Source of the DNA: a virus
Direction: 5' to 3' (one strand)
Length of the DNA stretch: 30,448 nucleotides
Virus record (IMG/VR): IMGVR_UViG_3300046007_004410
Coordinates: 1 to 30,448 of that record
Of the stretch, positions 1-30,448 are shown piece by piece. The notes beneath the pieces were generated by a model. It did not search any database and was not told where the DNA came from. It worked only from the letters and a program-made list of their open reading frames with translations. Each line of letters begins with the position of its first letter. Position 1 is the first letter of the stretch. A program made the translations under genes and the position numbers.

Positions 1-1
1 G

Positions 2-139
2 AACAACAAAGTTACAGTGGCTGACCCATCAGGTGTTGAAAAACTCCTTGAGTCTAAACGAGTACTATTGGATGAGTTCATCTCTAACATTGACTTCGCT
101 CTAAGTGAGATCAATGCTAAAACAGAGGTTGAGATTTAA
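2..139 (+). CDS. 3' end of an unidentified phage gene (partial)
   Basis: An open frame enters from the left edge and ends at TAA 137-139, giving the last 45 residues of a protein whose start lies outside the window. The visible part is polar and acidic, with a probable helical or coiled-coil stretch (ESKRVLLDEFISNIDFALSE) and a C-terminus ending in KTEVEI. It has the codon use and base composition of the other plus-strand genes. I do not recognise the family. It is followed by about 380 bases without a gene. Confidence 0.6.
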   Translation, partial: NNKVTVADPSGVEKLLESKRVLLDEFISNIDFALSEINAKTEVEI

Positions 140-437
140 TCTCTCCTCTAAATGACTTAGTTGTACAGTATCGAAAACGATAAACATTCACTCATCTTAC
201 AGCCCACCATAGATGTTAAAGAGATAAGGGCAAACAAAACATAAATTGAAAGTTTCATTTGAGGAAACATACTTTATAATCGTATAGGAAATATACAAAC
301 TTAAATGTAAAGTTCAAATCTAAGAAGCTGTAAAGATTAATGTTAAAACTTATAAATTTCTAACTTTCTAACCTTATAAAGGAATAAAGTTTAAATTTAT
401 CTAAAACCTCAGAAAAAGTTTACTGTGGTAGTGAAGA

Positions 438-474
438 TTGACATTTCGTTTGTACTGAGCTGGTACTGTATAAC
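438..474 (+). promoter_or_regulatory. Possible promoter upstream of tmRNA
   Basis: TTGACA lies at 438-443 and TATAAC at 469-474, inside ACTGTATAAC. The -10 side matches ACTGTATAAT of the promoters at 1781 and 2438. The distance to TTGACA (25 bp) is too long for a normal sigma70 pair, so only the -10 side is persuasive. GATAAATA (488-495), one base off the T4 late motif, is an alternative. Confidence 0.35.
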
Positions 475-476
475 TA

Positions 477-498
477 AGTTATTTAGAGATAAATAACT
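477..498 (+). repeat. Perfect inverted repeat with GAGA tetraloop
   Basis: AGTTATTTA (477-485) and TAAATAACT (490-498) are exact reverse complements separated by GAGA, a GNRA-type loop. It ends 21 bases before the mature tmRNA 5' end, so it would lie in the precursor leader. It could guide processing, protect the leader or be a protein-binding site. The stem is AU-rich and only moderately stable. Confidence 0.5.
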
Positions 499-519
499 GA
501 CAAATGGGATTGAAGTTAT

Positions 520-801
520 GGGCGATAACAGGATTCGATGGGAGCACGAGTGATCGTTAAGCATGTATCCGACTGATGACGTAATCATCACCAAAACATA
601 ACTGCAAACAATACAAGTTACAAATCTACTACTGCATCTGCAGCATTCGCAGCTTAATCGCTGAACGTAGGTAAGTCAGCCACACTTACATAACCCAACG
701 TGGCATCTTTTTTCAATCCCTTTTTGTTTTATCGAACTGATACGTGAAGTGTTTTTCGGTAGTGCTTTTAGACCGGGGTTCGATTCCCCGATCGTCCACC
801 A
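520..801 (+). ncRNA. ssrA: Transfer-messenger RNA (tmRNA), phage-encoded, complete
   Basis: Rescues stalled ribosomes by acting first as alanyl-tRNA and then as a short mRNA encoding a degradation tag. The 5' end GGGCGAT (520-526) pairs with ATCGTCC (791-797), with a G-U at the third pair (522/795), the alanine identity element. It is followed by discriminator A798 and encoded CCA (799-801). The T-arm is CGGGG-TTCGATT-CCCCG (774-790). The 5' side carries the tmRNA-typical GGATTCGATGGGAGCACGAG. The tag starts at resume codon GCA 604 and ends at TAA 655-657, reading ANNTSYKSTTASAAFAA. An H-type pseudoknot follows: 671-676 with 684-689, and 679-683 with 700-704. It is a one-piece, non-permuted molecule of 282 nt. 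No smpB gene is visible here, so host SmpB would be needed. The tag ends in FAA rather than the common LAA. Confidence 0.95.
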
Positions 802-870
802 TACAATCAGATGAAAGTTTTTATATAATTTTTAAAAATAAGACTTATATAAGTACTTTTATCCAAAAAA

Positions 871-892
871 TTAAGTACTGTTATGTTATAAT
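871..892 (+). promoter_or_regulatory. Promoter TTAAGT-N10-TATAAT for the HU gene
   Basis: TTAAGT (871-876), 10 bp, then TATAAT (887-892), extended upstream as TATGT. It lies 33 bp before the HU start and follows the tmRNA directly. The same box and spacing recur before the genes at 7311 and 8697. Confidence 0.7.
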
Positions 893-924
893 GTTACAAA
901 TTCAAAAAGACAAAAGGATTACAA

Positions 925-1191
925 ATGAATAAAGCAGAATTGATTGCTAAAGTTGCTGAAACACTAGGAACATCTAAAGCAGATGCAGGAAAAACAGTTG
1001 AGGCTGTTGTAGGTGCTATTATCGAAGGTACTGTTGCTACAGGTGAGTGTGTTGTTCCAGGTTTGGGTAAATTGAAACTTACTGATGTTGCCGCATCTTC
1101 AGGTGTTGCGATGGGTAAAAAATGGGAAAAACCTGCACACAAAAAAGTTAAACTCAATCTTTCAGCTGAAGGTAAAACTTTAGGTAACTAA
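925..1191 (+). CDS. HU/IHF-family DNA-binding protein
   Basis: An 88-residue protein, close to the usual 90 for HU. The N-terminal helices (MNKAELIAKVAETLGTSKAD) that form the dimer core, the following helix and the turn VVPGLGKLKLTDVAA (about 43-57) are typical of the family. The DNA-binding arm (about 58-75) is recognisable although the usual RxGRNP-type tip is altered (SSGVAMGKKWEKPAHKK). The C-terminal strand ends in LSAEGKTLGN. It probably coats or bends phage DNA. The start follows AAAAGGA and the gene has its own promoter. A perfect palindrome follows the stop. It could instead be a structural head-DNA protein, but HU-like is well supported. Confidence 0.9.
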   Translation: MNKAELIAKVAETLGTSKADAGKTVEAVVGAIIEGTVATGECVVPGLGKLKLTDVAASSGVAMGKKWEKPAHKKVKLNLSAEGKTLGN

Positions 1192-1199
1192 ATGTTACC

Positions 1200-1219
1200 C
1201 CTCAGAGAATTCTCTGAGG
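1200..1219. other. 20-bp perfect palindrome after the HU gene
   Basis: CCTCAGAGAATTCTCTGAGG is an exact palindrome: an 8-bp arm on each side of AATT. It would form a stable RNA hairpin 9 bases after the HU stop. The next bases are AGATTGAATCTTC with no T run, so it is not a convincing intrinsic terminator. It may stabilise the HU transcript 3' end or bind a dimeric protein. Confidence 0.6.
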
Positions 1220-1271
1220 AGATTGAATCTTCTTTAAGAATTTTTAAGGGAAAGTTTTTAAAGGTGATTTA

Positions 1272-1748
1272 ATGAATCCGGCCAATTTATATAATTATGA
1301 CCAAACATTAATAGATGCTATTAATTTGTGTAACATATTTAGTCATGCAGAGAAATATAACATAGCATTGTTCTTCAGATACATAGAAGAAAAAGACATA
1401 GATTACAGTACAGTGGATGCTTATTGTTCTATTATAGAAATATTATTAGAAGAGTATCAGCTAAAAGATTATGATCTACAGTACACACCCGCAGTAGTAG
1501 ATGATAATGGTAGAATCGTACCATATCAACCTCTCGATACAATCATTACGCTAGACTTTATTAAAAGTGTAGAGAACTTAAATGCTAATGACCTGGAATG
1601 TTTCAATAGAAGTCAGCATCAAGAACTCTTACTCAACTTCCAACAAGCAACCATTAATGGTATGAAATTTCAATTGAAATACGCACTTGACACGTTGTAT
1701 CATATTAGGACCGAAACATTTATTTGGGATGTATTAGGTATTAGTTGA
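1272..1748 (+). CDS. Hypothetical acidic protein, 158 aa
   Basis: Not recognised. The product is soluble, acidic and rich in aromatic residues, mostly helical by composition, with repeated short hydrophobic helices (about residues 11-35 and 50-65). It has no signal peptide, no membrane segment and no cysteine motif. An AAAGGTGA stretch 8-15 bases upstream is a plausible ribosome site. The gene sits alone between the HU palindrome and the 73-bp promoter repeat, so it is probably co-transcribed with HU or read from an unseen promoter. Confidence 0.7.
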   Translation: MNPANLYNYDQTLIDAINLCNIFSHAEKYNIALFFRYIEEKDIDYSTVDAYCSIIEILLEEYQLKDYDLQYTPAVVDDNGRIVPYQPLDTIITLDFIKSVENLNANDLECFNRSQHQELLLNFQQATINGMKFQLKYALDTLYHIRTETFIWDVLGIS

Positions 1749-1750
1749 TC

Positions 1751-1823
1751 CTCTTAACCTTCTTATAAGCATAGTTACTGTATAATTATTGTAACAAAAG
1801 AGATAAGAAGGAAAGAAAATGAC
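1751..1823 (+). repeat. 73-bp promoter/leader repeat, copy A
   Basis: This stretch recurs at 2408-2480 with 72 of 73 identical bases (G versus A at base 19). It contains TTAACC (1754-1759), 21 bp, then TATAAT (1781-1786), a leader with AAGAAGGAAAG ribosome site and the ATGAC start of the gene at 1819. A diverged relative with the same TTAACC-N21-TATAAT spacing precedes the AAA+ gene at 4003. The whole unit works as a portable promoter plus ribosome site. Confidence 0.85.
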
Positions 1824-2394
1824 AAACGTTATTAACTCACTCAAAGAAAAGTTTGAAACACTAGGTAAAGAAGGTTACATTCTTGATATCGATACTGATT
1901 CATTGATAGCTCGTCTTAAACGTGTTTCTAAACGTGCTCGTTTCGGTTACAAACAAGAGTGGGCTTATCGTTTCAAATCTTTAGACGCTCTCTTAACATT
2001 TGTTGAAAAAGATTATAACAGCCGTATCAAAAGTATAGAATCATCTGCTACTCGTAAAACTGAACGTAAAGAGAACGCTAAGAAACAAGCAAACAGTGTA
2101 AACGTAGGTGACATTTTCTGCTATTCTTGGGGTTGGGAACAAACTAACGTAGACTTCTATCAAGTAGTAGAGAAGCCTTCTTCTGCTACTGTTATCGTTC
2201 GTCCTATCAATTACAAAACACTTGAAGAGTGTTCATGGGCTTCTGAATATGTTCGTCCAGTTAAAGATTCATTCGTAGGTGAAAGAACTGAAAAGGTTCG
2301 TCTTAACGGTACATCATTCAAACGTTCATGTGGATACGCTTCAAAAGTAGACTCTCCTGAAACTTCTAAACACTATCATTCTTGGTATGCTTGA
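1819..2394 (+). CDS. Hypothetical phage protein with GDIF..SWGWEQTNVDFYQV domain, 191 aa
   Basis: Residues 1-90 are basic and helical, with a highly charged linker (about 74-92). From about residue 97 a compact region begins with VGDIFCYSWGWEQTNVDFYQ, a pattern I recall from many phage and plasmid hypothetical proteins of unknown function. The C-terminal part (about 160-191) is rich in Ser, Gly and His. No catalytic motif is clear. It starts inside promoter repeat copy A with a strong AAGGAAAG ribosome site, suggesting high early expression. Its role is unknown; the charged N-terminus could bind nucleic acid. Confidence 0.8.
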   Translation: MTNVINSLKEKFETLGKEGYILDIDTDSLIARLKRVSKRARFGYKQEWAYRFKSLDALLTFVEKDYNSRIKSIESSATRKTERKENAKKQANSVNVGDIFCYSWGWEQTNVDFYQVVEKPSSATVIVRPINYKTLEECSWASEYVRPVKDSFVGERTEKVRLNGTSFKRSCGYASKVDSPETSKHYHSWYA

Positions 2395-2407
2395 TATTTA
2401 ATCAAAT

Positions 2408-2480
2408 CTCTTAACCTTCTTATAAACATAGTTACTGTATAATTATTGTAACAAAAGAGATAAGAAGGAAAGAAAATGAC
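2408..2480 (+). repeat. 73-bp promoter/leader repeat, copy B
   Basis: Second copy of the unit at 1751-1823. TTAACC (2411-2416), 21 bp, TATAAT (2438-2443), then the same leader, ribosome site and ATGAC, here driving the 40-aa gene at 2476. The near identity over non-coding DNA points to a recent duplication or to recombination keeping the copies alike. Confidence 0.85.
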
Positions 2481-2598
2481 TACAATTCGTGACTACAACA
2501 TCAACTTAAACATCAAACGTGAAATTAATCTACAAACCCGTCGCGTACCTGACAAGTCTAAGTACTCACGTAAACAAAAACACAAAACAAACTACTAA
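2476..2598 (+). CDS. Small basic protein, 40 aa
   Basis: A short open frame starting at ATG 2476 with the strong AAGGAAAG site of promoter repeat copy B and ending at TAA 2596-2598. The product is very basic in its C-terminal half (QTRRVPDKSKYSRKQKHKTN), with no hydrophobic core, so it may bind RNA or DNA or fold on a partner. A dedicated promoter and ribosome site, and a tight junction with the next gene (12 bases), argue that it is real. I do not recognise it. Confidence 0.65.
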   Translation: MTTIRDYNINLNIKREINLQTRRVPDKSKYSRKQKHKTNY

Positions 2599-2610
2599 GA
2601 AGGAAATGAT

Positions 2611-3306
2611 ATGTTACCTAAATTCATCTTGCTTGAAAAGCGTGTAAATTCAACCGACGTATGTGAAGCATGTGGTCGCCCTATCAAACACTGTTATGTA
2701 GTTAAAGATACTGAAAACAATATTACTCATAATATCGGTTCAGGTTGTGCTAAAAAACTTACAGGTGAAACTATTAAACAATTGTATGCTAATAAAAAAC
2801 TTACTGAAAGTATTGTAAAACAGATAGACATAGAAAATAACGGTAAAGAACGTGTACAAACCTTTCGAGAAATCAATCCTGAGATGATGGCTTTCATCGA
2901 GAACAGCAATAACTCTTTCATTATGGACATGAAAGCTAATATTGAACGTTATGGTACACTTTCACCTAAGCAATATGCTGTAGTGTACAGTATGATGCTT
3001 AAACCCGCAGAACTACCTTGTAGAGTGAAAGACCTTGAGTGTACGCTTATTCGAGTGAAACAAGATTATAATCACTTTACAGGTGGTAATTCTGTGACTC
3101 TTTTTTGTGAGACGGTAGAAAAAGAATTGGTACGGGTTTTCTTTTCATCAATTACAGAAGGATTAAACGACTTCATGCTCAAAAGTGGTGCGACTCGCTA
3201 TGACGGTGAGATGAATCCCGACATTATGGCTATGGGTTTGAAACTTCGGGTATCAGGATCTAACGATTCGTATAAACTCAAACGTGCCAAAGTAACGTTG
3301 GCATAA
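2611..3306 (+). CDS. Zinc-ribbon-like hypothetical protein, 231 aa
   Basis: The N-terminus holds a probable metal site: C18-x2-C21, C28 and C46 in the contexts CEACGRPIKHC and IGSGCAKKLTG. The rest is mixed alpha/beta with no known catalytic motif. Similar N-terminal modules occur in phage proteins of unknown function, often with a C-terminal part that may bind nucleic acid. It follows the 40-aa gene closely (AGAAGGAAATG site) and is probably in its transcript. Confidence 0.8.
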   Translation: MLPKFILLEKRVNSTDVCEACGRPIKHCYVVKDTENNITHNIGSGCAKKLTGETIKQLYANKKLTESIVKQIDIENNGKERVQTFREINPEMMAFIENSNNSFIMDMKANIERYGTLSPKQYAVVYSMMLKPAELPCRVKDLECTLIRVKQDYNHFTGGNSVTLFCETVEKELVRVFFSSITEGLNDFMLKSGATRYDGEMNPDIMAMGLKLRVSGSNDSYKLKRAKVTLA

Positions 3307-3309
3307 ATA
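3302..3309 (+). promoter_or_regulatory. Late-promoter-like CATAAATA before the HAD gene
   Basis: CATAAATA differs by one base from the T4 late motif TATAAATA. It overlaps the stop of the upstream gene and lies 26 bp before the ATG at 3328, with a predicted short leader carrying AAAGGAGAG. Weak alone; supported by the capsid-targeting-like start of the downstream protein. Confidence 0.35.
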
Positions 3310-3327
3310 CACTTAAAGGAGAGTGTA

Positions 3328-3942
3328 ATGAAATTCAGTGAACTAATTTTAGAGGCTAGAGGTACTGGTATAACGTTTGTAGATATCGATGAAACGTTAT
3401 TCAGTACAAATGCTCTTATATATGTAGTAAAAGATGGTACCGTTATTAAAAAACTTACCAACGCTGAATTTAACACATACTCACTAGCAGAGGGAGAAAC
3501 ATTCGACTTCCGGGAGTTCAAAGACTCTGAGCTTTTCTCTAACACATCAAAACCCATAGAGACAATGATTAACAAAGTAGTAGCTATGTTTAAGAACATA
3601 TCTGCTGCAGGTTCAGAGATGTATCTGCTCACTGCTAGAGGTGACTTCAATGATAAGGACAAGTTCCTAGAGTTCTTACGTTCATATAACATTAAGGTAG
3701 GTCATATTAAAGACGGTCATATACACGTTATACGAGCAGGTAACGAACCGGGATCTAGTGCTATGAGAAAACAAACCATCATTAGAGACTTCTTACAAAC
3801 TGAAAAATATGAGAGAGTCCGACTGTACGATGACGCTAAAAGCAATCTAACAGCATTCATAGCTCTTAAAGATGAATTTCCTAATGTAACGTTTGAAGCA
3901 TTTATAGTTGACCACGGGAAAGTATCTAAGTTCAAGTCTTAA
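3328..3942 (+). CDS. HAD-superfamily phosphatase-like protein with capsid-targeting-like N-terminus
   Basis: HAD motif I is VDIDETLF (D19 nucleophile, D21), motif II is LLTARGD (T102), motif III is probably K148 and motif IV is RLYDDAKSN (D168, D169), so hydrolase activity on a phosphorylated substrate is likely. The substrate is unknown. Closely similar proteins are, from memory, widespread in T4-like phages of marine hosts. The first ten residues, MKFSELILEA, sit directly before the first beta strand. They resemble T4 capsid-targeting sequences cut by the head protease after (L/I)xE, here I-L-E9/A10. If so, the enzyme is packaged in the head and injected. Strong AAAGGAGAG ribosome site. Confidence 0.85.
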   Translation: MKFSELILEARGTGITFVDIDETLFSTNALIYVVKDGTVIKKLTNAEFNTYSLAEGETFDFREFKDSELFSNTSKPIETMINKVVAMFKNISAAGSEMYLLTARGDFNDKDKFLEFLRSYNIKVGHIKDGHIHVIRAGNEPGSSAMRKQTIIRDFLQTEKYERVRLYDDAKSNLTAFIALKDEFPNVTFEAFIVDHGKVSKFKS

Positions 3943-3971
3943 CCTTCCTCTAAGGTGTTTATGTGTATAAT
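3939..3971 (+). promoter_or_regulatory. Promoter TTAACC-N21-TATAAT for the AAA+ gene
   Basis: TTAACC (3939-3944), 21 bp, TATAAT (3966-3971) within TGTGTATAAT. The spacing equals that of the two 73-bp repeat promoters and the leader again has AAGAGATAAGGAAAG, but the sequence between the boxes has diverged. Confidence 0.65.
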
Positions 3972-4002
3972 ACGTGTACATTAAGAGATAAGGAAAGAAT
4001 AA

Positions 4003-4851
4003 ATGGAATATCTATCAATTTCAGGGAACAAACTTCGTTTTAAAACAGGTGATGAGTATCTTGTAAGAGCACTTAAATCAGACGGTTCTTTTGAGTTACG
4101 TGGTGAAAAATTCTTGTTCGACTCTAAATCAAAAGAGATTCAAATATTCTCCGAACCTTCTAAGCCAGATTTTGACATCAACGAACGTTATCAGTACCTT
4201 GCTGAGTTTGTTGATATGACTATCGATTCTATTATCCCATCTGTTATCATCTGTGGTGAAGCAGGTCTTGGTAAGTCACACACTGTTCTCGAACGTTTTG
4301 CCAAGAAAGGTAAGCGTAAAGAACAAGACTATGTTATAGTTAAAGGATACTCTACATCCAAAGGTCTCTATAAAATCCTTTGGGAGAATCGCAACAAAAC
4401 TATCGTTCTTGATGATATTGATTCAGTTCTTAAGGATGATGTTTCACTTAACCTTCTTAAAGCGGCACTTGACTCTTATAGTGAGCGTATAGTTACATGG
4501 AACTCTGTAGGATTCATAGATGATGGTCTACCTACATCATTTGAGTTCAACGGTCAAGTTGTATTCATCACAAACAAATCACTTGAATCACTTGATAGTG
4601 CTGTTAAATCACGTGCATTGGCAGTCGACGTTACAATGAATACTGAAGAGAAAATCACTCGTATGCGTGAGATCGTTAAGACTATGATTCCCGAAGTCAA
4701 TCTTAGCACAAAAAATAAAGTCATAGACTTCATTGAAGAGAATGCTAATGTTGCTAAAGAACTCAACTTCCGTACACTTATCAAAGCAATCAAAATTTAT
4801 GAAACGACTCAGAGTATGCGTCCTGTACAGTACATGCTTTGTAACTCATAA
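4003..4851 (+). CDS. AAA+ ATPase
   Basis: A 282-residue AAA+ protein. Walker A is GEAGLGKS (85-92), Walker B is IVLDDID (134-140), sensor 1 is the FITN stretch (N191), and a possible arginine finger lies in VKSRA (R204). A small N-terminal domain (1-60) of beta character precedes the ATPase core, and a helical lid follows (about 210-282). It is similar in build to phage AAA proteins of the RarA/MoxR-like or clamp-loader-like type, but no substrate can be assigned. Probable roles are remodelling of a DNA or protein complex during replication. It has its own promoter and is followed, 9 bases on, by a small gene coupled to RNase HII. Confidence 0.9.
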   Translation: MEYLSISGNKLRFKTGDEYLVRALKSDGSFELRGEKFLFDSKSKEIQIFSEPSKPDFDINERYQYLAEFVDMTIDSIIPSVIICGEAGLGKSHTVLERFAKKGKRKEQDYVIVKGYSTSKGLYKILWENRNKTIVLDDIDSVLKDDVSLNLLKAALDSYSERIVTWNSVGFIDDGLPTSFEFNGQVVFITNKSLESLDSAVKSRALAVDVTMNTEEKITRMREIVKTMIPEVNLSTKNKVIDFIEENANVAKELNFRTLIKAIKIYETTQSMRPVQYMLCNS

Positions 4852-4860
4852 GGAGAAACA

Positions 4861-5061
4861 ATGTTTAACAGTATCATATACTCAACTGGTACTAAAGTGA
4901 TAAAATTATCACATAAACCTTTTAAGTCTGGTAGCGTAGTCAACACTGTAAAAGAAGTAGTGATACATGTACAAACGGGTTTACCTGGATATACTTTTAT
5001 TGAGGATGATTCAGTGGTAGAATGTCGGCGAGTTATATCTACAAAAAGTGAAATTATATGA
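4861..5061 (+). CDS. Conserved small phage protein, 66 aa
   Basis: A small beta-rich protein. The segment HKPFKSGSVVNTVKEVVIH and the later FIEDDSVVECRRV resemble a small hypothetical protein I recall in several T4-like phages, of unknown function. AAGGAGAAAC precedes the ATG. Its TGA overlaps the ATG of the RNase HII gene by four bases (ATGA), indicating translational coupling. Confidence 0.8.
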   Translation: MFNSIIYSTGTKVIKLSHKPFKSGSVVNTVKEVVIHVQTGLPGYTFIEDDSVVECRRVISTKSEII

Positions 5062-5657
5062 AAGAGCTCGATAGCATTTATAATGACGGGTGGGTAGGTA
5101 TCGACGAAGCTGGTAGGGGATGTGCCGGAGGTTCACTCTTCTTTGTAGGTGCTAAACTCAAACCAGGAGTAGATATATCACAAATAGCGTTTGCCAACGA
5201 TTCAAAGAAAACAAGTCACATTCAACGCGTGTCAATGGCTAAACGTTTAAGAGAGCTTGTCCAAGTTTGCATCGTACAATCAAGTGCAGAGAGAGTAGAT
5301 GAAATAGGACTATCTAAATGTATCTCCACATCGTTAGAAAAGATCAAGGAGACATTCGGAGACGTTAAGTATGTGTATGACGGAAACACATCGTACAAAG
5401 TACCTGACATCGAAACCGTAGTTAAAGGTGACGCTAAAGTATCTCTTATATCTGCGGCATCTATCTTTGCCAAGTTACGAAAAGATGTGGAGAGTCTTAT
5501 GATTCATCAAGAGTATCCTGAGTACGGTTTCGATACTCATAGTGGATATATCAATGAGAAACATACCAACATGATTATTCAGTACGGTTATACAAAATAT
5601 CACCGAAAGTCATATAACATCAAAAAATTAAGTGGGTTAAATATACCACAACGTTAA
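5058..5657 (+). CDS. rnhB: Ribonuclease HII
   Basis: Cuts the RNA strand of RNA-DNA hybrids and removes embedded ribonucleotides, useful for primer removal in phage replication. The family signature GIDEAGRGCAGG (14-25) gives catalytic D16 and E17; the NDSKK motif is at 47-51, the third acid is D108 in VYDGN, and the fourth D125 in KGDAK, followed by SAASIFAKLRKD. Length (199 aa) is normal. T4-like phages usually use an unrelated 5'-3' RNase H (rnh), so an HII-type enzyme is less usual. The start is coupled to the 66-aa gene. Confidence 0.93.
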   Translation: MKELDSIYNDGWVGIDEAGRGCAGGSLFFVGAKLKPGVDISQIAFANDSKKTSHIQRVSMAKRLRELVQVCIVQSSAERVDEIGLSKCISTSLEKIKETFGDVKYVYDGNTSYKVPDIETVVKGDAKVSLISAASIFAKLRKDVESLMIHQEYPEYGFDTHSGYINEKHTNMIIQYGYTKYHRKSYNIKKLSGLNIPQR

Positions 5658-5670
5658 CCGAGGAGGTGTA

Positions 5671-6378
5671 ATGATACTTCATATCCCACATAGCTCTACA
5701 GTGTTTCCTGAACCTGTAGGAGCTTCTAACAACGACATCAACCTATTAACCGATTGGTTTGTAGATGAGTTATTCGTACACTCTAATTCTAGTAGAGTAG
5801 TATTCCCTTATAGCAGACTTTTTTGTGACGTAGAACGTTACAGAGATGATGCAGATGAACCTATGGCTGAAAAAGGACATGGTGTAGTATATAGAAAAGG
5901 TGCTACAGGTAACGTCATAGAACGTTCTCCGGACGACGAGGAGGCTGTTAGAGTAAATTATTATGACAAACATCATAAAGAGTTTGCGAAGACTGTTAGA
6001 GAGCATTTAACGATGTTCCCAAAGGTTGTCATCGTGGACTGTCATAGTTTTAGTGATACACCACTTGTACACGAAGAGTCTGGGTTTAGACCTGACATAT
6101 GCTTAGGATATAATGAGCATTTTGAGTTAGTAGATGAGTTGGCTGACTATTTCGTAGGTAAAGGATATGATATAGGATTCAACGACCCTTTCAGTGGTGC
6201 TATCGTACCTGAAGAGTTCAAAGACGATCCGAGAGTAGAAAGCATTTTGATTGAAGTGAACCGTAGCCTTTACCTTACTGATAAATACGGTAAAAATGTA
6301 GAGTTCGACTTCATCAAAGACATTTTAAGCGGAGCTTTAAATATCGTCTCTAAATATGAGGTCACGTTCGACAAATAG
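5671..6378 (+). CDS. N-formylglutamate amidohydrolase-like protein
   Basis: Family signs are the start ILHIPHSS (2-9), CDVERYRDD (52-60), VVIVDCHSFSD (119-129) with the metal-binding DCH, and the C-terminal SILIEVNRSLYLTD. The bacterial enzyme splits N-formyl-L-glutamate. In phages the substrate is unknown; a zinc-dependent amidase acting on a modified amino acid or on peptidoglycan-related amides is possible. Length (235 aa) is near full. A strong GAGGAGGTG site precedes the ATG. The next gene's real start lies 7 bases after its stop. Confidence 0.85.
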   Translation: MILHIPHSSTVFPEPVGASNNDINLLTDWFVDELFVHSNSSRVVFPYSRLFCDVERYRDDADEPMAEKGHGVVYRKGATGNVIERSPDDEEAVRVNYYDKHHKEFAKTVREHLTMFPKVVIVDCHSFSDTPLVHEESGFRPDICLGYNEHFELVDELADYFVGKGYDIGFNDPFSGAIVPEEFKDDPRVESILIEVNRSLYLTDKYGKNVEFDFIKDILSGALNIVSKYEVTFDK

Positions 6379-6385
6379 GTGTCAT

Positions 6386-6964
6386 ATGATAAAATTTAGC
6401 CAATTACTAGAAGACTTCTTAAGCATAGGTAGACTATCACCTGAAGAACTGATAAAAGGTCAGCGTTTAACCACTGACGATACATTTGAAGAGGTAGACG
6501 GTAGAACATTCCATAACGTCATTGTAAAGATCAGAGACAATGACATAGCCAGAGGTGATAAGTCTAAAGGACTTGATACTCTTACTGTTTATAATGTAAG
6601 TGACTATAAGAAAATGAGATGCTTCTTAGGTAAGAATAACAGTTCCGGTTACGCACTCAAAAAGACTGAACTAGTATCTGTATTCAGCTCACAAAATTCA
6701 AGTGGTACATCTATAGTTCAAGATGCCATAAGAAACGGTGCTAAACACTTAGATTGCTTTGCTACTATCGACAAAGACGGTGAAGTATCAGGTGCTCTAT
6801 TCTCTCTGTACAGTAGAAATGGGTTTGTGATAGATAAATCAATGAACTCAGGTACACCAGGTGAGGCTTACTCTATTCAAAAAGGTATTAGCAGATATGT
6901 TAATGACGATGGAGAAGTTGAACCCAACAATCCTAACGTAGTAGTATTCATGAAACTTAAGTAA
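6386..6964 (+). CDS. Hypothetical protein with capsid-targeting-like start, possible GNAT-like C-terminus
   Basis: I choose ATG 6386 (AGGTG 7 bases before) over an in-frame ATG at 6356 that would overlap the upstream gene and lacks a ribosome site. The resulting start, MIKFSQLLEDFL, resembles T4-type capsid-targeting peptides. The C-terminal part (AKHLDCFATIDKDG, then LYSRNGFVID and NPNVVVFMKLK) has the layout of an acetyltransferase-like fold, where LYxxxGF often follows the cofactor-binding helix, but no acetyl-CoA loop is clear. I recall this layout from small proteins of marine T4-like phages. Function is unassigned; head packaging is an inference. Confidence 0.7.
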   Translation: MIKFSQLLEDFLSIGRLSPEELIKGQRLTTDDTFEEVDGRTFHNVIVKIRDNDIARGDKSKGLDTLTVYNVSDYKKMRCFLGKNNSSGYALKKTELVSVFSSQNSSGTSIVQDAIRNGAKHLDCFATIDKDGEVSGALFSLYSRNGFVIDKSMNSGTPGEAYSIQKGISRYVNDDGEVEPNNPNVVVFMKLK

Positions 6965-6967
6965 GGT

Positions 6968-6989
6968 GTAAGGTAAGTTTAGTTATAAT
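6968..6989 (+). promoter_or_regulatory. Promoter box-N10-TATAAT for the 86-aa gene
   Basis: TATAAT (6984-6989) with GTAAGG (6968-6973) at the same 10-bp distance as TTAAGT elsewhere. TAAGT also occurs at 6974-6978. The box match is imperfect; the -10 is perfect. Confidence 0.5.
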
Positions 6990-7009
6990 ATCACAAATAA
7001 GGAGATATT

Positions 7010-7270
7010 ATGACTATTTCAAGACTTAACATCGACGGTAGCACTCTTCCTACTCAGGACTTCTTAGACCTAATCATGGCAATGAGAGACATTAGAAACA
7101 ATAATATCAAAGTCATCTATAGAGATGGTTACTCTCTATCAAGAAAACATACTGAATACTCACGTGATAATCAAGGTAATTGGTGGATGCTTCAAGATAA
7201 AGGTACACCTGCTAATCAGAGAGTACGTGTAAATAAAGAAGATGGACAGTACAGTATTCAATATATTTAA
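7010..7270 (+). CDS. Hypothetical protein, 86 aa
   Basis: A small, polar protein with a helical first half (residues 14-30) and a beta-rich, tryptophan-containing second half (NQGNWWMLQDKG). I see no known motif. It has its own TATAAT promoter and an AAGGAG ribosome site. Its stop codon lies within the TTAAGT box of the next promoter, so the two units are packed end to end. Confidence 0.75.
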   Translation: MTISRLNIDGSTLPTQDFLDLIMAMRDIRNNNIKVIYRDGYSLSRKHTEYSRDNQGNWWMLQDKGTPANQRVRVNKEDGQYSIQYI

Positions 7271-7288
7271 GTCCTAGTATGTTATAAT
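7267..7288 (+). promoter_or_regulatory. Promoter TTAAGT-N10-TATAAT for the Nudix gene
   Basis: TTAAGT (7267-7272), 10 bp, TATAAT (7283-7288). The stretch TTAAGTCCT...TATAAT is almost the same as that before thyX. The box includes the stop codon of the upstream gene. Confidence 0.75.
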
Positions 7289-7310
7289 ACACAAAATCAA
7301 AGGACACCAT

Positions 7311-7715
7311 ATGAAAGAGCAAAGCTATGGGGTCTGTATATACAGGTTACGCTCTGAGGTTGAAATCCTCTTAATGAAACCGAAAGGTGGGTCACAATGG
7401 GGATTCATAAAGGGTAAGTTAGAAAAAGGTGAGCACCAAAAAGAGTGTGCGGTAAGAGAGTGTTTTGAAGAGACTGGGATTGTAATCGACCCAAGGGATT
7501 TAGAGCACATGTTCTACAGACCGACTAAACGGAAAAATATAGGTATATTTCTCGTTAAAGAGGAATATGTTGACATGACTAATATAGTGCTATGTCCCAA
7601 AGAAACGGAAGAGATATCTTGGTTTAGTTTCGATCAAACATTAAACGATATTGAAATCCATAACAATCAAAAAAAGATACTGAAAGACATTTTAGATTAC
7701 TTTAGATCAATTTAA
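7311..7715 (+). CDS. Nudix hydrolase
   Basis: The full Nudix box Gx5Ex7REUxEExGU is present: G35, E41, R49, E50, E53, E54, G56, I57. It is a 134-aa single-domain protein, usual for the family. It hydrolyses nucleoside diphosphates linked to another group; candidates are damaged dNTPs, NAD-type compounds, diadenosine polyphosphates or RNA caps. In T4 the Nudix protein NudE acts on the last groups. It stands at the head of the nucleotide-metabolism run (Nudix, dCMP deaminase, ThyX) under its own promoter. The exact substrate cannot be read from sequence. Confidence 0.92.
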   Translation: MKEQSYGVCIYRLRSEVEILLMKPKGGSQWGFIKGKLEKGEHQKECAVRECFEETGIVIDPRDLEHMFYRPTKRKNIGIFLVKEEYVDMTNIVLCPKETEEISWFSFDQTLNDIEIHNNQKKILKDILDYFRSI

Positions 7716-7724
7716 AGGAATGAT

Positions 7725-8165
7725 ATGACAACCGATCATGTAGAACTTATAAACATAGGTTCTGCTTATCTCATAGAAGCATTTGTAGATTCAGTTACCC
7801 CTTTTCACTTAGTCATGGAAACAGGTAATTGGGAACCACCTTTACCTTTAGAACTAATGGACATGGGAAGCGTTTTATTTAGTTTTGTAGATGACACATT
7901 AAGAGAATGTATCAATACACCGGGTGGTTTGTACCTATTTGTTAGTATCAACGGTAATGAATACACTTATGAAGTGAACGACCAATCTATCATTCATGCT
8001 ATTTTTGCAGACTCTGAAGAGTTTCCAGGTAAACCTGGCAAGATAATCTTCAATCGACCTAAAGTACAACTTGAAGAGAGTTACGACGACGAGGAAGAAG
8101 GTAAGCGACATAGTATGGATATGTTCTTATCCAATCCGGACAATGAGAAATTTTTTAAAACATAA
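7725..8165 (+). CDS. Hypothetical acidic protein, 146 aa
   Basis: A strongly acidic product with a DDEEEG stretch near residue 125. The first 100 residues look like a beta-rich domain and the last 40 are polar and probably disordered. No known motif, cysteine cluster or membrane segment. It lies between the Nudix and dCMP deaminase genes with 9-base gaps on both sides and AAAGGAATG before its start, so it is transcribed with them. It might modulate one of these enzymes, which is only guilt by position. Confidence 0.75.
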   Translation: MTTDHVELINIGSAYLIEAFVDSVTPFHLVMETGNWEPPLPLELMDMGSVLFSFVDDTLRECINTPGGLYLFVSINGNEYTYEVNDQSIIHAIFADSEEFPGKPGKIIFNRPKVQLEESYDDEEEGKRHSMDMFLSNPDNEKFFKT

Positions 8166-8174
8166 GGAAAGATA

Positions 8175-8672
8175 ATGTCAAAATACCACAAACCTCTTAT
8201 GGAGACTGCTTACGTATGGGCGAAAATGTCTTCATGTGTACGTCGTCAAGTAGGAGCTGTACTATCCAAAGACAGTAGGATCCTAGCGACTGGTTATAAC
8301 GGGACAATCAAAGGTACTGATAATTGTTGCGAAGAGTCGTGTCCTATGTGTAACGGTAGAGGGTTCATCAATGATGATTCTTTAATGGGTGGTCATAACT
8401 GCCCTAAATGTACAGGATCGGGAAGGGCATCGAGTGATTTTGTGCTACATGCCGAACAGAACGTAATCGCTTTTTGTGCTCGAAATGGAATTCCTACAGA
8501 AGGTACATCAATGTACATCACTCTAAGTCCGTGTAAGCAGTGTGCTAAGATGATTGCTCAGTCGGGAATCAAAGAGGTCTTTTACTCAATCGAATACAAA
8601 GACACTGAAGGAATCGAATACTTACGTAAAGTGGGTGTATCGGCTACACTATTAAGTCCTGATACGTTATAA
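8175..8672 (+). CDS. dCMP deaminase with an inserted zinc-knuckle segment
   Basis: Converts dCMP to dUMP, the substrate of the ThyX encoded next. The catalytic zinc site is HAE (H92, E94) plus SPCKQC (C120, C123). The N-terminal part RRQVGAVLSKDSRILATGYNGT is the typical deaminase strand pair. Between residues 51 and 84 lies an insert with two CxxCxGxG units (C56-C59 and C76-C79), the motif of the DnaJ zinc finger, plus C51 and C52. A second, structural zinc is known in T4 dCMP deaminase, but these DnaJ-style repeats look unusual. Length 165 aa. Ribosome site AAGGAAAG. The next promoter lies within its 3' end. Confidence 0.93.
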   Translation: MSKYHKPLMETAYVWAKMSSCVRRQVGAVLSKDSRILATGYNGTIKGTDNCCEESCPMCNGRGFINDDSLMGGHNCPKCTGSGRASSDFVLHAEQNVIAFCARNGIPTEGTSMYITLSPCKQCAKMIAQSGIKEVFYSIEYKDTEGIEYLRKVGVSATLLSPDTL

Positions 8673-8673
8673 T
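8652..8673 (+). promoter_or_regulatory. Promoter TTAAGT-N10-TATAAT for thyX
   Basis: TTAAGT (8652-8657), 10 bp, TATAAT (8668-8673). It lies inside the last codons of the dCMP deaminase gene, with the ThyX ATG 24 bp after the -10. Confidence 0.75.
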
Positions 8674-8696
8674 GACATTTTAAACAAAGGATAATT

Positions 8697-9575
8697 ATGA
8701 CTGAATTGGGTATCAAATACAAACGACCTAAAGTATTTTTGTTAGCAAACACTGGTATTGGTAATGCTGAATTTGCGGCGCGTACATGTTATGATAGTTT
8801 CGACAAATCAGAGAACGACGATATCATTAGACTCAATGAACTATCATGTGTTGATGATGTTGAGTCTATGGTTTTTACGAGCGCTTTAAGAGGAGTTGAA
8901 GCACTTGAAGATAGTGACTTGCTCAAGCAATTGTCATTTGTACACTTCCATCACTCTGTACTTGAACATAATGTACTTACATTCCTAATCAAAGGAACGT
9001 CACGTGGTGTACTCCAGGAACTCGCTAGACATCGAATCGCATCTTACTCTGTTAGAAGTACTCGTTACACGTTAGATGATTTATTGTACATCTTTATCGC
9101 ATCACACTTGGTATTCAACGACCTGGGTAGCAAAAACCTCTTCATAGGTGAAGCTCTTGAATTGGACTTGTTAGTGACCGAAACAAAAGAGTACAACTCA
9201 ATCGAATTGGGTGGCATTTATGATAAATTACTACATCAATATATTTTGGTTGGTAAAGAAGAGTTCGTAAGAGCAATATGCCCTAAAGAGACTGCTGAGA
9301 AACTTTTAGCAGACGGCTTTGACAATTATGAGGAAGCTCTCGATGAGATGAGACTCAAAAAGAAACGTAATGCTGGTGATAAATTCAAGCACATCATCAC
9401 TGATAACTTTAAAGTTGACTTAATTTGGACTATTAATCTGCGCTCACTAAGAAACTTCCTTGAGTTACGAGACAGTGGTGCTGCATGGTTTCAAATCAGA
9501 TGGTTAGCTGAAGAGGTCAAGAACGTTATGCCGGCATCATCTAAGAAACTTATCTTCAAGAATTATGAAGGTTAA
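8697..9575 (+). CDS. thyX: Flavin-dependent thymidylate synthase ThyX
   Basis: Methylates dUMP to dTMP with methylene-tetrahydrofolate, FAD and NADPH. The diagnostic RHRx7S motif is RHRIASYSVRS (111-121). The FxHHSVLEH segment (84-91) and a C-terminal NLRSLRNFLELR...AAWFQIRWLAEE block (about 248-273), a usual ThyX feature, support it. At 292 aa it is slightly longer than the common 220-250 through extra sequence after the motif (about 125-230). With the dCMP deaminase upstream it forms a dCMP to dUMP to dTMP route. T4 itself uses the unrelated ThyA (td). Confidence 0.95.
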   Translation: MTELGIKYKRPKVFLLANTGIGNAEFAARTCYDSFDKSENDDIIRLNELSCVDDVESMVFTSALRGVEALEDSDLLKQLSFVHFHHSVLEHNVLTFLIKGTSRGVLQELARHRIASYSVRSTRYTLDDLLYIFIASHLVFNDLGSKNLFIGEALELDLLVTETKEYNSIELGGIYDKLLHQYILVGKEEFVRAICPKETAEKLLADGFDNYEEALDEMRLKKKRNAGDKFKHIITDNFKVDLIWTINLRSLRNFLELRDSGAAWFQIRWLAEEVKNVMPASSKKLIFKNYEG

Positions 9576-9582
9576 GTTCTTC

Positions 9583-9604
9583 TTAAGCAATTAAGATATA
9601 TACT
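9583..9604 (+). promoter_or_regulatory. Weaker promoter TTAAGC-N10-TATACT
   Basis: TTAAGC (9583-9588), 10 bp, TATACT (9599-9604), just after the thyX stop and before the gene at 9624. Same geometry as the TTAAGT class, with one change in each element. Confidence 0.5.
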
Positions 9605-9623
9605 TACATAGAAGGAAAGAACA

Positions 9624-10055
9624 ATGAAAGTAAAACGAATCAAATGTTTAGCATGTAACACTGTTTTAACAGCAGATTGGGAAGAAGGACAGACCTTCTC
9701 CAAATGTGGATGCTCAAACGGAACATCAATCGAAAACTATTTCAAACTCTCTCAACCGGGTACAATAGTAAGAGCATTAGACAAAAGTAAAGTGGAAGCT
9801 CAACTACTATATGACACCGAATGGGGTAAAGCGGGTGATTGGTGGGTATTAGCAGAACCTGAAGATGAGAACACTCCTAAGTTCACTATGTGGATGGGTA
9901 AAATTGAAGAAGGAGGTTTCACTGGTGGCTTAATAGTTACGTTCAAAACGTCTCCTATGACCTTTAACGAGTGTCGAACATATATAAAGACAAATAGAGT
10001 AATGACTACAGACGGTAGAGTGTATCACTTAATGAAAGGATTGGAAGATGTTTAA
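9624..10055 (+). CDS. Zinc-ribbon-containing hypothetical protein, 143 aa
   Basis: The N-terminus is a small zinc ribbon: C8-x2-C11 and C28-x-C30 (CLACN...KCGCSNG). The remainder, with DTEWGKAGDWWVL and a TDGRVYHLM close to the end, is beta-rich and unassigned. Ribosome site GAAGGAAAG. Its end overlaps the start of the phosphoesterase gene by 8 bases, suggesting coupling. Confidence 0.75.
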   Translation: MKVKRIKCLACNTVLTADWEEGQTFSKCGCSNGTSIENYFKLSQPGTIVRALDKSKVEAQLLYDTEWGKAGDWWVLAEPEDENTPKFTMWMGKIEEGGFTGGLIVTFKTSPMTFNECRTYIKTNRVMTTDGRVYHLMKGLEDV

Positions 10056-10710
10056 CACACAAATCAAAGAAATTTTAGACATGATCGATGAGAACACCCG
10101 TGTCATCTCTGATACTCATTTTGGACACGAAAACATTCTGACATTTGAACCTATCAGAAACACTACTATGAGAATCGATGGGTATGAGAATCATGACCAG
10201 TGGTTAATCGACAACTGGAATTCATCTGTAAAACCCGATGATGTAGTGTTGCATTTAGGTGACTTCGCATTTAAGATGATTCAAGACGTTCAGCATTTGT
10301 TAAACGGTCGAAAGATCCTCATCTTAGGTAATCATGATAGAAAAGGCATTCAGACATACAATGCTTTCGAACATGTTATTAGAGGTCTGTGGGTTCAAAA
10401 GGACGAGTACTACTTAGGGACCCATACAACGGATGAATTGTTCTCTGTGCTCATTAAAGAGATCAATGGCAAAAAAGTAATGTTCAGTCATTACCCGGTA
10501 GATGAAAGAGAAATCGACTTTGATCGCCGAGGTAATTTGACTAAACGAATTCAGACTTGTAAGGACCTGTATTACTCATATGAATGTGAAATAAATGTTC
10601 ATGGGCACACCCACTCAAATCTGATGCAGGACCGGGACACACGAAAATTCAAAAACGTATGCGTCGAACACATAGGGTTTATCCCTAAAAAATTAAAAGA
10701 TATACTATAA
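10048..10710 (+). CDS. Calcineurin-like metallophosphoesterase
   Basis: All five metallophosphoesterase motifs are present: SDTHFGH (21-27), HLGDF (69-73), LGNHD (93-97), FSHYP (146-150) and HGHTH (185-189), giving a complete two-metal site. The 220-aa size fits the small phage group of these enzymes. The substrate could be a cyclic nucleotide, a 2',3'-cyclic phosphate or a nucleic acid end; sequence does not decide. Similar phage enzymes have been proposed to counter nucleotide-based defence, which is only a possibility here. The start overlaps the upstream gene. Confidence 0.92.
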   Translation: MFNTQIKEILDMIDENTRVISDTHFGHENILTFEPIRNTTMRIDGYENHDQWLIDNWNSSVKPDDVVLHLGDFAFKMIQDVQHLLNGRKILILGNHDRKGIQTYNAFEHVIRGLWVQKDEYYLGTHTTDELFSVLIKEINGKKVMFSHYPVDEREIDFDRRGNLTKRIQTCKDLYYSYECEINVHGHTHSNLMQDRDTRKFKNVCVEHIGFIPKKLKDIL

Positions 10711-10722
10711 GAAGGATAGAAA

Positions 10723-11208
10723 ATGCTTATAAAACACAAAAACAACCCAATCATCAACTTAAATAATGTGAGCAATGTATTCATTGATCGGAAAAGCAAT
10801 AAAGTCGTATTCAATATGAGTCATAGCGTAAAGCTAACAGATGTAATTACCGCAGACTATGAGTACTGGACTTACACTGATATTAACGAAATTCAAGAGT
10901 ACTTACATAAAGCACTTACATCAAGTGGATTTATCGAGCCAAACAACATCTATAACCGTTATGTCAATATGAGTAAAGTCAGCTCTATCAAAACTGATGA
11001 TAGAACATTTAAGGTTATTTTCAACTTGACATGTACAGTTACCCACCCTGATGATGTCAAGAAAATTAAAGCGGGAATGAGCATCCCACTTAACAAACAG
11101 CGATTAACATCTGATTTTGTGTTTATTCGTTTCAACTCAGCCGATGAGTACTATGATTATATGGACTCACTTGAAGCTTTCATTAGCAGCGACCTAATTG
11201 TTATGTAA
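10723..11208 (+). CDS. Hypothetical protein with internal duplication, 161 aa
   Basis: Two diverged copies of one module are visible. Copy one (about 10-70) runs INLNNVSNVFIDRKSNKVVF ... YTDINEIQEYLHKAL; copy two (about 79-155) runs VNMSKVSSIKTDDRTFKVIF ... FNSADEYYDYMDSL. Each looks like a beta sheet followed by a helix. Such modules are common in small bacterial and phage proteins of unknown role. AGAAGGATAG precedes the start. It closes the metabolic run. Confidence 0.75.
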   Translation: MLIKHKNNPIINLNNVSNVFIDRKSNKVVFNMSHSVKLTDVITADYEYWTYTDINEIQEYLHKALTSSGFIEPNNIYNRYVNMSKVSSIKTDDRTFKVIFNLTCTVTHPDDVKKIKAGMSIPLNKQRLTSDFVFIRFNSADEYYDYMDSLEAFISSDLIVM

Positions 11209-11210
11209 CT

Positions 11211-11231
11211 TTAAGTTTATTATGATATAAT
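11211..11231 (+). promoter_or_regulatory. Promoter TTAAGT-N9-TATAAT for the 61-aa paralogue
   Basis: TTAAGT (11211-11216), 9 bp, TATAAT (11226-11231). The segment GATATAATTATACATA is shared with the promoter of the second paralogue at 12007. Confidence 0.7.
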
Positions 11232-11257
11232 TATACATAACAAAAGAAGGAATCAAG

Positions 11258-11443
11258 ATGAAACAAACTACACAAACAGCTCAAAACACAAACGTAGCCT
11301 ACGGTAAAATTGAAGGTAATGCTCTATTATACAAAGGTAAGTACTATGCTATTGTACTTGTAGGTGATGGGGTATTGTTCTTAGACACTGATAAACTTTT
11401 CGGTAAAGTAGGAGATGAGTTTCCTCTTTCACTGGTTCGTTAA
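11258..11443 (+). CDS. Small beta-rich protein, 61 aa (paralogue of 12039-12290)
   Basis: After about 13 polar residues a compact domain begins at AYGKIEGNALLYKGKYYAIV and ends GDEFPLSLVR. The same domain ends the 83-aa protein at 12039: G-x-I-E-x-N, YVGDG-like turn, KLFG and GDEFPLSL[VI]R are shared. Both are under near-identical promoters and flank the gene at 11474, so gene and promoter were duplicated together. Function unknown; the size and beta content suggest an SH3- or OB-like fold. Confidence 0.75.
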   Translation: MKQTTQTAQNTNVAYGKIEGNALLYKGKYYAIVLVGDGVLFLDTDKLFGKVGDEFPLSLVR

Positions 11444-11451
11444 TATAAATA
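11444..11451 (+). promoter_or_regulatory. T4-type late promoter TATAAATA
   Basis: Exact match to the T4 late promoter -10 motif, right after the 61-aa gene stop and 30 bp before ATG 11474. It overlaps a perfect hairpin, TACCCAC-AAAAA-GTGGGTA (11450-11468). A start near 11457 would give a leader of under 20 bases. Confidence 0.6.
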
Positions 11452-11473
11452 CCCACAAAAAGTGGGTACAATT

Positions 11474-11983
11474 ATGCAATCATTCTCCCAACACTTAAAC
11501 GAGTTAAGTGAATCTAAACTCATTGAAGAAGCTGACCTTTTAATAGAAGCCGTCAAGAGAGTTCCAGTAGATGCTAAAAATATAAGAATGGCATTGAATA
11601 AAATGGACAACCTTAAAAGTGACATTGACTCTTTAAAAATGATTAGCGACCTCTTAACACAATTCAAAGCTTTTGTTCTATACAAACCTAAGTTAGCCAA
11701 CATGAATGATTACATGGCTCTCAGAGTTAAAATATCAGGTATGATACTAGATGTAATGAAATCATGTGACAAAATCCTACAAAAAGCTAGCATCCCTGAA
11801 ATATATGATATTAAAACTCTCATGGCTAGCATATCCGCTACTGTACAGAATCTAGTCCGTAAAAATGCACCTGACTATAAAGGTGAGCTACCTTCCATTG
11901 AAGCTAAAGCTAGAGCAAGAGAACGTGAGTATCAAGCTATTACCAGAGGTAAAAAAATAAAAATGGGACCTAGACCTGCTTAA
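11474..11983 (+). CDS. Helical hypothetical protein with capsid-targeting-like N-terminus
   Basis: ATG 11474 is preferred to an in-frame GTG at 11462, which lies in the hairpin arm. The 169-aa product starts MQSFSQHLNELSESKLIEEA, resembling T4 capsid-targeting peptides with LxE/IxE cleavage sites. The rest is long helices (20-150) and a basic tail (ARAREREYQAITRGKKIKMG), a build expected of an internal head or scaffold-core protein that contacts DNA. The ribosome site is weak (GTGGG). Exact late promoter upstream. No family recognised; a head-internal protein is the best guess. Confidence 0.7.
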   Translation: MQSFSQHLNELSESKLIEEADLLIEAVKRVPVDAKNIRMALNKMDNLKSDIDSLKMISDLLTQFKAFVLYKPKLANMNDYMALRVKISGMILDVMKSCDKILQKASIPEIYDIKTLMASISATVQNLVRKNAPDYKGELPSIEAKARAREREYQAITRGKKIKMGPRPA

Positions 11984-11991
11984 TGTTGTTA

Positions 11992-12012
11992 TAAGGTTCC
12001 TTCTGATATAAT
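11992..12012 (+). promoter_or_regulatory. Promoter TAAGGT-N9-TATAAT for the 83-aa paralogue
   Basis: TAAGGT (11992-11997), 9 bp, TATAAT (12007-12012), followed by TATACATA and AAAAAGAAGGAA as in the promoter at 11226. Confidence 0.65.
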
Positions 12013-12038
12013 TATACATATCAAAAAGAAGGAACAAC

Positions 12039-12290
12039 ATGTCAAAAGCACCATCAGCAAAGAGTTTTAAAGGGTTAGAGTCACTTTCTCAGTTCAAAGG
12101 TAAACTACCTAAAACAGGTACAACTGGCACAAAAGGTGATAAATTCGGTCGTATCGAAAACAACTGTTTATTTTTTAACGGTGAGTGGTACTCGATTAAC
12201 TACGTAGGAGATGGAGCTATCTTCTTAAACACACAAAACAAATTATTCGGGGATAATGGTGACGAATTTCCTCTAAGTCTAATTCGCTAA
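12039..12290 (+). CDS. Small beta-rich protein, 83 aa (paralogue of 11258-11443)
   Basis: Residues 1-35 are a basic, Gly/Ser/Thr-rich tail absent from the shorter paralogue. Residues 36-83 (FGRIENNCLFFNGEWYSINY ... NGDEFPLSLIR) match the 61-aa protein's domain. AGAAGGAAC ribosome site. Its stop is 10 bases before the nucleotidyltransferase gene at 12301, so it probably leads that operon. Confidence 0.75.
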   Translation: MSKAPSAKSFKGLESLSQFKGKLPKTGTTGTKGDKFGRIENNCLFFNGEWYSINYVGDGAIFLNTQNKLFGDNGDEFPLSLIR

Positions 12291-12300
12291 GGAGCAACAA

Positions 12301-13272
12301 ATGGGTGGTAACGTATTCAAAGGTAAGACTGATAGAATCAAACGAGAGCATATATCTATCACATTGGATAAATACTACTCAGAACTGTCTAAGCTGTTTC
12401 CTAAGAAAAAAGAAATATTTAGGGATTTTAAACCCGTAGGTTCAGTGGGTAAGAAACCTACGTCAGGTGACATCGACTTAGCAATCGACACTTCTATGCT
12501 AGTAGACAAACATTTTAGCGATGAGAGTATTGAACAATGGGGTATCAACCCGGAAGATGTTAAGAGTACATTTGAAGTGATGAAAAAAAGAGCTAAGACA
12601 GCGACTGATGCTCAAGTAATGATGAGAGCATTCCTTACTATGTTAGCCAAAGAAATCAACAAAAGAACACCTAATATCTTTTGTGATGAAGGCAAAATAA
12701 CACCTGGTAATATATTCTCACTATATCCTCAATATGATGAAGAGGGTAATAAACTCGATATCGGTGTTCAAATCGACTGGATGGTAGGGGATATCGAATG
12801 GTTAGAGTTCTCGTACTACAGTGAGGAATACAAGGGTGCTGTTAAAGGTCTCCATAGAACTCAGCTCATGTTAAGTATGTTCACTAACTTAGGAATGATT
12901 TTCAATCACTCACAAGGTGTTAAACTCAAATCAACGGGTGAAGTTTTGGCATCGAAACCTTCTGAAGCAATCGAAGTTCTTAATAAGTCATATAACATCA
13001 AGTTAACACCTGCTATAATGGCTAATTACTTTGATCTAATCAAGTACATTAATACACATTTAGACAAATCGATATACGATTCCATTATCGCTATATATCT
13101 AAGAATCCTAGATAGTACTAGATGTGACATTCCAGAAGACTTACAAAAAACTTGGAAAGATCGTCAAGGTGAATTGGGATTGACAGGTAAGTTTTTACCA
13201 CCTGAAAGTAAACTTAATGAATCAAAGGTACTTCCTGGGTTTAAAGAGTTCTTAACCGAGAATGATGTATAA
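12301..13272 (+). CDS. Pol-beta-superfamily nucleotidyltransferase (first of two)
   Basis: The nucleotidyltransferase core is clear: G47-S48 then SGDIDLAID with metal ligands D57 and D59, and the third acid D159 in VQIDW. A helical C-terminal domain follows (about 180-323). The start MGGNVFKGKT and the motif SGDIDLA resemble a nucleotidyltransferase I recall in many marine T4-like phages, with no proven function. It would transfer a nucleotide to a protein, RNA or small molecule. The C-terminus FKEFLTENDV looks like the T4 capsid-targeting consensus but at the wrong end. TTAACC-TATAAT of the next promoter lies in its last codons. Confidence 0.88.
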   Translation: MGGNVFKGKTDRIKREHISITLDKYYSELSKLFPKKKEIFRDFKPVGSVGKKPTSGDIDLAIDTSMLVDKHFSDESIEQWGINPEDVKSTFEVMKKRAKTATDAQVMMRAFLTMLAKEINKRTPNIFCDEGKITPGNIFSLYPQYDEEGNKLDIGVQIDWMVGDIEWLEFSYYSEEYKGAVKGLHRTQLMLSMFTNLGMIFNHSQGVKLKSTGEVLASKPSEAIEVLNKSYNIKLTPAIMANYFDLIKYINTHLDKSIYDSIIAIYLRILDSTRCDIPEDLQKTWKDRQGELGLTGKFLPPESKLNESKVLPGFKEFLTENDV

Positions 13273-13273
13273 T
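13252..13273 (+). promoter_or_regulatory. Promoter TTAACC-N10-TATAAT for the second nucleotidyltransferase
   Basis: TTAACC (13252-13257), 10 bp, TATAAT (13268-13273), overlapping the end of the first nucleotidyltransferase gene. It has the box of one promoter class and the spacing of the other. Confidence 0.55.
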
Positions 13274-13298
13274 ACACTATCAACAAAAAAGGATAGTT

Positions 13299-14156
13299 AT
13301 GTCAGGTGTATCAGGTTCAGACAGAATTAGCAGAGATCAGTTCGATGTAGTATTAAAGGATTACGAAAGTAAAGTCCTAAAACTGATTCCTGGTTATAAA
13401 TGTCTAAGTGTCTCAGGATCGTACAACTCGGACCTATCTAAACAAGACTTTGGTGACATGGACTTAATCGTTCAATTTGACACCCCACTATCTAAAAAAG
13501 ACCTCAAAATGTTGATGGTCAATTTCTTCAATACTTTACCTCATAATGTTGTGTTACCTTTCACTTCAGAAAAATATGCAGGTAAGCGTACATATAACTC
13601 GGGTGAAATAGTTACAATCAATTATCCTCAAGGTAACGGTAAGAGTGTACAAATCGATAACATCATCTCTCTATCTGATACCGAGACTACATTCAAACAG
13701 AAATTTCTTGATATGCCGGCAAATAAACAAGGTCTAATCCTAGGTTTGATAAAAGTAGCCGTTCAACTTGAAGATAATATTGAAGATCGTATAGGTATCA
13801 ACTTTCCATCTATCAGCACTGATGAAGTGTATGAGTTTAACCTTTCATCTGTAGAACTTCAGCTACGCGGAGTCGAGTACAAAATGATCGACAGCAAGTT
13901 TAAACAGTACGGGAAAGAAGTTCTTTGGAGAACACGTGATTGGGATTTTGTCGTCAAATTGCTAGATAAATACAATTTAGATACATCATTTGAAGACCTG
14001 CTTGAACAAGTGAAAGAACTTGTAAAAGACACTCGTGCTAGAACGCGAATTGTAGGTGTGTTCAAGACTATGATTACTGTTAAGTCAGGAGAAGTAGGAA
14101 CACAAAAAGGTCAAGATAAGATTGATTCAATTAAACTAATAGAGACGCTAGTATGA
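13299..14156 (+). CDS. Pol-beta-superfamily nucleotidyltransferase (second of two)
   Basis: The core motif is SVSGSYNSDLSKQDFGDMDL: G40-S41, then D53 and D55, with third acid D120 in SVQIDN. The rest of its 285 residues shares little with the first nucleotidyltransferase, so this is not a recent duplication. The C-terminal region is helical. It resembles phage proteins labelled only as nucleotidyltransferase. It overlaps the NMNAT-like gene by four bases (ATGA), pointing to coupled translation and a possible shared pathway. Ribosome site AAAAGGATAG. Confidence 0.85.
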   Translation: MSGVSGSDRISRDQFDVVLKDYESKVLKLIPGYKCLSVSGSYNSDLSKQDFGDMDLIVQFDTPLSKKDLKMLMVNFFNTLPHNVVLPFTSEKYAGKRTYNSGEIVTINYPQGNGKSVQIDNIISLSDTETTFKQKFLDMPANKQGLILGLIKVAVQLEDNIEDRIGINFPSISTDEVYEFNLSSVELQLRGVEYKMIDSKFKQYGKEVLWRTRDWDFVVKLLDKYNLDTSFEDLLEQVKELVKDTRARTRIVGVFKTMITVKSGEVGTQKGQDKIDSIKLIETLV

Positions 14157-14674
14157 ATTACTTCAAATCACTATGTGAAAACAATGGCAGTGTAGGTTTG
14201 ATGGTTGGTAGATTCCAGCCTCTAACAAAGGCTCACACCCAAATCATTGAGACTATATCAAAAGAGAATGACAGTGGTATTATTTTCTTAGTGAAAGGTA
14301 AAGACTCTTCAAAAGACAAAGAAAAGAACCCATTTGATGTCGATATTCAGCAAAAGCTGTTAAAAGCTGTATTACCCGGGAACATGTCAATTGTAGTCCT
14401 ACCTTCAGGATTTTTCGTTGATTACATCAATGAGCTACCTGAAAGCACATTCAATATATATGCTGGAACTGATAGAATAAAAGCATATGAATCCTTCACC
14501 AAGTACATGGCTGAAGGTAAGACCTTAAGCATTAAAGAGATTGTCAGAGGTGATGATGATATATCAGCCACCAAAGTACGAAACTCTCTAAAAGAAGATG
14601 ATATTGAATCGTTTAAGAAATTGACAGACGCTAGAGTACATAAGTTCTTTGAAGAGTTAAAGGGGTACTTATAA
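14153..14674 (+). CDS. NMNAT-like (HIGH-family) nucleotidyltransferase with capsid-targeting-like start
   Basis: The fold signature is GLMVGRFQPLTKAH (15-28), where TKAH stands for the HxGH-type nucleotide-binding site, and ISATKVR (137-143) is the ISSTxxR motif of the family. It would adenylylate nicotinamide mononucleotide or a similar phosphate, as in phage NadR/NadM-like enzymes. The first 10 residues, MNYFKSLCEN, precede the first strand and resemble the head-targeting leaders on other proteins here. It is coupled at both ends: ATGA overlap upstream and TAATG overlap downstream. Confidence 0.85.
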   Translation: MNYFKSLCENNGSVGLMVGRFQPLTKAHTQIIETISKENDSGIIFLVKGKDSSKDKEKNPFDVDIQQKLLKAVLPGNMSIVVLPSGFFVDYINELPESTFNIYAGTDRIKAYESFTKYMAEGKTLSIKEIVRGDDDISATKVRNSLKEDDIESFKKLTDARVHKFFEELKGYL

Positions 14675-16068
14675 TGGCGGCGTTCGGATATGATGACATT
14701 AAGAAGCATGAAGGCATTTACATGCTTAAGCTCTTACATGATATCAAAGAAAGTAACAAAGTCCTATTAGCGGATAAGTCAAAACCTATTATTAAATTCG
14801 ATAAAACCCTTCAAAAAGCATATGATTACGCTAATGAAGTTAAACTGGGTATGTTATATAGAGTTCTATATAAAGAGCCTGTTTTTACTACTCATATGGG
14901 TGAAAAAATTCTACTAACCAAGATTGAAAAGACTCCTTATTCTATGGGTGACAAAAATAAACCAACCACACAGGAACAAGAAGTAATAACCGCTAACATA
15001 TTTCGTTTATTGCTTTCGAGTTCCACACCTGATTATGAACTGTTTGATGATGCAGTAGAAGAATTACAGAAATTGGTTAAGTTTGATATAAGGTCTAGCA
15101 CTGAATGGTACAAATCATTTAGAGTTCAGTTCGATGAGATCAGAGACTTAACAAAGCTACCTAATAGTACGTTTGATGTGTACAATAGAGACGGTGGGTT
15201 TATGAACTATGTGATAAATCTTGTTAAAGAAGCATACGGCATATCACAAAAAGATGCATGGAACCCGGCAGACATATGGCTAATCAATAGTAGTAGAAAA
15301 CACAAATACGATGAAGAGCTGGAAAATATTCGCAGAGGTAAAGTAGAAGACAAATCACCTGCTAGATTGAATGAATTACTACGTCACGCGTTTAATAAGA
15401 ATGATATAGTAGGTGTATCACTCAAAAAGAATAATGGTAAGAAAGCATTTTATGACCTAGTTAACTTAGAAGTGAAAGACCATAGCAAATACATAGGTAC
15501 ATCATTCAAACATTACAGTATAAACACATCATTTGATGGAAGAAAAAAAGAGTTTGATGTGGTGTCGAGTAACTTAGCTATAGATCATAACGGAACTCCG
15601 TATGACTGTTATATAAGAAGAAATACGGGTGAAAGCATAGGTAGAAACGTTTACGAGTTCACAGGTAAAAATGCTACGGCTCAACTAGGTAAAGTACCAC
15701 TGGATTACCTTTCAAGATATATTAAGGAACAAGGTGGAATGGGTGTTCCAGACCACTCTAAACTACCTAAGACAGTCGAAAAGCTACTATCTGAAAGATC
15801 AAAATGGATTACTAGACTTAAGAGAATTCATTCGTCTAAGCTTATAAAGAACAAAGATAAAAGTTCACCTGAAGAAATTTTTGCCAACATGGTTTCATCA
15901 TACAAAGCAAAAAATGAACTAAATAGCACATCATCTGCGGTGTTTCAGATCATTTTATTCGCTTATACGTTATCTAAAATAAAAAATATAGATGAGTTTA
16001 GCACTGATATATTCTTTGCTTCACAAAAGAAAGGTAAAGAATTTGGACCTTTCGGTAAATTGTACTAA
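14674..16068 (+). CDS. Large protein of unknown function, possible PD-(D/E)xK nuclease-like core
   Basis: A 464-aa soluble protein, translationally coupled to the NMNAT-like gene (TAATG). An acidic residue cluster in QEQEVITANIF (100-110), then WNPADIWLI (196-204, D200) and DIVGVSLKK (244-252, S249-x-K251) follow the E...D...SxK order of some PD-(D/E)xK nucleases. This is a weak, motif-level guess; no family is recognised with certainty. The C-terminal third is basic and helical and ends FGPFGKLY. I recall related large proteins in marine T4-like phages without assigned function. No ribosome site beyond coupling is obvious. Confidence 0.75.
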   Translation: MAAFGYDDIKKHEGIYMLKLLHDIKESNKVLLADKSKPIIKFDKTLQKAYDYANEVKLGMLYRVLYKEPVFTTHMGEKILLTKIEKTPYSMGDKNKPTTQEQEVITANIFRLLLSSSTPDYELFDDAVEELQKLVKFDIRSSTEWYKSFRVQFDEIRDLTKLPNSTFDVYNRDGGFMNYVINLVKEAYGISQKDAWNPADIWLINSSRKHKYDEELENIRRGKVEDKSPARLNELLRHAFNKNDIVGVSLKKNNGKKAFYDLVNLEVKDHSKYIGTSFKHYSINTSFDGRKKEFDVVSSNLAIDHNGTPYDCYIRRNTGESIGRNVYEFTGKNATAQLGKVPLDYLSRYIKEQGGMGVPDHSKLPKTVEKLLSERSKWITRLKRIHSSKLIKNKDKSSPEEIFANMVSSYKAKNELNSTSSAVFQIILFAYTLSKIKNIDEFSTDIFFASQKKGKEFGPFGKLY

Positions 16069-16077
16069 GGAATCATT

Positions 16078-16227
16078 ATGAATGAAGAAACAACAACCGC
16101 AGATATAGCAAATGTACCCACTAGCATGGGTGTCATTAGAAGACCTACATTTAAAGAGTATATCAAGAAAAGAAAGGCTAAGCCTACTAAAGATATAAAT
16201 ACAACAACTACAACGAAAGGAATGTAA
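16078..16227 (+). CDS. Small basic protein, 49 aa
   Basis: Short open frame from ATG 16078 to TAA 16225-16227, with AAGGAATC upstream and a TAATG overlap with the next gene. Residues 17-34 read MGVIRRPTFKEYIKKRKA, a basic segment; the C-terminus is Thr-rich. FKEYI resembles the FKEFL core of capsid-targeting peptides but internally placed. No family recognised. The tight packing supports it being real. The last 30 bases contain a late promoter motif. Confidence 0.6.
   Translation: MNEETTTADIANVPTSMGVIRRPTFKEYIKKRKAKPTKDINTTTTTKGM
16194..16201 (+). promoter_or_regulatory. T4-type late promoter TATAAATA
   Basis: Exact late motif in the 3' end of the 49-aa gene, 33 bp before ATG 16227, the same distance as at 18814-18847. 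It is a good candidate for driving 16227-16529 and the phospholipase-like gene late. Confidence 0.55.
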
Positions 16228-16529
16228 TGTTCTATAAAAACTTAAAAACAGGTGAAATTGGGGAATTAATATACAGTGACAATGAGTTCTGTATATATGT
16301 CTCACTTGAGGAAATTGAGAAGTTGGAAGGTGAACTTAATGGACAAATCTTCTATGGTAACAAGAAAACATTCAAAAAGAGCTGGAAAAAGGCTAAAGTG
16401 ACATGTCCCGGGTTAGAAGATGAAACAAAGAAGCAAATCATTGACATCTTCCTATATGACAGAAGCCACCTACAAGATGAAAATTACACCGATAGACTCA
16501 TTCTACAAACACAATTAATGTACCAATAA
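16227..16529 (+). CDS. Hypothetical protein, 100 aa
   Basis: A small protein beginning with a beta-rich segment (YKNLKTGEIGELIYSD) and ending helical. The C-terminal region has charged residues and tyrosines, with no catalytic motif. Start overlaps the 49-aa gene by one base; CGAAAGGAATG gives a good ribosome site. Next to a phospholipase-like gene; role unknown. Confidence 0.7.
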   Translation: MFYKNLKTGEIGELIYSDNEFCIYVSLEEIEKLEGELNGQIFYGNKKTFKKSWKKAKVTCPGLEDETKKQIIDIFLYDRSHLQDENYTDRLILQTQLMYQ

Positions 16530-16535
16530 TACCCC

Positions 16536-16543
16536 TATAAATA
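16536..16543 (+). promoter_or_regulatory. TATAAATA within an inverted repeat at the phospholipase-like gene start
   Basis: Exact late motif lying in the loop between ATACCC (16529-16534) and GGGTAT (16545-16550). It overlaps the first possible ATG (16543). If it is active, transcription would begin at or after the second ATG (16549), giving a leaderless mRNA. It may equally be chance. Confidence 0.3.
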
Positions 16544-16911
16544 TGGGTATGAATACCATAAGATATCATGATTTAAACGAAATCCAACGAAATGCTTTAT
16601 GTAATGGGTGTGGTGGTAAAGGTGGTTTGATTAACCCACCTGAGTTTCTGTTTAATGCTTCATGTAATCAGCATGACTTCTACTACTGGCGGGGAGGAAC
16701 CGAAGAAGATCGAAAAAAGGCTGATAATGACTTTTACGAGTTCATGAAACAAGACGCGGAAGCTGTAAATAATTGGCTAAAAAGAAAAACGTACAGACTA
16801 ATAGCTTGGACATATTATAAAGCTGTTAGGATTCACGGTAAAAAGTTTTTTTATTACTCTACTAAACAGAGAGATATTGCAGATTTACACGTTATTCTTG
16901 CTATCTCTTAG
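16543..16911 (+). CDS. Phospholipase A2-like protein
   Basis: The core CNGCGGKGG (20-28) followed by ASCNQHDFYYWRGG (39-52) matches the PLA2 pattern in which C-x-x-H-D holds the catalytic dyad (H44, D45), with cysteines C20, C23 and C41. Similar proteins, from memory, occur in many T4-like marine phages. It may act on host membrane lipids during lysis or entry. The start is uncertain: ATG 16543 or 16549, with no ribosome site before either. The 3' end overlaps the terminase gene on the other strand by 27 bases. Confidence 0.75.
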   Translation: MGMNTIRYHDLNEIQRNALCNGCGGKGGLINPPEFLFNASCNQHDFYYWRGGTEEDRKKADNDFYEFMKQDAEAVNNWLKRKTYRLIAWTYYKAVRIHGKKFFYYSTKQRDIADLHVILAIS

Positions 16912-17490
16912 CTGTTTTATAATGTCACTTGTACTCTCAGCATAAAAATTATTCTGAATATTAGTGACATTACCCACTTCAGGTTTGCTTACCTCTTCAA
17001 GTTTTTTCACTCTTGCTACGATATCACCGATATCTTTATATGTGCTACTCAATAATTTCATTGAACTATTAACCACCGAAATTAATTGACTATAACTACC
17101 TACCATTTCGGCGTCGGTGGGATTTATAACAATCTCATTAGTTATAGCGTCAATTACAAGCTTACCTTTAGTAACGGTATCCATCAGTGTAGACCTCATA
17201 GCCATGAAATCAGATTGTAGCATGTCCAATTGAAACATGTCACTTATGTTCATTGTGGGTAGATTTTTAACGTTACTTACTTCAGTTTCAATCACTTCCG
17301 TCATTTCTACTATTTGAGACTCAGCAATGTCAAAGCTCTTGGATATTTTTTCCATCTTAGACACTATCTTTTCAGCTTTAGGTCCGCTTTTTTCTAATGT
17401 CTTCTCTGTCTCTTCTATCTTGTCCTTAGTCTCTTGAACTTCTAAATTGAAATCGAAATTTAAGAAGTCTTCATCTTCTGCTAATGGCAT
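16885..17490 (-). CDS. Probable terminase small subunit, gp16-like
   Basis: A 201-aa, highly helical, acidic protein. The central part, with DFMAMRSTLMDTVTKGKLVI and PTDAEMVGSYSQLISVVNSSM, follows the pattern of the T4 gp16 core (arginine-containing helix, then a helix pair with a V/L-rich interface). N-terminal and C-terminal coiled coils flank it (about 18-70 and 150-175). Small terminases form rings that start DNA packaging. It is last in the minus-strand operon after gp15, the T4 order 15-16, which supports the call. No large terminase is next to it; the operon ends here. Ribosome site AAAGG. Confidence 0.6.
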   Translation of the reverse strand: MPLAEDEDFLNFDFNLEVQETKDKIEETEKTLEKSGPKAEKIVSKMEKISKSFDIAESQIVEMTEVIETEVSNVKNLPTMNISDMFQLDMLQSDFMAMRSTLMDTVTKGKLVIDAITNEIVINPTDAEMVGSYSQLISVVNSSMKLLSSTYKDIGDIVARVKKLEEVSKPEVGNVTNIQNNFYAESTSDIIKQLRDSKNNV

Positions 17491-17501
17491 GTTAACCTTT
17501 C

Positions 17502-18254
17502 TTATGGTGTTTGAGGGTCGTCTATGACCACATCATTTAAGCTATTATTCGAGTTTATTTCTACTGTATCATCGTCGAAAGCATGTTCTTCAATAGTCGT
17601 TACTACTTGTTTATTCGTTACGATATTAGCATACACATGTTCAATAACATTAGCATCTTTAATTGGTAAATATAAGTTTCCTCTAAGTACTAAATCAATA
17701 TCCGCTGTTATGATTCTAACATCGTCATCGGTACCTGTATCTATAGGATACTCATATGTTATTCCGCCTAATTCAATAGGTACTGAGGTAGTCTCTTCAA
17801 AATAGTCAAGTTCTTTGATTCGAATATTCATAGTGGGTCTAAACAAAGGTAGTATTTGTTCTACTATCATTGTTATATCGCTCATTGTTCTAGCCATGAT
17901 ATGTAACGTGTAGTTTAAATTCCACGATACTGAGCTGGGTTGGAACTTTACAGGTTTACCGTTTTCATCATAAAATACTTTTTTTGCATACTTACTGATA
18001 TCTCTTTGAGGTGCTCTATCCATAGAGTTGAATGATAATGCCATTTTAGGTAGCACGTTCTGTTCACCTGCACCAGCATTAGTGTAATCTTGTTCTATAA
18101 GATATATAGCTCGTTCACGTGTAGAAAAGACTATAGGTACATTAATTACTTTGAAGACGGTACCGTCTTCATTGTATCTAGGTACTTCTATATCGTTAAA
18201 TACTTTTAATAAGGAAGTAGTGTACTTCCTTATAGAATTATGATGAAAATACAT
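17502..18254 (-). CDS. Tail sheath stabiliser and completion protein, gp15-like
   Basis: Forms the ring that caps the finished tail and joins it to the neck. The order of segments matches T4 gp15: an N-terminal YFHHNSIRKYTTSLLKVFND with IEVPRYNEDG, then VINVPIVFSTRERAIY, VLPKMALSFNSMDRAPQRD, IVEQILPLFRP and a late DLVLRGNLYLPI. In T4 these read YFYNSSFRRYATLMGDLFSN and IVEQILPYFQP, from memory. Length (250) fits. The last 40 residues are acidic. Between gp19 and gp16 in one operon. Confidence 0.88.
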   Translation of the reverse strand: MYFHHNSIRKYTTSLLKVFNDIEVPRYNEDGTVFKVINVPIVFSTRERAIYLIEQDYTNAGAGEQNVLPKMALSFNSMDRAPQRDISKYAKKVFYDENGKPVKFQPSSVSWNLNYTLHIMARTMSDITMIVEQILPLFRPTMNIRIKELDYFEETTSVPIELGGITYEYPIDTGTDDDVRIITADIDLVLRGNLYLPIKDANVIEHVYANIVTNKQVVTTIEEHAFDDDTVEINSNNSLNDVVIDDPQTP

Positions 18255-18267
18255 GAGTACCCTTAAA

Positions 18268-18780
18268 TTAAGCTACTTTTTCCCAGTGTGAGAATGTGAT
18301 TGTTACTGTAAATTCAGAAACGGTGTCGTTTGAATCGTCAGCTAGATCAACCGAAGTGATGTTTGAAGGCCAGCAGTTATAAAGTTTATAAGCAGATGTT
18401 GTATTGTTTTGCCCATCTAATTGCTCAACTTGCATATCTACCATATATTCACCGTTGTACTGCCAGTTTCTATAGTGACTCTCAACGTCATCTATATTTC
18501 TCATCCAGTTTTCAAATGCGTTTCTGATGTCAAGCGCTTGTGTGTTGTAAAAAGTCACGTCCCATGTAGAACCGTAAGATTTATCACCTGCGATAGGTAG
18601 TTTTCTACCTTGGTTATATACATCAATTACCCCGATTGTAGCTTCAGGGATTGAAGATGCTTTACACAGGATATCCATTTGATCGTCAGAAGGACCCCCA
18701 CCTAAATGATTAAGCTTGATTCTGTACTTATTAGGTCTAGCACCCGCTTTAAGTTCTCTTTTGATATTTTGTAAACTCAT
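18268..18780 (-). CDS. Tail tube protein, gp19-like
   Basis: Major subunit of the inner tail tube. The signature ARPNKYRIKLNHLG, followed by CKASSIPEATIG, GRKLPIAGDKSYGSTWDVTF and the C-terminal EFTVTITFSHWE, match T4 gp19 (ARPNLFQVEISYLG, CKATALPAG, INVAGDRTFDDWTVTV, FEVTLALDYWE, from memory). Length 170 versus 163 in T4. First gene of the minus-strand operon, with AGGAGAG ribosome site and a late promoter (18817-18810 reading leftward). Confidence 0.92.
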   Translation of the reverse strand: MSLQNIKRELKAGARPNKYRIKLNHLGGGPSDDQMDILCKASSIPEATIGVIDVYNQGRKLPIAGDKSYGSTWDVTFYNTQALDIRNAFENWMRNIDDVESHYRNWQYNGEYMVDMQVEQLDGQNNTTSAYKLYNCWPSNITSVDLADDSNDTVSEFTVTITFSHWEKVA

Positions 18781-18809
18781 AAGAATCTCTCCTAGTTATT
18801 TGTTTATTG

Positions 18810-18821
18810 TATTTATAAATA
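18810..18821. promoter_or_regulatory. Bidirectional late promoter TATTTATAAATA
   Basis: TATAAATA reads rightward at 18814-18821 and leftward at 18817-18810, sharing four bases. The whole is within a 14-bp perfect palindrome (18809-18822, GTATTTATAAATAC). ATGs lie at 18847 (plus) and 18780 (minus), about 25-30 bases from each motif edge. No other TATAAATA occurs on the minus strand in the window by my reading. It therefore is the likely only promoter of the gp19-15-16 operon and also fires the baseplate genes. Confidence 0.75.
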
Positions 18822-18846
18822 CTTCAAAACTTATATAGGACTTAAC

Positions 18847-19359
18847 ATGGCAATGCACCCATTACAAGCTACTAAATCGATACTGTGGTATAAAGCCAAT
18901 ACGTTTTTCTTCAATGCTAAACCCACAAAAGGTAGTGATTTATGTGACCCGGATTTATTTGTGGCTTCAGTCAGCAATGTTGAAGTGCCGGATATAGCAA
19001 ACGAAAACTTTGAAGAGTACTATGCAGGGATGTGGTACACTGCACCTGGAAGAAACTCAATATATCAATTGACGGCTACATTTAAGAATCCTGAAGGTAT
19101 AAACTTATATGATAAATTCTCTCAGTATTTAGTAATGACACGTAAAGACTATTTCGACGACATTAAATGGACTCTTCAGGTAGACTCGGAGAACCCGGGT
19201 AGAAGTAGACATAGTATTTTATGGGTCGATAACGCTTTACTAGTGGGTGTAAGCAATATAACATTCGATCACTCATTAGATCAAATATTAGAATTCTCGG
19301 TTACATGGAAGTTCGCGCTGTTCAATGAAGAAGCTGCAATCGTAACCGGTGGACTATAA
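18847..19359 (+). CDS. Tail tube-fold protein, possibly gp54-like
   Basis: A 170-aa protein distinct from gp19 but with the tube protein profile: an early F-x-V-x-V-P loop (VEVPD), an aromatic-rich middle with APGRNSIYQLTATFKNPE (a P-x-R pattern like the gp54 segment before its strand), and a final ILEFSVTWKFALF strand like gp19's closing strand. It may be the tube initiator on the gp48-type cap, or a second tube protein. The domain is single, shorter than T4 gp54 (320 aa). Late motif at 18814. Confidence 0.6.
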   Translation: MAMHPLQATKSILWYKANTFFFNAKPTKGSDLCDPDLFVASVSNVEVPDIANENFEEYYAGMWYTAPGRNSIYQLTATFKNPEGINLYDKFSQYLVMTRKDYFDDIKWTLQVDSENPGRSRHSILWVDNALLVGVSNITFDHSLDQILEFSVTWKFALFNEEAAIVTGGL

Positions 19360-19362
19360 ATA
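19355..19362 (+). promoter_or_regulatory. T4-type late promoter TATAAATA
   Basis: Exact late motif overlapping the stop of the tube-fold gene, 37 bp before ATG 19392. Followed by an AT-rich stretch and AAAGGAATTC. Confidence 0.55.
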
Positions 19363-19391
19363 AATTAAATTAAAGACATGAAAGGAATTCT

Positions 19392-20096
19392 ATGCTACCA
19401 ATAGAAAATTCATATAGTTACAGTACAGTTATAGGTAACGGTACTAAAGTAAAGTTCAGACCTTGGAAGACAAAAGACGAAAAGGCGTTCTTAACATTTG
19501 TAGAATCTACGGATACTGTCACAGATGATGATTTTTTCAATTATCTATTAAAGCCATGTATGGAGAATCCAAACATATATATGACTTCAGCGGACATTCA
19601 GAAACTTTTGATTGAGATCCGTAAAGTATCTATGGGTGAAACATTCGAAATGAAGTTCATTTGTAAGAGTGACACGTGTGGTAAAGTAAATGAGATCGAG
19701 GTTGAATTTGATGATATCGTTGACTACAGATTAGACACTGTTAAAGAGTTCTCTTTACCTGAAGCAGAGATTAAGGTTACTTTCGGTCAGATAAAAAATG
19801 TTGACTTCTTTAAAGAAAAATCTAAGGGTAAATCGGCAATTGAAGTATCATTCATAGAAATGATCCTAAGAATTGAAAAGATCGAATACAAAGGTGAAGT
19901 TTATGATAGCTTCAAATACGATGAAGTGTATCAATTTATAGACAATTTAGACGTTAAGATATTTGATAAACTTATCGCTTATTACAGTGAGAATAAATCT
20001 AATATTAAAATCGAAGGTACATTTAAGTGTGCGTTTTGTAACTCAGATAACGCATTCTATTTTGATGAGATCCCCAATTTTTTAGCGGGATGGTAA
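19392..20096 (+). CDS. gp26-like baseplate protein / tape-measure chaperone
   Basis: A 234-aa protein with the T4 gp26-type pattern (Pfam T4 baseplate family): an early GTKVKFRPWKTKDEKAFLTF, then IRKVSMGETFEMKFICKSD, paired cysteines C82.. CGKVNEIEVEFDDI, and a final CAFCNSDNAF metal-like pair. In T4, gp26 and gp51 are needed to build the baseplate hub. Position right before the tape measure parallels lambda gpG or P2 gpE. Its 3' end has a -1 frameshift signal (20078-20123), so ribosomes would make this protein and a 290-aa extended form. Own late promoter. Confidence 0.82.
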   Translation: MLPIENSYSYSTVIGNGTKVKFRPWKTKDEKAFLTFVESTDTVTDDDFFNYLLKPCMENPNIYMTSADIQKLLIEIRKVSMGETFEMKFICKSDTCGKVNEIEVEFDDIVDYRLDTVKEFSLPEAEIKVTFGQIKNVDFFKEKSKGKSAIEVSFIEMILRIEKIEYKGEVYDSFKYDEVYQFIDNLDVKIFDKLIAYYSENKSNIKIEGTFKCAFCNSDNAFYFDEIPNFLAGW

Positions 20097-20123
20097 GCGA
20101 AGACTCTCTCACTTCGCTTTACC
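20078..20123 (+). promoter_or_regulatory. Programmed -1 ribosomal frameshift signal
   Basis: The zero-frame codons AAT TTT TTA contain T_TTT_TTA (20078-20084), the classic X_XXY_YYZ slip site. After a 7-nt spacer comes a stem of 11 pairs: GGTAAGCGAAG (20092-20102) with CTTCGCTTTACC (20112-20123), one bulged T, loop of 9. The zero-frame TAA (20094-20096) lies in the stem. In -1 frame, reading continues to TAA 20261-20263. Confidence 0.8.
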
Positions 20124-20263
20124 AGGTATATCATAATTTGAAATATTTCGGTCATTACTCTATATTTGAAGTTGACGAAATGTTACCATACGAGAGGGGC
20201 ATTTTCTTCAGTTTGACTAAGAAAACAATAGAAGAGATAAACAAAACTAGAGGTCAGAGGTAA
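20090..20263 (+). CDS. -1 frame extension (gp51-position tail assembly chaperone part)
   Basis: An open frame -1 to the gp26-like gene. From the slip site it gives 59 codons; as a free gene from ATG 20090 it would be 57 aa but with no proper ribosome site. The product (HNLKYFGHYSIFEVDEM, LPYERGIFFSLTKKTIEEIN) is helical, like the small C-terminal part of tail assembly chaperones where an aromatic-rich EVDxMxxYER segment is common. It ends 6 bases before the tape measure gene. In T4 the corresponding slot is gene 51. The fusion would be 231 + 59 = 290 residues. Confidence 0.75.
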   Translation: MVSEDSLTSLYQVYHNLKYFGHYSIFEVDEMLPYERGIFFSLTKKTIEEINKTRGQR

Positions 20264-20269
20264 ACAGTT

Positions 20270-23200
20270 ATGAATATAAAGAACTTTAATTCTAACACAG
20301 GAACACATAAAACATCAAGTGGTAAAGACCTTTCTGCTTTAGCACCTGATGCACCTCAAATAGAGAAAATATCTGAACAATTAACCGAACTAGAAGAGCA
20401 AATCGAACAATTATCCACTAAAGACTCTTATAGTCGAGAATCTAAACTACTTGAAGCAGTTGATAGATTAACTGAAGCAGTAGAAAAAAAAGAAGATGAT
20501 AAACCAACGGTTAAACCTACATTTAATCCTGTAGCTAAAAAAACTAAACGAGCTAAAAAAGCCGAACCTACAGCACAAGCAAGTACAAGCACATCTGAGG
20601 ACACAACAAAAGAAGCTGAAGCTATCGTATCTCAAATAAAGCATAGCAAAGATAAAAGAGGTATACACAAAAGTGCCAATTCTCTTAATATTATGCAGAC
20701 AGCTACATTACAGGATTTTGCTCAGTTAAATGACATGTTAGGTAAAAAGATAGATGACAGTCTATCTACAGAGACTCCTAATATAAAAATGCCTAAACAT
20801 GTATTCACTGAACAAGAGAAAAAATTACTACTAAAGGCCTCAAAACAGTCATCTACATCTCTCAAAGAAATATCAGGTACACTGAAGAAAATCCACGAGG
20901 ATATGATTGACGAACAAAACACATCAATAGAGCTTCCTAAAAGGGCAAATAACCCGGATTGGGCTAAAACCAGTAGAGAGTCAAATAGACCAGAGATCAC
21001 ATCACCATACAGTAAAAATGGACAAGATCAGAACGGTTCAGGTGGGGGTTTACTTGCCGGTGCAGGAGGTGCTTTAGGTGCTTCTTGGTTATGTAGAAAG
21101 TACCCGGAAAAATGTAGAAAGTTAGGACTTGGGGGTCCTTTAGGGGCGGGGGACAACAAACCTGGAGGTAAACATCCTGCTGGAGTTGCTCACTTACCTA
21201 CAGATAAACCTGAGATGGAAGGTGGTAAATTCTCTAAGTATGCCAAATACGGTAAAGCGGGTCTTGCTATAGGTGGGTTGGCTTATGGTTATAATGCTCT
21301 GTTTGGTGGTTCTTCAAATGGGGGGGTAAGCGGTATAGGTGACTTTTCGGCTGGCACACCTGCTAAAGACTTCAGTTCGAAACCTGCACCTGTAAGTTAT
21401 ACACCACCGGCAGTGTCAAAACCGACTTATGATCCTTCATTGTATAAACCGGATAATGGTAGTTTAACTAGCAAATATCAACCGAAAACAACCGGTAATC
21501 TATTACCTCCACCTCCATTATTGACATCGGGTACATCAAACGCTAACATAGGTTCTAGAGGTAATGTCAGAGGGACACTTGAAGATGCTGTTATAAGAGC
21601 AGATAACGGTGTTAACTTATCAGGTCTCAATAGTGGCATGAAACATAACTTGACAGGTATGGCTAATGAGTACTATGCTAGAACTGGCAAAAGATTGGTT
21701 GTCACGTCGGGTTATAGATCGATGGAAAAACAATCGAAGCTGTTCAATGAGGCTGTTAGGAAATATGGGTCAGTGGCTGCCGCTAGAAAATGGGTTGCCC
21801 CTCCGGGTAGCTCAATGCACAATCACGGGTTAGCTGTAGACATAGATTCTAAACAACTCAATAAAGCTGATTCAATGAGGCTATTGTCAAAATGGGGGTT
21901 TCACAGACCTATACATGAGAAATGGCATATGGAACCTCAAGGAATTGATAGAGGTAGCGTTCTAAAAGGTGGAAAAGCTAATGTAAGTAAATTGGGACCT
22001 TCTAAGAAGACTGCCGCTATAGCTGGAGCAGGTGCTGGGATGGCTGTAGGTTCTTCGCTAAAACCTAAACCTGAAAATGAACTTAAAGCTCCGGGTACTA
22101 AAGACCTCTCAGGACATGAAAAAGGTGCTAAATCGGCTCTTCAACAACCTAGTACTATAAATGGCGATCAAAGTACTATCAAAGGTGAATATAAAGACGA
22201 CTGGAATCAGCTTCCAGCGTACAGTGAGTTCAAAGGTGATAATGGGTTTGACGGTCCTAGAAACAAAATGAGCACTAACTATGCTACAGCTAGTCATAAC
22301 CCGGATGAATATGAAGGACCTGCTTATATGCAGAAGTTCGATATGGGTAAATTCTTGGGTATGACACCTGAAGATCAAAAATCTGCTTTAGGTGCAAATG
22401 CCGCAGCAAATAATACAGGAACACCTTCCAAAGGTAGCGACTCTAGTATATCGGATTACTTAGTACCTGCAGGTGCCGCAGTAGCTGGAGCAGGTGGATT
22501 GTATGCCGGTAAAAAGTATCTAGATAAACGTAAAGCTAATGCAGGTACAGTGGAAAAACCTACACCCAAAACAGATAAACCATTGAGTACATTTGATAAG
22601 CTTAAACAGTCTGCATCGGATAAATTGAGTAACGCTAAGAATAGCACTTCCAAATTCTTTACTAAACAGTACGAGAGAATACCTGAAAAGTACAGAACTA
22701 ATCTAAAGAACAATACTAAAGCTATTTCTAGTAAAGTGTCGTCTGCTTATAACAGCACAAAAACAGTTATAGCTAACAACATACCGTCAAAAGGAGCTCT
22801 TGGTCTAGGTGCACTTGGAACAGGACTTGAAGTCTATAACGGTTACGACGCCCACAGTAAAGCAACGAATGAACATGGTAGGGACACTGCTATAGCAGGT
22901 ACAGGTGGTAGTATTGCAGGTGGTATGGCAGGTGCTAGTTTAGGTGCTAGCGTCGGTTCTGTAGTACCTGGTGCAGGTACTATCGTAGGGGGTATCGTAG
23001 GGGGTATAGGAGGGAGTATCCTAGGTGAGAAAGGTACTACTGCTCTTATGAACAGATTTATGACTAAAGGTGAAGATTTTGTACATGACAGTCTTAAAAA
23101 TAAAACAGCTGAAGAGAAAAAGTCTTACCTAGTTAGATCAATATTACCCGAGCTCAAACGAGTCGAAGATGATAGATCAATCAAGTTAGTGAATGACTAC

Positions 23201-23869
23201 ATAAAAAATACACTTGACCCACAAATAGCTAAAGATAAAAAGGCAATTTCAGATAAGTTAAGAAAACAAGCACTGAATGGATATGGGGATAAAAAATTAC
23301 CTACGTTAACACCTCCAAAATCACCTTTCGAGACAGGTTATAGTGAGTTCGAATCTGAAATGCTAGATTTAGGACCTCAATGGACTGATATTGGAAACAA
23401 ATATAAAGGTGATTCAGGATATATTAAGTTTCAAAAAGAGTTTATGGAGATGGACCGAGACTCCCAACAAGCTATCAGAGATCAAAATACGGACAAAGCG
23501 TCGAAAGAATTATTACGAAGATTCGATAAAGATGTTAAGAAAACAAGGGACGGTATCATAAAACAAAGCACTGATATTCAAACAGGTGTCATACCTTCAA
23601 ACAATCCTATAGGGTCTACTATTAGTACACCTGAAATGATAGTTGAAAAAGGAGGATCTGAATCATCTAAGATCCAGATAAATAGTAACACTAAGGCACT
23701 GGCAAAAGAATCTGCTACAGAGACACAAGGTGCAACGAACAACGTTACTAATATTCATAAAAGTGATGCCAATACAGGTGCTAAAACTGAACAAGTCGTT
23801 ACTAGAAACCACTTTTCTAAAGACGACTCAGTGGAACCTTTATTAGGTTATATGATGGCAAATAGATAA
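20270..23869 (+). CDS. Tape measure protein with M15 (VanY-type) D,D-peptidase domain
   Basis: 1199 residues, longest gene here. A coiled-coil N-terminus (about 30-75) leads into Ala/Lys-rich helices and several Gly/Ala-rich hydrophobic segments (about 258-275, 330-350, 580-595, 735-752, and a long glycine zipper at about 870-925), as in tape measures that insert into the membrane. At about 440-560 lies an M15 metallopeptidase domain: SGYRS (480-484), H517 and D524 in HNHGLAVDID, and H553 in KWHMEP, the zinc ligands. It would cut peptidoglycan stems during DNA entry. Position after the chaperones and before gp48 fits T4 gp29. A long, low-complexity protein, so the tape measure role is inferred. 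Confidence 0.82.
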   Translation: MNIKNFNSNTGTHKTSSGKDLSALAPDAPQIEKISEQLTELEEQIEQLSTKDSYSRESKLLEAVDRLTEAVEKKEDDKPTVKPTFNPVAKKTKRAKKAEPTAQASTSTSEDTTKEAEAIVSQIKHSKDKRGIHKSANSLNIMQTATLQDFAQLNDMLGKKIDDSLSTETPNIKMPKHVFTEQEKKLLLKASKQSSTSLKEISGTLKKIHEDMIDEQNTSIELPKRANNPDWAKTSRESNRPEITSPYSKNGQDQNGSGGGLLAGAGGALGASWLCRKYPEKCRKLGLGGPLGAGDNKPGGKHPAGVAHLPTDKPEMEGGKFSKYAKYGKAGLAIGGLAYGYNALFGGSSNGGVSGIGDFSAGTPAKDFSSKPAPVSYTPPAVSKPTYDPSLYKPDNGSLTSKYQPKTTGNLLPPPPLLTSGTSNANIGSRGNVRGTLEDAVIRADNGVNLSGLNSGMKHNLTGMANEYYARTGKRLVVTSGYRSMEKQSKLFNEAVRKYGSVAAARKWVAPPGSSMHNHGLAVDIDSKQLNKADSMRLLSKWGFHRPIHEKWHMEPQGIDRGSVLKGGKANVSKLGPSKKTAAIAGAGAGMAVGSSLKPKPENELKAPGTKDLSGHEKGAKSALQQPSTINGDQSTIKGEYKDDWNQLPAYSEFKGDNGFDGPRNKMSTNYATASHNPDEYEGPAYMQKFDMGKFLGMTPEDQKSALGANAAANNTGTPSKGSDSSISDYLVPAGAAVAGAGGLYAGKKYLDKRKANAGTVEKPTPKTDKPLSTFDKLKQSASDKLSNAKNSTSKFFTKQYERIPEKYRTNLKNNTKAISSKVSSAYNSTKTVIANNIPSKGALGLGALGTGLEVYNGYDAHSKATNEHGRDTAIAGTGGSIAGGMAGASLGASVGSVVPGAGTIVGGIVGGIGGSILGEKGTTALMNRFMTKGEDFVHDSLKNKTAEEKKSYLVRSILPELKRVEDDRSIKLVNDYIKNTLDPQIAKDKKAISDKLRKQALNGYGDKKLPTLTPPKSPFETGYSEFESEMLDLGPQWTDIGNKYKGDSGYIKFQKEFMEMDRDSQQAIRDQNTDKASKELLRRFDKDVKKTRDGIIKQSTDIQTGVIPSNNPIGSTISTPEMIVEKGGSESSKIQINSNTKALAKESATETQGATNNVTNIHKSDANTGAKTEQVVTRNHFSKDDSVEPLLGYMMANR

Positions 23870-23879
23870 GGAGCGATAA

Positions 23880-24578
23880 ATGCAATTCTTTTTTCCCGCA
23901 GACATTACAGCCCATAGGGATTATATTGCTATTATAGCAGAACAAGAAGTGGCTGATGTGTCGTTTCAAGAATTAATGGTTAAAACCGACTTAAAAATGA
24001 ATTCACACATGGTTAACTTAGGTTATGCCATATTGCCAATCCCAGCAAACATTCAAGAGGGAATGATACATAACTGGAATGTAACATCGGGTCTTACTGA
24101 AGAGTTTCAACAAAAACTAGAAGATACGTTCGGTAGAGCGGGTATTGTATGGAACTCAGCTAAGAAGACTCTTTCTAGAAGCGGTGTTCACTTAGATCCT
24201 CACTACTTACAAACATACGAAGGTACAGCACCTAGAACGTTTGATATGGAGTGGGCGTTCATTCCTCAGAACAAAGACGAAGCGGACACCTTAAGAAACA
24301 TGATTAAGACGTTTAAAGGGTGGGCTTCACCACAACCAGACTCTGCTAAAATCATGATCCAACAACCAGCAACATGGAAGTTAAAATTCAGCACTACAGT
24401 TGAAGATATGATTAGGTTTACTGATATGGTCGTTACTAATATCAGTGTCAACTACGCACCTAACGGGTACTCAGACTTCTTTAATGATGGGTTCCCAAAA
24501 CAAGTGAATCTCAGTATCTCCTTCGCTGAAAGAAGAACTACGTACAGAGAGCACTGGTTGGGTGAAGGTACTTATTAA
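23880..24578 (+). CDS. Baseplate tail tube cap, gp48-like
   Basis: A 232-aa protein with a segment APRTFDMEWAFIPQNKDEAD followed by TLRNMIKTFK, the pattern of gp48/gp54-type tube-fold proteins (strand then helix that packs on the next ring), and a final SISFAERRTTYREHW strand. Next to the tape measure, as T4 gp48. It would cap the hub and start tube growth. Starts 10 bases after the tape measure, with AAGGAGCG site. Confidence 0.75.
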   Translation: MQFFFPADITAHRDYIAIIAEQEVADVSFQELMVKTDLKMNSHMVNLGYAILPIPANIQEGMIHNWNVTSGLTEEFQQKLEDTFGRAGIVWNSAKKTLSRSGVHLDPHYLQTYEGTAPRTFDMEWAFIPQNKDEADTLRNMIKTFKGWASPQPDSAKIMIQQPATWKLKFSTTVEDMIRFTDMVVTNISVNYAPNGYSDFFNDGFPKQVNLSISFAERRTTYREHWLGEGTY

Positions 24579-24592
24579 GAAAGGTTTAAGAT

Positions 24593-25084
24593 ATGGAAAA
24601 TACATTAATGAATTTCGTTTATACTGAAGTTCCGGGGTTAGACGGTGATACGTTTAAAATACAGGACTTCACAAACCTATATTTCAAAATCGACCCTAAG
24701 TACTACTCCGACAACAAATATTTCGAGTACTATCAGGTATCAGATGATGAAACAATCGATTCAATATCATATAAAAAATATGATACTGTAAAAAGGTGGG
24801 ATTTGGTTCTATTCCTTAACAGAATAGGTTCACCGTTAGAGTTACCTAAGTCTTACAACACTGTTATTGCTAAAGGTGAGATGATGTACAGCAGATGGTA
24901 TGAAATCCACGGGTTTAATAAACCTGAATGGTTCAATGATGTTAAAAGAAAATATTTTATAACATTAGCCAACACTGAAAATGAGAAATACAGAGTCATA
25001 AAACTTGTTAGAAAACCTTATATGACGGACTTCATGTATGAACTCGATGACATATATAAAGCATATGTTAAAGCAAACTCGTAA
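24593..25084 (+). CDS. Baseplate wedge, gp53-like
   Basis: A 163-aa protein with YYQVSDDETIDSISYKKYDT followed by VKRWDLVLFLNRI and SPLELP, a LysM-like arrangement typical of T4 gp53 (PEELANAIYGNPQLYWVLLM, from memory). gp53 links the wedges around the hub during assembly. The remainder is polar with aromatic residues. Between gp48- and gp27-like genes. Confidence 0.75.
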   Translation: MENTLMNFVYTEVPGLDGDTFKIQDFTNLYFKIDPKYYSDNKYFEYYQVSDDETIDSISYKKYDTVKRWDLVLFLNRIGSPLELPKSYNTVIAKGEMMYSRWYEIHGFNKPEWFNDVKRKYFITLANTENEKYRVIKLVRKPYMTDFMYELDDIYKAYVKANS

Positions 25085-25093
25085 AGGTGTAAT

Positions 25094-26224
25094 ATGTTTT
25101 TAAAAATTACAGACTTTCATGACTTACAAGAGATACGAATCAAAATAGACGGGTATGAGATTGTACATGAGGATATAAGAGACCTGGAGATACACTGGCA
25201 GATAAACGAGATTTATACTGTAGGTTCTCTAAAATGGGTAGACTCTGTTCACATGATTGAACATAAACCATTAAAAGTAAATGATATAATGGACCTATAT
25301 TGGAAAGATGCTTCAGGTGAGACCTATAAGCAAAAGTTTGTTATAACTGAAGTTCAAGACGTTAGGACAGAGATAAGACAGAACATAGGTGCTATTAGGT
25401 TCATAGATCAGAACACTATAGAGTTCCTCAAAACGTATCACTCTAAAGGTTTCACCCATAATAAAATGGACGAGATATGCAAGTTCTACATCGGCAAATA
25501 CAAAAAAGACAAAGAACCTAAGTACGATATAACCAAAAAGGTATGGGGAAATGAACAAGGTGATGATTCAAACTCACATGTAGTTCCCGGTGATAGAAGC
25601 CTAATGAATAATTTTTATCGTTTCATGGCTGAAGGTGACTTCATTATCTATCAGGATAGAGAACATATAGTTCTAACTGAATGGAAAAAGATAACATCTA
25701 AAAGTGCTTTAGATCATAAACTAAAATTTGTACCAGAGAACATGAGTTATATGGGTAAAATGGGTGAATATAAGTCTGCTCCGGCAAACGGTCTTGCGGC
25801 AAACATTATCATGCCGGACCATAAAACCGTAAGAATAGATCATACTAAAGGTAAAAAGCTCATCAAATCCGATCTTGATTATAAAAAAGCTAGAGATGAT
25901 TCAGGTAAGACTGGTGCTACAGATGTAGAATGGGTACAAGGTAACGGAACAAGAGTCATAGGATACTCAACTAATACATCGGACTCACATGATTACTCAT
26001 ATAAGAAATACGTAAATAATATGGTATTGGCTGAGGTGATCGTGCCAGGATGGTCTAAACGTAACATAGGTGACATTATAGAGTTACAAATGGAAACACT
26101 CAATATCAATGAAGATATTGATAAGAACATGTCAGGGAAGTGGGTTATAACTAAGATGATAGATAAGGTGGCTCAAGGTCACTTTACTCAGTTACTAACA
26201 ATTGCTAGATCAGTAAACAAATAA
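25094..26224 (+). CDS. Baseplate hub, gp27-like
   Basis: A 376-aa protein, close to the 391 of T4 gp27. An N-terminal beta domain (IRDLEIHWQINEIYTVGSLK, QKFVITEVQDV), a middle with a PGDRSLMNNFYRFMAEGDFI helix and YQDREHIVLTEW, and a last beta domain that ends GKWVITKMIDKVAQGHFTQL fit the hub/VgrG-type fold that binds the spike. The gene directly before the gp5-like spike, as in other contractile systems. Sequence identity to T4 gp27 is low, so the call rests on layout, length and position. Confidence 0.8.
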   Translation: MFLKITDFHDLQEIRIKIDGYEIVHEDIRDLEIHWQINEIYTVGSLKWVDSVHMIEHKPLKVNDIMDLYWKDASGETYKQKFVITEVQDVRTEIRQNIGAIRFIDQNTIEFLKTYHSKGFTHNKMDEICKFYIGKYKKDKEPKYDITKKVWGNEQGDDSNSHVVPGDRSLMNNFYRFMAEGDFIIYQDREHIVLTEWKKITSKSALDHKLKFVPENMSYMGKMGEYKSAPANGLAANIIMPDHKTVRIDHTKGKKLIKSDLDYKKARDDSGKTGATDVEWVQGNGTRVIGYSTNTSDSHDYSYKKYVNNMVLAEVIVPGWSKRNIGDIIELQMETLNINEDIDKNMSGKWVITKMIDKVAQGHFTQLLTIARSVNK

Positions 26225-26233
26225 GGTTAAATC

Positions 26234-27181
26234 ATGTTAGAGATAAAAGACTTACGTAATACAGTCAAAAAGCAGAAGTTTTATCGAGCTGTAGTAGAAG
26301 ATTATAAAGACCCAAAAAAGATGGGACGTGTCCGTGTGAGAGTAGTAGGTGTCCATACATGGGAGACATCTGAAGTCCCTACAAACACACTACCTTGGGC
26401 TGAAGTTCTAACAGATAACATGTTTGGATGTAATGCGGGTGTAGGTACATCTGCGGTACCACTACAAGGTACATGGTGCTGGGTATTCTTTGATAATGAC
26501 GATTACAACTATCCAGTTATATTTGGATTAATAACAGGTAAAGCAGTACAACCTGATGCAGGTGAAGGATTTTGTGACCCGGCAGGTAGGTTCCCGTATA
26601 AAGACAGATGTGACGAACCTGACATGCACCGCCTATGTAGGGTTGAAAAATTAGATGAGACTATAAAGAAACCTCAAGAAGATAACAAAGATACACTCGA
26701 AGAGTTTATTAGCGGAGTGATCGAATTACCTGAGTTACATTCTAAAGCACAATACCCGGACTGTACAGTACAGGAGACTCAATCGGGTCATCATTTTGTA
26801 GTTGATGATACTAAAGGTAATGAACGTATATTCAAATGGCATAGAACGGGTACTTATTCAGAATGGAAACCTGACGGTTCGGTACAGTACAAAGTCAAAA
26901 AGGATAAAAAAGAGACTATTGACGGTCATAACGAAGAGCATATAAAAAAGTATCAGCAAACTATTATTGAAGGTGATTATCAATTACATGTTAAAGGAAC
27001 ACAGTCTACAGGTGGGACTACAGGTAGTCAAAGAATAGTTAACAACGATTCACTTGAATATACGGGTGGTGACAATGGTAGATATATATCAGGTAAAGAG
27101 CGTAAAGAAGTGTCAGGACAATCAGAACAAAACTACGGTGGGACTCTTAAACAGAAAGCACCTACTATATATCTAAATTAA
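26234..27181 (+). CDS. Baseplate central spike, gp5-like, without lysozyme
   Basis: Residues 10-115 form the gp5/VgrG OB-fold: FYRAVVEDYKDPKKMGRVRV, LPWAEVLT, and GTWCWVFFDNDDYNYPVIFG. After a cysteine-rich linker (114-137) comes a beta-helix-like C-terminal part (GHNEEHIKKYQQTIIEGDYQ, then a Gly/Thr-rich turn) ending TIYLN. T4 gp5 has a lysozyme domain between these; none is visible here. The M15 peptidase in the tape measure may take over cell wall cutting. A PAAR protein is encoded 1.9 kb downstream. Confidence 0.87.
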   Translation: MLEIKDLRNTVKKQKFYRAVVEDYKDPKKMGRVRVRVVGVHTWETSEVPTNTLPWAEVLTDNMFGCNAGVGTSAVPLQGTWCWVFFDNDDYNYPVIFGLITGKAVQPDAGEGFCDPAGRFPYKDRCDEPDMHRLCRVEKLDETIKKPQEDNKDTLEEFISGVIELPELHSKAQYPDCTVQETQSGHHFVVDDTKGNERIFKWHRTGTYSEWKPDGSVQYKVKKDKKETIDGHNEEHIKKYQQTIIEGDYQLHVKGTQSTGGTTGSQRIVNNDSLEYTGGDNGRYISGKERKEVSGQSEQNYGGTLKQKAPTIYLN

Positions 27182-27193
27182 TAAGATGTGTAG

Positions 27194-27199
27194 TATAAT
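27194..27199 (+). promoter_or_regulatory. TATAAT promoter before the 612-aa gene
   Basis: TATAAT in GTAGTATAATAC, 27 bp before ATG 27226, with TTAATA (27178-27183) at the 10-bp box position. An isolated TATAAT promoter in the late baseplate region, so extra early or middle expression of this part is possible. Confidence 0.5.
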
Positions 27200-27225
27200 A
27201 CATAAATCAAACATAAGGTAAAGAT

Positions 27226-29064
27226 ATGTCTCAATATTGTTATAATAACGTGTTTATTATGAAAAGTAGGTTAAGAAGTCCTATTACAAATCCGGCATAT
27301 ATTGATAATTTTTCTAGTGGTGTAGACCCTGACATATGGATTAATCTTTATTCTAGGTGGTTGGCTAGAAATGAAAATTGCTGTAAGAACATATTCGATC
27401 AGATGGAGTTGGATAAAACATTTGACTTTACTCTATATGACGTAGATAAGAATGGTGTTCCCGATAATTTTACTCTTGACGACCCTAGATTGCTTAAAAT
27501 AAAAGACGATGTTTTAAATAAGACTTATTATGTGTTCGAAAAGACATGTAAAAGCATGACTTATATGGACGATACACGAGATGCTGATGGAACCCCTATA
27601 TACAGGATAGTTAATTTTGACGCTTCACAAACGATCAGAGATATTATAACTCTTCAGGATATGGATATAGCAGATCCTACATTCGAAGACTATAAGAATA
27701 AGTTATACAATACATGCTGGGATGTTTTAGATGTAGATGTCCAACTGATGAAAAAGAACGACTTAGTATGGTTTGCTAACGACCCAGCTAAGTCACTCAT
27801 ACTGAATAAGATCATTTTAGACCTAAATAATCCACTAAAGAATCCTTTGTTGTTAGATAATTTCGACAGTGGTATCGACCCATTCAAGAACAATAAATGT
27901 ACACCTGGTGTACAACGCATAGTTATACCTCCTAGAGTAAATCAAAAGGTGTACGATAAGATGATGGACGAAGTTGTAAAGGATCCTACAATAGAGACGT
28001 TTTATCCTACATTCGTTAAGTTTAACACAGATGGGATATATAACCCAGGTCCTATTTATGACTCAACGTACAATTTCGGGTTCAACCCGAAAGATGGTAC
28101 GACTGTAATGTTATCAGACGACGGTACCGATATGAACGGTAACTTTTTGATTGATGAGGATACTATCACTGATAAAATAGATCAAGGTGACTTAGTTGAG
28201 TTGACTACTTCAACCGTACCTGCTGTTATATTCAGAAAAGACGATGATTCAATCACTTATTATGATGTAGACTTGGGAGAAGTTAGAGAGATACCATTTG
28301 ACTGGAACGGGGTATGGACTAATTTAGCACTTCTTGCGGCAAATAATGTCAGAAACCCATCATACGATGCTATGCAGGAAGACATTTGGGAACATTACTT
28401 AGATAAAATCGACGATAATCTTTACAAGTTGGCTACTATCAGAGACATACTAGAAGAAGTTAACTCGGCATTAATCGCTTTAATAGATTATCTTGACGAG
28501 GAGACATGTATTAGACTATCTGCCGCATTGAGTATCAAAGACTTGGATAGTCTATTGAATATTCTAGGATTTGCTGAATGTTTACTCAACAACTTTAGAG
28601 AGATTTTGTTAGGTCTAAGAAACCTTTCTAACATTCAGAGACTTATAACTGCCGCTTTTGGTGCTATTCTAGGTAATATCACTGCTACAGGTGATATTAT
28701 GAATCGTCTACAACAGCTAAGACAACAAGCGATGCAGTTCTTATCTATGTTAGATCAAGGTGTAGGTGCATCATTTGACATAGGTAATGGTGCTCTACAG
28801 TTAGACGTAGGTGTTTCACTTGATGTTCAGTGTCTTCTTGCTAAAACATTACTTGACGATTATTTAAGAGACGGATATGATATACTCATGGAAATGTTAG
28901 CAAGGGGTGCAGAGTTCGATGAGATTCTTGAAGAGTTAAAACGCTTAAGAAAAAATTTAGCAGGTGAAGGTATTAAGAAATGTTTAGATCGGTATTATCC
29001 AAGCACTCCTACATCATCGTCTAAAACTAATTACGGTATGTGGTGGACACCAGGTCAATTTTAA
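27226..29064 (+). CDS. Unassigned baseplate-region protein, 612 aa
   Basis: Not recognised. Between the spike and the PAAR tip genes, so probably a baseplate or fibre part. Two similar segments appear: NPAYIDNFSSGVDP (22-35) and NPLLLDNFDSGIDP (206-219), about 184 residues apart, suggesting a duplicated N-terminal domain. Two EF-hand or dockerin-like loops are visible: DVDKNGVPD (72-80) and DDGTDMNGNFLID (298-310), possible Ca2+ sites. The C-terminal third (about 390-590) is helical, rich in Leu, probably coiled coil, and ends with a Trp/Gly tail. Ribosome site AAGGTAAAG. Own TATAAT promoter. Confidence 0.75.
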   Translation: MSQYCYNNVFIMKSRLRSPITNPAYIDNFSSGVDPDIWINLYSRWLARNENCCKNIFDQMELDKTFDFTLYDVDKNGVPDNFTLDDPRLLKIKDDVLNKTYYVFEKTCKSMTYMDDTRDADGTPIYRIVNFDASQTIRDIITLQDMDIADPTFEDYKNKLYNTCWDVLDVDVQLMKKNDLVWFANDPAKSLILNKIILDLNNPLKNPLLLDNFDSGIDPFKNNKCTPGVQRIVIPPRVNQKVYDKMMDEVVKDPTIETFYPTFVKFNTDGIYNPGPIYDSTYNFGFNPKDGTTVMLSDDGTDMNGNFLIDEDTITDKIDQGDLVELTTSTVPAVIFRKDDDSITYYDVDLGEVREIPFDWNGVWTNLALLAANNVRNPSYDAMQEDIWEHYLDKIDDNLYKLATIRDILEEVNSALIALIDYLDEETCIRLSAALSIKDLDSLLNILGFAECLLNNFREILLGLRNLSNIQRLITAAFGAILGNITATGDIMNRLQQLRQQAMQFLSMLDQGVGASFDIGNGALQLDVGVSLDVQCLLAKTLLDDYLRDGYDILMEMLARGAEFDEILEELKRLRKNLAGEGIKKCLDRYYPSTPTSSSKTNYGMWWTPGQF

Positions 29065-29073
29065 GGAGTTATA

Positions 29074-29349
29074 ATGCCAGCAGCGCATAGATTAGGTGAT
29101 ATATGTTCAGGTCATGGTGTATGTCCACCGAGACCTACGATAGCGGGTTCGGAAAATGTTATGATTAACATGTTAAATGCTCAAAGAATAGGGGATCCGT
29201 ACGATCCTCATTGTGCACATGACAGTCAGTGTGCACAAGGTTCACCTGACGTTATGATTAATAACATAGGCGCTGTAAGATTCGGTGATGCGGTATCATG
29301 TGGAGGTGTCGCTAATATGGCATCTGAAAACGTTTTCATTAACGGATAA
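29074..29349 (+). CDS. PAAR-repeat spike tip protein
   Basis: A 91-aa PAAR protein that sharpens the spike end (T4 gp5.4 role). PAAHRLGD at the N-terminus, VMINMLNAQRIGDPYD, and VMINNIGAVRFGDAVSCGG are the repeated strands. Metal ligands are likely H14, H46 or H49, and C76. Starts AAGGAG before ATG. It follows the 612-aa gene by 9 bases. Confidence 0.93.
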   Translation: MPAAHRLGDICSGHGVCPPRPTIAGSENVMINMLNAQRIGDPYDPHCAHDSQCAQGSPDVMINNIGAVRFGDAVSCGGVANMASENVFING

Positions 29350-29358
29350 AGGATAAGA

Positions 29359-29715
29359 ATGAAATTATTGAAAGTGATGCGAAGTTTATTCACTACCAAA
29401 AAACATAACGATGTTGTACCTGTACATAACGCTGAGATTGTTACAACAAAGATTATGGAGATGATTCAGTCATGCTATTATGACGAAAAAACTAATACCT
29501 TAGTTGTGGACTTACCTACTAACTTGATCGTTACTACTCAAGGTTCTCAGATGTTTGTGGCAAAAAATGGGTTTAAGATTGATTTAGCGGATAAGATACA
29601 TCTCAATCCTACTGTTCATCCAAAATCGAAACTCTCTATAAATAGAAAGAATAGTAAACTTAACGACATCATGGATGTATTTGAAGAGGCTATAACTAAA
29701 CAAATAGAGAGATAA
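29359..29715 (+). CDS. Hypothetical baseplate-region protein, 118 aa
   Basis: The central part (NLIVTTQGSQMFVAKNGFKIDLADKIHLNP) is beta-rich, the C-terminus (KLNDIMDVFEEAITKQIE) is a helix and the N-terminus is basic. No known motif. Wedged between PAAR and gp25, so probably a structural baseplate part or an assembly factor. The stop is 1 base before the gp25-like ATG. Confidence 0.7.
   Translation: MKLLKVMRSLFTTKKHNDVVPVHNAEIVTTKIMEMIQSCYYDEKTNTLVVDLPTNLIVTTQGSQMFVAKNGFKIDLADKIHLNPTVHPKSKLSINRKNSKLNDIMDVFEEAITKQIER
29637..29644 (+). promoter_or_regulatory. Internal TATAAATA before gp25-like gene
   Basis: Exact T4 late motif within the 3' part of the 118-aa gene, 80 bp before ATG 29717. Could reinforce late expression of the gp25 and gp6 genes; could also be chance in AT-rich coding DNA. 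Confidence 0.3.
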
Positions 29716-29716
29716 T

Positions 29717-30070
29717 ATGTTAGGATATCACGACATTTCATCAACGAACCCTAAAAGATTCGATGTTGAAGCTGACGCTGTTAGAAACTCACTTAAAAAC
29801 ATCTTATATACTCGAAAAGGTAGTTTCCCGGGTAACCCAATATTCGGGTCGGACCTACATGAGTATGTCTTCTCTCTAAATGATAGTATCACCAAAATCC
29901 TCGTCACAAACTCAATCGAAAATGCCGTTAAATTATGGGAAACCCGTGTTAAAATTCGTAGCATAAATGTAGAAACCATACCTGAGTATAACAGAATGGA
30001 CATTTATGTATACTACACTTTAGCAGATGACGTTACCGGTACTGTTTACACACTAAACATTTCGATATAA
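29717..30070 (+). CDS. Baseplate wedge, gp25-like
   Basis: 117 aa, the size of the gp25/GpW-like family. The pattern DAVRNSLKNILYTRKGSFPGNPIFGSDLHEYVF (start of the domain), VTNSIENAVKLWETRV and the closing beta strands fit. The family often has EPR in the last helix; here the place reads WETRV. gp25 sits at the sheath-baseplate contact. Followed 9 bases later by the gp6-like gene, as in P2 and many contractile systems (W-J order). Confidence 0.88.
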   Translation: MLGYHDISSTNPKRFDVEADAVRNSLKNILYTRKGSFPGNPIFGSDLHEYVFSLNDSITKILVTNSIENAVKLWETRVKIRSINVETIPEYNRMDIYVYYTLADDVTGTVYTLNISI

Positions 30071-30079
30071 GGGATAATT

Positions 30080-30448
30080 ATGAAGAAATTCATACCATAT
30101 ACAAGCGATGAGATTGCTAATGAACTCAAAAACCGGGTTATTGAAGCCGGTATTATAAACGAAGTAGACTTACAACCTGGTAGTAATACTAGACAAATCA
30201 TCGACTTGTTATCATATGTAGGTTCAGTAATCAATACGAACACTACATTTGGCGTCAACGAAATGATATTGACACAAAGTACCAAGCGTCAGAACATTTT
30301 AAAGGTTGCTAGACAACTAGGTTATGAACCTCATAGAAAATATTCATACATCTACAAAATAAGATTAACAGTCAAAGAGTCTGGACTGATATCATTACCT
30401 ACATTCACTCGGTTCATAAGCGGTAATAGATACTACTATTACATGGGT
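30080..30448 (+). CDS. Baseplate wedge, gp6/J-like (5' part, runs off the window)
   Basis: Starts at ATG 30080 and remains open to the right edge: 123 residues. The segment NTRQIIDLLSYVGSVINTNT followed by VNEMILTQSTKRQNILKVAR and LGYEPHRK matches the T4 gp6/P2 gpJ N-terminal pattern (ALIRVLAY-like helix, NEMFLDTA, LAKLLGYVPR, from memory). gp6 forms the wedge backbone that triggers sheath contraction. Position after gp25 supports it. Confidence 0.85.
   Translation, partial: MKKFIPYTSDEIANELKNRVIEAGIINEVDLQPGSNTRQIIDLLSYVGSVINTNTTFGVNEMILTQSTKRQNILKVARQLGYEPHRKYSYIYKIRLTVKESGLISLPTFTRFISGNRYYYYMG

Follow-up and report, generated by a model that had tools for sequence, protein, structure and literature searches.

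In phage lambda, two forms of a tail assembly chaperone, G and GT, are made by −1 frameshifting ahead of the tape-measure gene, the short form acting on the tape measure and the long form recruiting tube subunits (PMC5009743). P2 E/E′, from a phage with a contractile tail, likewise has a −1 extension ahead of the tape-measure gene, reached through the heptamer T_TTT_TTG. Slippage of this sort is the usual route to the two chaperone forms among long-tailed phages. The 2016 review that describes the lambda system treated T4 as the exception to tail-chaperone frameshifting (PMC5009743), a 2010 review listed T4 gp51 as essential and of unknown function (PMC3004832), and Sullivan et al. (2010) reported cyanophage gp51 proteins without the first ~200 residues (PMC3037559), which a frameshift would explain. 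More recent papers credit Vladimirov, Gautam and Davidson (Virology 2022) with identifying T4 gp26 and gp51 as short and long chaperones, and cite the same work for poly-T slip signals in the TAC-N genes of T4-like phages (PMC10274946, PMC12846349). Here we analyse a 30,448-nt stretch of viral DNA (IMG/VR record IMGVR_UViG_3300046007_004410, hereafter the window), for which a preliminary description had proposed a −1 frameshift joining a gp26-like chaperone to a gp51-like extension. Its link from gp26/gp51 to the general tail assembly chaperones was not new since, as the 2022 work is given in the citing papers, the family-level claim was already known. What the present analysis offers is the breadth of conservation, two kinds of stimulatory element, evidence that the two-gene form arose more than once, and the window's place beside one clade that has it.

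Both T4 proteins match PF12322 over its whole length (gp26, 8.8e-64; gp51, 3.9e-52), and the gp51 tail is found on gp51 alone. Judged from these matches, T4 gp26 and gp51 are a short and a long form encoded by two genes. T4 gp26 ends at the would-be slip point (GLKEFFELL), and the two Phe codons there are the non-slippery TTC TTT in both T4 and X20. Genes 26 and 51 had been pictured as separate genes sharing the slot ahead of the tape measure, but they are not contiguous in T4: gene 26 lies on the opposite strand, and genes 27 and 28 stand between 51 and 29, and gp51 is a paralogue of gp26 over its full length with the extension added. T4 and the other Straboviridae that we looked at differ from the window, which belongs to the same family of a short form and a long form with gp51 tail (PF12322, PHROG 150/634), in having two genes on opposite strands instead of one gene with U_UUU_UUA. 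The window resembles the cyanophage and pelagiphage locus (Kyanoviridae, e.g. P-SSM2), which has an in-phase T_TTT_TTN near the gp26 end, the gp51 tail in the −1 frame and, in many cases, a hairpin at nearly the same spacing. These loci usually carry T_TTT_TTC and an upstream GAGGG, whereas the window has T_TTT_TTA and no Shine-Dalgarno-like element, and its gp26 is about 18–27% identical to those of aligned relatives.

The window's gp26-type gene (19392..20096, plus strand) follows a Shine-Dalgarno sequence, AAAGGAA (duplex −5.6 kcal/mol), and encodes the 234-residue putative short form (TAC-N). The codon phase at its end, ATC CCC AAT TTT TTA GCG GGA TGG TAA, confirms that the slippery heptamer T_TTT_TTA (20078..20084, plus strand) lies in the zero frame (AAT TTT TTA), at the position matched by T_TTT_TTN in relatives, and it begins 16 nt ahead of the zero-frame stop TAA (20094..20096). 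The −1 frame is open from 20069, and re-reading the frames upheld the 59 codons first described beyond the heptamer (20084–20260) and their TAA stop (20261–20263). The resulting extension, the gp51 tail (20084..20263, plus strand), ends six bases ahead of the ATG of the tape-measure gene (20270..23869, plus strand), and gp26 plus extension would form a long protein (TAC-NC) of about 290 residues. A spacer of 6 nt (20085..20090), or 7 nt with the terminal U-A pair left out of the stem, leads to a candidate stimulatory hairpin of 12 bp with one bulge and a 9-nt loop (20091..20124; −14.3 kcal/mol). The preliminary description had correctly recognized a stem-loop with one bulge that includes the zero-frame stop, though its dimensions (11 bp, 20092–20123, 7 nt from the heptamer) needed adjusting.

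Each of these elements is uncommon in the window. In-phase XXXYYYZ heptamers occur 36 times in the 8375 codons of its genes (0.0043 per codon), which gives a chance of about 4% for any such heptamer within the 9-codon overlap and of 0.2% for one with six T; none of 1042 −1-frame open runs inside its genes reaches 59 codons, and only 38 of 4344 46-nt windows (<1%) fold as stably as the hairpin. A second in-phase heptamer, T_TTT_TTC, is present within gp26 (19532–19538, GAT TTT TTC), where the −1 frame closes after 27 codons, and is probably due to chance.

The zero-frame protein matches PF12322 (T4 base plate protein; 2.9e-23, model positions 4–218 of 219) and phrog_150 (2.1e-22), and the −1 peptide is recognized by phrog_634 (4.6e-11), the family of the baseplate hub assembly catalyst gp51, as well as by phrog_23772. 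The phrog_150 profile spans both frames, its N-terminal 232 positions matching gp26 and its C-terminal 47 positions matching the −1 peptide, so both halves are parts of one long protein family. The −1 peptide also shares the P-x-E-R core conserved in the gp51 tail and is predicted, with modest confidence, to be helical. By these similarities it is confirmed as a real homologue of gp51. The window's gp26 found no match in the PDB by sequence profile or by fold (model pLDDT 85.5), which gives no sign of a fold shared with lambda G or HK97 gp13, and no protein similarity to P2 E/E′ was seen in family searches, nor homology to lambda G/GT detected. The P2 heptamer differs in its last base and in its spacing to the stop, and lambda differs in its heptamer (G_GGA_AAG) and long T domain (about 140 codons).

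To build a set of 156 non-redundant loci, we combined phage records with the results of two IMG/VR scans based on alignments; the set covers Kyanoviridae, phages of Pelagibacter, Caulobacter and Rhizobium, and contigs from IMG/VR. Alignment-based patterns alone succeeded in finding relatives in IMG/VR, where single-protein searches with the window's gp26 and gp5 returned no close ones. An in-phase T_TTT_TTN at the same point, with the extension in the −1 frame, is present in 155 of the 156 loci, and its last base is C in 115, T in 27, A in 11 and G in 2; OLIVR5, RL38J1 and AG-345-D19 also have it. The gp26 stop in relatives usually lies 10 nt past the heptamer start. The codon ahead of the two Phe/Leu codons encodes Ser, Asp, Ala, Asn or Gly, yet ends in T in 155/155 loci, compared with 55% at other sites of these genes, and for the first Phe all 155 use TTT (75% elsewhere). 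When one gene was kept per cluster at 45–60% identity and each gene's own codon use was applied, this wobble bias persisted across 18–44 groups (log10 P −8.2 to −18.9). The sole exception to the heptamer, L073, has lost ~105 bp (a size estimated against relatives) that include the gp26 end. In L073 the deletion (1480–1515) joins mid-gp26 to the extension, with the slip site gone, and may be an assembly artefact.

Across this large collection of phages related to T4, most of them marine, the frameshift arrangement is thus nearly universal, and current annotations often shorten or leave out the gp51 tail. Among the deposited records, KF156338 and OR003938 lack the extension and MH412654 and OQ984149 have it shortened; all four could be re-annotated as frameshift products.

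We searched for kin of the window with four gp51 tails, its own and those of Va1, phiKT1024 and CPt10. The window's nearest kin by gp51 tail are L185/L186 (48% identical, as measured against L185), L187, L188–L191, Campylobacter phages and a Campylobacterales MAG. All nearest kin that we examined, including Va1, L185, L187, L188, L190, L196 and CPt10, have a separate gp26 and a full-length in-frame gp51, arranged in tandem ahead of the tape measure or, in CPt10, ~10 kb apart. Va1, phiKT1024 and CPt10 are closest to the window by gp26 domain, by gp51 tail and, for Va1, by gene order, but unlike the window have the full-length gp51 as second gene. Because the nearest kin examined are all of the two-gene form, the frameshift state of the window's lineage rests on one sequence.

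These kin also raise the question of whether the extension is a relic, with the long form supplied by a full-length gp51 elsewhere in the genome and slippage without a role. Besides the two-gene form of these kin, the fragmentary nature of the window's record and the distance of ~10 kb between the CPt10 genes speak for this reading. The 30-kb record nevertheless holds much of the tail module with a single PF12322 match, nothing interrupts the −1 ORF, which is well conserved and takes exactly the place of gp51 in Va1, and both heptamer and hairpin are retained, which together make a relic unlikely.

The intact heptamer is absent from the two-gene phages T4, X20, Va1, phiKT1024, L185, L188 and L190. 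Loss of the slip site is not a strict rule of the two-gene form, however: contig L187 (366–1756), alone among the two-gene relatives looked at, keeps an intact heptamer (GAT TTT TTC) near the gp26 end, with the −1 frame closed ahead of gp51. In Va1 (L003, 3618–4349) gp51 lies in the −1 frame relative to gp26, and that frame is already open at the point where the slip would once have occurred; the codons there are GGA TTC TTC, and a slip at this point would fuse both full-length genes. In L194 (1571–1759), which is similar to Campylobacter phages, an extra base (TTTTACAG against TTTTCAG) splits the long gp51 into two frames and may be a sequencing error or a mutation.

Trees built on the gp26-type domain place the Straboviridae pair in a clade by itself (98/94; 98/91), and a topology in which every gp26 paralogue goes back to one origin was rejected (p-AU 3.5e-4); placing all gp51 copies in one clade was not rejected (p 0.19). 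The window clusters with the Va1-like copies of gp26 (98/98; 100/99 without long rows), and a constraint uniting Va1-like gp26 with Va1-like gp51 to the exclusion of the window was rejected (p-AU 0.027 and 0.011, with gp51 on long branches). In the tree of tails, the window is sister to all Va1-like gp51 tails, with support of 98/94 when it is included in the group and 88/78 for those tails on their own. By these trees, the two-gene arrangement has at least two origins, and the window is placed as the frameshifting sister of the second two-gene clade; it may have branched off ahead of the duplication or have lost the second copy later. As far as could be checked, the double origin and this sister position are the newer results. 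Since the window's gp26 joins the gp26 side of the two-gene clade and does not fall outside the pair, phages of this kind might even switch repeatedly between frameshifting and duplication as ways of adjusting how much of each form is made, the window's ancestor having had the pair and its lineage having kept or regained the frameshift and lost the full-length gp51, a course of events that we raise tentatively and consider somewhat doubtful. Given the window's position beside a two-gene clade, the phages on either side offer a natural test of whether slippage and separate genes are interchangeable as means of controlling the ratio of the two forms.

Coding in the −1 frame bears on whether the extension could instead be a separate 57-residue gp51, started at ATG 20090 by termination-reinitiation at the gp26 stop. 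This ATG overlaps the stop (ATGGTAA), an ATG lies five codons past the heptamer start in 79/156 relatives, and the annotation of cyanophage records shows gp51 as a short gene of its own. It is, however, the only near free start in the window, and it sits at the foot of the hairpin without a Shine-Dalgarno sequence (duplex +1.3 kcal/mol), bearing out the earlier remark that the −1 ORF has no good ribosome site. In 55 relatives the first ATG of the −1 frame is 20–21 codons in, and in 14 there is none within 26 codons; it is the heptamer and not a start codon that is conserved. Of 109 TTTTTTC loci, 108 have Arg or Gln at the first −1 codon, which in the window lies upstream of ATG 20090, and each of the four CGN codons is in use; the zero-frame residue overlapping it, by contrast, may be Gly, Ala, Ser, Val or Asn. 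This indicates that the −1 frame is translated ahead of any start codon. In addition, the tail and a gp26-like domain make up one chain in T4 gp51 and in the other long forms of two-gene phages, and on this evidence we regard a free-standing gp51 as very unlikely.

Potential stimulators of ribosomal slippage are found on both sides of the heptamer. Shortly upstream, most relatives carry the Shine-Dalgarno-like GAGGG, whose Glu codon is GAG in 106/126 loci against 29% elsewhere (106:20 vs 1016:2511, p = 1e-36) and whose duplex with the anti-Shine-Dalgarno averages −7.9 kcal/mol, compared with −2.2 kcal/mol elsewhere in gp26. The arrangement is similar to that of E. coli dnaX. No such element was found upstream of the heptamer in the window (duplex −2.7). 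Downstream, an 11-bp hairpin 5 nt after the heptamer is common to about half of the equally spaced loci (69/130 with at least 9/11 pairs). In a 50-sequence sample, partly hand-picked from the cyanophage group, 78% of cells pair, against 25–43% with one arm slid, and 8 of the 11 pairs are changed on both sides (U-A, A-U and G-C at one position), a level at or above nearly all shuffles, which leave relatedness in. RNAalifold found no common structure across all 130 equally spaced loci, and loci outside the cyanophage subgroup seem, by eye, to carry different hairpins at the same place. The 11-bp hairpin is a conserved feature of the cyanophage subgroup. The window's own hairpin lies at nearly the same spacing as the covarying one and has z-scores of −2.0 to −2.5 in three contexts and of −4.9 on the 50 nt beginning 12 nt after the heptamer start, among the most significant of the loci compared. 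Its loop, ACUCUCUCA (20103–20111), could pair with GAGAGG ~80 nt downstream (about 20190–20196) as a possible pseudoknot. Slippage of the RNA polymerase on the T run, which is conserved at six T or more, is highly improbable as a substitute for ribosomal frameshifting, since six T is short for bacterial RNA polymerase slippage, the run sits in one and the same codon phase in each of the 155 loci, and the upstream Shine-Dalgarno-like element and downstream hairpin lie at ribosomal spacings.

Conservation in relatives, coding constraint in the −1 frame and the putative stimulators strongly support slippage at exactly T_TTT_TTA. Taken as a whole, the locus is best explained by one gene that makes a short and a long chaperone through programmed −1 frameshifting at U_UUU_UUA, which we consider highly probable; that slippage occurs in the window's phage we infer from sequence anatomy, homology and conservation. 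Most ribosomes would terminate at 20094 to give the short form (gp26, TAC-N). The hairpin, 6–7 nt downstream, would hold up a minority, which would slip back one base on U_UUU_UUA with tRNA-Phe in the P site and tRNA-Leu in the A site, pass the gp26 stop and read 59 further codons to give the long form (gp26 plus gp51 tail, TAC-NC). The slippage rate would probably lie between a few and about ten per cent. Tandem slippage on AAU UUU UUA predicts Asn-Phe-Leu-Ser-Gly-Met as the main junction of the long form; Asn-Phe-Phe-Ser-Gly-Met, the junction originally predicted, would be a minor product only, a ranking based on what is known of the HIV-1 site. By analogy with lambda G/GT, from which the assembly role of the two forms is drawn, many short copies would coat the tape-measure protein encoded next door, and a few long copies would recruit tail-tube subunits through the extension. 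The window thus appears to be a divergent example of an already-known chaperone frameshift, and its first reading was largely right, correct in its core.

The neighbouring genes belong to a T4-type tail, with a sheath stabiliser (PF16724), tube (phrog_45), tape measure (phrog_16823, phrog_794), tube cap (phrog_230) and gp5-type hub. The gene order is tube-type genes (18268–19359), gp26, the extension and the tape measure, so the extension lies directly ahead of the tape-measure gene and next to tail-tube genes, the same place as in lambda G/GT and P2 E/E′, as had been proposed. The sheath stabiliser and a gp19-type tube gene are on the minus strand (16885–18780). Divergent from these minus-strand tail genes, a possibly tube-like plus-strand gene (18847–19359; phrog_25014, weak phrog_45) heads the run of gp26 and tape-measure genes. 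The tape-measure protein has an internal VanY-type D-Ala-D-Ala carboxypeptidase domain at residues 454–532 (PF02557, 1.1e-14), and Va1 and phiKT1024 have a gene annotated as ‘putative peptidase’ where the window has its tape-measure gene.
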